In this document: one piece after another, positions 1 to 64,000 of the stretch
Position numbering within the stretch: the first letter of the stretch is position 1
Layout of the letters: each line of letters begins with the position of its first letter
Assembly (NCBI GenBank): GCA_958510825.1
Contig: OY294044.1
Span: 82,010,895-82,074,894, forward strand
DNA length: 64,000 nucleotides
Direction: 5' to 3'
Origin: Brachypterus glaber
Lineage: Eukaryota > Arthropoda > Insecta > Coleoptera > Kateretidae
Made by a program: the position numbers and the translations under genes
Notes under the pieces: model-generated
Databases searched by the model: none
Seen by the model: only the letters and a program-made list of their open reading frames with translations
What the model was told of the DNA's origin: nothing

Positions 1-105
1 CCACCCTCCCCTGTTACGCTATTTTCCTATACCATTAACATGGGCGTAACACTCCAAAATGACCCCCACCCCCTCAGGAGCCTTACGTAATACTTGAACG
101 TTCCC
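1..105. mobile_element. MITE end, TTA-type family, cut by the window edge
   Basis: The right terminus (TTACGTAATACTTGAACGTTCCC) matches the ends of the complete copies at 12731-12891, 26228-26464 and 42974-43486, and the G/C-striped internal part is like the 42974 copy. The left end lies outside the window. Confidence 0.6.
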
Positions 106-280
106 ATACTAGATTTTTATTGTTAATTCGTGGTAATTCGTTTGTTGATTATTACAGTTTAAATAAAGTTGATTTCATAAGAAATAAACGTTTTTTTATA
201 AACTTTGTAATAAACACTCAATTGCATATCTTTTATACAGCTAATTTCAGAATGAAAAGGCAAATATGTTTGATGTGACT

Positions 281-345
281 AATCCGGCCGGATCCGACTG
301 GATCCGGTCGGATCGACAGCAATTCGGCCGGATCCGACCGGATTG
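281..345. repeat. GC-rich short tandem motif (CCGGCCGGATCCGAC-like)
   Basis: Imperfect repeats of a CGGCCGGATCCGACCGG-like unit, far more GC-rich than the surroundings. Several copies are palindromic around GGATCC or CGGCCG. Function unknown. Confidence 0.6.
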
Positions 346-410
346 AAATTGGTGACGGATTGCAATCCCTAATGGTCGTATATGGGTTAAATAAAATATA
401 CTCCTGTAAC

Positions 411-530
411 TAATAGTATATTACGCACCGAGTACGCGAACCTAAACATCCAAAAAATGCAAACATTTTAATTTCTCAATTTGACGTTTTATGTTTGACG
501 TATACTTATTTTCTGACATGAAGTTGGCAA
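411..530. repeat. Dispersed repeat shared with 54662-54890
   Basis: Starts with TAGTATATTACGCACCGAGTACGCG and continues into a block containing TTTGACGTTTTATGTTTGACG. The same order of blocks occurs at 54662-54890, where the copy carries a longer middle part. No coding content. Confidence 0.55.
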
Positions 531-1339
531 AGGTCAAAAGATCGTCCTACCCGAACGCTCCATAAAAACCTACTGTCATTTCACAATGTGGTTTAACCTG
601 GTTTAACATTTTTTTGCAAAACACGCTTTATTTGAAAATAGCTGCATTTTTTTATGATTGCTAAATCGGTTTTGTCAGTGTAGATGGGACAATGACCGAG
701 GTAATGGAAAAGTTGGAATCTAGAGTAAATACCGAATATTAAAAATACAAACAGAACAAGTGTGATAATAAATAAAAGATCGTATATTACTACCAAAATT
801 GCCCCAAATCCTGTTGATCTAGTTTTCCACACCAATAAAACTTTCCTATATTTCTCAGTTTTTTTTAAATAATAGTGATAGAATCCTCTGAAAGGTCACA
901 GAAAAATAATAGAGTTTTTGATCATGAAAAGACCATTTTTTTATGCGAGAATTATTCGTTTTAACATCAGCATAAAATAAGAAATTTGCTCTACAGCCTA
1001 AACGCCTAATCCGAATTTGACAATTGAGGTGTCAGACGATTCGTCTTGATACCGCGGGTTACATCAGTCATATAAAAGTCCATGTTTCGCCTATTTGGGC
1101 TGTTATTATCAGGGATTTATAAAGAGCAAAAATAAAAAACTCGTTCAATTTTTATAAAAAAAAAAACGTATCGAGAGATGCGTCTTGGTCCCATGAATAA
1201 TAGTTATTATAGTTATAGCTGTATTTGTACATGTTTCGACTATATTAGCATAGTAAAATCAGCGTAAAATCAGAGTAAAATAAAACTTTTTATAAACGGT
1301 TTATTTAACAAAAAAAAAACGTTAAAAAAGTTTAAAATT
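531..1339. other. AT-rich spacer, nothing recognised
   Basis: Only low-complexity A/T sequence and short frames without known motifs. A reverse-strand 80-codon frame (593-835) has hydrophobic residues but its composition mirrors the local AT bias, so I do not call it a gene. Confidence 0.5.
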
Positions 1340-1619
1340 AATAATTTAATTTAAAAAAACACCCGACTGATTAACTAAAAATTATAAAACAAGATTAATG
1401 TGAAATAAAATTATATAGTAACCGTCGCAGTCGGAGGCCAATCCTAAATATCATAATAATGATACAAATCTTCAAATTCAATTCAAATATACAAATGTTT
1501 TAAGAATATGAAGGCAAGAGGCCTTCGACTGCGACAGTTACTATATTATGTTATTTCACATTAATCTTGTTTTATACTTTTTAGTTAATCGGGTGTTTTT
1601 TTTTAATTAAATAATTTAT
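1340..1619. mobile_element. Palindromic MITE, about 280 bp
   Basis: Arms of roughly 95-100 bp (from about 1340 and ending about 1619) are reverse complements with few mismatches, including ACAAGATTAATGTGAAATAA and its complement. They meet around a central piece near 1445-1525. No coding potential; typical non-autonomous inverted-repeat element. Superfamily not determined. Confidence 0.75.
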
Positions 1620-1639
1620 TTATATTTTATATATAACGA

Positions 1640-2100
1640 CGCCCTTTAGGTCTGTTTTCCACGCCTTTAAGGTCACCTACTACCGGACTGGTTATTAGTA
1701 AAAACACCGATCGGCCGGCCGGTATTTTTGGGAGCTGAAAACGAATTTGACAATGAAAAAGCTCGCTAACCCCCAAAGAACCTAGCTCCCTTCTTATGTA
1801 AAAGTTATTTCAGACAGATTTGGCTGAATTTAGATTATGCTGGACATTCTGATCAAAAGTTTATAAATTATACAACTTTCAAAAATCAGTTGTTTAACCT
1901 CTTCAGGGACGAATTTTTTGTTTAAATTAATTTAGTAGCAGTTAAAAATGCTTTTTATTGTCAAAACAAGTAAACAACTGAAGATGTACGAATCTTTGCC
2001 ATTGGATGTCGCTTGTGGTTGGAAACAAAGCAAATGTTACCCCCCTTCCCCTTAACCGATTTTGCGTAAATACGAACTTGCCCAAGATAATATAAAAATT
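1640..2100. other. Spacer, nothing recognised
   Basis: No frame, RNA gene or clear repeat structure seen, apart from a short CCGGCCGGT GC patch near 1711-1721. Confidence 0.4.
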
Positions 2101-3060
2101 AATCTGCATACCAAATTTAAAGTCTTTAGCTCAAAGCGTTCTTAAGTTATCGTGGATACAGACAGACCGGCAGACCGACGCACATCATTTTTTTTTGTTG
2201 CTTATTTTGATTATTCTCGACGTTTCAGGAAAAAATAGTATGCTTTAGGCGAAAAAAAAAGTTTTTTTCTCTCAATACTTTATAGGAAACTAAAAATTAG
2301 TTTGTTTTTACTAACTTTCTTAGGGGAAAGTAACATTTATAGTGTGTATATAATTGCTTTCCTATTTTGAAAATTTTCAAAATTTCGGAAAGCATTGTAT
2401 TCGTGCAAAAATTTTTAATTTTTTTTTGTGTATTTTTGCGTTTTATGACGTTTTATGTCGATATAAATCAATTTCGAGCAAAAAAAATTGTCGATCGGTC
2501 TGTCCGGGAAATCTTGTGGGCACGATAACTTAAGAACGCTTTAAGCTGGAGACTTGAAATTTGGCATACAGGTATGTTACTAAAAGTTCTCGCTCGGGAT
2601 TGTTTTTGGTAAACATTGGGGTGCGGCAAGGAGGGCAAATGGGGAAAAATACATTTTTTTAGAAAAATTTGAAATTGCTATATATGGGTTTTTGAAGTTG
2701 CTGAAATTAAATCTGATAAAAAAACTTTTCTAATTCCACCCCCGAGGGGGTGAGGGGGTTAATATTTTTCAATATTATTAATATTTTCTTCAAAATTAGT
2801 ATATAGGGTTTTTTGGGGTCGACGAATATGAATCTGATAATACTTTTTTCTAATTTCACCCCCTGAGGGGTGGGGGTAGTTTTCGTGAAAACTGGTGTAT
2901 TGGGGTTTTTGAGGTTGCTGAAAGTGAATCTGATAATAAAATTATTCTAAATCCACCCTCTGAGGAGTGGGGGGTAGTTTTCGTGAAAATTGTTATATTG
3001 GGGTTTTTGAGGTTGTTGAAAGTGAATCTGATAATAAAAAATCCATTTTACGGGCGGAGG
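2100..3060. repeat. Long dispersed repeat with central 98-124-bp tandem array
   Basis: Two inverted copies of a block (CTCAAAGCGTTCTTAAGTTATCG near 2130 and its complement near 2520) are followed by an array at about 2680-3045. Array units contain GGTTGCTGAAAGTGAATCTG, a poly-A stretch and a C-run/G-run pair (CACCCCCTGAGGGGTGGGGG). A paralogue with the same order lies at 36320-37070, and the array alone recurs in reverse at 30660-31400. Tandem arrays inside a dispersed repeat are seen in some Helitron-like and satellite-derived elements, but I see no Helitron ends. Confidence 0.65.
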
Positions 3061-3069
3061 TGAAAAATG

Positions 3070-3728
3070 GGAAACTCTTTTACTGGGGAGTGTATTTTTA
3101 CTTTTTCTGGAGTTGAAATTTAATATTGGATTCAAGGATGTCTACTTGAATCATAAATATTTAATTAAATTCTATTTATATAAACAATTTGTTATATTTT
3201 TGTCCGATTTCCGATGAAAAATAATTATAATTCTTAGAATCCCAAGACTGTCTTTTATCTATTATCAATCAATTGTTTAAATTAGTTTGACATTTGACCA
3301 AGCATTCTAGGTAATAATTTAAATCAGTTTTAGATGAAGATAAATCAGGTGCCAAAAATTGTTTATGGAACATTTTTCAGGATTGTTTTTCAAGTACAAG
3401 TAAATTTAAAAAAATCTCACTGACCTTGTCTTTATCAAAAATAATCACATCTAATTTTTTAATATTAATTGACCGAAACTAAATTTATTAATTACCAGTT
3501 TTTTATGTTTATAAATACAATAATAAATTATTACAGTTGTGAAGGATTTTTTAACGATAATATTATTAAGTAATTATTATTCTTTTTAAAGTATATATTA
3601 AATATTTTATTTTTAAAATATAAAATGTATACATTGTGGAGAATAATCCGCTAAAAACTCATTTTTAAAAAAAGTGGAATATCAATCGAAATTTTATATT
3701 GGCTTAAGTTGCTTTTATTATACACTAC
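3070..3728. other. AT-rich spacer, nothing recognised
   Basis: No gene, RNA gene or clear inverted repeat was found here. Confidence 0.45.
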
Positions 3729-4070
3729 TATAAACTACTCACAGCGCGTAAGTGCTAGAATATAAAAAAATAGGGTAGTTTAAAATTTCCGAAAACCGCC
3801 AAACAACGTACTAGACAAAAAAATCTTGGATAAGAATGTGTTTCATAAAAAAAATAAAAACTTTGAAAATGTCCGTCTATCCGTCCCTCTGTCCATCCAT
3901 CCGATGTCACGTTTCTTGATAACTCAAGAACGAGTAATCCGATCGACTCAAAATTTTTAGGAAAAATCAAGTTATATTAAAGGAAGATTTCTATTGTGTT
4001 TTCAAATAGTTTCCCAATAACAAAAAAAATATTGGGGGTAAACTTTTTTAAAACCAGATTTTTTCATATA
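3729..4070 (-). mobile_element. Partial copy of the 'TATACTATTCACAG' element family
   Basis: Contains the family's ordered blocks: a terminus like ACTCACAGCGCGTAAGTGC, GACAAAAAAATCTTGG, runs of TCCGTC, then AACTCAAGAACGAGTAATCC and a GGGGG-rich patch. Fuller copies are at 6405-7300, 16463-16945 and 51938-52445. This copy lacks the other end. Confidence 0.55.
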
Positions 4071-4406
4071 TTAACGAAAAATTGGACTTTAGCCTAGTGT
4101 AATTAACTGGGAAGTATGTTTGATGAACAGGATCCTTTACCCACGTATATGTTTTCCGTTATTATCATTACCGTTTGTAGACCTTCTGTCTAGACTTAAT
4201 AGCCTCTTCTAGAGGAAGTTAACTAATATAAGTACATTAGACAAGTAGCATTCTCATATCCTCTTACAATTTTTTGCAGTCGAATAGAATAGAAATTGTT
4301 TTTATCTTCCGTTTGCAAAACTTTTCGGAAATCAGACAGGGTTGTAAGTTGGTCAAAATGTGTATTTATTCTATAATTTTAACTTAAATACACAGGCAAT
4401 AAGAAT

Positions 4407-4452
4407 ATATCGTCCCCTATCTCACGTAACCACGTTAGATAGGGGACGATAT
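4407..4452. repeat. Perfect 16-bp-arm hairpin
   Basis: ATATCGTCCCCTATCT at 4407-4422 is the exact reverse complement of 4437-4452, with a 14-bp loop. It may be a tiny MITE remnant. Confidence 0.8.
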
Positions 4453-4493
4453 GTTATAACTAGGTATACTTAATACTAGATTAAGGGATGACA

Positions 4494-4811
4494 CTGGTCT
4501 ACAAAAAAAATTAAAATTCTCCAAGGACTAAACCTATCGTATCTTATGTATTTTTGTGTGCTGAAACCGAATTTTCAATTTAAAATTTTTTCTACCCCGT
4601 AGATTTCGAGTAAATCCCGGTTTTTATAGTCAAAATGCTGTATTTTGATATAGTCAAAATGCTGTATTTTGAAAATAAAAACCGGATTTACTCGAAATAT
4701 ACGCGGTAGAAACTTTTTTAAATTGAAAATTCGGTTTCAGCACACAAAAATACTTAAGACATGATAGGTTTAGTCCTTGGAGAAGAATTTTTTATTTTTT
4801 TTGTAGACCGG
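4494..4811. mobile_element. Palindromic MITE, about 318 bp, with duplicated centre
   Basis: Ends are CTGGTCTAC and GTAGACCGG. Arms of about 150 bp pair almost fully, for example CCAAGGACTAAACCTATCGT with its complement. The centre holds two exact copies of a 24-bp block (TATAGTCAAAATGCTGTATT and four more bases). No coding potential. Confidence 0.8.
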
Positions 4812-4986
4812 TATTATGGACAGCTGGCTAGCCCCTAAGGTTTAAAATATATAACCTTGTAAAACTAGGGAGCAAAGGATCTTGTTCTTTCCCAATTGTG
4901 GGGCCAACTTTTTGCCCTCTTTCATTATTCTTGAGTAGTTTTTTTTTAAATTTTCGTCCTCATGTAAAAATTATCGAAATACACAG

Positions 4987-5216
4987 AAAAAAAAGGATTC
5001 CTTGAACCAAGGACACGTGTGTGTTCGATATGTTCAAAGCCATAGTCTCTTGTTTCAAGGCTAGCATTTCTTTGAACCAAATTCAATGTCCTTGAATGAA
5101 GAGCGCGGGCTTTATTCAAAAACTCGTGTTTTCATTCAAGGACATTTACTTTGGTTCAAAGAAATGCTAGCCTTGAAACAAGAGATTATGGCTTTGATTC
5201 AAGGAATCCTTTTTTT
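4987..5216. mobile_element. Palindromic MITE, about 230 bp, one arm with a 28-bp insertion
   Basis: Left arm AAAGGATTCCTTGAA through TCAAGGCTAGCATTTCTTTG pairs with the right arm ending AAGGAATCCTTTTTTT. The left arm alone carries about 28 extra bases after CCTTGAA. No coding potential. Confidence 0.8.
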
Positions 5217-5639
5217 CGGCGTAAACTTTTAGATTAGTCCGTAAGTACTGGAAATTCCTGTTCTCGTAGACAAACTAAAACATCAAACGAAGAAAAATTT
5301 AAAAATAAAACATCAACAGAGCTTCTAAATTCCTAGCATTCCATTTGAGAAACACACTGACGTCAATTGTTAACCTTTACGGCCCACTTTAACTTATAAT
5401 GCCGGGCATCTGAGGTGGCTGGTTTATATCTTTTGTCACTTGCATTCTTTTGTTACTGTAAAGTTGATTGATTTAATATGGCGGCCCCACACAACTTTTA
5501 TTTATGCATAAAATCATTAAGTTTGGTATACCAAGAAAAAATAAATAGCTAGATAAACAATTGAGGGCACCTTATCAGAGTGACGGGCTTAGAGGGCAAG
5601 AGGGCAGCTAGCCCCTCAATAATTTTTTCTTTACTTCCA
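5217..5639. other. Spacer, nothing recognised
   Basis: No gene or structured repeat seen. Confidence 0.45.
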
Positions 5640-6036
5640 ATTCATCGAAAACGGTTGGCCCTACGGTGTTACATTTATGTACTTTATAAAGAGTACATTT
5701 TTATGTATTTTTAATTAAAGAATCATATTTTATTGTTAAAATGTCAAAAAATGTACAGATAAAAAGTCTGGGACAAAAAAGTGACATTGCTCCCCATTTT
5801 GCACATTCCTGGTTAAAATTACCAAATATATATTACATAAAATAATAGCCTTTATGTTATGTGCTTGTCGTTCATGGGGTTCCAGAGATATTAAATAAAA
5901 ACCTTTCAGATGTACCTTTAGGAGGATGCTAGCCTCGGTCGTAGCACCCTTGGGTCTTTCTAGGAACTTTTTTTCATATTTTTGGACCTAGAATCAACCC
6001 TTGAAATTTTGTTACTTATTTCTTAATCACCCTGTA
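5640..6036 (-). mobile_element. Half of a foldback family copy ('CACCCTGTATA' end)
   Basis: Matches the right arms of the foldbacks at 17088-18499 and 44771-45854: CCGTTTTCGA-like block, TGTTACA, GGGACAAAAAA, TTAAATAAAAACC, CATATTTTTGGACCTAGAATCA, ending CACCCTGTATA. Only one arm is present. Confidence 0.6.
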
Positions 6037-6404
6037 TAAATAAACTTCATTCGAAAGGAGAGTTTTTCGTAGAAAGTGAGAATATTTCTCCTGTTAATTA
6101 GCAGGATGTTTAACACGCCGAGGAAATTCAAAATTATCACATAGTACAAACAATAATATTCGCAAAAATGGACATTGTTGAAAAAAAGTGATATCTCCGC
6201 AACCAGAAAAGATATTACAGTGCTTCGAAAAAGAAATTACTTGCAAGAAGTGTGGCAATTAAATAATAATTTAGTACGAAAAAAAAGTTCTGAAGCAAAC
6301 CATAGACGCTTGTCTGAAAACAATCATGCATTTTTTCATACTACGCCTATAATCATGAGTTTTGGACTAACCTATGTACAGTAAAAGAAACTTAAAGTTT
6401 GTGG
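6037..6404. other. Spacer, nothing recognised
   Basis: A forward 69-codon frame (6175-6384) has no recognisable motif and is not called. Confidence 0.4.
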
Positions 6405-7300
6405 CTTTAAAACAAGCCATGGGATATGTAAAGCTACGCATTTCATTATATACTATTCACAGTAAATGGTATATTACATTTTCCCAAATACTTGAAAAAA
6501 AATCAAAAAATAACAAAAAAAAAATTTAAAAAAAAAATATATATTCAATTTTTTTTCATATTTGCAAAAAAACGAAACATTTTTGAAAAGAAAATTATAA
6601 ATTATAGTTTTTTCATTTTTTAAAAACCCCCACAACCTTTTTGTTTTTGGGGGGATTACTCTCAAAATTGGTAGAATTCATCCTTATAATAAAACTAGTT
6701 TTTTTCCTGAAAAAGTTACATTAACACTTTCACTGCGCATGACTCTCTTGATAGTCGACCCCGTCCTTGACACAGCGCGCACGACTCTCATGGGAGCCAG
6801 GCATCAGTTTCAAAGTGGGTGTTCTGTGGTTTCAAAGCAGCGTTGTAGGGAGGTAAATGCGCGAATTTCAGCGTGTGGCGTAGCATATTAATTTCTAGAC
6901 TGTATTCATAGACATATGCGGCTGTTACCGGGTCGCATGTCGCCTTCGGCCGACATGTGAGTGCACGATCTTTATAGCTTAGCACCCGGCTATACAACCA
7001 GATTATAGGGTAGCAGTCAAAGTCTTAACCGGAATTTTGTTTCACCTTTTTTTGATTTAAAAAAATCCCCCCCCACCATAACTTTGTTTTTGGGGGGATT
7101 ACTTTTAAAAAGAACCCTCATAGAACTTAATTTTCCTGAAAAATTCGATTCCATCAGATTATTCGTTTTTGAGTTATCGTGTACACAAAAACGTGACAGA
7201 CGGACAGAAATTTTTCTTATTGTTTTCAACCAAACCAAATGATGTTTTTTGGCGATTTTGGGAAATAATGCTATTCTAGCGCAGGCGCTGTGAATAGTAT
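6405..7300. mobile_element. 'TATACTATTCACAG' element, interrupted copy
   Basis: Subterminal TATACTATTCACAG at about 6447 and its complement CTGTGAATAGTAT ending at 7300 bracket the family's internal order: poly-A, a CCCC/GGGGGGATTACT block, CGTGTACACAAAAACGTGAC and ACGGACAG. It is split at 6725-7024 by a piggyBac-type insertion. Overlapping short frames are read-through of low-complexity DNA. Confidence 0.65.
6725..7024. mobile_element. piggyBac-type non-autonomous insertion, 300 bp, TTAA-flanked
   Basis: Exact TTAA copies lie at 6721-6724 and 7025-7028. The insert starts CACTTTCACTGC and ends GCAGTCAAAGTC, whose complement GACTTTGACTGC matches 10 of 12 bases. The insert is GC-richer than its host and holds an internal hairpin (CATGTCG ... 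CGACATG near 6937-6960). In the other family copy (near 52150) the host reads straight through this point. TTAA duplication is diagnostic of piggyBac-type transposition; no transposase is present. Confidence 0.75.
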
Positions 7301-8111
7301 AAAAAGAATGATATGGACATGTTCGTTTCAGAGATATTTAAGTTTGAAAATCGGCAATTTTTTAAGTGGCCCGTTTATTTTGCACCTGAGTGTAGTAGAC
7401 CAAAATGGCCGTAAAGTCTTTAATGGTTAGTCATCTTAACTTCAATGAAAATTCTTCAGAATACCCTTTGAAGATTGATTCATAATTTTAAGGCCTATAC
7501 CTTGTAAGGCGACAGTTAGGTACATATTATGTATTCCGAAAGAAAGCCTGAGGAATTCCTCGAGACGAAATTTCCGAGAAATTGTGTTGAATCATCTCAG
7601 GCAGCATCCAAACTAAAACGTGACTCATTCGATTTCATTGATAACAGGATCTTAAACGTCACAAACAATAAAAAATATCGTAGAAAAAATAACCATAGAA
7701 ACACGTTACAAGCTATAATTACTTTTGTGTTACTCATCTTGTGAGGAATTCCATAATTATTAATAATAATTAATTATTATTGGTTATTGTATATTTAGTA
7801 ATTAAACTGTTTAAAATTATAATAATTAAAAATTTATTTAGAAATAATCTAGCTCCTAAGCGTTTATTACGGGGTAATTTTTAAAGCTATTATGCAATTT
7901 TGGTCATATTTTAGTTTGTAGCAAGACAAAAATGATCAATTGACTATACCGGGTGCCACAAAATAGTGGTATAACTTTTTTGTTTATTAACTTATCAAAA
8001 TTAAATTTGGAGGATGTAAATAATTAAATCAACTGCATTTTTTGAAATTGTAAAAAATATTCTATTACTTCCCGCGAAACTTTTGATTTTTAAACACCCT
8101 TATATTTTTAT
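7301..8111. other. AT-rich spacer, nothing recognised
   Basis: A forward 71-codon frame (7529-7744) shows no domain. AT palindromes near 7760 (TAATAATTAATTATTA) are low complexity. Confidence 0.4.
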
Positions 8112-8350
8112 ACAGTGCGGTCCAAAAGTCACCCCTCCACTTTTAACTTTTGAACGAGTTGAGATATCGACTTTTTAGAATTTAGAACTCTTAAATAAGA
8201 CAACTTAAACTATCTTTTAGCATATATTTGATATTTTCAGCTCTTAAAATGTGGGCAGGGGGGCATGGGGGGACATTTTTTTAAATGGAAAAGGGGGTCG
8301 TGTGATACATCATTTTAAAGCTTATAAAATTCTCTATTTAAACTAACATT
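8112..8350 (+). mobile_element. Left half of the 'CAGTGCGGTCCAAAAGT' element
   Basis: Begins after TATA with CAGTGCGGTCCAAAAGTCAC and follows the complete copy at 58483-59196 through ACAACTTAAACTATC and the GGGGGGCATGGGGG stripe. The other arm is absent here. Confidence 0.7.
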
Positions 8351-8429
8351 TTTAAATTAACAAAATAACAAAACAAAAAATTCAAAATAATTTTTTCTCC
8401 TTACTTTAAAACATTAAAATGACACGAGA

Positions 8430-8765
8430 GGTAAACCGCTGACAAAATTTTGTACACCTTTGTAATCTGTAATCTGGAGGAAATATTCAAAGATTTCCTC
8501 CAGATTACGTGCAAAGATTACCTCGAGTTTCTAAAATTTTCTCTGAAAAGGAGGAAATCTTTAAAGATTTCAGATTACCTAGTAACCTTTAAAGATATCC
8601 TCCAAATTACCTTGAGTTTCTAAGATTTCCTCCAGATTACGTCCAAAGATTATCTTGAGTTTCTAAAATTTTCTCCGAAAAGGAGAAAATCTTTAAAGAT
8701 TTCCTTCAGAGTATCTCGTAACCTTCAAATATTTCCTCCAGATTACCCTCAATTTGTACACCTGA
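8430..8765. repeat. 132-bp imperfect tandem repeat rich in TCCTCCAGATTAC
   Basis: Block CAGATTACGT at 8501 recurs at 8633 with the same following order (AAAGATTA, GAGTTTCTAAAATTTTCTC, GGAGAAAATC). Within units, AGGAAATCTTT and AAAGATTTCCT form repeated inverted pairs. Bounded by GGTAAACC and GGTTTACGCC. Confidence 0.7.
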
Positions 8766-8769
8766 ATTC

Positions 8770-9639
8770 CCCTGGTTTACGCCTTGAAATAACGTTAAAT
8801 AAAAATTAAATAATTTAAAATATTTTTTTTTCTGCTTTCAATAACTTCCCGTAAAATCTCCGTTACTTGATTTAATCTAAAACTTTTTTTAATTTTACAA
8901 ACTGCAAATGTATCACTTTTGCTTATATTTTGGTATTTATATAAAAATTTTAATCTTAAATTTTATAACCGAGCTTAGAGCTCGCTTAGAGCCTTATAAA
9001 TAGAGAACCAATGCACGACAAAAAAAAATAAAAAAACCTTAATTATTTTTTTTACAACTATGGGCAGAAAAACTACGGTGCGTTATATCTCAAAAGAGCG
9101 AGTTGATCGAAAAAAACGAAACAAGGTCAGTTTTCTTATATTTGTTTACTTATAATGTAAGTATAGATTTAAAACCAAAAATAAAATAATCTATCGGGTA
9201 AAATGGTTTTTAATCGTAAAAAAGGGTCATGTGACCTCCATAACTTTTAAAAAATAGGTCAATTTACACAAAAGTTACATTTTCTTACTTATTAATTTAA
9301 AACAAAAAATGGTTTAATATAAAATTATAAAAAATTAAAAAACAAAAATAAGTTTTTAAAAATTAAAATACTTAAAAAATATATTTTTATTTTTTTTGTT
9401 TAATTTGTTGTATTTTTAGATGAAACCTCGGATGAAACCATTTTATATGTTTAATTTATGAACAGGAATAAGTAATTTTTGTTTAAATTAACATATTTAT
9501 TAAAAAGTTGCCGGTTTTTGCGATTAAAAAATATTTCGCCCTATAGATTATAGACCAGGGTCGATAATTTTGAAAATGGTAAAAAGTGAAAAAAAATTAT
9601 AGTAGGATGAAACCCGTTAAAAAAGGACGAAAATATAAC
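8770..9639. other. AT-rich stretch, weak similarity to 52750-52870 and 53680-53820
   Basis: Shares short blocks such as TTTACTTATAATGTAAGTAT with the reverse orientation near 52795, and a GTCATGTGACC-like block with 53690. Likely old repeat; no gene. Confidence 0.4.
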
Positions 9640-10764
9640 AAAAATGAAAGGAAAAATAATTTACGGGCGATCTGAGGTCGGGAAGTGGAAGGGGTGAGTT
9701 TTTAAGGGTAAAAAACGGTGTATCTCGATTTCCGGCAAAACTAATACTAAAAAAGTCCTATGGAAAAAAATTAAATGACAAAGTTGTCGGTAATAAAGAG
9801 ACCTACAACTTTTGTAATTACACTTTTTTCACATAACCTCAAAATTTATGTGAAAAATTCAAATAATCAAATTTTTGGTTTGGACTTTTTATCTTATGCA
9901 AAAAAAAATTTTTTTTTTCACGAAATTTGGTGAAAACTTACCTTTTTATGTCCTAAAGACACTGTAATTTTTTTGATTTGAAATATTTATTTTTTCACCT
10001 TATTTTGACTTAATATCGAAAAAACACCCTAATTTTCAATCGAAAATTCTCGCGTCAAAATATCAGCTTTTTAAAAAAAGTCGGGGAGTTTTTTGTTCGT
10101 TGAAATCTCTTCTTTCTCATAATGTAAAAAATATATACATTACTATGGTAAATGTTCTCAGAAAATGCAAAGAAAAGAAAAAAACTTGAATCCGAATTTT
10201 TTTTTTAATCACATTGTACAATTTTGAGCTATTTAGTAAAATTTACACCTTAATTACTTGAAAAACGTAAGATTCTATGTTACATTGATAAACAAAAAAA
10301 TACAAATCGAAATATACTACTATAATTAACAACCAAATAAGTTAATATTTAATATTTGACGCGAGAATTTTCGATTGAAAATTAGGGTGTTTTTTCGATA
10401 TTAAGTCAAAATAAGGTGAAAAAATAAATATTTCAAATCAAAAAAATTACAGTGTCTTTAGGACATAAAAAGGTAAGTTTTCACCAAATTTCGTGAAAAA
10501 AATTTTTTTTTTGCATAAGATAAAGTCCAAACCAAAAACTTGATTATTTGAATTTTTCACACAAATTTTGAGGTTATGTGAAAAAAGTGTAATTACAAAA
10601 GTTGTAGGTCTCTTTATTACCTACAACTTTGTCATTTAATTTTTTTTCCATAGGACTTGTAGTTTTGCCGGAAATCGAGATACACCGTTTTTTACCCTTA
10701 AAAACTCACCCCCTTCAACTTCCCGACCTCAGATCGCCCGTAAATTATTTTTCCTTTTATTTTT
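9640..10764. mobile_element. 1.1-kb foldback element with about 415-bp arms
   Basis: The left arm (9640 to about 10060) and right arm (about 10352-10764) are near-perfect reverse complements, from GGAAAAATAATTTACGGGCG outside to CGAAAATTCTCGCGTCAAA inside, with about 290 bp between. No open frame. RNA copied from either strand would form a very long hairpin. Confidence 0.85.
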
Positions 10765-10849
10765 CTACTGTATTGATGGGATTTTCGTAAGATTTCATAG
10801 TACCGTTTAAGTAAGATTTGATGGCCGCCTCCCTGTAAAAAAAATTAAT

Positions 10850-11495
10850 CGGGATTCGTATAAAATTCGTATATGAATCTATACGAAATGTAATTAATTT
10901 CTACATGTCTATGCGAATTTTATATGTTTATACGTTTTGTTATGAAAATTCGTATATGTCTTTTATGCGTTTTTGTACGAAATTACATAGTGTGTTTTTA
11001 TACGAGATTTCATATAAGTTAAATTGTTGCGTTTAATATGAAAATACGTATATGTCTTTTATACGTTTTTTTACGAAATTACATAATATGTTTTTATACG
11101 AAATTTCATATATGATTCCTATATGTTTCTATACGAATTTTCATATAACTTAGATTGTTGCGTTTTAATATGAAAATACGTATGTCTTTTATACGTTTTT
11201 TTACTAAATTACATATGTAATTTATGCTATGTAATTTATGCTATATAGCATGTTTTTTTTACGAAATTTCATATCAGAGTTCTATATGTTTTTATACAAA
11301 ATTTTATATATGATTTCTATATGTTTTTATGCGAAATTTCATATATGATTTCTATATGTTTTTTTACGAAATTTCATATATGATTTCTTTATGTTTTTAT
11401 ACGAAATTTCATATACGATTTCTATATGTTTTTATACGAAATTTCATATATGATTTCTATATGTTTTTATACGAATTTTCATATAAGTTAAAGCA
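10850..11495. repeat. Minisatellite, about 35-bp unit (TATATGTTTTTATACGAAATTTCAT)
   Basis: About 15 or more units built on ATGTTTTTATACGAAATTT and CATATATGATTTCTAT. Units are most regular at 11290-11480 and more diverged leftwards. The array creates a spurious repetitive frame (11329-11589) that I do not call as a gene. Confidence 0.85.
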
Positions 11496-11499
11496 GATT

Positions 11500-12727
11500 C
11501 ATATTGACTTAATTAGAGTTTTAGGGCGAAAGTTCCTATGCTATAGGTGGCGCCACATGTTATTTCCTACCACTAACAAAAGTTATTAAATGGATAAAGT
11601 TGCTTTCTTGGAATACTGTTATTATAACTTACTAGTCAGCTAATTCGATACACTTTATCGGATTGGTATGGTTCAAGTTATCTGGAGCCTTTCGGTTTCC
11701 CGATTCACTTTTTGCAATGAAATATTTCGGAAACTAGGAGCTGTAGCGATTTGGCGCAATGATAACTTGAGATCAGGAGGTCATTAACTAAAGCATAAAA
11801 ATACAGCCAATTGGACCGAAAGCCATTTTCCATTTTATATCCAAGAATATTTTGTCTAGTCCAGACGAAAATTCGAAACTACCGTATAATACTATTTTTT
11901 TTAGACATAGACTTTTCCAGGGTTAAAAAACTCGTATCCGTGACATAAAAAATTCGTGTGAATTTTACATTTTTTTATTCTTATTGCAGCTCTAAGCAAA
12001 ATTAATTTTTTATTGGATCCAGATGTTTAATTTTATGTTTATAAAAATAACCATGTTTTGATATCTTATTTCTTCTATTTAGTATTACATTTCTCAGTAT
12101 TATGTAACTGTAAAATAAACTTTTGAAAATCCACACTTTCCTAATTTGTAAATTGTTTATAAATCAGAGGTTTAAAGTTCAGAATTGATATGCTGACAAC
12201 GATCTCTTTTAAAAAGCCTTTTAATAAAAATAAGTGTTTCCCAATATTAAAAAAAATTCCTTTAGTGGATCAAACAAGTGCACAAATATTTTATTTGAAT
12301 AGAATTCTGTTTTCTTTGAAGTAATATTTAATACTTAGTCTAATAAATGATTAGTAATAATTGGATTAATTTTAATTTTAATGCCAATTGATTAATTATT
12401 TCCTCCATCATACCAATGGTATTATGGTAATTTACCATAATACTAAATAAACATAAACTATTTGATTAAAATAACAGGTTTTGGATGTGTATTATATTTC
12501 ATAACATTTAATATTTCTTTGATTTATATTAATTAATATAATAAACTTTTACTAATGCATCGCAATTAAATTTTAATCTGAAATATACCAGAAATAGCTA
12601 TTTTTAAATTGCCATGCTCCAAAGTATATTCAAAGTATATTCATTGTATACTCTTTTTTACAGAATCAATTTAATGCACATGTATCGAAAGTAAACCAAT
12701 GGTAAGAAACTTTATGTATTATACATA
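11500..12727. other. Spacer, nothing recognised
   Basis: AT-rich, no frame with motifs, no clear inverted repeat. One of the less structured parts of the window. Confidence 0.45.
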
Positions 12728-12730
12728 TTA

Positions 12731-12891
12731 GGGAACATTCAAGTATTACGTAACAATTAACCCCCAAAATAGGGGGGTGTTAGGGGGTAGCCAAAATATG
12801 AAATTTCTACAGCCTTTAGTAAAACGAGAATCGGGGTATGAAGTATATAAATTTTGCTACAACTAGGGTTACGTAGTACTCAAACGTTCCC
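12731..12891. mobile_element. TTA-flanked MITE, 161 bp (PIF/Harbinger-type duplication)
   Basis: TIRs GGGAACATTCAAGTATTACG and its diverged complement ending CAAACGTTCCC are flanked by TTA at 12728-12730 and 12892-12894. A C-run/G-run stripe lies in the middle. Same family as 26228-26464. A 3-bp TWA duplication is characteristic of PIF/Harbinger elements. Confidence 0.75.
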
Positions 12892-13153
12892 TTAACCAAA
12901 CAGACAGTGCCGGGCACTGAGGGGCACAGGAAGGTCGCGACCGGTCGCCAAGCCCCCCAAATAACAAAAAACTTCTAAAAAAATACTTCTAAATTTAAAT
13001 TAGAGCATTTCGGCATTGTACTTATTGCCCGTATTGCGTAGTTTTTTTGCTAAAGGCTTTTAACTGATAAAATGTACTTGTGCCCGACAACTGCTTTTTT
13101 GTTGGACTTGCCTTTTAGCGAGCCTCATATCTCGAAAACTAGACTCGTCTAGC

Positions 13154-13382
13154 CGTCAGATACGACAGGATCAGGTTGCAAGTCTTTGAAACTCAAAGAC
13201 TCAACCAAGAGGAACTAAGAGATCTCTCTTGGGCCAATATCCTGACCTTTATTAAAAGGACGGGCAGGTTCAAGGAAGACTCAAATTAGTAAATGGCTGG
13301 GATTGCCTGGGGTGAGAAAAAGGTCCAAAAATGGCCTAGTTGTCCGGCTTTGGCCAACCCAAAAATTTACTACTACTACTAC
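13154..13382 (+). mobile_element. 5'-truncated LINE with RNase H-like C-terminus and (ACT)n tail
   Basis: An 11-bp direct repeat, ACTCGTCTAGC, flanks the insert (13143-13153 and 13383-13393). Frame 13156-13289 reads through ...LSWANILTFIKRTGRF... to a stop at 13287-13289. That pattern resembles the last helix of the RNase H region in I/R1/LOA-type LINEs, as I know the families. About 90 bp of 3' UTR then ends in ACT repeats. Truncation leaves only the 3' 230 bp, so it is dead. Confidence 0.75.
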
Positions 13383-13393
13383 ACTCGTCTAGC

Positions 13394-14880
13394 AATGACG
13401 TTCGTCCAGGTCACTAATAACTATTGTTAAAATTATAAAATTTGACGATATTTAAGACTAAATTTAGATCGTTAAAGTCCACTAACCGCAACAGCCCTAA
13501 AATTTATATTACCCATAAAAGCAATAAACAATACAGAATATCAGGTTTTTGAAACCTGTTTTTAAAACAGCCTTTTATTGTATTTTTTTCGGACAACTAA
13601 CAAAAGCCAAACTGCCTATATTATTATTAACAGAAAATTTCAGTGGCGGACTGGTCATGACAACAGTTCAGCCAAAGCATCCCACTCCTAAAAGGGCCCT
13701 CCCACTGTTTTGGCGACTTCGTGTCCTCAAATTTTCTATTATGGGTAGAGACATCGACTGTAAATTTAAATAAAAATTTAAAAATCTGAAACGGGCACCC
13801 TTTTTAGAGGGTGGCAATATGAGGACTTTTAAAAAATAAATCAAATTCAGTTCAAGTCATATTTAATTAAAATGTAATTTTACATATGATTACACTAGTG
13901 TCAAAATTGGTTTGGTTTGGTTTTTAAAAAAATATTTATATCAACATATATTGAAAAGCCTATATCTCGGAAACTAATAGTCCTACGATAAAAATGATCA
14001 CATGTTTTAGTAGGTAAACATTATTTCTGGCTGTGTAAAAATGTTTGTTCTACTATAAATATTAAGTGCGATATCGCTAAAAATTATAGTTTTTCTGTTT
14101 TGCCCCCCTTGCCATAGGCTAATTTTAATCATATTTGATGTGACACAAATAACAAAGGTCCTGAATCGTTTGGTAAAAGAATTTTTTTAATCGGACATTC
14201 TGTTAAAAAGTTACAAGGCTTACAAACATTCAGCCAGACAGAAATTTATTTAACACCTACTTTTTTCACATTTTTTTGACGTTTCATGACATTCTAAACC
14301 CGAAAATGAAAAAAAAAAATGATTTTTTAGTTTATTTTAATAACCGGTGTTTCTACTCGTAAAAAAGGAATTTTTGTTTTGGATTTAGAATTTAGGATAA
14401 AATTTTATGATTCATAACTCATGAAACATGTAGAAATGTGAAAAAAGTGTGGTAAAAAAATGTCGTTCTGTCTGTTCGTCTGTAACTTTTGAACGGAATA
14501 TCCGATTTAAAAAATTATTTCACCAACTGGTGGACAAAAGTTGTAAACAGTGGTTCGGAAGTCATTATAAGCCGGTGGTCCACAGAAGGCAGTATGCACA
14601 ATGGGCATTTGCCCTGCGTCTAAGTGATATTATCATGCATTGCTGTGCTGTTATCCCCCTTCAATGCAACGTTGAAAACTTTTTTGGTGTATAAGAACGA
14701 GCCGAGCAAAAAAATATTGTCACCATCAATGACAAATTTTGTCAAGTAGCGGAAATTTTTTCCAAATAGGCAGTAAAAATTTGTAAGGGTATCCTTAAAA
14801 ATTTTCCAACAATTTGCCTACTGCCAAAAAAGCATATCCATTTCTGCTTGATTTTCTTAATTTTTGAGCCGTTTTAAGGT
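13394..14880. other. Spacer with one dispersed repeat (14190-14310)
   Basis: Block 14190-14310 (TCGGACATTCTGTTAAAAAG ... GACATTCTAAACCCGAAAATG) recurs at 63330-63450 next to tRNA-Val. A short forward frame at 13549-13773 and one at 14449-14694 have no known motif and are not called. Confidence 0.45.
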
Positions 14881-14883
14881 TTA

Positions 14884-15000
14884 AGGCCTATCCAGAAGCT
14901 TGCATAGGAACATAAAACATAAGAATATGATACATCAAGTCAATCACGACATCGCATTGTTATGTACTATGTTGTTATGCGAGCCTGTGGATATGCCCTT
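14884..15000. mobile_element. Palindromic MITE 'AAGGCATATCCACAGGCTCGCATAA', copy 1
   Basis: Ends AAGGCCTATCCAGAAGC and GCCTGTGGATATGCCC are inverted. The centre carries AATCACGACATCGCATTG. A partial second copy abuts at 15000-15062. Copies also lie at 15275, 15650, 15948 and 38387. Confidence 0.7.
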
Positions 15001-15274
15001 ATCCACAGGCTTGGATAAGCAGACATAACGCATAATAACATATTGACATAGTTTGCATAAAGCCAGTCCGCGCCTGGAAAATTTAAATACTTGTCCAAAT
15101 AAAGGATCCTTTGGCAAAGATTAAAAAATTGTCACTAAATTTTGCCTTTGGTGTGACCTGAATACTGAATTAGATTAGGTGATTATGTGGATTATCCTTA
15201 AACTTTTGTAAAAAGTACAATTTTGTACACTAAGAAAAATTTGAAATGTTATGTATCTTTATAGTATCTTAAGG

Positions 15275-15440
15275 CCTATCCATAGGCTTGAATAACCATA
15301 ATTCATAAATCACGCATAAGACGTAAGGATTTTAAAAGCACACAAGTCAATGGCGCAATCTTCGTAGTAACATAACACGATATATTACATAAGAAAAATA
15401 AAAGTTTCTATGTACGTCCTATGCATAATGGGCTATGCTA
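15275..15440. mobile_element. Same palindromic MITE family, diverged copy
   Basis: Starts AAGGCCTATCCATAGGCTTG, includes AAGTCAATGGCGCAATC and ends near TCCTATGCATAATGGGC. More diverged than its neighbours. Confidence 0.55.
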
Positions 15441-15447
15441 ATCACAT

Positions 15448-15486
15448 TTCTTCTTCTTCTTCTTCTTCTTCTTCTTCTTCTTCTTC
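15448..15486. repeat. (TTC)n microsatellite
   Basis: Thirteen uninterrupted TTC units. On the reverse strand it reads GAA repeats, similar to the tail at 46925-46940. Confidence 0.9.
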
Positions 15487-15649
15487 TATTTTTTCTTGGT
15501 GTTTTCAAAACCAGTTTTGTTTTAACAGCGCCTAGTGTTATAACCTAACTTTCACAATTGTGATTTAAATCTACTATTTATTAAACAAAATATTTAGCCA
15601 ATAACGACACAAACTGTCAATAAATCTTATGTGCAAGTATAGCAAGTGG

Positions 15650-15750
15650 ATGTGTGGATAAGTCTTTATGTCTTATGCCGTATGCAAATTATGTCATTAT
15701 GTTATTATGCGTTATGTTTTGCTATGCAAGCCTGTGGATATGCCTTTATT
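15650..15750. mobile_element. Same palindromic MITE family, right half
   Basis: Ends GCAAGCCTGTGGATATGCC after TATGTTATTATGCG. Overlapping short frames here are repeat-derived. Confidence 0.55.
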
Positions 15751-15947
15751 TTTAAAGAATGCTCAACTAGTCATCAAATTTCTTTTTTATTTTACGATAT
15801 TTTACTTGATTTATTATTTTTTTATTATTATTTTTATTATATTTTTAATATTTTACTTGATTTATAATAGTCCAGGATCTAAATACACTTATTAAGTCTC
15901 GTGTTGGAACAAATTTTGTTTATAAATGCTTAAAAGGGGACACATTC

Positions 15948-16072
15948 ACAGGCTCGCATAACAAGCATAATACATAAGAATGCGATGCCGTGACTAGCTT
16001 GATGAGCCGCCATGTATCTTGTAAGCCAATCACGGTATCGCATTCGTATGCTTGTTATGCGAGCCTCTGGAT
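15948..16072. mobile_element. Same palindromic MITE family, well-preserved copy
   Basis: CACAGGCTCGCATAACAAGC pairs with GCTTGTTATGCGAGCCTCTG. The centre GCGATGCCGTGACTAGCTTG pairs with AAGCCAATCACGGTATCGC around GAGCCGCCATGTATCTTG. The same centre is found at 38387-38533. Confidence 0.8.
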
Positions 16073-16197
16073 GTACCAAAAGTGGACAGTAAAGTGTATT
16101 CTAGATCATGGACTATTAGCGAAACTCAAAGATATAATTAATATAAAAAAAATCATATTTTGTTTTACATAATATTTAGTAATAAATTAGGTACCAT

Positions 16198-16293
16198 TAC
16201 TATTCTGCCTTGCTAAGCTGAAAGGTACTATCTGTGTATGTTAAACCTATATAGATAGGACATTTCGGCTTAGCACGGCAGTATTATAAACTG
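16198..16293. repeat. Short inverted repeat, MITE-like
   Basis: ACTATTCTGCCTTGCTAAGC pairs with GCTTAGCACGGCAGTATTAT, about 40 bp apart. No coding content. Confidence 0.6.
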
Positions 16294-16462
16294 CTAAAAT
16301 TTACCTAGGAATAGTCTAGAATTATCCGTGAAAAAACGTGGGAGACATTACCATATTAACATTATTCCGTATTTGAAATAGATGTTAACATATTAATTAT
16401 GTTTACACGGTGCGGCCGGAGAGACTTTTAGTTTAACTTCTTGCCAACTCTGATTATTATAT

Positions 16463-16945
16463 TATTGACAGCGCCTGCTCTACTCTACGGTAGTTTCGAA
16501 TTTTCAAAAAATATCAAAAATCGTCCTAGACAAAAAAATAATTTGTTTCATGAAAAAATAAGCAACTTTTTTTTGAAATGTCCGTCAGTCCGTCTGATGT
16601 CACGTTTTTGTGTACACAACTCAAGAACGAATAATCCGATCGACTTGAAATTTTCAGGAAAAATCAAGTTCTGCGAGGGGAAGATCCCTATTGTTTTTGA
16701 AAGTAATCCCCCCCAAAAACAAAAAAGTTATGGGGGGTTAAACTTTTCAAAAATCGAAAAAAGCTGAAAGAAAATTCCGATGAACGTAATTTTTTCAGGA
16801 AAAATTACTTTTATTAAAAGGATCAATTCTACCAAAAGGAAATAAAAAAAAAATAAAAAATTTTGAAAGTTTTTTTTGATTTTTTTTTTTTTTTTTTTTT
16901 TGAAAATAAAATAAAAAAATGAAAAATCTTCATGGCTTGTTTTGT
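16463..16945 (-). mobile_element. 'TATACTATTCACAG' element family, near-complete copy
   Basis: Runs from GACAGCGCCTGCTCTACTC through CCGTCAGTCCGTCTGATGTC, AACTCAAGAACGAATAATCC, the CCCCCCCAAAAAC block and poly-A, ending near TCTTCATGGCTTGTTTTG, which is the complement of the start of the copies at 6405 and 51938. A 108-codon frame across it has biased composition and no motif; not called. Confidence 0.65.
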
Positions 16946-17087
16946 ATAAACCTTTTTGTTTATGAACCTATCAATTTAAAACAAACAAAAAATCGTTCGG
17001 TTCATCTTTGTACAATCTTTACACTGTAAAGAGCAAATTTGACGTATTTTTTGCAGTTTTGCATAAAGCACTTTGCACAAAAATAAA

Positions 17088-18499
17088 TCTGGACCCCGGA
17101 GGTAAAGGACACCATGTCCACCTTTTGTGAAATAGAGTTATCACCATGTCCTTTATGTGCATTTTTCGCTTTATACACGGTGTATTTGAAATAGCGTCGG
17201 AAATTTTAACAGATGATTCTACATCATAAAATATGACAAAAAGTTCCTATAAACATATGTCTAAAAATGCGTCATAAGGGAGCTACGCCCCTTTGAAAGT
17301 GGCTAAAAAATCGGTTTTTATTTAATAACTCAGAAACCCTTTGAGATATATCAACGAGGTTTTGCACGTCAACTAATCCTACTTAAGCCCGTTTTTATGT
17401 GTTATTTTTATGTACTTATTTCAACCAGGGGTGTGCGAAACGGGGGGGGGTTTATCAGTTTTTTGTCCCAAACTTTTTTATGTGTAACTTTTGTGCACTT
17501 TTATTTTTGAAATATGATTCCTCAAGTCAAAATACATAAAAAAAGGTACTCTTGTAGTAATACTGTAGGATTAACCGTTTTCGAGAAAAATTCATTTGAA
17601 GGTGAAATTCCACGGTTCGAGGACGAAAAATTAAATACTAAAATGTTGAAAACCAAAATTTTAATGATGTAGGGCGAGTGTACATTAAAAACTAAGAAAA
17701 AAACCTCATATACAGGTACTTCCAAAAATCAATCCTAATGGAGCTATGGTCTCCTAAATGCACCATTTTTAAAGGGCTATAGTAGCTTTAAAAGCGTTTT
17801 TTCGACCTACATGTATGGAAACTTTTTTTCTTTGTTTTTGATGTAGAATAACATTGCATCATTAAAATGTTGGTTTTCGACATTTTAGTATTTAATTTTT
17901 CATCCTCGAACCGTGAAATTTCACCTTCAAATGAACTTTTCTCGAAAACGGTTAATCCTACAGTATTACAACAAGAGTACCTTTTTATGTATTTTGACCT
18001 AAGGAATCATATTTCAAAAATAAAATTGCAAAAAAGTTACACAGAAAAAAGTTTGGGACAAAAAACTGATAAGGCCCCCCCGTTTCGCACACCCCTGGTT
18101 TAAATAAGTACGTGAAAATGACATACAAAGATGGGCCTTATTAGGATTAATTTACGTGCAAAACCTCGTTAACATATCTCAAAGGGTTCCTGAGTTATTA
18201 AATAAAAACCGATTTTTTTAGCCAATTTCAAAGGGGCGCAGCTCCCTTATGACGCATTTTTAGACATAGGTTTATATCAACTTTTTGTCATATTTTATCA
18301 TGTAGAATCACCTTTTAAAATTTCCTACGCTATTTCAAATACAGGTACAGACAATATATCCAGTTACTATAAATAACGGAAATAATACTATTGAAAACTA
18401 AAACATGTCCATACATTTAAAGGTATAAGAAAATCGAAAAAAAAAAATCTAAAAAATTACGTTTTTGTGACATGGTGTCGTTTAGCTCCGGGGTCCAGA
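17088..18499. mobile_element. 1.4-kb foldback element with arms of several hundred bp
   Basis: Ends TCTGGACCCCGGAG and CTCCGGGGTCCAGA. Arms pair from about 17165 to 17650 and 17865 to 18350, including AAGGGAGCTACGCCCCTTTG, GAGGTTTTGCACGT, GGGGTGTGCGAAACGGGGGG and GAAAACGGTTAATCC. Half copies occur at 5640, 38812 and 53096, and a complete relative with other ends at 44771. Frames at 17522 and 17867 are the same arm read on opposite strands. Confidence 0.85.
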
Positions 18500-18960
18500 A
18501 ATTTTCTTAGATTTCTTTTTGAAATTTTCATTTACATCATTTAAAATTAGTTTAAAAGAATAATTTACGTTTTTGTATTATGAAATTATTTTTTTTTATT
18601 GTTTTTTAAATAAATGTTTTATACTTTTATTTTTTTCGTTTGTTAGTTTTTGAGTCAATTAAGAATAATACCACCCATCTAGAAGCGATAATTCTAAGCG
18701 GCCGAATAATTTTCGGAAAATACTAGGGTGGTCACTGTACCTGCAGCGCAGTTGCCACTGTTGGCTACTTTCCGTGTACATCCGTTTGAGCTTGTTTAGG
18801 TTTAATCAAAGTATATCAACAATGTGGAATACTTTGGTTTAATTAAAAATCAAAGGCCTCAGTATTTTAAACTAAACTTTCTTCCACGTATTTACAATCC
18901 TAAAATAACGCTTTTAGTGTATATTTTTAGGAAACGTTTCTAATTAAATCAGTGTTATAC
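18500..18960. other. Spacer, nothing recognised
   Basis: No gene or structured repeat seen. Confidence 0.45.
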
Positions 18961-18974
18961 TGCCAAGACAGTAT

Positions 18975-19127
18975 CAGGGGCGGATTTATTTCATTTTAAG
19001 GGGGGGAATCCATTAGGAAAAAAATGCGCATTCACAAAAAATATAATTTTGAAGGTATTTCTATGCTAATATATTTCGCTGGGGGGGGGGCATGGCCCCC
19101 ATGCCCTCCTCCCTAAATCCGCCTCTG
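18975..19127. mobile_element. hAT-type MITE, 153 bp
   Basis: TIRs CAGGGGCGGATTTA and CAGAGGCGGATTTA (complement of the end) flank a G-run/C-run centre. Flanks GACAGTAT (18967-18974) and CACTGTAT (19128-19135) agree at 6 of 8 positions, fitting an aged 8-bp hAT duplication. CAG(A/G)GGCGGA ends are typical of hAT MITEs. Confidence 0.7.
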
Positions 19128-19262
19128 CACTGTATAGAAAGAAAGTAAAGACTTCCGTCGGTTTGCTTTGATCTTTGTCAGACAAGGGGGTTTGCGGTCT
19201 AGTTAGGCAGCTAACTAAAAAAATGTGGACACGCCGGACAAAAGCACCATTTTTTTTTTCAC

Positions 19263-19292
19263 AAACTTCCTATATCGCGATATAGGAAGTTT
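19263..19292. repeat. Perfect 30-bp palindrome
   Basis: AAACTTCCTATATCG followed directly by its reverse complement, with no spacer, centred on CGCG. Function unknown. Confidence 0.9.
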
Positions 19293-19299
19293 ATATATA

Positions 19300-20299
19300 T
19301 CGTTAGCTTTTAATTTTGAGTAGGATCCACTTGACTCCACCACCTAAATGGCAGCCATCTTGAAAAATACAGGTTAAATTATGGGTCAGTTTCTAGGGGA
19401 AAAATAGATCTGGCTGTAAGTTATATCATAAGTAGTATCATTCTCTGGTACATTAAGTCATGATATAAAAGTTTTTAAATCCTGCTACTTTCAGAGCAAG
19501 AGCTGATCAAGGAGCATGAAAATGTGCTGTTTTCGGCCATCTTCGTAAACCTTCCTAACTTTTTTGCTTCTTGACGGATTTGAACCGTCAAGGTTTTAAT
19601 TAAATCTTTAGGAAACACTCTTTTTAAAAATGTTAACATATTTAATGTTAAACCATGTAAATGTGTGATACTATTGCACCATAAGTATTATTTAAAAAAA
19701 TCATCTATGATAATATGAGAAAACCATAGGAAAAATATCGACATTTTCAATGCCATTTTGTATTGACTTGTGGATAATTGTTTTCTTTTAATTTTGCACA
19801 GGACATAGACCTATATATTTCTAATAATATATCCAAAAATTGGATATGTGTTTTTGTTCATTTTGAAACTACAGCCAATTGGAAGTGTCAATTTTTTTTA
19901 TTTTCTCAACGTTTTGCCTTAAAATATATTTTTTACATTTTGGGGGACAGGGTCATAAAAAAAAATTAATATTTTAGTGTAATTTTTATTTACCTTTTAA
20001 AATTTTCTTTTATTGTAAATAATGAAAAAGTTATGGCGAAAAAAAAATTAACCCCCAACATCTGCATACCATACCACATTTCAAGTCTCTAGCTCAAAGC
20101 GTTATTAAGTTATCGTCGATAAAGACAGTCAGAAATAATTTTTTTCTTTGCTTATTTTGATGTTTCTCTACGTTTTAGGAAAAAAAAAGATGATTTAAGA
20201 AAAAATTTGATTTTTTTACAATAGTTTATGAGAAAGTAAAAACAGATATTTTTGAAATACCGATTTATTGGTGCCATTTCTTACAAGTTTGAATTCTAA
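19300..20299. other. Spacer with one conserved dispersed block
   Basis: Block near 20070-20135 (ATACCACATTTCAAGTCTCTAG, CTCAAAGCGTTATTAAGTTATCG) is the same as in 2100-2160. Remainder unrecognised. Confidence 0.4.
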
Positions 20300-20662
20300 A
20301 GCATGTCACTCACTCAGGAGCATGTTGGGCAACATGCTTGTCAACAAAACCCACCGAGATCACACATCAGGAAACATGTTGGGCAACTTCAGTTCAACTG
20401 AATCAGTTGACAAAATGCAACCTAAACCAGTGGGTTAATATAAAAGTGCTGTCAAAGCAAGAAAAAGTGGCAATTGCAATAGGCACAGAAAATAAGATAA
20501 ATAAAATAAGAGTATGGGTAAAAGAATGGCTTTTCGGTCCCGCCCTAGGGGCCTGCAAAATAGCAGCATATTGACGAATCAACACACACATTTGGCAACT
20601 TGTTGACGACAACTCCGTTCGCCAACATGTTCAGCAACATGCTCCCTAGTGAGTGGCCTGCT
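20300..20662. mobile_element. TIR element with 'AGGAGCATGTTG' repeats, about 363 bp
   Basis: TIRs AGCATGTCACTCACTCAGG and the complement of CTAGTGAGTGGCCTGCT. Inside, CAACATGTT motifs repeat. A reversed, diverged copy lies within each unit of the tandem duplication (about 27327-27672 and 28767-29112), sharing a GGGCGGGACCGAAAAGCC-like block. The short frames here are not coding. Confidence 0.65.
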
Positions 20663-21289
20663 TAAGTTTCTTACCCAAAGACTAAAAAACAAAATTCTCG
20701 TAAGGAATTCTTTTAATTACTGTTCTTTTTTTCGTATATTTTAATTTTTTATGAAATAAATAGAAAGTATTGTTTTGTTGGCAGCAGTATTTTTATCGTA
20801 ACATGTATTTTTAATAATTTTATTAAATGAATGGGTTTTTTGCTTATTCAAAGTTAACGTGTTTAAAAGAAGGTTCCAATATGTCTAGACTAAAACTAAT
20901 AAACAGTTCAAATTACTTTTTAAAAGAGATCATAAAAACCTTTGACAAAATAGTATACTAGTATTTGGTTCCGGCATGGTCTTACAGGTTTGCCACTGGT
21001 CAAGGAAAGCGGAAATTTTACCAAAAATCGAAAAAATTCAAAAACACTTATTTGCATGTTTCTACAAAGGTTTAAATACCCACATTTCTTTCCGATATAC
21101 ATATACTTATATTTTTATAATTTATTCATGCATATCATTAGGAAATTAAATAAGGAATTTTTAAATATTTGGCAAATAAAATAAAATTTAAATAAAAAAA
21201 GATAACAAATGGTTCATGTTTGTATGCATAAGAATAATTTTAAAATGTTAACTTTAAGTTTAGGAACCTTTATTATTAAAATAACACAC
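20663..21289. other. Spacer, nothing recognised
   Basis: No gene or structured repeat seen. Confidence 0.4.
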
Positions 21290-21510
21290 TGAAAAAACTT
21301 AAGTAGTAGCCCCAACATAAACGTTATCGAGTTAGGAAAATCCACTGACCAGCTCTGAAATAGTTGGGAAAACTGATTTCCAGAGTTGGGAAACTGATAG
21401 AGGCGAAGATATTTTTTAATTTTTTTGTCAGTAAATTTGTAATTGGAAAAAATGGTGCGGTACAGTTGGGAAGTTCGCAGAGGCCAGGACTTTTTTAAGG
21501 TATTTTTTTT
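21290..21510 (-). repeat. Dispersed repeat shared with 48430-48680
   Basis: Contains GAGGCGAAGATATTTTTTA, GCGGTACAGTTGGGAAGTTCG and AGAGGCCAGGACTTTTTT, which recur as complements at 48430-48680 (for example CGAACTTCCCAACTGTACCGC). The 107-codon reverse frame across it is not supported as a gene. Confidence 0.6.
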
Positions 21511-22530
21511 TATTTTCCAGTTTGAAAATTCATTCATGGTTCTGAACGTTTGAACTTCTTATAGTGAAGTGGTTTATTATAAAATAATTAAAAAAAGGCT
21601 TATAATCGACTTCACGTTAATTTTATTATTGAAAACAATTAGTGTGACCGCGGTTTCGCTATAATAGATATAGCATCTACGGACTTAAATACATATAATG
21701 GGACATCTTTAACATTCTGGTCATAAATAACACTAAGGACATTACTTTTTATTTATTAAAATTTTGTTTTTTGCCTATAGTTTTCTTATAGGGTTAAAGT
21801 CACGTACTTTAAATTCAGTGACAGATATGAAATGTTGCGTGTTTTTAACAAAAAGTAAAGTAAAATTGTATAACTTCCTATCCATTTGTAACTGAATATT
21901 TAGTTTTGCTTTTTATACTGCCTTATGTCTATATTTTATATTTTTGCGAATTTTTAAACCTTCGAGATCTTTACTCCGAAAATATAAAGAAATCTTTGAC
22001 CTGCCGCCACCTGTATCTGCATATCAACTTACCTCCTCGTGCAAAACGTTTTCATCTAACGAGAATATGAATTGTTGGCATTTTTTCTGGAAATAAAAAA
22101 CTGGATCCTATTTTAGCAGTGCCGTAGAAGAAGAAATTTAATTATTTGACCAAAAAGTGAAATTACATCCTTAAGACCGAAAATAGAAGCATAAAACCTA
22201 CAAATATAATAAGTTATTATGAACAAGTAAACAAAAGATCCTCTGATTAATGGAATAGCATCTGGAGTCAAGATCAACAGTTGATCATTTAGGAATTCTA
22301 AAGCAAAAATACTGGGCAATTTCTTTTTTATCGATAGTATCTTATTTAAAAACAATAGACTGAGCTAGTTTCTTTTCAATTTTTGATCACATCTATTCTA
22401 AACCTCATCTTGGATAAAATTTCTTTCGATTTTCTAATTTGAAACGGGTTTCCCCGAGAATATTGTGAAGTGAAAAGCATCTTATATGCATATATGGAAT
22501 GTAAATCCATTATTGTACCTAATACAGGGT
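21511..22530. other. Spacer, nothing recognised
   Basis: A reverse 80-codon frame (22113-22355) has no known motif. Confidence 0.4.
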
Positions 22531-22547
22531 GTTCCAGCTATTCCCCT

Positions 22548-22640
22548 GCAGAAAATAAATTTAGGTATTCTCCTCAAGGTTCTGTTTTAGGTCCGCTATT
22601 ACTTTTAATTTTTATTAATGAAAGTAACAATATAATATAT
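22548..22640 (+). pseudogene. LINE reverse-transcriptase fragment (SPQGSVLGPLLLLIFIN)
   Basis: Codons at about 22569-22619 read SPQGSVLGPLLLLIFIN. This is the well-known PQGSxLGPLLFxIxIN motif preceding the catalytic site in Jockey/CR1-type LINE reverse transcriptases. The catalytic YADD box is not found downstream: the frame ends at 22667 in an AT-rich sequence. A short broken piece, not a functional gene. Confidence 0.75.
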
Positions 22641-22669
22641 ACAACATTATTGTATAGAAGCAATTAATC

Positions 22670-23040
22670 TTAAGGAACTAACAAATTAATTTAAAGTTTT
22701 GCTCGAGGTTTTGCTACTGCACAAAAGTCAAAATTTTGATATTTGTTTTTTAATTTTATTATTCAGTGAATAAATCTTCTAAATTCATTATGCCAATTAC
22801 TCTTAACGACTATATTTTTTATTACGTATTTTTTAGCACTGAAAACAAATTTGAAAGTCAAAAATCTCGCTGACCTCCAAGTTTGGACTTTCAAAAAAAC
22901 TTCAAAACAGAATAAAGGACCGTATACTTGAGGAAAAAAACTCACTAGAGCAAAAATATTCCTTATAAAGTTTTGAACAAAATTTTTACTATTAATAATG
23001 CTTAACCCTCATAATTATTATAGTGATTGGCGCGAAATTA
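22670..23040. other. Spacer, nothing recognised
   Basis: No gene or structured repeat seen. Confidence 0.4.
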
Positions 23041-23042
23041 AA

Positions 23043-23189
23043 TTATTTGGTTGTGACAAATAAATTTTATTTCTATCAAATAAACTATTTTGTTCCCGTT
23101 AATAAATCATTTTGAAATTTAAATATTTGTTTACATGAACTAAATATTTATTTAACTCAAATAAAATTTTTTACTCACAACTAAATAAC
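23043..23189. mobile_element. Palindromic MITE, about 147 bp
   Basis: TATTTGGTTGTGACAAATAA at the left pairs with TTACTCACAACTAAATA at the right; AATAAATATTT-like blocks pair inside. Confidence 0.6.
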
Positions 23190-23786
23190 AACATAAATTT
23201 AGGTCTTCAATACCAACCCAAAAAAAAAATCCCTAAAAATATTATATTTGGATTTTATCACAGTGAAACAAAAAATATGCATGAATGCAAAATTATTAAA
23301 GAATACATAAAGCAGCTTATTAAACACAAAAACAAGTACAAAATCACACACACAACGGGGTATTATCAATGACTGTCAAATTAAGGAGTAGGTCATAAGT
23401 TCCCTGGGAAAGCTTAGACCTACTGTTACACATAGCTGTGTTATAAAAACTTAAAAAAAAATAGTTTTTTACCTAAAAAAAAACAAATATCATACCTTCA
23501 TGTAATTTAAAATATAATCTAAAATGTTATTTTAATCTATAATTTGCATAATTTTATTTTAAAACAATAAATAATTATACTTTTATCTCTTTCTGTAGAA
23601 CTTCTCTCTTTATCTAATCTAAATAGGCGGCAGTCCATTGGCCATATCCAAATAAATCCTTTTTATCAGTGTACTGGTTTTACAAAGAAGAATTATATGA
23701 AGGAATTTATACACAATTTTTCGCTATACATTTTATGACAAGGTGTAGAAAAATACCCCTAATTTACCGCACGAAATACAAAGGTA

Positions 23787-25374
23787 AGGTAAAACACCCA
23801 ATAGTTGACACTACCCCAACAGTTGACAGTTTTAAATAAAACAACCTAAAATAAGATTACATTACATTTATTAAGGCGAAATAAATAATAAATGGGTACC
23901 TAGTACCATCTAGTCTTAGAATTTACAACTGAAGATCAAGTGATTAGTTGAGTTTTAATATGGCAGACAATTTTTTAGTGGAGTGTTTTTGTTCGCAATT
24001 TTTTTTACAGTTTCTTAAGGCAAGTGCTAAGAAATTGGGTTTTTTTAATTTTCAGTATTTAGTGAATAATACGTATTTATGCATGCTAATCTTAATTACA
24101 GGCTTTTATGGTTTCAAATCAAACTTTTTCTGATTATTTACAACTCAATAAGACAGTTTTAGCTTTTTACTTAGGGGGTGTCAACCACCAGATTAAAAAA
24201 TCAACAAATTTCAATAGTTGACCGCTAATTTTACGGCTCTTGGGGATCGTTTAAAAGACTGTATTATACACCTCAGGGTGACCACAGGTTTTTTCAAATT
24301 AAGATTCCCTCATTTTCTCCTTATTCTTCCCTGATTTTTTCATAATGCTTTCCTGATTCTTCTCTGAACTCCCTGATAAAAATTAAAAATTTTCCCTGTT
24401 TTTAGTACAGATCATGAACGTAGAGATACAAACAAAAGTTTTTGAAGCCAATAGTCGTAAAAAATTTAAACATCCTGTTTTATTTATGAGTTATGATTTT
24501 TTATTTTTTTCAACTTTTTTTCTGTAAAACTTATCGATGGAATGGTAGAACTCTGTGAATAAAAACTTGTTTTATTAATAGTTTATCATGTACACCACAG
24601 CTTTTTTTCAGTTTACCTGATTTTTTACAATTGATCAAATTACCTGACCTTTCCCTGATTTCCCTGATCTGTGGACACCTGCACAGTTAATAAAGATCTA
24701 AATGTGGATGGGTGTTTTAAGATAAAATAAATGTTTTTTTTTATAATTCCAACAAAAAAATAAAATATATCAAAGTATTTTAACTAAAATGCTCATCTCT
24801 TATTTTTCGTATTTTGCTAAGAACTTCACTTCAGTTTTGTAAGTTATTTTACAATCCTGGTTAACCTCTAGTCGCATAGCATTTAGATATAAAATATTAT
24901 TTAGAGCTTTAAAGTTAACAGGGAATTTTACGTCAACTATTGGTTAAAATACTGTCAACTATTGGTGCTTTGATATCATTTTGTAAAACTTGATGAATTT
25001 AAATAAAAATATGGCATTCTTTTTAATAAAAACAGTAATTTATAAGTTACATTTTTAAAGCATTATGCTTTTAAAGTAATATTTCTTTTAAAATAAAAGA
25101 AAAATACGTTGTCGACTATTAGCGATGTTATATGTCAACTATTGGTAAATTACTTTATTAACAATGTTAACTTAACAATTTTTACAGGGTCTACAAAAAA
25201 ATTAAAAATTTTTGTTTTTATCATATTCAAACATTTTGGTACTAATATAAAAAGAAACCATCTAACTAAACACATGTATTCAATAAAATATAAAAAAAAA
25301 ATTATTAGATAAAATTTTAATTAAAAAACATTATAGAATTTTTCTTAGACTGTCAACTATTGGGGGTTTTACCT
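23787..25374. mobile_element. TA-flanked element A, 1,588 bp, repeated CAATAGTTGACA motif
   Basis: TIRs start AGGTAAAACACCCAATAG and end in its complement (CTATTGGGGGTTTTACCT). TA lies at 23785-23786 and 25375-25376. The TIR motif (C)CAATAGTTGACA recurs: three forward copies in the left part (about 23799, 23819, 24213) and five reversed copies in the right part (about 24933, 24957, 25112, 25134, 25352). No transposase; another insertion lies at 24274-24681. Repeated terminal motifs usually mark transposase-binding sites. Confidence 0.75.
24274..24681. mobile_element. Nested insertion with CAGGGTGACCACAG ends
   Basis: Begins CAGGGTGACCACAGG and ends CTGTGGACACCTG, inverted with few mismatches, with TTCCCTGA-type repeats along both flanks. 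It splits element A. Target duplication not recognisable. Confidence 0.6.
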
Positions 25375-25376
25375 TA

Positions 25377-25838
25377 AATTTATTTTTTTTGCAATATTGA
25401 AAACAATTGTATTGTATTCCTTAAGGAGTATTTTTGGTCTAGTTACTTTTTTCATCAAATCGATGGTTAATCCAAACCTCGTTCAGAGGGTGTTTTTTTT
25501 AAAGCGTGCTGTGTCCTCCGCTAAGGAGGGGACACTACCGGTACCCGGGTCTTTAATCTACACCTTAAGGCTTAAACACAGGCTTGCATAATGAATTTCA
25601 GTTTTTTAATAGTACATTATTTTAATTGTTAAATTGTGCCACTCTGTTTTAATAGTAATCTTTAATTTTTAATTAATACCTTTGTGTTATATATGTCCTT
25701 CACTGACAAAAATATACGGGAAACGTATAATTTGTCAGTGTAGCCATTTGACATAATAATTGGTGGCTTATTTAATGTTTTTTATGTTTAAATAATTGCA
25801 TTTGAGTGTATTTTAACTTTGTTAATTAAACAATGGAA
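25377..25838. other. Spacer with a GC-richer patch near 25485-25560
   Basis: The patch (CTCCGCTAAGGAGGGGACAC and ACCGGTACCCGGG) is followed at 25560-25600 by a remnant of the AAGGC...CACAGGCTTGCATAA MITE family. Not recognised otherwise. Confidence 0.4.
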
Positions 25839-26163
25839 CCACTAAAATGAAATGATTAACATTTTAATTATTTTAGGTTTTACTCGACTGCACTTGGTAA
25901 GTCGAAAAATACTTTCGTAATACCTGAATTTTACTAGACTCCAATAGGTTCATTAAAACTAAAAACGAAAAATATTTGAAAAAAAAAAATAAAGTTTCTT
26001 TTTTCGAGACACGAAAAAAAAAATGTTTTTATTCCATTTTACCCCTTTACCCCATCTCAATTTTTATCAAAAACAATTGTTTGGTTTGGATCTTTTTCGA
26101 CTTACCAAGTGCAGTCGACTAAAACCTAAAATAATTAAAATGTTAATCATTTCATTTTAGTGG
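25839..26163. mobile_element. Palindromic MITE, about 325 bp, 70-bp arms nearly perfect
   Basis: CCACTAAAATGAAATGATTA through GACTGCACTTGGTAAGTCG pairs with the right arm with about one or two mismatches. The centre is poly-A rich. Confidence 0.85.
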
Positions 26164-26227
26164 GATTAATCCCAGCATAGAAGTTTGTGCAAATTTAAAG
26201 TCTTTGGCTAAAAGCGTTCTCGAGTTA

Positions 26228-26464
26228 GGGAACGTTCAATTATCACGTAACGCAAATTGTACCAAAATTCATACATTTCATACCCCGGTTCCCGCGTTAT
26301 TTAAGGCTGTAGCGATTTTATATTTTGGCTACCGCCCCTAACACACCCCCTATTTGGGGGGTAGCGAAAAATGAAATCTCTACAGCCTTTAATAACGCGG
26401 GAACCGGGGTATGAAGTGTATGAATTTTGGTACAATTTGCGTTACGTGATACTTGAACGTTCCC
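26228..26464. mobile_element. TTA-flanked MITE, 237 bp, complete
   Basis: TIRs GGGAACGTTCAATTATCACG and complement, with arms of about 100 bp (GAATTTTGGTACAATTTGCG pairs with its complement). TTA at 26225-26227 and 26465-26467. The centre has CCCCTATTTGGGGGG. PIF/Harbinger-type duplication, same family as 12731 and 42974. Confidence 0.85.
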
Positions 26465-27682
26465 TTATTGTAGTCACAAATTTCCCGGTCAAACATAATT
26501 TTTATGTTGACGTTAATCAACTTTTTGAATATAAAACGCCTAGAAACTTAAAAAAACAATAAAAATTTTATACTAAGGCAATACTTTTCTCGTGAGAAGT
26601 AAAAATGAACACAATTTAAAAAAATCTAGACAAGATGAGAGTCAAGTGCCAATACTCTTGCTCCTGAATCGACTCTTGATTAAATATTAAATATTTACAA
26701 ATTTTGGACTTTTCATACACCTCTTAAAAATTTTAAGTAAGTTTTTTACCCACAAGTTATGGAAATAAAAAATAATTGTCAATAATAAAAACTTGTCTGG
26801 CCTACTGTAGAATTTTAAGTCTTGAAAATCCAGACTCCCATAAGACGAGTCAAGAAAATAAGTCGAGAATTCTCGTTTGGACCTTTTAAATTACAAGGTT
26901 CAACAGAAAAAAAAATCTGTCATCGGACCAATTTTTTTAAGACAATTTTGGGTCGTAGATTTCGAATCTGTAATCAGATTTTTCGGGTCACGTCAGGATT
27001 TTTTCTACATACACTACAAGTCTAATTTTTTTTGTGTTTTTCAAAGTTATGAGATTTCTAGTTAATTGCTAAAGCAAAAACATGTTTGACTTAAGCAAAG
27101 TAGTATCAATAAAAAAAATCGTGTTTGCAAACCCTTTATTTATATTTTAATACAAAAGTATAGGTATAATAAAAACAAAAGTTAAAAACGTTTGTATTAA
27201 TCAATTTTCTTTTTTACGTTTGTGTCATGTTTAAGAGCCCACCAATATTCCGCCAGCATATGCGTTTTTGCCTTTTGTTTTTATATCTTATAAATTGACT
27301 TAAAAAACTTGGTTTTGCTATGTTGGAGGCTCCCAGGGCGAGACCAAAAAGCCGCAACGTGAGCCGAGCATGTTGCCTTGATGTGTGGTTCCACGCACAA
27401 GTTGACGAGCTCTTTATTTAGTTTAACCTCAATTTTTAAACGATTTGCAACATCTTACGATTTAAGTTTTGCGTTCGCGATGTCTTTTGGTTCTGTAGTT
27501 TTCAACTCTTGCAACAGATTAATGTAAGAGTATTTTTTGCGTTTTGTCAACTGAAGTTGCCCAACATGTTTTCTGTAAAGCTCTATTTATTAAGAGATTT
27601 AGTATCCTGATGTGTGAGCTCGGTGGGTTTTGTTGAGAAGCATGTTGCCCAGCATGCTCCCTAGTGACCCTATTGAAAATGA

Positions 27683-27783
27683 CGGGTCTGCGCGAGTATA
27701 AATGTTTCATAGACCAGACTTGAGCGGGTGAATTTCATCCGCTCAAGTCCGGTTTATGCACCATTTATACCCGCCCAGACCCG
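27683..27783. mobile_element. Hairpin insertion with 45-bp arms (also 29123-29223)
   Basis: CGGGTCTGCGCGAGTATAAA ... GACTTGAGCGG pairs with CCGCTCAAGTCCGG ... CCCGCCCAGACCCG around GTGAATTTCAT. It interrupts the 20300-type element between CTCCCTAGTGA and GAGTGGCCTGCTT. The single difference between the two tandem units lies in its right arm. Confidence 0.75.
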
Positions 27784-27912
27784 GGAGTGGCCTGCTTTAG
27801 TAGCAGCGTTTTCAAAATATTACATTAGAGGGTAGTATAGGCCTATAGTTATAACTCACTCGGACATACATATTCTTTTTTTTTTTCAGTCATGGGCAAG
27901 AAAAACTGGATC

Positions 27913-28219
27913 AACTTTCGTTCGCAGGAAATCCGCTAAATTTTTAAAAACATTTTTTTTTTGCCTTTATTCGAAAATGGTAATCGTTTTTTGCGGAAAT
28001 GCATCGCTTTTTCTATGGCGATTTTTTACATATTTTTTGTGTTGGCAAAAGAACGTTATGGAAATCTGTTTTCGTTAGAAATTAAGTATATTCTTGTTAT
28101 TTGGGACCCCCGAATCTGAAAATGGCAATCGTTGTTTGCAGATTTCTATAACGGTTTTTTGCAAAAACAAAAAATATATAAAGTAAGTAACGATACCAGA
28201 TTTCCTGCGAACGAAAGTT
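27913..28219. mobile_element. TIR element, 307 bp (also 29353-29659)
   Basis: Perfect 21-bp TIRs beginning AACTTTCGTTCGCAGGAAAT. Interior AT-rich with partly paired GGCAATCGTT/GGTAATCGTT blocks. Present in both tandem units. Confidence 0.75.
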
Positions 28220-28263
28220 CGTGGAGTTTTTTTATTTTAAAAGACCCTTAAAAAAGTCCAAAC

Positions 28264-29692
28264 GAAAATCCAGACTCCCATAAGACGAGTCAAGAAAATA
28301 AGTCGAGAATTCTCGTTTGGACCTTTTAAATTACAAGGTTCAACAGAAAAAAAAATCTGTCATCGGACCAATTTTTTTAAGACAATTTTGGGTCGTAGAT
28401 TTCGAATCTGTAATCAGATTTTTCGGGTCACGTCAGGATTTTTTCTACATACACTACAAGTCTAATTTTTTTTGTGTTTTTCAAAGTTATGAGATTTCTA
28501 GTTAATTGCTAAAGCAAAAACATGTTTGACTTAAGCAAAGTAGTATCAATAAAAAAAATCGTGTTTGCAAACCCTTTATTTATATTTTAATACAAAAGTA
28601 TAGGTATAATAAAAACAAAAGTTAAAAACGTTTGTATTAATCAATTTTCTTTTTTACGTTTGTGTCATGTTTAAGAGCCCACCAATATTCCGCCAGCATA
28701 TGCGTTTTTGCCTTTTGTTTTTATATCTTATAAATTGACTTAAAAAACTTGGTTTTGCTATGTTGGAGGCTCCCAGGGCGAGACCAAAAAGCCGCAACGT
28801 GAGCCGAGCATGTTGCCTTGATGTGTGGTTCCACGCACAAGTTGACGAGCTCTTTATTTAGTTTAACCTCAATTTTTAAACGATTTGCAACATCTTACGA
28901 TTTAAGTTTTGCGTTCGCGATGTCTTTTGGTTCTGTAGTTTTCAACTCTTGCAACAGATTAATGTAAGAGTATTTTTTGCGTTTTGTCAACTGAAGTTGC
29001 CCAACATGTTTTCTGTAAAGCTCTATTTATTAAGAGATTTAGTATCCTGATGTGTGAGCTCGGTGGGTTTTGTTGAGAAGCATGTTGCCCAGCATGCTCC
29101 CTAGTGACCCTATTGAAAATGACGGGTCTGCGCGAGTATAAATGTTTCATAGACCAGACTTGAGCGGGTGAATTTCATCCGCTTAAGTCCGGTTTATGCA
29201 CCATTTATACCCGCCCAGACCCGGGAGTGGCCTGCTTTAGTAGCAGCGTTTTCAAAATATTACATTAGAGGGTAGTATAGGCCTATAGTTATAACTCACT
29301 CGGACATACATATTCTTTTTTTTTTTCAGTCATGGGCAAGAAAAACTGGATCAACTTTCGTTCGCAGGAAATCCGCTAAATTTTTAAAAACATTTTTTTT
29401 TTGCCTTTATTCGAAAATGGTAATCGTTTTTTGCGGAAATGCATCGCTTTTTCTATGGCGATTTTTTACATATTTTTTGTGTTGGCAAAAGAACGTTATG
29501 GAAATCTGTTTTCGTTAGAAATTAAGTATATTCTTGTTATTTGGGACCCCCGAATCTGAAAATGGCAATCGTTGTTTGCAGATTTCTATAACGGTTTTTT
29601 GCAAAAACAAAAAATATATAAAGTAAGTAACGATACCAGATTTCCTGCGAACGAAAGTTCGTGGAGTTTTTTTATTTTAAAAGACCCTTAAA
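28264..29692. repeat. Tandem duplication, unit 2 (1,429 bp)
   Basis: Second unit; see unit 1 at 26824-28252. Near identity implies recent duplication, gene conversion or an assembly artefact. Confidence 0.95.
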
Positions 29693-30270
29693 TCTGAGAA
29701 AAGAATTGGCATAATTTAGAGCACTAGGCTGACTCATTTAATAAAGACATACTTTTTAAAGTATGTTTAAAAACAGCATGAATTAGACCAATATGCAAAT
29801 CGTATTTTTGAAATCAATGAACAAGAACGGTGCCATGTGTCATCATTTTTACGACGAATTTCAATCAAGTTTCATTTTTTACAGAAATTTTTATTTCTGA
29901 ATCATGTTCAATCAATTTTTTTGTTATCGAACGTATGACGTAAATTTATAAATATATGTAAACGAATTAAATAGTTGCACCCACTGCATTAATTTAATGA
30001 AATTTTTTTTCTATGTAAATGATTCACAACAAAAATTAAACTTATTAAAAATCTTGCTTTAAAAACTTAAAAAAAAAATAGTTTTTTAGTTTTTATTTTT
30101 TTTTGCGTGTAAATGAATACGACCAGTGTTGTTAATACGTGATAAAAGTAAATGATAATATAATTTTGCTTTAATAATATTTTATAATATTTACAGTAAT
30201 TATCAAAAAATGTCTAAGCGTCAATGTGGGTTTACATACTATTTTGCATTACATTTATTTTGCTACACTC
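29693..30270. other. Spacer, nothing recognised
   Basis: AT-rich, no motif-bearing frame, no structured repeat. Confidence 0.45.
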
Positions 30271-30278
30271 CCACCGTA

Positions 30279-30637
30279 GCGAAGATTTGGTGAGGGGAGG
30301 TAAAAAATTACAACTTTTTTTACCCTAAAAATACAACTTTTTTTCCCAAAAGTTAATGACTAAAAAATAAGGTCCTCACCTTTTCGTGAAATATACAACT
30401 TTTGTATTTTGAATCCCTGCAGTACGACTTTTGTATGAAATACACTGCCCACCAGGGCCGTAGCGAAGAAGATTTGGTGAGGGGAGGTAAAAAATTACAA
30501 CTTTTTTTAGCCTAAAAATACAACTTTTTTTCCCAAAAGTTAATGACTAAAAAAAAAGGTCCTCACCTTTTCGTGAAATATACAACTTTTGTATTTTGAA
30601 TCCCTGCAGTACGACTTTTGTATGAAATACACTGCCC
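30279..30637. repeat. 187-bp tandem duplication
   Basis: GATTTGGTGAGGGGAGG at 30284 recurs at 30471, with the following 160 bp almost identical (ACTTTTTTT runs, CCTGCAGTACGACTTTTG). No coding content. Confidence 0.85.
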
Positions 30638-30659
30638 AGTAAAAGAGCTTTCCCATTTT

Positions 30660-31400
30660 TCACCTTCTAGCGTGAAATGGTTTTTTTTTTTATTATGAGA
30701 TTAACTTTCAGCAACCTCAAAAGACCCAATATACGAAAACTACCCCCCGCCCTTAGGGGTGGAGTTAGAATTTTTTACATCAGATTCACTTTCAGCAACC
30801 TCAAAAACCCCAATATACCAATTTTCACGAAAACAGCCCCCCGCCACTCAGGGGGTGGAGTTCAAAATGTTTTATTATCAGATTCACTTTGAGCAACCTC
30901 AAAAACACCAATATACCTACCAATTAGATTAGATTAGATTAGATTAGATGTTTATTGATCACTTTGCTATATAAAATAGATATGACAAGTCAGGTTTAAA
31001 TAAATAAAAAATCGATCTATGTATAAGTATATAAATGCGTTGTTTGAGAATAAGGGATTACATTTCCTAAGTGTGTTAAAAAAAAAAAAAAAAAACGGTA
31101 ATGACCGAAAAAAAAAAATTACATAAAAAGATGTTAAAAAAAATACGGTTGCCCGTAAAAAAAAATTAATAGAGAAAATGTAATGACCATTATGTCTATA
31201 ACAAGGCAAATTAAAATAAAATCATAATATAAAACAAAAGAAACAAAAGATTAAAAAGTGAAAACATATAAATAAAATCACAAATATAACATTAAATTAA
31301 ATTAAATTTCCATGAAAACCACCCCCACCCCACAGAGGGTGAAATTAGAAAAAAATTATTGTCAGATTCAGATTCGTCGAACCCAAAAACCCCTTTAAAC
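30660..31400 (-). repeat. 98-bp array, reversed copy, split by a LINE tail
   Basis: Units CAGATTCACTTTCAGCAACC with AAAACCCCAATATACC and a C-run/G-run stripe are the complement of the arrays at 2680-3045 and 36655-37070. The array resumes at about 31308 after the insertion at 30924-31307. Confidence 0.75.
30924..31307 (-). mobile_element. 5'-truncated non-LTR retrotransposon 3' end, (TTAGA)n tail
   Basis: Five TTAGA units at 30924-30950, then on the reverse strand an AATAAA-like GATCAATAAACATC just before the tail. This is the form of many LINE 3' ends with microsatellite tails. Only noncoding 3' sequence with poly-A and T tracts remains. Inserted in the 98-bp array. Confidence 0.6.
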
Positions 31401-31431
31401 ATTAAAAAAAATGTTTACAAACCAAAATATA

Positions 31432-31640
31432 GATGGTCGAATAAAGAATTTTATGAGCTTTAAAATGATGTATCAACGTTAAAAAAAAAGTCCCCCTTGC
31501 CCCCCTGTCTCCACTGTGCCCCATAAGCATAAGCCCCATAAGCATATCACATTCCAAAAAAATATTTGAGTTTTGTTATTTGCTTGTTTCAAATTTCAAG
31601 TTGATATCTTAAGCCGTTTAAATGTTAAAGGGGGTGGTAA
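31432..31640 (-). mobile_element. Right half of the 'CAGTGCGGTCCAAAAGT' element, decayed
   Basis: ATTTTATGAGCTTTAAAATGATG, then GTCCCCCTTGCCCCCCTG and TTTCAAGTTGATATCTTAAG follow the order of the complete copy's right arm (about 58990-59190). The terminal CGCACTG is lost. Confidence 0.6.
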
Positions 31641-31684
31641 CCATTTACGTAAAATATTTATTTGTATTTGCATTATTTGTATCT

Positions 31685-31734
31685 GGGGATGTAGCTCAGT
31701 GGTAGAGCGTTCGCTTTGCATGTGAAAGGCCCGC
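31685..31734 (+). pseudogene. tRNA-Ala(UGC), 5' part, split by transposon
   Basis: GGGGATG acceptor strand, D arm with intact A box (TAGCTCAGTGG), then the anticodon arm TTCGC-TTTGCAT-GTGAA with anticodon TGC. The gene breaks at the end of the variable region. The missing T arm and 3' acceptor lie 3.9 kb away at 35637-35664. Joined on paper, the acceptor gives a G3-U70 pair, the hallmark of tRNA-Ala. With the B box displaced by 3.9 kb, normal tRNA expression is not expected. Confidence 0.95.
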
Positions 31735-32009
31735 ACGCTAGGCCTGAGGTTAACTTAAGTTTGAAACAGTGGTCAAAGCAAACAACCAGTGGATATGTGT
31801 AGAATGAGGTCTAGGCTATTCATAACCATCAACAGCAAAATCGCAGCAGATGGTTTGCAGAAGATACTGTTAAAAGTTGTTGGTGATGGCCTTGTTGTAC
31901 CTTAAAATTTTAAAAATTGGGGATTTGAGTAATAATTGTAGCTAAGTTTCGTCCGTAGAATCCGAATCCGTTCACAGAATTGATCTATCTGTTTTAGTTT
32001 TCGAAAAAA
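31735..32009 (+). repeat. Left terminal inverted repeat, 275 bp
   Basis: Pairs with 35362-35636. I count about four mismatches, all in the inner quarter (for example GTAGCTAAGTTTCG versus GTAACTAATTTTCG). Inner limit is the GTTTTCGAAAAAA block. Confidence 0.9.
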
Positions 32010-32311
32010 TTAAAATAAAAAATATGTTTTAGTAAACTTTCATCGCCTGTAAAAAAATAACTACACATGATATTAGATAAAGAATGTGTATAAATGACAG
32101 CAAATAAATTAGTATTTAAAAATACCATAGAATAATTCGTAAAATTGTGTTGTGTGACTATTTTAATATGGATTCTTTTTAAGAATTTTTTAGAAAAAAA
32201 AAGTTAGGTTGAGCAGTGTTTAGAAATACTTACACTTATACTTAAACCTATACACAAAATTTGACTTAAGTAATTACATGACAGTCTGTCAGATTATTTT
32301 TAATTTCCAAC

Positions 32312-34375
32312 ATGAGTCACGAAATAAATAGAAAAAAAATTTGCGTCGGGTGTGGTAATAAAATTATATTTAAAAAAAACAAAAGTTCGGAACATATTAT
32401 AACGAAAAAATTAGAAGTATTAATACAAAAATTTTTATGCGGCCAGTTTAATGTGGAAGACTCAAAATTTCCGTCATCAATATGTGGTAATTGTCGGCTA
32501 ACACTTCAGCAGTGGGAAAAAAATATATTTAAAAAAAAACTGCCAGTTATGCCTAATTTTGGTACCGAAGAAGATATGCTTACTAGAAACAGAAAATGTG
32601 AATGTTCATTATGTGAAAAAAGCCGGTATAAAGGACATAAAAAGGATACTCTACAAACCTCAACCTCAGATAAAAATGAAGTACTGTGTAAAATATGTTT
32701 TAGTAAAATAGGAAAAGGAAAACGGCATTCCTGTTCTTTGAATAATGCACGCGATAACATTCAAGAAATTGTTCAAACATTGCCTAAAAAACAGAAAGAA
32801 CAGGTGGTTTCTGAAGCTTTGAAAACATGTATGGAGACGGACAACAAGAATGAAGACTTAAGTTTGTGTACAAAGGGAAGAAAATTGAGGGTGGCATTAA
32901 ACCCAGAGGCTCCAAAGCCGATGGTATTTTCCCATCAAGCTTTACACAACTATAGAGTTAATACTGGATCATCTACCAATGAAATGAAGAAAATGACAAA
33001 TTTTATTAGAACCCATGCTGGAAGAAATTCTATACCAGCATACTTTAGGGAACAAAATGCGGTTCAGTCAAGTTTGCTTGAAGATATATACAATGAGAGT
33101 TGCTTTTGTTTTGATGTTGAAAAAAAAAATGATAAAGAAGAGCGACCAGTAATTTGGGCCGATGCTGAGAAACTTCTGGAGAGGGTGATGGAAAAAAGAA
33201 ATCAATATGGAGAAACATCAATTAAATTATTGGCTGATGGAGGGCAGGGATTTTTTAAATTGTCTCTCTCGTTTATTGTTGAGGACGATGAGCTAAACGA
33301 AAAAAAAAGAAGTCTTTATAAAGATGGGGGAACTGTGGGTAAGGAGGGAAAATTAAGTGGAGTTCATAAAATAATATTATTGGCAATTGTACCGTCTATA
33401 ACAGAAACATATGAAAACATAAAAATTTTATTTGAACTTACAAAAGTTAATAATATCCCATTTAAATTGGTGGCAGATTTTAAATTAATACTAACAATAA
33501 ATGGACTACAAACTGCAGCTTCCACCTACCCAAGTCCGTATTGTTTTGCTACTCTGCAAAAACTAAGATCAAAAACTATCATTGATGATAATGAAACATC
33601 TTCTGAAGAGATATCTTCAGAAGAATTAGTAACTGATCATGACTGTTTGCATTTAAAAACTTACGGAGATCTAAAAGTCCAATACCAAAAATACTGCGAA
33701 CACGGTCATTCTAAAAAGTTTGCCAAAGACTGTGGCAGTACAGTGAATCCTTCGCTTATATGTGAGGAAGACCATGTCTTTATAATAGACAAATGTATAT
33801 TTCCGGAGCTTCACGTTATGCAAGGTTTTGTTAACCGTATGTTTTGGCAGGGTCTGGTTCCCCTTTTAGGAAAAGAAAAAGCATTGCTTTGGCCAAAAAA
33901 ATTACATATAGAACCAAAAGAATACCACGGTTTTCATTTTGATGGTAACGATTGCAGAAAACTGCTAAAAAATATCGATAAATTAAACGATCCCGATATT
34001 GTTTTAAATAATCCACTACAAGTGGTTCCCTATATAGGGGTTTTTAAAGCTATGGACAAAGTTGTCAGTGATTCTTTTGGCAATAAAACTGTTGCCAAAG
34101 AACTGGATGAGCACATTGCTGAATTGAAAAAAAGTTTTCAGGCAACTGGGGTTTCACAAAGTCTGAAAATGCACGTTTTAATATATCATGCAAAACATTC
34201 TTTGTATTTTCTTAATGGTAACGGGTTTGGTTTATGGTCAGAGCAACCTGGTGAAACCATTCACAAGGAGTTTTTAAAATATTGGAACAAATATAAAGTA
34301 ATAGCAATAGACCATCCAAATTATAGCAAACGGTTAAAAAAAAGTGTAGTGGAATTTTCATCTGTAAACCTGTAA
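32312..34375 (+). CDS. Dada-like DDE transposase, 687 aa
   Basis: Probable cut-and-paste transposase acting on the TIRs of its own element. The N-terminus has zinc-binding pairs: C11-x2-C14 with C58-x2-C61, a cluster at C96/C98/C101, and CKIC (126-129) with H139/C141, probably for DNA binding. Acidic catalytic candidates are D309 in LLADGGQGFFKLSL, D389 in LVADFKLILTINGLQ (followed by a degenerate S-P-Y-C) and E644 or E648 in WSEQPGETIHKEF. FPELHVMQGFVNRMFW (497-512) and KMHVLIYHAKHS (619-630) resemble conserved blocks of eukaryotic DDE transposases with an inserted domain between the second D and E. The start ATG follows CCAAC, upstream frames are closed, and a TATAAATG lies near 32090. No frameshift or stop. 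Alternatives are a Kolobok- or P-related transposase; the tRNA target favours Dada. Confidence 0.85.
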   Translation: MSHEINRKKICVGCGNKIIFKKNKSSEHIITKKLEVLIQKFLCGQFNVEDSKFPSSICGNCRLTLQQWEKNIFKKKLPVMPNFGTEEDMLTRNRKCECSLCEKSRYKGHKKDTLQTSTSDKNEVLCKICFSKIGKGKRHSCSLNNARDNIQEIVQTLPKKQKEQVVSEALKTCMETDNKNEDLSLCTKGRKLRVALNPEAPKPMVFSHQALHNYRVNTGSSTNEMKKMTNFIRTHAGRNSIPAYFREQNAVQSSLLEDIYNESCFCFDVEKKNDKEERPVIWADAEKLLERVMEKRNQYGETSIKLLADGGQGFFKLSLSFIVEDDELNEKKRSLYKDGGTVGKEGKLSGVHKIILLAIVPSITETYENIKILFELTKVNNIPFKLVADFKLILTINGLQTAASTYPSPYCFATLQKLRSKTIIDDNETSSEEISSEELVTDHDCLHLKTYGDLKVQYQKYCEHGHSKKFAKDCGSTVNPSLICEEDHVFIIDKCIFPELHVMQGFVNRMFWQGLVPLLGKEKALLWPKKLHIEPKEYHGFHFDGNDCRKLLKNIDKLNDPDIVLNNPLQVVPYIGVFKAMDKVVSDSFGNKTVAKELDEHIAELKKSFQATGVSQSLKMHVLIYHAKHSLYFLNGNGFGLWSEQPGETIHKEFLKYWNKYKVIAIDHPNYSKRLKKSVVEFSSVNL

Positions 34376-35361
34376 ATTTTTAGTACTTATACAGTGTAAT
34401 ATAATATACACAGTTCTATTTAGGAAATTATACGATTTATAAAATCACTTTCATTTAAATTGGATCCGATCGTAGGTGATAACAAATTGGAAAAGTTAGT
34501 TTACAGTTGGTTTATAATCTACAAACAGCACTATTAATTGATTTGATTTTAATTTGAATTAGTTATTTATTTAGTTATTGTAAAATTTACAATAAATCAT
34601 GGGGTTTGTGTTACCAAAACTACAAATATATTATAAAATACGAACTTTAACTAAAATGTTATTATTATGTTAATAAATAATTTTATAAACTTATAACAAT
34701 AAATCGTTTTTCATTTATTATAAATTGATGATTTTAATTATTATTATTATTACTTATTATAACATAATATTATAATATGATAATATAATATTACCCATTA
34801 TAATATGATATAATATTATTACATATTATTATTATTACCTATTACACACTGTGTAATACACAGCATTTGCCCATTTGGCTTTTTGTTTGGTCTTCCCAAA
34901 AAGCCAAAGGTCCATTTATTATATTATTATATTAGGTATTTATTTCAATTACCTACGTTACCTACATAGCTATAAATAGGTATATTTATTATAATATAAT
35001 ATTATTATACTATATTATAGGTAATGGAAAATTAAAGTATTACCTTAAAAGTTAGACTTATAGATAACTACCTATATCTCTACTTAGATAACTTACAGTT
35101 CGAAAAATTTGTGACATTAAAATGTCTAATAATTTTTGACAAAACAAATAGACTGCTCAACTTAGTATTTATTTTTTCAGAATGTGACCACAAGGAGGTC
35201 TTGCTTATTAATAATTATACTCATATTTTATGAATTATTCGATTGCATTTTTTAATACTAAGCCTTTCTCTGTCGTTTGGGCATAATGGAAAGTTAATAT
35301 CTTTTATTGTTATTTTTTTACAGATTAACAAAGTTTGTAAAAACCGATTTTTGATTTGCAT
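34376..35361. other. Transposon 3' noncoding region
   Basis: AT-rich sequence after the transposase stop, with an AATAAA at 34591-34596 as a candidate poly(A) signal and ATT/TATA microsatellite at about 34738-35020. A GC-richer hairpin, CATTTGCCCATTTGGCTTTTTG against CAAAAAGCCAAAGG, lies near 34863-34910. No second gene seen. Confidence 0.7.
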
Positions 35362-35636
35362 TTTTTTCGAAAACGAAAACAGATAGATCAATTCTGTGAA
35401 CGGATTCGGATTCTACGGACGAAAATTAGTTACAATTATTACTCAAATCCCCAATTTTTAAAATTTTAAGGTACAACAAGGCCATCACCAACAACTTTTA
35501 ACAGTATCTTCTGCAAACCATCTGCTGCGATTTTGCTGTTGATGGTTATGAATAGCCTAGACCTCATTCTACACATATCCACTGGTTGTTTGCTTTGACC
35601 ACTGTTTCAAACTTAAGTTAACCTCAGGCCTAGCGT
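35362..35636 (-). repeat. Right terminal inverted repeat, 275 bp
   Basis: Reverse complement of 31735-32009, ending CCTCAGGCCTAGCGT at the tRNA junction. Confidence 0.9.
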
Positions 35637-35664
35637 GCCCGGGGTTCGATCCCCCGCATCTCCA
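35637..35664 (+). pseudogene. tRNA-Ala(UGC), 3' part
   Basis: Contains the T arm CGGGG-TTCGATC-CCCCG (B box GGTTCGATCCC) and the acceptor strand CATCTCC plus discriminator A. A T8 run right after it (from about 35668) is a standard Pol III terminator, so only the transposon disrupts the gene. Confidence 0.95.
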
Positions 35665-35689
35665 AACTTTTTTTTATTATTTTTAAAGT

Positions 35690-36319
35690 TTAACACATGT
35701 GTGCACACTGTTTTTCATATGAATTTTACTTTATTAATATTGCTCTGCTCTTGGCAATTTACCAAATAAAAATAAATTACATATAAAATTGTCTTAGTTT
35801 TAATTTTATACTTCTTGGAGTAATTTTTATTCAAATTTAAATACAGAATTCTTGCGAAATCTATTTCAGTAGATTTTTCTGATTTCAGACATAATTATTT
35901 TTAATTTTCTTAAAAGTGTTGTTTTAATACATTTTACGTCTTGCGTTAGTAAAAAAATGCAGATTGTGACCACGATAAGGGGCTGTCCATATACTACGTA
36001 ACGCGCCTAAGGGGGAAGGTGGTGACAGAAAATGTGACACTTTTAAAGGACGTCCATAAAGTATGTCACGCTTTTTTTGGTAATTTTTGACCCCTTATCA
36101 CAAAGTGTCACACCGACACTGACTCCCCCCTCCCCCATGTGTCACGTCACATTAAATTTTTATATACAAAAAAAAAACAATTTTGTGTTAATATTTTAAT
36201 TACATTTCAGATAAAACTTTGCTTAAAGAAGTACATCAAATAAATTTGAAGATATCAAGGCTTAAGGATGACAGAAAAAATTGTACTAGCACTTTGAAAA
36301 ATCCGCCTGGGCGTGATGA
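35690..36319. other. Spacer with a 'GTGTCACG' repeat patch at 35975-36150
   Basis: The patch starts GGGGCTGTCCATATACTACG and has GTGACACTTTT and AAAGTGTCACACC blocks plus a C-run; it resembles the GTTACGTAA MITEs but lacks clear ends. Confidence 0.45.
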
Positions 36320-37070
36320 AGTTAAGCTTGATTTTTACTTTCCCATTTTGAAAATTTTCAAAATTTTGGAAAGCCTTGTATTCGTGCAAAAAATTTCAAT
36401 TCTTTTTGCATATTTTAGCGTTTTATGACGTTTTATGTCGATATAAATCCATTTCAAGCAAAAAAAAAATTGTCGATCGGTCGGTCGATCGTTCTGTCCG
36501 GGAAATCTTGTAAGCACGATAACTTAAAAACGCTTTAAGCTAGAGACATACAGGTATGTTACCAAAAGTTCTCGCTCGGGATTGTTTTTGGTGAACATTG
36601 GGGTGCGGCAAGGTGGGGAAAATAGATTTTTTTACAATTTTTTTTTAAATTTCTATATAGGGGTTTTCAAGGTTGCTGAAATTTAATCTGATAATAAAAA
36701 TTCCCGCAGGGGTGAGGGGATAAATATTTTTAAATATTTTCAATATTTTCGTCAAAATTGTTATATAGCGACGAATATGAATCTGATAATATTTTTTTTA
36801 ATTCACCCCCTGATGGGTGGGGGGTAGTTTTCGGGAAAATTGGTATATTGGGGTTTTTGAGGTTGCTGAAAGTGAAACTAATAATAAAAAAAAATCTTAC
36901 TCCGCCCCAAAAGGGGCGGGGGTAGTTTTCGTGAAAATTGGTATATTGTGGTTTTTCAGGTTGCTGAAAGTGAAGTTGATAATAAAAAAATTCTTACTCC
37001 GCCCCATGAGGGGCAGGGGGTATTTTTCTTAAAAATTTCTATATTTGGGTTTTTGAGGTCGCGAAAACTG
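36320..37070. repeat. Long dispersed repeat with 98-bp array, paralogue of 2100-3060
   Basis: Follows 2330-3045 in order: TTTTGAAAATTTTCAAAATTT, GCGTTTTATGACGTTTTATG, AATTGTCGATCGGTC, TCTCGCTCGGGATTG, then about five array units from 36655 with C-run/G-run stripes. The spacing of the units differs from the first copy. Confidence 0.7.
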
Positions 37071-37079
37071 ATTACCAAA

Positions 37080-38386
37080 AAATAGTAGTACCAAAAAATT
37101 TCTTACTACATATGTCAAAAATCATAAATTATACATAATGTGGCTCCTGCAAATTTCACGATCTTACCTAAAAATGTAAAAAAGTTAACGGGGTGAACCA
37201 CCTTTCTGATATCCCAGTATATTATATTATTCTTTTGCTAAAGTGTATGCTGCCCAGAAATCCAGAAAAAAAATCGAAAAATTGTGTCATATAATTTATG
37301 GACTTTAAATTTGGACTATATATGTCTTACCTAAACTGCTCGGACGCATTTTTAAACGAAAAAAAAAAACTCAAAAAAGGTTAAAAAATATTTTTTTTGC
37401 ACGACCAAGACTAAAACCTAATTTTACGCTTTCATTTTCGGGACTAAACTTGCCGTTTTTCTCCCTAGGGAATAAAAATCAAGGCAACCTTGATAATATT
37501 AAAATATTATACTTACTATGTGCTTTGCTGGTTCAAAAATTAGGTTTGGTGGTGTTTTGTAATAAATTAGCGATTCATACCAATTTATTTGATTTTAACA
37601 AAGAAAACCTTTAAAAAGAATATTGTTATAATAATTTATACATAACTTAAAATTTATCATCTTCGTCCATTTTTTTGACGTTTGTGTCAACCATATTAAA
37701 AAACAATTGAAATCGCGATAGCCATGAAACTGACTTTTCGCAATTTACAGGCATCTTGATTAAATTACGAAAATAAAACAACCGATTTTAGACCCGTGGT
37801 TTTTAATTTTAATTTTATCTACCTACCTAAATTATGTTTGGTCCTGCAAAAAATAGTGTATATACCTCAGGACTAAACTTGGCTGTTTGGCTTGCATTTC
37901 TAATGCAGCGGGACTAAAACAGCCAGTTTAGTCCCTTGGTATATAAATAACTATTTTTGTTAGTAGCAGTAATTTTAATTTGCCTTTTTAAACTGTTTTT
38001 AAAAAAGAAATATTGAGCCTAACTAATTCAGATAAAGGTCATTTTTGAAATTAAACACCATTTACCGGCATAACTAATTCAACTAATAAGTATTATACCC
38101 ACAGCCGTGCTTTACCTTTCCTTATTGTGAAATAGGTCAAACAAAAGCTAGCGGCCAATCTGTATGCTAATAAGATAAGGAATCACCTTCAAATTATTAA
38201 AATATTACCTGGTAATTATGTAGTAAAAATTATCTTTCTACTTCGACGCAAAAATGTTAAATATTTGGTTTAGTCAGTTTAACTTAACAAGTTAAAAATT
38301 TTAATTTAAAAAGGGCGCTGTCGAATCCGGCGCACGTATAAAAAGGAAGGAAGATTTGTTATTGTTTTTATATGCAAAAAGCTAAA
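37080..38386. other. Spacer with recurring GGGACTAAAC motif (37401-37946)
   Basis: The motif appears near 37409, 37440, 37868 and 37908 and inverted near 37926, with ACCAAG-like outer flanks at 37403 and at the right end. It may be a decayed element of the same type as element A, but the ends are unclear. Confidence 0.35.
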
Positions 38387-38533
38387 TGCATATCCACAGG
38401 CTCGCATAAGAACGTAATACATAACAATGCGATACCTTGATTGGCTTGGTGTGCCGCCATGTATCTTGTAAGCCAATCATGGCACCGCATTCTTATGTTT
38501 TATGTTCTTATGCAAGCTTCTGGATAGGCCTTT
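38387..38533. mobile_element. Palindromic MITE, same family as 15948-16072
   Basis: CATATCCACAGGCTCGCATAA and ATGCAAGCTTCTGGATAGGCC are the arms; the centre shares GCCGCCATGTATCTTGTAAG with the 15948 copy. Confidence 0.8.
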
Positions 38534-38586
38534 ATCCAAACCAATTTTGGACAATTAAAAAAAGTCTGGTTGGGGAAATTAGATCA

Positions 38587-38803
38587 ATAGTTAAATGCGA
38601 AATAACAATTTTTCTGGTTGCTGCAACCAGAGATCTGGTAAGGAAAATAAAAAAAATTGTAGTGCTTATCAGATCCATAAAATCTAAGTGTTTTTACTGG
38701 TAATCTGGTTACGGTAACCACAACAGGTTGCGTTATTGTCCTTACCAGATTTCTGGCTGCAGCAACCAGAAAAATAGTTGTTTCGTGTTTTACTATTGCA
38801 ATA
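38587..38803. mobile_element. Palindromic MITE, about 217 bp
   Basis: Arms of about 56 bp: TTTTTCTGGTTGCTGCAACC and GATCTGGTAAGGA pair with TCCTTACCAGATTTCTGG and GCAACCAGAAAAA. A second internal pair surrounds GGTTACGGTAACC. Confidence 0.8.
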
Positions 38804-38811
38804 CTCTTGTT

Positions 38812-39243
38812 ATAATACCGTAGGATTAACCGTTTTCGAGAAAAATACAATTTAAACACTAAACACACTAAAATGTTAAAAACCAAAATTTTATTTAAAG
38901 TTTACAGTCTGATAACTAAGATAAAAAGTTTCCAACATATACTTCCAAAAATTTATTCTGAGGGACAAAAGTATTCTACAATAAACCCACAAAAAAGTTA
39001 AACTACATGCAAATAATTAAATAACATTGCCTGATAGGCTTTATTAAGGATAGATCACGTGCAAAACCTCGTTGCTATAACACAAAGGGTTGCTAAGTTA
39101 GTATATAAAAAAAAAATAAAACGCCTTTTAAAGGGTCTCCCTTACAAGTCGGTTTTGGGCGTATGTTTACTTATAGGAACATTTCTTCATATTTTTTATG
39201 TAGAATCACCCCTTAAAAGGAGTGTAGCTATTTCAAAACCATC
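38812..39243 (-). mobile_element. Half copy of the 17088-18499 foldback family
   Basis: Starts TATAATACCGTAGGATTAACC with TTTTCGAGAAAAA, passes CACGTGCAAAACCTCGTTG and ends at TGTAGAATCACCCCTTAAAA with GCTATTTCAAA. Short frames here are not genes. Confidence 0.6.
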
Positions 39244-39249
39244 TTGTAT

Positions 39250-40970
39250 ATTGATATGAATTTTATTGTAAAAAGTTAATAGTGTGGAAAGTGAGTGAGG
39301 AAACCCCACGATTGTATGAAATACACTTTCCAGCGAGTTATGTACACTATTTTTCCTACGATCCCGAAAAAATATGAAGTTTCTTATTTTAAAATTATCT
39401 AATTTTTATTAATTTCTAAGAAAAACAAAGTACAAAATAATAATAAATAGCATACAAATTTATATATGTATGTCAAACAGGAAATATGATTTTCATTTAC
39501 CTTTAGTTTTCTTGGTTTTATGTTTACATAGCTGTGTAATGGATTGCCTATATGCTTGTCCTAAATGAAGGCAAACTTGACAGTTTGTTACAGTTCGTGT
39601 TCTATGGTTTACTAGTTAAATTAGATTTCTGTGGTTATGCTGCCATATAAGACAGTAAAGCTGTACTATTTTCCATTCATAAGAAAAATAGTGTGTATTT
39701 TGATGTTTTTTATAAAATGTAATGTATCTAAATCAAAATTAAGTAATTGTTATAAAATCTAGACAGTAATGGTCAAAATAGTAACGTTATAACTATAGTT
39801 TCTATTTTAGACATGAAAAACAGAAATATTTGGATTAAAAAACATAAAATATATCAAAAAAGGGTGTGGTGAAAGGTGGAAAATGGCTTATAAAACAAGG
39901 TGAATAAAGTTCGTAAAATCTACGAGGAAAATATCTAAATTAAATTAGGCAATACATAAATATCACACTATGATATGAAAATGTCAAACTAGTGTGATAT
40001 AAGGCGTTTTCTAAAGAATAAAAGAGTGTGCTAAATGTCATTTTCATAGAGAATCGTAGGAAAAATATTTCTTCAGTGAAAGATATTGTTAAAAGTCAAC
40101 CTCAGATAAGTATTTCCATAGTTTGGTTCCTTAATATAAAAATTGAAAGGCCTTTTTGCATTATTATTATTGCAGACAGAAATTTTCTGTTATATTTATG
40201 TTTCAGTGGACTTAAAAACTTTTTTTTTTAGGAACAAGCTGGTACCATGGTTCGTAATAATCTTAATTAATAGTACTTGCCAAGCGAAACCCACGGTCCT
40301 GAAAATGCATAAAATGTTGCAACTTGTTTCTTTTTCTCTCTTTTGGTGCCACGGTGGTTTCCGCTGCCCACCTCTGTCCCGACGTGCAACAAATATATAG
40401 TACCTCTAAAGAAAAGGTTCCCGTATCTTTAAAGATAATAATATTAAATAACGTCAGAAACAATAAGAAATTTAAAAATAGATGAATAGTTGCAAGCACC
40501 TTATTAAAAGGGAATAGGCAACAATTAATACACCTGCGTAATGCATAATCTATTAAAGTTTAAAAAACGTTATATCCTAGCAAAAATAAGTATATAACAT
40601 TTTTTATGTGGCTTTAAAAAGAGCTTTTATTTGAAATATTTTTTTTTGAAATTGGACATAAATAAGTGATCCATGCTAAAAAAACCTGCTACTGCTTTAA
40701 ACGCCAATATCTCGAAAACATCAATTTTCGGCAAAAGGTTCAAAACATTTTTTGAGCAGTTTAAAACAGACTTTTACTTAAGCGCTAAATTAATTAAATC
40801 CAATAATAGTTAACTTAATCATAACCAAAAACGCTTAAAATAGGAGTTTACCGTATCCTTCCCCCAAAATCTAATTAGCTCTTCGAAAAAAAATAAGAAA
40901 CAACATTGCAAAAAACCGCTTGTCGATATTTTTTTAGAAATGGAGTTTGGACTTTTTAGGGTTTACAAAT
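39250..40970. other. Spacer, nothing firmly recognised
   Basis: Has a CTATTTTTCCTACGATCC block near 39348 shared with 54770, and a GC-richer piece at 40270-40400 (CACGGTGGTTTCCGCTGCCC) with no identifiable product on either strand. Confidence 0.4.
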
Positions 40971-41010
40971 AGACAGACAGACAGACAGCCAGACAGACAG
41001 ACAGACAGAT
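40971..41010. repeat. (ACAG)n microsatellite
   Basis: About ten ACAG units with one CAGCC interruption. Confidence 0.9.
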
Positions 41011-41689
41011 GTACTGAAGCAAAATATTTTTTACTGATTTCGACTCAGGAAGGTCTAAAACGTCGAGAAATATGAATCGGTAATAATTTTGACTTGTCGT
41101 ACTTAGTAGTACTAAGTGCCTACGTAGGAAATTATTTTTTCCACTACCATCTTTGTAAATGACTGTTTCTGTACTTCTTTTTCTTTTATAAATAAGCGTT
41201 TACTCACAGCATGCGTAATATTGCCAAAGTCACAGTTAGGGGATTTTGTTGATTTTAGAAATTTATGTTGGTACTTTTTTCCATTTTTTTGGTTAATTAA
41301 TTTTAGTTTTTTTTTGTTGTTATTTTGTATTTTTGTATTGATATTCTTATGTATAAAAATGTTAGTGCTTAAACTCGTGCTTAAAGCTGAGCTGCATCAT
41401 GCGTAACTTTTCCTTGTGTACGTAATTGCCTATTTAACAACTCTTGTTATGTAATGTATTGATATACGAGGTTCTTTCTTTTCCAAAGTCGTCAACATAA
41501 GAGTTTGCTAGAGTATTCTGTTTGTAATTAAATAGTAGTATCCATTCATTACTACGAAGAAACTAGGACAAATGGTAATTTGTTTATTACAATATGTATA
41601 ATTTATTTAATTCACGGCCAGACAAATCAGAAAATACTTTTTTTCTTTAAACGCACGTTTTCCTATGAAAACGGAAAATTTCACTATTT
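41011..41689. other. Spacer, nothing recognised
   Basis: Contains a T-rich forward frame (41221-41406) of low complexity that I do not call. Confidence 0.4.
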
Positions 41690-41828
41690 AGAGAGTAAGA
41701 ATAGTATATTCTATAACTAGTATGGAATAGACAATATTCCACGCGAGCGGAAAGTTTGTCATACGAGCCGGCAGGCGAGTATGACGGTCCCCCTATTCCA
41801 TACGTGTTATAGACTATACTTTTTCTTC
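41690..41828. mobile_element. Palindromic MITE, about 139 bp, GC-rich centre
   Basis: AGTATATTCTATAACTAGTA with TGGAATAG pairs with CTATTCCATACGTGTTATAG and ACTATACT. The centre GCCGGCAGGCGAG is GC-rich. Confidence 0.65.
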
Positions 41829-42639
41829 GACTGCACATATAAAACACTGTATGGCTTTAAACTGCGGACAAGGTTAAAAACCATGTTTTTTTTTAAATGT
41901 AACAAAACACATATTTTTAAATAAAGCAATTAATGTTATTTAATAATTTTATCAAATACGTACTTAAAAATGATTTTTATTTAATTTTAGCACATATTTA
42001 GAAATTATAATAAAAAAATTGAATTGAAGCAGTTTTAATTTTTTGAACCAAATTGATAAAAAACTGGTCAAATATTAAGAAAAACTAATAAACTTTATGT
42101 AATTTTAAGGCAAAACTTTAAATTGCATTAAATTATTCAATTTTTCATGATAAAATATATATATTTTTGCTAATTTTGCTACAGTTTTCTTTACTTTCAT
42201 AAACAAGAGATGGCACTACATGTGCTCATTCTAACACTTGATACGGAATATTCATACCGTATCTAGAGCTAGAATGGATTCATTCTGTGTTTGAAAAGTG
42301 TGTGTATTTGCTTACATTCTAAAGCAGTCGTAGAAAAAGTGTCATATTTTATACGCGTGCGGAATAATATCATAGATGTGTGGAAAAGCAAAGCTATCAT
42401 GATTTTTGGTTTCAAAATATTTACCATTTTATTAGACGTTTTTCCATTAAATCTTTAATGAAAAGCCCAATATACCTTCCACTGTGAAGAGTACACTATG
42501 AAATGCATAACATAACTTCACAGTCACGGCTTGTTTTTTTCAAAATCACTGAGAATGCATTTCTAAAAATTTCAGTGAAATGGAAGGAACATCATTTATA
42601 TATAGTCCAGTGAAATAATAAAATTTATTTACATTTAAT
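41829..42639. other. Spacer, nothing recognised
   Basis: One short inverted pair, GATACGG ... CCGTATC near 42240-42263; otherwise AT-rich. Confidence 0.4.
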
Positions 42640-42973
42640 GTAAATTGCAATAAATTCACACGGGCTGATATTTTAAAGCGTAGAAGTGGATGGTAACAGA
42701 GTATAGCCGTCGCAATACGAACCTGTGAGCTGAGGCAAAGAGGAGAGAAGAGGTAAAATATAGCATGTAAAATAAAGGTGATTTTTTACATTCCACAGAG
42801 GTTCCTGTTCATAAAATGTATACAGTACTCCTGTTAGTTTTTCACCGGGCGATTTGCGTATGGGGTGTCCGCTATCTCGAATTTAAAGGGTGAGTGAGGT
42901 TATCCCGTTAAATATGCATCTTACGTTAAAAATTCATATTAACAATTTTGCAAGCGTAAATTTCCAACAGTTT

Positions 42974-43486
42974 GGGAGCGTTCAAGTATTACGTAACGCG
43001 CTAGGGGGGTGGGGGTCTCGAAAACGTTACGCCGCGTTACAGAGGGGGGGTGGGTGTCAGTAAAAATGTTACGTAACACTTAAAAAATTATAAACTTATA
43101 TAATGTTTATTGGATCACGTTTTTAACAATGATCTAGGCTTAAAGAGACGGATTCCTCGCAAAATTTATTGCGCACGGCGTGGTTAACAGTTAACTAAAT
43201 CCTCTAAACAAAAACAATTAGAGGTGGAAAACCATAGCCAATAACCGGTTTTCGGTTAACCGGTTTCGGAAATTACATCAGACCGGTTTTGGGTTAAAAC
43301 ACGGAAGCAATAGCCGGTTAAAAACCGGTTTAAACCATGAAGCAAAATTTCCTTTCATTTTTTTGTAAAATGTTACGTAACAAATAGGGGGGGGTGGGGG
43401 CTCTCGAAAATGTTACGCCGCGTTACATGGGGGGGTGGGGCTCAAAAATGGCCAAATTTTGCGTTACGTAATACTTGAACTCTCCC
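42974..43486. mobile_element. TTT-flanked MITE, 513 bp, 'GTTACGTAA' family with GC stripes
   Basis: TIRs GGGAGCGTTCAAGTATTACG and complement, flanked by TTT on both sides. Two internal G-run blocks each contain ACGTTACGCCGCGTTACA-like sequence. A patch at 43220-43350 has repeated AACCGGTTTT motifs. Same family as 12731 and 26228. Confidence 0.75.
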
Positions 43487-43506
43487 TTTTTGTAAAAATA
43501 ATTTTT

Positions 43507-43957
43507 TCATTATAATAATAACAATAGAGTTATATTCAAAAATAGACCCGTTGGAAGTAAATTTGGTTTTTTCGATTTTTTAGCCAAATTATTAAATCGA
43601 GTTATATTCAAAAATAGCCCTGTTGGAAGTAAAATTGTTTTTTTTTCGATTTTTTAGCCAAATTATTTATCGGAGGATCAAATTGTTTATGAGCAGACTT
43701 GCAGCTCTTAAAATTCTCTATAAGTTTCATAAATTAATAATTTTTATGGGTATTTTGGTACGGTTACAGAGGGTGCAACTCGTCCTCTGTAACCGAACCA
43801 ATATAACTTATAGAGAATTTCAAGAGCTACAAGTTTGCACATAACCACTTTTATCTTCCGATTAATAATTTGGCTGAAAAATTGAAAAAAAAAAATTTCA
43901 CCCCCAACATGGCTGTTTTTGAATATTTATAACTCAATTGTTATTAATATATTTAAA
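43507..43957. mobile_element. Palindromic MITE with duplicated left arm piece
   Basis: ATTATAATAATAACAATAGAG pairs with CTCAATTGTTATTAAT; the inner arms meet at ACAGAGG ... CCTCTGT near 43770-43800. A block GAGTTATATTCAAAAATAG is present twice in the left arm (about 43531 and 43600), once in the right. Confidence 0.75.
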
Positions 43958-44510
43958 AAATGATCCAATTAAAATTTGCTGAAACTTATATCCTTAACAA
44001 AATTTGTTATCATATGCATTTTTCAAAATTAAAATTAAAACCATAAAAATGCTATTTAGCGAGATAAGCGGACTTACCACTAAAAATCAAGATAGTGGAC
44101 ACCCCTTACGCAAATCACCCGGTGAAAAACTAACAGGACTGTTCTGTCACCATCCACTATTACCCTTTAAAATATCAGCCCGTGTGTATTTATTGTAACT
44201 TCAACATAGGAATTCGGCGTTATTTGACTGGGATATTAATGTTCATAATACCATCTGGTTAAGATTTGTTCCACATTGAATTCAGTGATTGAAACGCGGC
44301 CATTTCATGCTTATTATTATGAAAAATGATTATACGCTGAATTATTTAACCATTAAAATCATAATATGAATTATTTAAAGTGATTTAAATGCAGTTTTGT
44401 TAATAGAATTGAATATTTTGAAAGCATGAGTTTTTAAGGAGGTATTAATTTAATGCATTCAAATGTTATAAACGTAATTTATTATTTATTTGTAGAAACT
44501 AATTAATAAT

Positions 44511-44768
44511 ATCGATTTGTAAATTTCGAAACCTCGCGAGCTCGTATCTCAAGACATCAGTTTTCGGCTCCTTGATGACTGGTAAGTTACCAGTGGTAAC
44601 ATATACAAACTCCAGTTTATTAATCGAATATAACGTAACTTATAAACTAATTGGAATAGTTAACTGGAGTTTGTTTGAGTTAGAAGTTATCATGTACAGA
44701 GTTGATTAGTACAAGGAACCGAAAATGTATTTTTTGAAATACGAGGTTTCAAAATTTACAAGTCGATA
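44511..44768. mobile_element. Palindromic MITE, about 258 bp
   Basis: ATCGATTTGTAAATTTCGAAACC and AAACTCCAGTTTA pair with TAACTGGAGTTT and GGTTTCAAAATTTACAAGTCG at the right. It directly abuts the CAGGGTGATC end of the next element. Confidence 0.75.
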
Positions 44769-44770
44769 TA

Positions 44771-45854
44771 CAGGGTGATCACTAACTGCCATGCCAAAAT
44801 TTAAGAGCTGATTCTACATCCAAAAATATGAAAAAACGTTTCTGTAAAGGTTGGTCCGGAAATGAGCCCTAAGGGAGCTACGGCCCTTCGAAGATGACAT
44901 ATTGAATGAGGAACAAAAAAAAGCATCAATAAAATTTTAATGCTGCAGGGTAATTCTTCATTTAAAACTGAGCAAAAAAGTATGTTTTACCAAAACACCT
45001 AAATTTAATATTAAAGGAGTAATAGCCTTTTAAAAAGTAACGTTTTTGGTGGCACAAAATGTTCCTCTTAGTTGCATTTTTTTTTTAAAACGGTTGCACC
45101 TACAGTGTTACACTATATGAAATTTTTTATGTATTTTTACTCCAGGATTTTTGACAAAAAATACAAAAAACATACACATACATTTTTCCATCCAAGGACG
45201 CCTCTGGATAAATTAAAAAAAAATAACATAAACTTATTTCCCCTATTAATACTAGTAGACATGCAAAAGCTCATCGCTCTAGCTTAAAGGGTACCAGAGT
45301 TATTAATTAAAAACCTTATTTTAAAGGATTGAATAGAATAGAATAGAATAGAATAGAATAGGTTTATTTGGTGCTGATGTACATATAATACTTACACAAG
45401 TCAATAAAATTACATTTATAATAAATTAATATTTAAACAATTATTTTAAAACTTACATTAGACAATACTCATTAAAGCTAAAATACAGAAATTCATCTAT
45501 CGAGTAGAAAACCTGTTGTAGTAAAAACTTCTTTATAGTATTTTTAAAACTTGTTTCAGGAAGAACTCTTATACTGCACGGTAAAACATTAAAAAGTTTT
45601 AAACCAGTATATTCATAACTTTTTTGAGATTTTGACAGTCTTAAAAAAGTGGAAGTTAAGTTCTGACCATTTCTTGTCGGATATTTGTGATTATCTGTGT
45701 ATTTGCAATAGTTTTTTCATTTTGTTTTATATAAACTAGACATGTAGCTACCTTAGGGCTCATTTGCGGACCAACCTATATAGGAACTTTTTTTGATATT
45801 TTTGGATGCAAAACCACGTCTTAAATTTTGGCATGCCAGTTATTGATCACCCTG
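44771..45854. mobile_element. Foldback element with CAGGGTGATCA ends, LINE inside
   Basis: The left arm from CAGGGTGATCACTAACTGCC pairs with the right arm ending CAGTTATTGATCACCCTG. Shared internal blocks include CATCCAAAAATATGAAAAAA and GAGCCCTAAGGGAGCTACGG. The two arms are separated by the LINE fragment at 45327-45750. Relative of 17088-18499. Confidence 0.8.
45327..45750 (-). mobile_element. 5'-truncated Jockey/CR1-type LINE, 3' end of ORF2
   Basis: The reverse strand from about 45692 to 45459 reads a continuous C-terminus starting NHKYPTRNGQNL, with SQKSYEYTGLKLFNVLP, then FKNTIKKFLLQQVFYSIDEF and a stop. This is the familiar end of Jockey/CR1-type LINE ORF2 (TRN...L...S...Y.G...+N.LP...FK..+K..LL). 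A short 3' UTR and a TATTC-repeat tail at 45327-45360 follow. Only this tail survives. Confidence 0.8.
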
Positions 45855-45904
45855 TATGTTGGAATTGTTTTGTATGTTAATGGTAAACATTAATTTCGGC
45901 AATT

Positions 45905-46070
45905 ATAGTTTGACGCACGGATCTGTGGCTTTGGAATGTGTCTTCAAGTGGAAGGCCCGATGTAGTCACGCACGCCTTATAACGCTCTTGACGGAAAGGA
46001 GAGAGCGCGAATGATTCCTCCCCCTTACGCCGGAGACTTTCTTTCATGCGGAGAAATATAAAATTAAATA
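45905..46070. repeat. Dispersed repeat shared with 62525-62710
   Basis: Both share GGATCTGTGGCT-like, GCACGCCTTAT(A/G)ACGCT, GAGAGCGCGA and the CGCCGGAG / CGTCGGAG blocks in the same order. No coding evidence. Confidence 0.65.
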
Positions 46071-46356
46071 TTATGAAATTGATAAGACATGTTTCTTATC
46101 AGTTTTTACTATTCCTTACATTAATTAATTTGATGCCTCAAGATAAACATTAACATAATCTAAAAAAAAGTAATATTTATTTTCTAGTTAGGTCACTTAC
46201 TTAACTGGAAATCCCTAGTTTATTTCTTATCACTGTATGACTACTTGATATAAATAAATAATAATTTATAATGATGCTGATGATTCATATAAAATTCTGC
46301 CTAAGTAATTTATATTACCGAGAAATTATCCTTTATAATAAGTATTTGTCTTCAGT
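46071..46356. other. Spacer, nothing recognised
   Basis: AT-rich, no features. Confidence 0.4.
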
Positions 46357-46725
46357 TGCTTTTCATCCGTGAAACGAGTAAATGTACTTTCGGCAGGAAT
46401 TAGTAATACGTTAAGCGCGTTTAATTTTCTAGCATCAAGTCTTTTAGTATTAGTTATTTATTTATTTATTTGCTATCTTAGATATGCTCCAGAATCGATT
46501 TTATATATTTTATAGTGACTGTATGGAAGATGTACAGTAAAAGGACGAAGATGTGATTATATTGGAGTAAGAAGGGAATTTTATGTTTTTTAATCATTTA
46601 TAATGCTGATAAATTTTGATTTAGAAGCAACTAACACGTGAAGAAGTTTTTATACGTACAATTTTTTTTTTATATACTAGCGCATGCGCAAATATAATTA
46701 CAAATTAGAAAAAACTGCCTTGGCA
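46357..46725. repeat. Dispersed repeat shared with 53811-54170
   Basis: Highly similar over about 350 bp, from GTTGCTTTTCA(T/C)CCGTGAAAC to ACTAGCGCATGCGCAAATAT and AATTACAAATTAGAAAAAAC. Function and class unknown; no long frame. Confidence 0.8.
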
Positions 46726-46729
46726 ACAG

Positions 46730-46940
46730 CTAACACAACCAACAGTAAACACGAAAAGGAAAGAAGGAAAAGAAAAAGAAAAGGTCTTACAGAACACTGG
46801 AAATTTTATATAATTAAAACAGGAGTGGGCATGGTAAAAAGCCAGACAAGAACCACTCTTGGTGAATTGAGTAACTAAGAGGGATCTGGCTAATTATCTC
46901 ACTGAGAAAAGGCCAAAATAAAGGAAGAAGAAGAAGAAGT
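46730..46940 (+). mobile_element. Possible non-LTR or SINE 3' end with (GAA)n tail
   Basis: Ends TCTCACTGAGAAAAGGCC then AAAATAAAGGAAGAAGAAG. A (GAA)n tail directly after GGCCAAAATAAA suggests a retroposed 3' end. No coding motif in the 64-codon frame. Confidence 0.4.
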
Positions 46941-46972
46941 ATTTGTCTTGATTTTTTAGGTTTGGACTTTTT

Positions 46973-47145
46973 AAGGAAAAGCAAAAACAGCTAGCGACAT
47001 CTACTGCTAAAAGCAGCACTGCCCCCTATCGACAGCGTGCAATAGGTTCTTGAAACCAATAACTGCTTCCTTTTTTGGACTCTCGATAGGTTTATTCAGT
47101 CTCTGCTTTTAGCAGTAGATGTCGCTAGCTGTTTTTGCTTTTCCT
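46973..47145. mobile_element. MITE with perfect 45-bp TIRs, 173 bp, TA-flanked
   Basis: AAGGAAAAGCAAAAACAGCT through TCTACTGCTAAAAGCAG is exactly mirrored at 47100-47145. Flanks are TA on each side. The centre is GC-neutral, no frame. Confidence 0.9.
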
Positions 47146-47199
47146 TACAACGATTTTTAAACTCTATATAGAGATATATGGAAAGGATTTGATTTTCGT

Positions 47200-47278
47200 A
47201 GTTGTCCCTACTACCGATATGTGGCTCTGAAGAGTGCTAAAAAGCACGAAATCGATCAGTCACTTCGGAGGGACGACT
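47200..47278 (+). ncRNA. Candidate type I hammerhead ribozyme
   Basis: All conserved core parts are present in order: CTGAAGA (47227-47233), stem II GTGC/GCAC with loop TAAAAA (47234-47247), GAA (47248-47250), stem III ATC/GAT (47251-47256), and cleavage-site C at 47257. Stem I pairs GTGGCT (47221-47226) with AGTCAC (47258-47263), then CCGA with TCGG, then AGTTGTCCCT (47200-47209) with AGGGACGACT (47269-47278). Stem III is self-complementary with no loop, so a monomer can form at best two pairs; dimeric hammerheads of this kind are known in Penelope-like elements and related retroelements. Predicted cut after C47257. No reverse transcriptase lies next to it. Confidence 0.75.
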
Positions 47279-47289
47279 GCGTTAATCAA

Positions 47290-47639
47290 ACAAAAGTCGT
47301 TTTAAGGAATAGTAAAATGTTTTATATTAAAAAAAAAAGATTTTATAATTGAGAGAAAGTAAAAAAATTAAACTTATTATGGTTAGATCATTTGTGGCAT
47401 GATGGACAATATAGAGCATTAGAGGAAAAACTGTGTACTATGTACTGTTTAACCGTATTTGGTATCATCAGCACGTTATAGTTCCAGTGGCCTAATGTTC
47501 TCTTTAGTTAAAAAGAAACGGAAAAGATAAATTAAATAAACGCCAAAAAAAATTAAATTTTCGTTCATACACTGAGAATTCGTTACCTTAGTAAATACTA
47601 AACATATATGGAAGCCCACGAAAGTTTAGTAAACTTTAC
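47290..47639. other. Region following the hammerhead, no gene
   Basis: Could be remnant of the same retroelement terminal repeat, but I see no second ribozyme copy, endonuclease or reverse transcriptase motif. Confidence 0.4.
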
Positions 47640-47880
47640 TGGTTGTTTAATTCAATTTAATTACATTGCATTTTCCCAAAATGCTTAAACGCAAGTTTAA
47701 ATTATTTAAAAAAAAAATGTTTTTTTTTTCAAAAAAAAATCTTTTCGAAAAACAAAAAATTAAAAAAAAAATTAAAAGTTTAACCCCCAATAACTTTTTT
47801 GTTTTCGGGAGGATTGTTTTCAAAATCAATAGGATCTTCCCTTTATACAACTTAAGTTTTCTTGTGTGCCAAAAAGATTA
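47640..47880. mobile_element. Left half of a 'TATACTATTCACAG' family copy
   Basis: GCATTTTCCCAAAATGCTTAA, long poly-A, AAAAGTTTAACCCCC and TTTCGGGAGGATT follow the family order. Both overlapping short frames are poly-A/T artefacts. Confidence 0.5.
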
Positions 47881-47899
47881 AAATTTTTGTTCAAACTAT

Positions 47900-48429
47900 T
47901 TCGCTTACTATTTATTATATTATTCAATATTCCAAAGCACGAATTGTGTGTGAATATATGTAATGGATATGATCAATATTATTAATTAATCATAAAAATT
48001 TTATGATAAAAATCTAGGTTATTAAAAATCACTGCAAAAATATTTATAGACATAAAAGGAAGAAGAAATGTTTAAATACGTGATTAAAAATTAAATCACT
48101 GATTTATTTTTTTTAGTAAAAAATGCAGTAATTTAGTAATAAGCGATAATCGAGGCCATAATTATAATTTTATATGATTCAAAAACAATTATCTTTGAAA
48201 TATATGAATATGTGCTATTCGTCTTTGTTTTAATTTTCTTCGTCATAACAAAAGTCTTGCGTTATTAAAAAGCCCTTTGAAAGGGCCCCTTTCAATAATG
48301 CCTCGAAAACAATTGAATTTTGACAGTTATGTGCGCAGAAACCAATGGTGTCCCGAGGGATTTTATATGGTTTGGTCAAAAGGGACAGGTCAAAAATTTC
48401 CCAACTAAATATTAAGAGAATTTTGATTA
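47900..48429. other. Spacer, nothing recognised
   Basis: A short GC pair AAAGCCCTTTGAAAGGGCCCC near 48268 is the only structure seen. Confidence 0.4.
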
Positions 48430-48680
48430 CTAAAAAAAAAGTCCTTGCCTCAGAAAAAAGCCTGACGGAAAATGTTTATGACTCTGCGAACTTCCCAACT
48501 GTACCGCTCCAATTTTCATTTCCCAATTAATAAATCTGCTAATCAAAAAATAATAGGTCTTCGCCTCTACCAGTTTTACAACTCTGTCAATTAATGTTTC
48601 CAACTATTTTACCAATTTCCCAACTGTGCCACTTCTATCTTCCGCCTGGACACTGGATTTTCTCAACTCGAGCGTGTTTT
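48430..48680 (+). repeat. Dispersed repeat, reversed relative of 21290-21510
   Basis: AAAAAAAAGTCCTTGCCTC, CTGCGAACTTCCCAACTGTA, GGTCTTCGCCTCTACCAG and further TTCCCAACTGT blocks match the complement of the 21-kb copy. Confidence 0.6.
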
Positions 48681-48689
48681 ATAAATGGC

Positions 48690-49595
48690 GCCCCCAACCC
48701 CTTTGCGTTATCCCTGACAAACGTCACATTTCGTAATGATCAGTTTTCAAATAACATATATTTAAATAAATATTTTGCGTTTTTTTAGCATTTTTTTGTA
48801 TTTATTCATATATACCTATTTTAGATTTAAAGAAAGACACTTATTTTAAAACAACTGTAGCTGTTGGCAAAAATACAAAAAAAAAACATTTTTTACATTG
48901 CTGCTAACCTAATTTTTGTTAAAAATTTTCGTCTAAATTTGTGAAAATTTTTCAAAATTGAATGAAAATTACCAAATGTTACCGAAATTTCAAAAGTTAC
49001 AGTAATTGACTTTTTGTTTTCAGTTTTTGACAAAACACTGAAATTCAGGAAATTTTTGAAAGCACGACTTTCTCATAATAAATTTTCTCATATCGACACT
49101 CCCATGCAACAAGGATGTAACTCAAGTTAGACCTATTTTGAGTTATACTCATAGGTAAACGCCTTGAAAAAAGACACACATGGTGGTACTACTCAGATTT
49201 CTTCACAGGCCATTTTAACCAAAAGTTTACCTAAAAACACTAAAGTAAGAAATTCTAATTTTGCATATTATCAGAAACAAAAAATAAATAAACAATAAAT
49301 ACTTATAGGGTTAAATAGAGAATGTTATAAGCTTTTAAATGATGTATCACATGGCTCTCTTTTCCACTTCAATCATTTCCCCACCCTTAAATAAGAAAAA
49401 AAAAATATTTTAGAAATTTAGATGTCGTGAAAAATGACAATATATGAGTAACGGCTTTGTTGCTTGGGGGTATCGATATAATAAATTCTGATTTGCTTAA
49501 ATTTTCTTCAAATAATTAAATATATATTTTTTGTAAGTAAGCTCTTTTTTAATACAAAAATAACGACTGTATTGTTATCTCGACATACACAGATA
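48690..49595. other. Spacer with a trace of the 'CAGTGCGG' element (49310-49400)
   Basis: AAATAGAGAATGTTATAAGC and TTAAATGATGTATCACATGG resemble the inner right arm of 58483-59196. Nothing else recognised. Confidence 0.4.
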
Positions 49596-49728
49596 AAAAT
49601 CACACATTCACACAATAATTTATGTAAAACTTCACATAAGTTATTGCTGTATTTTTAAAATTTACATAATATATAATGTATCTTCACATAACTTATTATG
49701 TAATTTTTAAGTTTCACATAATATATTA

Positions 49729-50765
49729 GGGGGAGTTTGGCACCATTCGTACACGGGGCACATTCGTACATATTATCTTACGTGAAAACCAAAAGGTTTT
49801 ATTACGCGCATTTGCGTCCGCACATAGCTCTTTTTGTGCCAGATCTGCCAATGAGTGGCAGGAGTCCTTAGCCACCACCGAGAAGTAGTACTTTAGCGCC
49901 TACAATTTTATTTGGTGTATGTCGGATATAAAGTGCTTTTTGTTTCAGGTATTTTTTTATGGTAAGTAAACATAGTCGAAATTATGTTTTAATAATAAAT
50001 TAGAAAGTATTTATACTTTTACAAAATATAAATAACTTCATACGCGGTCGAAGGCGTACATTCGTACAGGTCTGTATACTGCACTCCTTAGGATGAATGC
50101 GGCAAATCGAGATAGCAATATTTCTGTGTATGTAAAAATCGACTGTACTGCATTCTGGATTTGCCGCGTTTATCCTAAGGAGGGCAGTATACATGTACCT
50201 CCTTCAGACTCAGCAAAACTTTACCGATGGGCCATCACACGGGTTGATGGTCCAGTGATGGCCCTTCGGTAATGTGTTGCCGGGGATAAAAATTTGATAT
50301 GTTAATTTTTTTAGAATCATGGTAAAGAAATATAAGAAAAAACTTAAAGAAGTGGCGCGGTAGACGAAAACTCGATGAAAGGAGATTTAAAAGGGAAGGA
50401 GAGGAGTTCCGACCAGTAATCAACCACTCGAATTTAATTTAAATTTAAGATTTTAATGTTGTTTTTTGTTAATTGTACGTTTATTTTCCATTAACGTGAT
50501 AATAACTCGGATATTAATAAACGTACTAGCAACACAGTTTTTTTTTACCGTACGAAGGTACCCCACAGAATAGTTTAACAGTTTAAATAAGGTTTTGAAA
50601 AACACATTTTTTCTTTTGCATTTTTATTTAAATTTTCTTTAATATATTTTTTCCATAGCTAAATAAATGTTAGTTTGATTGATGAAAAAAAAATAGAATT
50701 AAAAATATTTGAAAGATTTTACAACGAAATCTGTAAAAACTGTACGAAGGGTCTCAAACTCCCCC
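49729..50765. mobile_element. TA-flanked element B, 1,037 bp, repeated ATTCGTACA motif
   Basis: TIRs GGGGGAGTTTG and complement, TA at 49727-49728 and 50766-50767. Motif ATTCGTACA occurs forward near 49747, 49762 and 50060 and inverted (GTACGAA) near 50550 and 50742. No transposase. Another palindromic insertion (50074-50192) and a GATGGCCC hairpin lie inside. Confidence 0.75.
50074..50192. mobile_element. Nested palindromic MITE, 119 bp
   Basis: GTATACTGCACTCCTTAGGA and GAATGCGGCAAATC pair with GATTTGCCGCGTTTATCC and TAAGGAGGGCAGTATAC. Confidence 0.75.
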
Positions 50766-51009
50766 TACGTATTTTCACATAATATATTATGTAATTTTTG
50801 GCGCGCTTTATTCACAGAAAATAACATAGGTAAGAATATTGCCAACTTTATGTGATGTTTACAGAATATGTTCTGTAAAATTTTATTTCACATAAATTTT
50901 TACAGAATATGTTCCGTAAAATTTTATTTCACATAACTTATTATGAAATTATACAGAATATGTTCTGGAAAACTCACGTAACTTACCGTTGGCAATATTC
51001 TTACATATA

Positions 51010-51689
51010 TTTTTGTCAGTGTACTTCGTTCCGGCTACCCAAGGCTGAGTTCTCACCTAAGATTGGTAAAACTCGGGGTGGGGGTAATCTAGTGAAACGG
51101 GGGTAGTAAAAACTTTTATTTTTGTGAGAAAAATATTTTATCCAATATATACAGATAATGAGACAATTACCAGCTTTATTTTAAATAGATAAACTCAATA
51201 ATAAACCCCGCGTGGCTTTTACTTTATTGAGTGGATAATTATTTATTTTACCCACTCAACTGTCACTTGTCAAATAATTTTCTTGTAAATGTCATTAAAA
51301 TTTTTAATAAAAATATGAATTTCTAAGCTATTTATTGGATAAAACCTTGTATGGCACTCATGGGTAAACCGATATTGCCCACTAGTACCATAAATAACTA
51401 TTTTCATTTATTTTTAATTTTTTGATAAATAGGAAAGTATTGTTTGCCTGGTAGCAGTGTTTCAGATACGACAACAAGTCGATAACCGTTAACTGTGCAG
51501 TGACTCAGCGGACACCTTTATACATTTTAATTAGCAAGTGAGTCCCATGCAAAATATTAAAATTTAAATAAACTCTCAATGATTTACTTTCAGTTTGATA
51601 ATTATCTGAAAAAATACTTGAACAAAATTCCTCACAAATGACTGTCGTATAACATACTACGTATACGTCCAGCAGAATCAGATCCCCTT
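51010..51689. other. Spacer, nothing recognised
   Basis: An inverted pair TTTATTGAGTGG / CCCACTCAA near 51221-51266 is the only structure. Confidence 0.4.
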
Positions 51690-51935
51690 TCACGGTTCAC
51701 TTTGGAGGTTTTTGGTCGAATGTCTGGGTACTATTTTTTTTTCATATTCGTGTTGCAGACAAACAGACGGCAGATAGACAGACACACAGACATTTTCAAA
51801 GTTACTTATTTTTTCATGAAAAACATTTTTATCCAAGAGTTTCTTGTTTAGGACGTTTCTTGACGATTTTGGAAAATTTGAAACTACCGTATTATCGAGC
51901 ATATTATACTTTTCTAGTACTTACGCCCAGTGAAT
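51690..51935. mobile_element. Right half of a 'TATACTATTCACAG' family copy
   Basis: Contains ACAGACGGCAGATAGACAGAC, a TTTTTTCATGAAAAACATTTT block, GACGATTTTGGAAAATTTG, AAACTACCGTA and ACGCCCAGTGAATAG. It abuts the next family member. Confidence 0.55.
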
Positions 51936-51937
51936 AG

Positions 51938-52445
51938 TTTAACAAGCCGTGAAGATATGTAATGCTACGCATTGCATTATATATTATTCACAGTAAATGG
52001 TATAATGCATTTCCCAAATACTTAAAAAAATTATTTTCAAAAAAAAATGACAAAAATACATTTTTTTTAAGTTCTTTTTTGAAAAACGAAAAATTCAAAA
52101 ACAAAACTTTTTTGATCCTTATAATAAAAGTATTTTTTCGTAAAAAGATTACGTTAATCGGAATTTTCTTTCAGCTTTTTCCGATTTTTTAAAAAGTTTA
52201 ACCCCGTACCTTTTTTGCTTTTGGGGGGATTACTTTCAAAAACAATAGGGAAAATAGAACTTGAATTTTCCTTAAAATTTCAAGTCGATCGGATTAGTCG
52301 ATCTTGAGTTATCGTGTACACAAAAATCGTGACATTAGACGAACGGACGGACGGACGGACTGACATTAAAAAAAAATAAAAAAGTTGATTATTTTTTCAT
52401 GAATCAAATTTATAACCAAGAATTTTTTTGTCTAAAACGACAAAT
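51938..52445. mobile_element. 'TATACTATTCACAG' family, fuller copy
   Basis: Starts ACAAGCCGTGAAGATATG, then TATATTATTCACAGTAAATG, poly-A, TTACGTTAATCGGAATTTTC (the uninterrupted site of the 6725 insertion), a GGGGGGATTACT block, GAGTTATCGTGTACACAAAA and GGACGGACGGACGGAC. Confidence 0.65.
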
Positions 52446-52631
52446 GTGTACTTTTTGCAGTGGACATACGCCTTTTATGAATTAAGACGTGCCCTAAGGT
52501 CTAAAAACTGACACACCCTCCTGCGGGAGCGCCGACCTGGAGATGTTGACCATTCAATTGTGTGAGTCACAAGCAAAAATGCATTTTTTTTAACTGTCTG
52601 AGCAAATACATAGTACATATTCACATACAGT

Positions 52632-52760
52632 GTGGTCCAAAAGTCAGCCCTCCCTCATAACTTTTGAACGAGTAGAGATATCGACTTAAACTATCTTTTG
52701 GGGTGCATATGAGGGGATTTTTTTATGGAAATGGGGTGACATCATTCGTACAATTGTGTG
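52632..52760 (+). mobile_element. Short left piece of the 'CAGTGCGGTCCAAAAGT' element
   Basis: CAGTGTGGTCCAAAAGTCAG, CTTTTGAACGAG and GAGATATCGACTTAAACTATC in family order, with an internal deletion compared with 8112. Confidence 0.6.
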
Positions 52761-53095
52761 GGTGTGTGATTATTTTATTTTTGGTTTTAAATTGATATTT
52801 ACATTATAAGTAAACAAATTACACGAGAAAACTGAGTGTTTTCCGAAGTCGAAATAAAAGTAAGTAACGGCGAACCGTGATATATCACCCTGTACAAATG
52901 TATTGTCCTATGTAAATCTAAATAATCTGCATTCTTAAAATAAACAATAAATAAATAAATAAATAGATATTTATGTTATATAAACCCATAAATTGAAATC
53001 TAAGGCGTATGATCGCAATTACTCAGGAAGTTGGTAATCCTGGCGCCTTTTAAATAATAAATTGTTGGTCCCAATTATCATATACATGGTACACT
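52761..53095. other. Spacer, weak similarity to 9100-9200 in reverse
   Basis: Shares GATATTTACATTATAAGTAAACAAA. No gene. Confidence 0.35.
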
Positions 53096-53635
53096 ATATT
53101 AAGGGGTAATTCTAGGTCCAAAAATATGAAAAAAATATCCTATAAATCATAAAGGTTGGTCCGAATATAAGCACTAAGGAAGCTACGACCCTCCTAAGGG
53201 TACATCTAAAAAGTGGTTTTTATTTAATATCCCTGGAACCCTATGAACCACAGTAAAGAATTTTTGCATATATCTTAACATCGATAATTTTGTCTATATA
53301 TTTTGTTTATAATTTTAACCAGGGGCGTGCAAAATTTTGCCCCAAACTTTTTTATCTGTAGATTTTTTGACATTTTCTCTAAAACAATAATCCTTAATTA
53401 AAAATACATACAAAATGTACTCTTTATGTAACACCGTAGGGCCAACCGTTTTTCGAGAAAATTGCAGTTAAAGAGGCAATTTCACGTTCTGAGCATTAAA
53501 AATAGGAACTAAAAAATGCACCGATAAAAATTTCAATACTTCAGGGCGATTCTACAAAAAAAACTATAGAAAAAAGTTCCCATACACAAATATCCACAAA
53601 TCGCTTTTAAGGGAGCTAGGGTCACGTCTCCACAT
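53096..53635 (+). mobile_element. Left half of a foldback family copy
   Basis: AATTCTAGGTCCAAAAATATG, TAAAGGTTGGTCCG, ACCAGGGGCGTGCAAAATTTTG, TGTAACACCGTAGGGCCAACC in order; pairs in sequence with the half copy at 5640-6036. Confidence 0.6.
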
Positions 53636-53810
53636 TATTGAATAAAATAATGTTTGTTCAAATTAATCTATTTATTTAAACGTTATGGAGGTCACGTGGC
53701 CCTTTTTTGTGATTAAAAAATGCTTCGCTCGATAAAATACTTTACTTCGATAAATCGATATTTTCATTTTAAGTAAAAAAATTATACAAGTAAGCTGTTT
53801 TTTTCAGAGT

Positions 53811-54170
53811 TGCTTTTCACCCGTGAAACGAGCATTATGTACTTTTGGCAATAATTGGTAATCCGTTAATCGCGTTTAATTTTTAGCATCAAGTGTTTTA
53901 GTTTAGTTATTTATTTATTTGCTATCTTAGATATGCCCTGGATTCGATTTTATATATTTTATAGTGATTGTTGGATGATGTGCAGTAAAATGACGAACAT
54001 GTGAAGATTATATTGTAGTAAGAAGTGAATTTTATGTTTTTTAATCATTTAAAATTCTGATAAATTTTTATTTGGAAGCAACGAACACGTGAAGTTTTTA
54101 TACGTACAGAATTTTTTATATACTAGCGCATGCGCAAATATAATTACAAATTAGAAAAAACAGCGTTATT
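53811..54170. repeat. Dispersed repeat, copy of 46357-46725
   Basis: Same block order over 350 bp, ending ACTAGCGCATGCGCAAATAT and AAATTAGAAAAAACAGC. Small indels distinguish it. Confidence 0.8.
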
Positions 54171-54661
54171 AAGAGAACGTATTTGTGGACACATTAAGAA
54201 GAAAAAGAAGACTGGGTATGGAATTATCCAGACCACTTCACCAAGTTATTGAATGAATGTAATAAAACACTAACATATTATTTGTTAATTACATGTCTAT
54301 TTATTTATCCGTCTCTTTACTTCTATTTACCTAATATTAACTGATTGATTGCTTAATATTATTAAACATTAAACCCACATGTAAAACTTGGCTTAAAACA
54401 GCATTTCTCAATATTTTAAACAGTGGTGTAGACATGTAAAATGGAAAAATAACGTAATCATAATGAAGGTAGGCAGATATTTACCTTACCCCATCCCTAG
54501 CCAACTATTTAATTTCCCTAAAACTTTAAAACCATACATCCTTTGTTATTTGTGAGCGGTATTCCATTTTAGGCCTGCCTACTTTTCTTCTAACACCCAG
54601 CTTGCTCTCCAATATATATTTTTTCTTGGGGGAGACGGCTCTGTACTCCAGTTAAAGGATT
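54171..54661. other. Spacer, nothing recognised
   Basis: No gene or structured repeat seen. Confidence 0.4.
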
Positions 54662-54890
54662 TTAATAGTATATTACTCACTGAGTACGCGAAACTAGGTT
54701 CGCGTAGAACCTAGTTTTCAGTGCTTTTTAGACGAGTAAAAAAAGCACTCGAAATGCGTCGAGGTGCGTATACTATTTTTCCTACGACCTACACTTAAAC
54801 ATCTAAAAAACGCAAACAATTATCTTAAAATTAATTTGTCAATTTGACGTTTTGTGTTTGACGTTTACTAATTCTCTGACAGTAGGTATA
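54662..54890. mobile_element. 'AATAGTATA' inverted-repeat element, relative of 411-530
   Basis: AATAGTATATTACTCAC pairs loosely with GGTGCGTATACTATT. Inside is a perfect pair AAACTAGGTTC / GAACCTAGTTT. The downstream block TTTGACGTTTTGTGTTTGACG is shared with 411-530. Confidence 0.6.
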
Positions 54891-56519
54891 TAAAATTAGA
54901 TGCATGTTGCTTTCCGACCGCTGTCATGGCAACTGTTAAAAAATAATTATACTAACTAGGTCGTAGAAAAAAAAAAGATTTTCTCACTACCAACTAGGTA
55001 AGTTGACATTACTTAATCAAAATGTCTACAGTAATGAAAAGTATCGAGCACACTTAGTGATAGATGAAATCAATACAAACAAAACCGTAACTAAAGACAG
55101 AAAAAACGATTTACCGCGCAAGGACAATAAGTGTGGTATACTTACCGACAGCGCCTAATTGCAGCTCTCCGTGCCGGAGTTTGTTTTGTTTTTTTGGTGT
55201 TTGGTGTTTTTTTTTAATAAGGAGGCCTTGGTTTACGTTAACGTTGGTTTGGCGTCTGTTTGGTGTTTTTTGTTGTAATTTTTTTTTTTAATTTAAAATA
55301 ATATATTCGCATAGCGCATGCGCAGTTTATCAAAACGCGGCCTAAAGAGCTGCATACAACCGCATACTTACTGCAGGGGGACATCTAGAAACAAGTGAGA
55401 AAAACGTAATGCACTATATGTAGGTAAGTTTTTTCCGTCTTCGATCGTGTTTATGACACGACACAAAATATGACCTCACACAGAAAAATTCACTTACCTC
55501 TACTAGGAGCACAAATAACTATTTTCTAGTAGTTCTAAAAAACCATAGAAATCTTTTCGAAAATTACCGAGATTTTCAAGATTTTTTTTTGAGGTTTTTT
55601 AAAGACTTTTGAAAATTCATACACCGCCTTCTCACGCCTCGAATACCTCTCAAATATAACCAAGTATAAAATATCTGGTATGTCTTTGTTTAATCACCTT
55701 GTATAATAACTTAAAATAAATTACTCAACAATTATTTATTTATTTTTAAAATCAATACTATTAGTATTTAATGGGTGAATGAACATTAATGTTCAAAAGT
55801 CAATGAAAATAATTAAAATAATGCATAATAAGCAAATATTGCTAGCCCAGTTTTCACTTCATAGTTTGATCCAATTTAAATTTTCAATGAATGAAGAATG
55901 TATGAGACCCTTCTATGGTAATATAGAAATTTTAACATTTTAAAAAATGTTACATGATATGTACCTTTATCCACTTGCCGCCGAGCTTGCCGCTTTATTT
56001 TATTACGTATTTTTGTGCGTTAAAAACGAATTTGACAGTGAAAAATCTCGCTGACTCCCAAATTTTTACAAAAAACTGCAAAAGGAAATATTGGACGATC
56101 TTTAAAGTTCTCTAGCACAGAAACTATTGAATTTTGGAAGTTGTGTCCGAAACACTTTTGATCAGAAAGTCGAGAACTAAGTATATTATATCCAATGGAC
56201 AATGGGCACCCTCAACAGCAACGAATTATGTGTTATTAAAAAGTTATTTTTAATAATTTTAATTCAAAAACATACATTAGGCACCGGAGTTTCAAGTGAT
56301 AGGCCTTTGAAGTTAGTACGTTCTTATAACTCCATACAATATTTTGATGTGTAAATACACTTATTATAGTATTAAATATTTTGTTTTATATTTTTAATGT
56401 ATTTTAACGTAAATTTAACAAATTAAAACACTAATGATTGAATAGTATTTTTAAAAACGAGTACGCGTACTAAGTCTAGTGCATGAGAGTGTATCATGCA
56501 CTTTTTATATATATTTATA
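54891..56519. other. Spacer, nothing recognised
   Basis: Moderate-complexity DNA with no motif-bearing frame on either strand and no long inverted repeat. Confidence 0.45.
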
Positions 56520-57515
56520 GTATTATTAATTTGAGCCATTTCGCCTCAATGATTATTTATATCGATAAAAAATCTAAAACACAAAATAAAATTAACATGT
56601 TCTTATCAGGCGCACCTATTGCTAGATGCGCTGGTAAGGTATTGCGTTTAAAATAATACTTATCTGCTATATCTTCTTTACCTAAAAAATATTATTAGTC
56701 AATACCTTCCCAAAGTTTAAAATTTTTGCCTAAATAAAGAATTTTTAATAAAATTCTTGATAAATAGTTATAATAAATAAAAAAGAACGAAAAACTGAAT
56801 AAAAGTTAACTTCTAACGTTTCGGAATCTAATCTGATCCCGTTTTCAAAGAAAATTATTAGTTTTTGAAAAAAATTGTGAAATATTTGGTTTTATATTCG
56901 CAGAAAAACGTGACGACTTGGCAACGTCAAATCACTGGTATTTTTTTGCATTTTAGATGTAACATTGTATCATTTTGAACTACCCTGTATGCTTTTGTGG
57001 GGGAATCTTTATAACCATATTTTTTTGTAAATTTTGTTAGTTGATATACTTTTCTTTTTCTTAATGGTTTTGCCTAAATAAAGAATTTTTAATAACATTC
57101 TTGATAAATAGTTACAATAATTAAAAAAGAACGAAAAACTTAATAAAAGTATTTCTAACGTTTCGGGATCTAATCTGATCCAGTTTTCAAAGAAAATTAT
57201 TAGTTTTTGAAAGAATTTGTACAATATTTGGTTTTATATTTAATATTTTGAATGATAAAACCAAATATTGCACAAATTCTTTCAAAAACTAGTAATTTTC
57301 TTTGAAAACGGGACCAGATTAGATCCCGAAACGTTAGAAATTAACTTTTATCCAGTTATTCATTCTTTTTTAATTATTTTAACGATTTATCAAGTATTTT
57401 ATTAAAAATTCTGATAGGTGCGCCTGATAAGAACATTTTAATTTTATTTTCTGTTTTAGATATTTTATCGATATAAATAATCATTGAGGCGAAATGGCTC
57501 AAATTAATAACACTA
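56520..57515. mobile_element. Compound foldback with three copies of a 180-bp unit
   Basis: Outer arms GCCATTTCGCCTCAATGATT and complement span about 56530-56615 and 57415-57515 and include TTCTTATCAGGCGCACCTAT. Inside are three units with AACGTTTCGG(A/G)ATCTAATC: forward at 56730-56905 and 57070-57240, reversed at 57252-57410. No coding motifs. The unit resembles terminal repeats of some retroelements, but this is unproven. Confidence 0.65.
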
Positions 57516-57519
57516 TGGC

Positions 57520-58482
57520 GTAGGTATCGTATCCAAAATTCATCCAAATCTGACCTTTCCCTTTGCGTTTTCAGCGCTCGAAAATACGTCTGGTTAAGAC
57601 TAATTGGCTTTATTTCGGTTTGTGGGCCGATGTAATCAATTAATTAAATAGTAATAACGAAGGTCGTGAAATTGTATTCATTCATTTTAATTGAACAAAT
57701 ATAATATTAAAACGTAAATGTGACTATAATTCTGTGTCGTAATCTAAAATAATAAATCGGTGTAAAGTAAAACAAAATTAGTTGTATTTAAAGAAACAGT
57801 TCGGAAGTTATTTTATTTAAAACACTTTTTTTGAGTTACTAATAAACCCAAATGTAAATTTTAATTCGCCCTCGTCAAAATTGCAAAAAAATATATTGTA
57901 CGCCCTTTTTCTAGTAACTCACATATTGTTTTGTTTGTTTAACGTATAAAATTTGATCAAAATCGTTAGAGCCATTTTTAAATCAGTAACAACCCTCATT
58001 TGGGATACTACAAATAGATAAGAAAAACCCTAAGCAATACCCTAAAACTAAAGTTTAAAGTTTGGTTTTGATCTGTTATTAACAGACCCCGGCATAAATA
58101 TGACAAATGCAAAAATACAGCATCGCACGCGCATTTATATGGAAATAGAGTTAATTTTGTTATATCTTTATAATAATTTAAACTAATTAAACTAATATTT
58201 AAAAATATGTTTGATTATAATATTATACTAATTTTGAGAATTAAAGAAAGATTTTTTATTGAATAAAAATTTAACAAGATTTAACGCACCCAAGTACCCT
58301 GTTAAAAATACCACATAGATTCCGATAGAAGTTTCAATCGGAGTCTATGTTTTTATGTATCTATATGTCCTATAAGACATGCTTTTGCCATATAAGAATA
58401 CTATAAAAAAATTATAGGATTAAATCGTTTTCTGCCAATGGAAAACCATTTACGTACAGCACATCCAAAGTACACTTTATAT
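57520..58482. other. Spacer, nothing recognised
   Basis: AT-rich; no gene. Confidence 0.4.
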
Positions 58483-59196
58483 ACAGAGCGGTCCAAAAGT
58501 CACCCCCCCCCCCTCTTAACTTTTGAACCAGTTGAGATATCGACTTCAAATTTGGAACTTTTAAATAAGACAACTTAAACTATCTTTTAGCATATATTTA
58601 ATACTTTCAGCTCTTAAAATGTGGGCAGGGGGGCATGGGGGCACATTTTTTTAAATGGAAAGGGGGGTCGTATAATACATCATTTTAAAGCTTATAAAAT
58701 TCTTCATTTAACTCCATAATTTTTAATTTAAAAACAAAATTTTTTTTGGGTTTAAAATGGGGTTGAAAATGGGTATTAATGTCAAAATTCCTCTAAAAAA
58801 ACAAATAATTTTTTAAAAATGCCTAATTTCATCATAAAAAAATGTTAATTATACTTTTAAACTAATTTTAGTTGACATAAGTAAAAATTTATAAAAAAAA
58901 ACTTAAAAAATCGAATGTTTTAGCACAAAAAATTAAATAAATCAAAACCTTAAAAAACATGTTTAAAAAATTTAAAAATGTTAGTTTAAATAGAGAATTT
59001 TATAAACTTTAAAATAATGTATCACACGATCCCCCTTTCCATTTAAAAAAATGTCCCCCCATGCCCCCCTGCCCACATTTTAAGAGCTGAAAATATCAAA
59101 TATATGCTAAAAAATAAGTTGTCTTATTTAAGAGTTCTAAATTTTAAGTCGATATCTCAAAAGTTAAAAGGGGGGGTGACTTTTGGACCGCACTGT
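58483..59196. mobile_element. Complete 'CAGTGCGGTCCAAAAGT' foldback MITE, about 714 bp
   Basis: TIR CAGAGCGGTCCAAAAGTCAC and its complement ending GACTTTTGGACCGCACTG, flanked by TATA on both sides. Long arms pair through the G-run/C-run stripe (GGGCAGGGGGGCATGGGGG). TA-containing duplication is compatible with Tc1/mariner-type mobilisation. Partial copies lie at 8112, 31432, 52632 and 60640-62199. Confidence 0.85.
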
Positions 59197-59199
59197 ATA

Positions 59200-60207
59200 A
59201 AAGATTAGCGCCTAATAGTAATATTTGCCTGACCCCTCTCTCCTAACATAATTACGCATTATTTAAACAGCCCCTTACATTTAATATAAAATTTTAAAAA
59301 TAAAAGATAAAATCGTTATTCACATTATAAGTTAAATTTTTTATAATATTGTAAAAGTGTACAATCTGTTTTATAACAATTTACAGCATAATTGTTGCAA
59401 TAATAGTTCAATTAAACAAAATGTAGTAAAACTCCAATTATTTTAAATCCGGTACTGGTATACTAGGAATGTCATATTTATTTCGGGGTCTAGTTATTAA
59501 GCTTTTCAAATGGTATTCCCTGTAGGCCTTTGGATGGACCGAAACACGCACGTACGGACGCACCGACAGACATTGAAAAATCGTTTTTCGAAATGAATAA
59601 ACCTTAAAACGAATAAATACATCAAAATCTTGAAAAAAAATCTCTGCCATAAAACCCGGACGAATTCGAAAGTAAAAATATGATTTTTCAGAATTTGAAA
59701 TTTTGGCGGAGGCTGTGGGTCTAAGCGTTAACTCTGGACATTTTTATAAAAAAATTGTTTACATACTAATTACACTTGCTGTCTGTTGCTTAAAATTTCT
59801 AGATATCAAAATTTAAAATGTCAGGTATTATGTTTTAAAATGGGACACAGCTGAATGTATTTGTATGTCTTTCAGATTCGTAGCTTCTGAGATAAACGGT
59901 TGTAAAAAACAGACAGACAGACGAAAGGTCAATCGAGCTGAGTTCGGTTTTTCGATTTTGAGGTAGGAATGGTAAGAATGCATAGTGATATAAATTAAAG
60001 CAAATATTTCGTCCGGAATGTGTGAAGAATATTAACCGATAACGCGATACTTATTAAGTCTTCATAAACAAAAAAGAAGACAAAGGAACATAAAATCTTT
60101 TAGTTTCTATGGGACACTAAACTGAAAATTGCTTACATTCCTTTTTTAATGCTGTACAAGGTGAACTTTTAGGATGGTACTTATACTCCGTTCTATGAGA
60201 GAATACG
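59200..60207. other. Spacer, two short 'GACGGACAGAC' type blocks
   Basis: Blocks near 59535-59580 and 59890-59935 belong to the shared noncoding block noted at 2100 and 51750. No gene. Confidence 0.4.
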
Positions 60208-60396
60208 AATCTGACGTCACAGTGCGTAAACTAAATAGCACTCTGTAGGGGTAACTAGTATCTGTTTCTTTGAACTTAATACATTATTTTGATATGAAAA
60301 ATGTATATCTAAAAAAAATCATTTGTCAAGTCTTAAAAAATAAATGCCAATATCCCTGCAGAGTGCTATTTAGTTTACGCACTGTGACGTCAGATT
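60208..60396. mobile_element. MITE with about 40-bp TIRs, 189 bp
   Basis: AATCTGACGTCACAGTGCG and TAAACTAAATAGCACTCTG are mirrored at 60354-60396 almost without mismatch. Confidence 0.85.
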
Positions 60397-60452
60397 TGAG
60401 TTAAATGGGTTTATTAATAAAACTAAAAAATTGCCATTATTTTCATAAAAAA

Positions 60453-60641
60453 ATATATACTTATTTTAAATAAAATATTGTCTATTATCTACTTAGGGCC
60501 ATTATATTCACCTAAAAGTAAAGTCTCTGTTAACGTAACCGCTTGAATGAACGCCGAAATTCGGCGGCCGAATGCTGCTTTGTAATTGGTGATAATGGCC
60601 CTAAGTTTTAACAGACAATATTTTATTTAAAATGTATATAT
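60453..60641. mobile_element. Palindromic MITE, about 189 bp, GC-rich hairpin centre
   Basis: TTTTAAATAAAATATTGTCT and ACTTAGGGCCATTA pair with the right arm TAATGGCCCTAAG and AGACAATATTTTATTTAAAA. The centre has CGCCGAAATTCGGCG, a perfect short palindrome. Confidence 0.75.
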
Positions 60642-62199
60642 GCGGTCCAAAAGTCACCCCCCCCTCCTCTTAACTTTTGAACGAGTTGAGATATCGATTT
60701 CAAATTTAGAACTTTTAAATAAGACAACTTAAACTATCTTTAAGCATATATTTGATACTTTTATCTCGTAAAATCTGGGCAGGGGGGCATGGGGGAATAA
60801 TTTTTTAAATAGAAAGGGGGGTCGTGTGATACATCATTTTAAAGCATTTAAAATTCTCTATATAACTATAGAGGAAAGTCGCCTAATTTCGGATACCATT
60901 TACAATGTATTCAATATTTAATACTCGGTATTACTTTTTGATATTTTTTTTATATAACCAGATACAACTTATTATAGCGAACCATGATTTATTATAAAAG
61001 CAATTTTATTACAGTTTATTTTTTCCAAAAAAACACGGTTAAAAAAAATCAGCGCATTTTTGTGCATTTGATAAAGGGCTCCTAATTTCGGACATATCCG
61101 AAAAAAATTTTTCAAGAGTAGATCTGGATCCCATTGCTTATGTTTCTTGTTATTCCTTCACATTTAAGACGTAATTTAATCATTAAGCGATTTTCTACGA
61201 AACTATAACTTTAGATTTTTTTAGATAATTTTAGATTCCCAATTTCGAATATCTTAGTATCTTAGATAATTTACGTTTTTTCAAAATTGTTTATCTTAGT
61301 TTGTTGTATCATTATAAAAATAATAATTAATGGTTGGTTATCCTGAATAATAATTACCTTGCGGATATCCGAAATTGGGAATCAAATGCACAAAAATGGA
61401 CTATCCGAAATTAGGCAACTTTCTGCTTTTTAGATTAGAAATTTGTAGAATGTTTACGTTTTCAAATTGCTTAATTATGAATAGTGGATCAACTTAACTA
61501 ACATCATAACTTACCCAAGACAGAATCACGAACTTTTATAACGATTATTTATAAAATAAACAAGCATAATAATGCAACTGAGCACAAAACTGCCATTTGC
61601 AATATAAACGATTTGTGCTGCCATTTAAAGGAGAGAAGCTCTACCGTTATCATATTACAGGACGGATTTAGTTTGACTTTTGGCTTCACATAAAAGTAGG
61701 TTTCTGTTTTCCTTTGCAGACAGTATCTTAAATACACTACTATCCGAAATTTGGAAACCATCCGAAATTAGGCGCATTTCCTCTACATTTTTAAATTTTT
61801 TAAACATGTTTTTTAAGGTTTTGATTTTTCAGTTTTTTGTGCTAAAAAAATAAATTTGTAAGTTTTTTGTTAATTTTTATTTATGTCAACTAAAATTAGT
61901 TGAAAAGTATAATTTACTTTTTTTCATTATGAAATTAGGCATTTTTCAAAAATTGTTTGGATTTTTTAGAGAAATTTTGACAAAAATACCCATTTTCAAC
62001 CCTATTTTAAACCCAAAAAAAAATAAAAAATAAAAAATATACAGTTAAATGGAGAATTTTATAAGCTTTAAAATGATGTATCACACGACCCACCTTTCCA
62101 TTTAAAAAAATGTCGCCCCATGCCCCCTGCCCACATTTTAAGAGCTAAAACTATCAAATATATGCTTAAAGATAGTTTAAGTTGTATTATTAAATTAAA
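60640..62199. mobile_element. 'CAGTGCGGTCCAAAAGT' element split by element C
   Basis: The left arm starts TGCGGTCCAAAAGTCACC at 60641 and the right arm (61786-62199) passes TGTCGCCCCATGCCCCCTG and TATCAAATATATGC, then loses its end. The two halves are separated by the 913-bp insertion at 60871-61783. Confidence 0.75.
60871..61783. mobile_element. TA-flanked element C, 913 bp, repeated CCTAATTTCGGATA motif
   Basis: TIRs GAGGAAAGTCGCCTAATTTC and GAGGAAATGCGCCTAATTTC (complement of the end), TA at 60869-60870 and 61784-61785. The motif recurs forward near 61080 and inverted near 61366, 61401, 61742 and 61760, as well as in both TIRs. No transposase; short frames have no motif. Confidence 0.8.
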
Positions 62200-62524
62200 A
62201 AAAAAAATCGGAGACTATGAGCAAACCGACTGGTCATTTTTGGCTGGACTGAACCATGACGCCATTTTTATAAAAACAAAAGAAAATCAGTTTCAAATAA
62301 ACAGTAGACTCTTAGCCTATTACTAAAAGATTTGAAATGTCAAGTTTCAGAAATATTCCAATATGGACGTCATAGGACCGCCATGTTTTTTTTATGAAAA
62401 ACGGCTCTTGTGGCGCCATCTTTAACGCAAATATCTATTTGGGATATCAATGAAAAGAGAATTTAAAGGCGAATCCAAAAATGTAAACAAATATAAATAT
62501 ATTGACTCCCGGTATATATCTATA
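62200..62524. other. Spacer, nothing recognised
   Basis: No gene or structured repeat seen. Confidence 0.4.
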
Positions 62525-62710
62525 TTGTTTGACACACGAATACGTGGCTATGGAAAATATGTGAGGAATGTGTGTGCCTCTCACTTGCACGCACGCACGC
62601 CTTATGACGCTTATGACGTTAAGAAGAGAGCGCGATTTCCGTTCCGTGATACCTCTCCCTTTCGTCGGAGCTTTTTTACCGTGTGAAAGACTATAATATT
62701 AATTGAAAAA
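62525..62710. repeat. Dispersed repeat, copy of 45905-46070
   Basis: ACGTGGCTATGG, GCACGCACGCCTTATGACGC, AGAGAGCGCGATTTCCG and TTTCGTCGGAGC in the same order as the first copy. Confidence 0.65.
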
Positions 62711-63329
62711 AGGCAATGAACCTTTCAATTGTCATTTTTTGGACGTCCCTGACCATGTTTGTTTTAAATGATAAAGCTTGTAAAATTATAATAATCCTGT
62801 GTGGTTATTATAAAACCATTATTGTCATTTTTATCATTATCCTACAGTTTGCAGTCTCGAATTTCAATTTTATTCGACACAAAGAAGAAAATATCTAAAA
62901 GATAAATAGAATGTTCCTTTGTGATCCAAAACATAAAATTCAGTTTTATTCACTTGTAAACTTTATAGCTTAATCGGTTTCGCATCATTTTCGAATCCCA
63001 CACGGTGATATTAAATTTGCATACCTATTAGACTTCTTTTTTATTTCAACCAGATTTGGATAATACCCCATAAATATTTTTCGGACGGCCGATCATCGGC
63101 AAAAACGATCATGTTGGCAAAGAGATCATTTGCGCCCACTTTCGATTAACGTTAACAATTGATGATCAATTTATCATCATAACAACGATGGCAAAATGAA
63201 AAAAAAAATCATGGTGATCACCTTGGTTATGCATCCTCGCTCACTTTCGCACAAGCAGTCTGCACACCGTTGCAATGGTCACTCGCAGTGATTTTGGAAT
63301 GTTTTGACAGCTCATCATCAGCCTCATAA
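62711..63329. other. Spacer, nothing recognised
   Basis: TTCGAATCCCACACGG near 62993 looks like a lone B box, but no tRNA fold could be built around it. Confidence 0.4.
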
Positions 63330-63450
63330 ATGGACATCGGACATTTTATTAAAAAATTTTAAGGTCTACAGACACACAGGCAGTTTTTTTAACACCCAGT
63401 TTTTTCACATTTTCTCGAAGTTTCAAGACATTCTAAACCCAAAAATGCAA
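63330..63450. repeat. Dispersed repeat shared with 14190-14310
   Basis: TCGGACATTTTATTAAAAAA, TTTTTTCACATTTTCTCGAAG and CAAGACATTCTAAACCC follow the 14-kb copy. It ends at the tRNA-Val terminator. Confidence 0.6.
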
Positions 63451-63458
63451 AAAAAGTG

Positions 63459-63531
63459 TGGTTCCGCCCGGGATCGAACCGGGGACCTTCTGCGTGTAAA
63501 GCAGACGTGATAACCGCTACACTACGGAACC
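63459..63531 (-). tRNA. tRNA-Val(UAC)
   Basis: The reverse strand gives a 73-nt cloverleaf: acceptor GGTTCCG/CGGAACC plus A, D arm with A box TAGTGTAGCGG, anticodon stem TCTGC/GCAGA with loop TTTACAC (anticodon TAC), and T arm CCCCGGTTCGATCCCGGG. The variable loop is short. A T7 run follows the 3' end on the same strand, a Pol III terminator. Both promoter boxes are intact, so the gene is probably functional. It closely resembles arthropod tRNA-Val as I know it. Confidence 0.95.
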
Positions 63532-63687
63532 GCGTATATTTGTGTTCAACAGATTTTACAGTATGTAAAATGAACAATATTTATTTTTTTATTTTGTCTA
63601 CGAAGCATACAGATAAATTAATTTGGTATTTTACCAATAGAAAATAGTATGCCGTAAAATCCAATGCATCGAAAAAAAAAAAAATTA

Positions 63688-63760
63688 TGCCCCGGGTGAG
63701 GCTCGAACTCACGACCTTAAGATTATGAGACTTACGCGCTGCCTACTGCGCCACCGAGGC
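63688..63760 (-). tRNA. tRNA-Met(CAU), elongator type
   Basis: The reverse strand gives a 73-nt cloverleaf: GCCTCGG acceptor paired with CCGGGGC plus A, D arm TGGCGCAGTAGGCAGCGCG, anticodon loop CTCATAA (anticodon CAT) and T arm CGTGAGTTCGAGCCTCACC. The G1-C72 pair and C residues near the acceptor fit elongator rather than initiator tRNA-Met. It lies 156 bp from tRNA-Val on the same strand. A T12 run follows as terminator. Probably functional. Confidence 0.95.
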
Positions 63761-64000
63761 AGTTGTTCTAAGAGATATTTAAAGCGTTAGTTATATTAAA
63801 AATTCATCAATGAATTTATATTTATAGAATGAATTAAAGTAAAGGTAAAAACTACCCACACGTTTAACAGAGAAACGCAGAAACATGTTAGACAAAGCAG
63901 AATTTTATTTAACACACCGCCTACCTTTATCTTTAAATCTGGGTTCCTAGGTTTTCTCTTTTGTCTTTCTGGCACCACGATTTCTTCCATTATATTTTAT
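63761..64000. other. Spacer to the window end, nothing recognised
   Basis: A reverse 64-codon frame (63796-63990) starting MEEIVVPERQKRKPR has no recognised motif. It could be the start of an exon running out of the window, but nothing supports this. Confidence 0.35.

Follow-up and report, generated by a model that had tools for sequence, protein, structure and literature searches.

The window, a stretch of 64,000 nucleotides, contains a tRNA-Ala(UGC) gene that is split by a DNA transposon with long terminal inverted repeats and one large open reading frame (Table 1). Joining the flanks yields a complete tRNA-Ala(tgc) in ARAGORN, followed by a T run, which upholds the interruption reported in the preliminary description, whereas neither ARAGORN nor Rfam calls a tRNA at the insertion locus in the window as it stands. 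The gene has four intact paralogues, one of which (L050) repeats the identical 49 bases and continues unbroken, and at least five tRNA-Ala(UGC) genes are found in the genome. Counted by hand, the insertion point falls at about tRNA nucleotides 47–50, on the border between the variable loop and the T stem. The target duplication is CCCG (4 bp) and not the 6-bp pair GCCCGC/GCCCGG proposed before; its length is ambiguous from this single copy, and the other genomic copies decided the matter. A derivation of the element's termini from the tRNA was discarded, as 90 and 55 out of 500 shuffles reached the local similarity between the tRNA and the arm's first 60 bp.

Table 1 Features of the interrupted tRNA-Ala(UGC) locus, in window coordinates
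Feature	Position	Strand	Basis
tRNA-Ala(UGC), 5' part including CCCG copy 1 (31730-31733)	31685..31733	+	sequence, ARAGORN on joined flanks, intact paralogues
DNA transposon, probably Chapaev-type, 3,904 bp, CAC...GTG termini	31734..35637	+	inverted arms; no difference from 14 further full-length copies
Left terminal inverted repeat arm, 289 bp	31734..32022	+	arm alignment; 40 genomic arms 100% identical over 287 bp, window included
Transposase ORF, 687 aa	32312..34375	+	ORF list, 64-homologue alignment, predicted fold
Right terminal inverted repeat, matching the left arm at about 97.6% identity	35349..35637	-	arm alignment
CCCG copy 2 (35638-35641) and tRNA-Ala 3' part	35638..35664	+	sequence, ARAGORN on joined flanks

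The intact element, initially measured as 3,902 bp with 275-bp inverted repeats, is real, its figures now refined to 3,904 bp and arms of about 290 bp. The inverted-repeat pair (31733-32022 and 35349-35638) comprises 290 nt and is about 97% complementary. Both arms are identical over the element's first 207 bp, near-identity stops at around position 277, and in a gapped comparison weaker similarity continues to about 413 bp. The 687-codon frame is open throughout, as had been described, and no other ORF in the window reaches 130 aa; chance alone would put about 57 stops into DNA of this composition, and the probability of finding none is about 1e-26.

The encoded protein begins with a ZAD-like Cys4 domain (residues ~1–75), followed by further Cys/His motifs at 96–141 and a core (~204–687) with a predicted RAG1/Transib-like fold, in which D309, D389 and E648 are the putative catalytic residues; the predicted RAG1-like catalytic core spans about 410 residues. 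Conservation was counted in an alignment of 64 homologues, window included. Downstream of the second D, the C(2)C motif is represented by C411 in all 64 and by C408 in 61, while three sequences, the window's among them, carry Ser408, the residue found in the window family. L500 and H501 of the LH motif are invariant across the 64 (H501 in 64/64), as are H621 and H626 of the H(4)H motif ahead of the catalytic E. The CxxC...CxxC at residues 11–14 and 58–61 is likewise present in 64/64 and, together with weak zf-AD profile and fold matches, resembles the ZAD (zf-AD) domain of insect regulators, which raises the question of a common origin of these regulator domains and the transposases. That zf-AD match was sub-threshold in Pfam, which returned nothing else. 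Neither Pfam nor a PDB sequence search linked the transposase by sequence to any named Chapaev, Transib or RAG1 protein, and the 64-sequence profile found no Transib/RAG1 match among PDB chains at E <= 10. At E <= 0.001 a viral structure library gave no match, no relatives turned up in prokaryote genome contigs or in viral contigs, and a further protein search recovered 20 proteins, none of them with a name.

Copies in the 648-Mb genome were located with the 287-bp arm end identical to that of the window, an identity-based ascertainment that favours young copies; of 571 first-look candidates 40 were scored, and the insertion sites thus represent a sample. An arm that matches the window's at 100% is present in 40 places, 38 of which lead to a complete element. 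Every complete copy has CAC...GTG termini, and the flanks are identical over 4 bp in 35, over 5 bp in two and not at all in one. The family is extremely young: no difference separates the 15 full-length copies, the window's included, along their 3,904 bp, all of them have open frames, and the genome yielded 16 intact transposase genes of identical sequence. This sustains the earlier suggestion of a recent, possibly still active transposon; the element is probably active today and the 687-aa protein would be the active enzyme. With so many identical genes and a predicted RAG1-like fold, the family would be well suited to functional tests of a Chapaev transposase from an animal. Site specificity, also claimed in the preliminary description, did not survive the genome search with the arm, which gave the very outcome named there as a refutation: of the 38 complete copies examined, the window's is the one inside a tRNA gene, and the other 37 are dispersed over sites that show no resemblance to tRNAs. 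tRNA target specificity is thus rejected, and given the scatter of the other copies the insertion into tRNA-Ala looks like an accident and not a targeting rule. Some of the copies have similar flanks, with 12 BLAST matches that concern L016/L028, L017/L019, L025/L036/L046 and L030/L035; these likenesses lie at differing offsets from the insertion points, indicating shared repeats and not one target site.

With a probability of roughly 0.8, we regard the element as a young transposon of the Chapaev superfamily, which belongs to the CMC group and has Transib/RAG1 as relatives; it would move autonomously by cut-and-paste and sit in the tRNA gene by chance. The filing rests on published hallmarks, i.e., termini, duplication length and transposase motifs, which PMC4079192 gives as CAC...GTG termini, a 3–4-bp duplication and a DDE transposase carrying the C(2)C, LH and H(4)H motifs. 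All five of these were checked and fit, allowing for Ser408 in C(2)C. The Garfield, Merrow and Conan elements of that source share with the window family the termini, the 3–4-bp duplication, the motifs, MITEs formed by internal deletion and insect hosts. However, the silkworm element given there is a Chapaev3 of 2,289 bp, with 556 aa encoded in two exons and TWA duplications, compared here with a length of 3,904 bp, a single frame of 687 aa, arms of ~290 bp, variable 4-bp duplications and a ZAD-like N-terminus.

The long arms, 4-bp duplication and ZAD-like N-terminus could alternatively mark a separate, undescribed CMC/Transib lineage outside Chapaev proper. We consider this quite improbable in view of the five fitting hallmarks (again allowing for Ser408), and the N-terminal 'Chapa' zinc finger that PMC4411706 ascribes to Chapaev could be the same domain as the ZAD-like one. 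Transib, RAG1 and RAG-like transposons share the predicted catalytic core fold and the CAC termini, and in the Transib/RAG1 group C(2)C and H(3-4)H lie between the second D and the E (PMC12730594), as in the window transposase apart from its Ser408. Yet Transib and RAG-like transposons make 5-bp duplications according to PMC7204232 and PMC4411706, a length seen here in two of 38 copies against 4 bp in 35. No sequence similarity to Transib/RAG1 came up in the profile search of PDB chains, and no RAG2-like partner was seen in the window element, where the transposase alone reaches 130 aa.

The preliminary description had assigned the element to Dada, as a transposon specific for tRNA-Ala genes. 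Both are cut-and-paste DDE transposons, one copy does lie exactly within a tRNA-Ala gene, and Dada-tA of zebrafish and medaka likewise occupies tRNA-Ala (PMC3706591). The window element nevertheless departs from Dada in where it inserts, how long its duplications are, how its ends are built, how large it is and which motifs its transposase has, and we give this assignment practically no credence. The 37 other complete copies examined, being scattered, refute tRNA-Ala specificity for the family, duplications are predominantly 4 bp versus 6–7 bp in Dada, and the element has inverted arms, which PMC3706591 reports to be absent from Dada (Dada-U6 and Dada-U1 have short subterminal repeats and no terminal inverted ones). 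Complete Dada elements are published at 4,666–10,979 bp. The insertion lies at the T-stem border and not at the anticodon or A box (PMC8869645), and C(2)C/H(4)H with a predicted RAG1-like fold take the place of the D2-DxxH pattern; by eye, the invariant and near-invariant columns of the 64 homologues show no conserved D/CxxH between D389 and E648. Termini, duplication length, motifs and the predicted RAG1/Transib-like fold are all Chapaev hallmarks, and it is for this reason that we favour Chapaev over Dada. An insect tRNA-specific Dada, which would have widened the rare class of target-specific DNA transposons, is thereby removed.

A preference for GC-rich targets, acting without any targeting of RNA genes, might nevertheless favour tRNA genes in a region of 31% GC. 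RAG/Transib-type enzymes are said to favour GC-rich targets, and the duplicated 4-mers contain 42% G+C (36 sites) against 30.6% in the window. But AT-only or AT-rich duplications occur as well (TTTT, TTTTT, TTTC, AAAC, CATT, GATT and CTAA), the information is at most 0.24 bit per position, and GC-only runs of at least 7 are common, with 63 in the 60-kb element-free window including that of the tRNA gene itself. We hold such a bias to be unlikely. Under the preferred Chapaev reading, a DDE transposase with a RAG1-like catalytic core would pair both CAC...GTG ends, cut the element out and insert it, with little preference for particular sequences, at a cut staggered by 4 bp, leaving a 4-bp duplication; the order of these strand reactions is one that we infer. 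A burst would have been so recent that full-length copies carry no differences, and one insertion would have fallen by chance into one of the tRNA-Ala(UGC) genes.

The most unusual feature here is the position of the junctions in the short derivatives, just internal to the near-identical part of the arms. These derivatives measure 603–615 bp and comprise eight different internal-deletion junctions, with breakpoints 296–320 bp from the left end and 278–321 bp from the right. At arm positions 281–340, 14–16 of 20 bases still match with gaps, so the breakpoints lie at the end of near-identity and not of all similarity. Though this is less likely than not, MITEs may have been made repeatedly by one guided route in which the arms pair, the 3.3-kb loop is removed just past near-identity and the ends are rejoined. 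If so, MITE size would be set by arm length and not by chance plus selection. The family offers a live example of MITEs arising repeatedly. The eight junctions, at nearly the same copy size, would fall within one very recent burst.

A relative of the second subfamily (48% aa) was considered as a second tRNA-linked insertion in L050 and rejected. It ends at position 509, 991 bp before the intact tRNA-Ala (1501), leaving that gene untouched, and in this single case the nearness is probably chance. Two of the further subfamilies were examined, L053/L054 and L055/L056. In L053 and L054 the common sequence begins at CACGG, the right end lying beyond the stretch covered. The second-subfamily copies with both ends recovered (L055 and L056) have CAC...GTG termini and TATT on both sides (2/2), and a third copy shows TTAT at its one visible end.

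The flanks of the 3,904-bp transposon are the 5' and 3' parts of one tRNA-Ala(UGC) gene, and ARAGORN called a complete tRNA-Ala on the joined flanks when the repeated bases were counted once. The preliminary description of an element splitting this gene is thus correct, with a single amendment to what it observed: the target duplication is not GCCCGC/GCCCGG but the 4 bp CCCG. A similarity search with the 5' tRNA part recovered the window itself plus four further loci (five in all), and each of these four carries an intact tRNA-Ala call. At one of them (locus L050) 49 of 49 bases are as in the 5' part and are followed by an uninterrupted continuation. Because the host retains four or more intact tRNA-Ala(UGC) genes recognised by similarity, it plausibly tolerates the loss of one. 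At loci L051 and L052 (G000:C10:13526090-13527621), two such intact genes lie in opposite orientation ~1.5 kb apart.

Features of the window.
Feature	Position	Strand	Basis or context
DNA transposon, CAC...GTG ends, 3,904 bp	31734-35637	+	window sequence, inverted-repeat comparison
Transposase ORF, 687 codons, uninterrupted	32312-34375	+	sole ORF >=130 aa in window
ZAD-like Cys4 domain (transposase residues 1-75)	32312-32536	+	N-terminal to RAG1-like transposase core
Tandem duplication, 1,429 bp, one mismatch, 11-bp spacer	26824-28252 and 28264-29692		
Tandem pair, 171 bp, 98.8% identical	30281-30451 and 30468-30638		
Intact tRNA-Val(tac) and tRNA-Met(cat) genes, ~155 bp apart	63458-63531 and 63687-63761	-	

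Using 287 bp of the left arm as a query against the genome (648 Mb, 842 contigs), we scored the best 40 of 571 first-look candidates and obtained at least 62 matches, 40 of them with 100% identity. These 40 places, the window included, formed the copy sample, and the other 39 were fetched. Thirty-eight complete elements could be paired (window included), leaving L037, which is truncated, and L038, whose right end is short by 34 bp. The termini of all 38 read CACGC...GCGTG; their identical flanks measure 4 bp in 35 cases and 5 bp in two (TTTTT, TGCCG). The full-length copy L035 has no target duplication (flanks GAGGC and TGTGT) and may have arisen when copies recombined. The sample is skewed toward same-ended copies but not by insertion site, and we therefore take it to be a fair test of target choice in this young family. 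When the 38 empty sites were rebuilt and scanned with ARAGORN, a tRNA appeared at the window site only, and the 200-bp flanks of the 38 copies yielded no similarity to the tRNA-Ala gene (E <= 0.01) except at the window. Information per target position is at most 0.24 bit (36 sites), and other repeats are common to a few copy flanks at differing offsets (12 BLAST matches). Site specificity for tRNA genes, as proposed initially, is rejected for tRNA-Ala: 37 of 38 complete copies lie outside tRNA genes, at unrelated sites. The duplicated target bases are 42% G+C vs 30.6% in the window, a mild bias that may somewhat raise the chance of insertion into tRNA genes.

The hallmarks of Chapaev given in the available text of PMC4079192 (3-4-bp duplication, 5'-CAC/GTG-3' ends, C(2)C, LH and H(4)H motifs) are all found in the window family, except that Ser replaces the first Cys of C(2)C at residue 408 (33533-33535). 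This Ser is fixed across the 15 full-length copies and present in 3 of 64 homologues, window included. Kojima's CMCT group unites Chapaev, EnSpm, Mirage, Transib and others, mostly with CA...TG ends and 2-5-bp duplications, according to the accessible part of PMC12730594. Transib and RAG-like elements make 5-bp duplications (PMC7204232 and PMC4411706, in their available portions), in contrast to the predominant 4 bp here. Dada, to which the preliminary description assigned the element, is characterized in the excerpts of PMC3706591 and PMC8869645 by RNA-gene targets, 6-7-bp duplications, a DxxH motif and a lack of terminal inverted repeats, whereas the window element has arms that are identical for 207 bp from the tip and 97-98% identical up to ~290 bp. 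Because the Chapaev hallmarks are present and the traits of Transib, RAG-like elements and Dada differ, we regard the element as a Chapaev with a probability of about 0.8, judged by published hallmarks and with known Chapaev compared by description only. An insect Dada would in any case not be new, since PMC6327564 lists Dada as one of the superfamilies shared by every arthropod species it investigated. Among the papers listed on Transib, Chapaev, EnSpm or Dada together with tRNA genes or target specificity, on insect Dada and on active or insect Chapaev, the titles name neither this family nor a tRNA-targeting Chapaev. The ZAD-like domain of the transposase may point to a connection with the ZAD zinc-finger genes of insects.

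The 15 full-length copies sampled show no difference across their 3,904 bp and every one has an open frame, in agreement with the initial view of a recent, possibly still active transposon; we infer that it probably still moves today. Identity beyond the 287-bp query was no direct selection criterion, and repeat-homogenising assembly could mimic part of it. With zero differences in 15 x 3,904 bases, divergence is at most 5.1e-5 substitutions per site (95% bound), which at an insect mutation rate of ~3e-9 per site and generation corresponds to an age below roughly 17,000 generations. A protein search of the genome with the transposase (65 of 1,280 candidates scored, 80 matches listed) returned at least 16 intact 687-residue copies at 100% among the matches listed, the sixteenth being the right-end-damaged L038.

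Besides the 15 full-length copies, the complete elements include 23 short ones (L009-L030 and L031): 22 measure 603-615 bp and the remaining one is 2,096 bp long. The 23 represent 11 distinct sequences. With T-run variants merged by hand, the 603-615-bp class contains eight different internal-deletion junctions, in addition to the 2,096-bp one, and yet nearly one MITE size. The eight would be independent events; some could instead have arisen from others through later small changes. Their breakpoints fall at 296-320 on the left and 278-321 on the right, with a matching length of 598-617 kept, and the two sides are inversely correlated (Pearson r -0.90, p 0.002; Spearman -0.78, p 0.02; n 8). 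A remainder of <=620 bp has a chance of 3e-4 per deletion under a crude null without selection for small size (uniform breakpoints, both ends kept, the query's required end length allowed for). The breakpoints lie just past the stretch in which the arms are nearly identical (the first 277 bp), within a zone of 70-80% similarity; a gapped comparison of the window element's arms matched 14-16 of 20 bases at positions 281-340, with weaker similarity to ~413 bp. Two readings of MITE origin remain: arm pairing guides loop removal, or deletion is free and selection then favours the smallest copies that retain both full arms.

Identity to further relatives among the matches listed is 42-53% where the match is longer and 37-44% for some N-terminal pieces. 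Several of these relatives occur as sets of copies with equal scores and open frames, and others contain stops. Coexisting subfamilies, mostly 42-53% identical, occur at G000 C12:34093736, C4:29490044, C1:83291198 and elsewhere. A second subfamily is represented by an identical 4,053-bp element in L055 and L056 with CAC...GTG ends and ~507-bp arms. TATT flanks it on both sides at both loci, but TTAT adjoins a third end in L050, and therefore the 4-mer belongs to the target. This end (element at 1-509) lies 991 bp before the intact tRNA-Ala gene of L050 (from 1501), which differs little from the interrupted gene; we read this nearness as chance. Within the window, the 1,429-bp tandem duplication is either very recent or an assembly effect.
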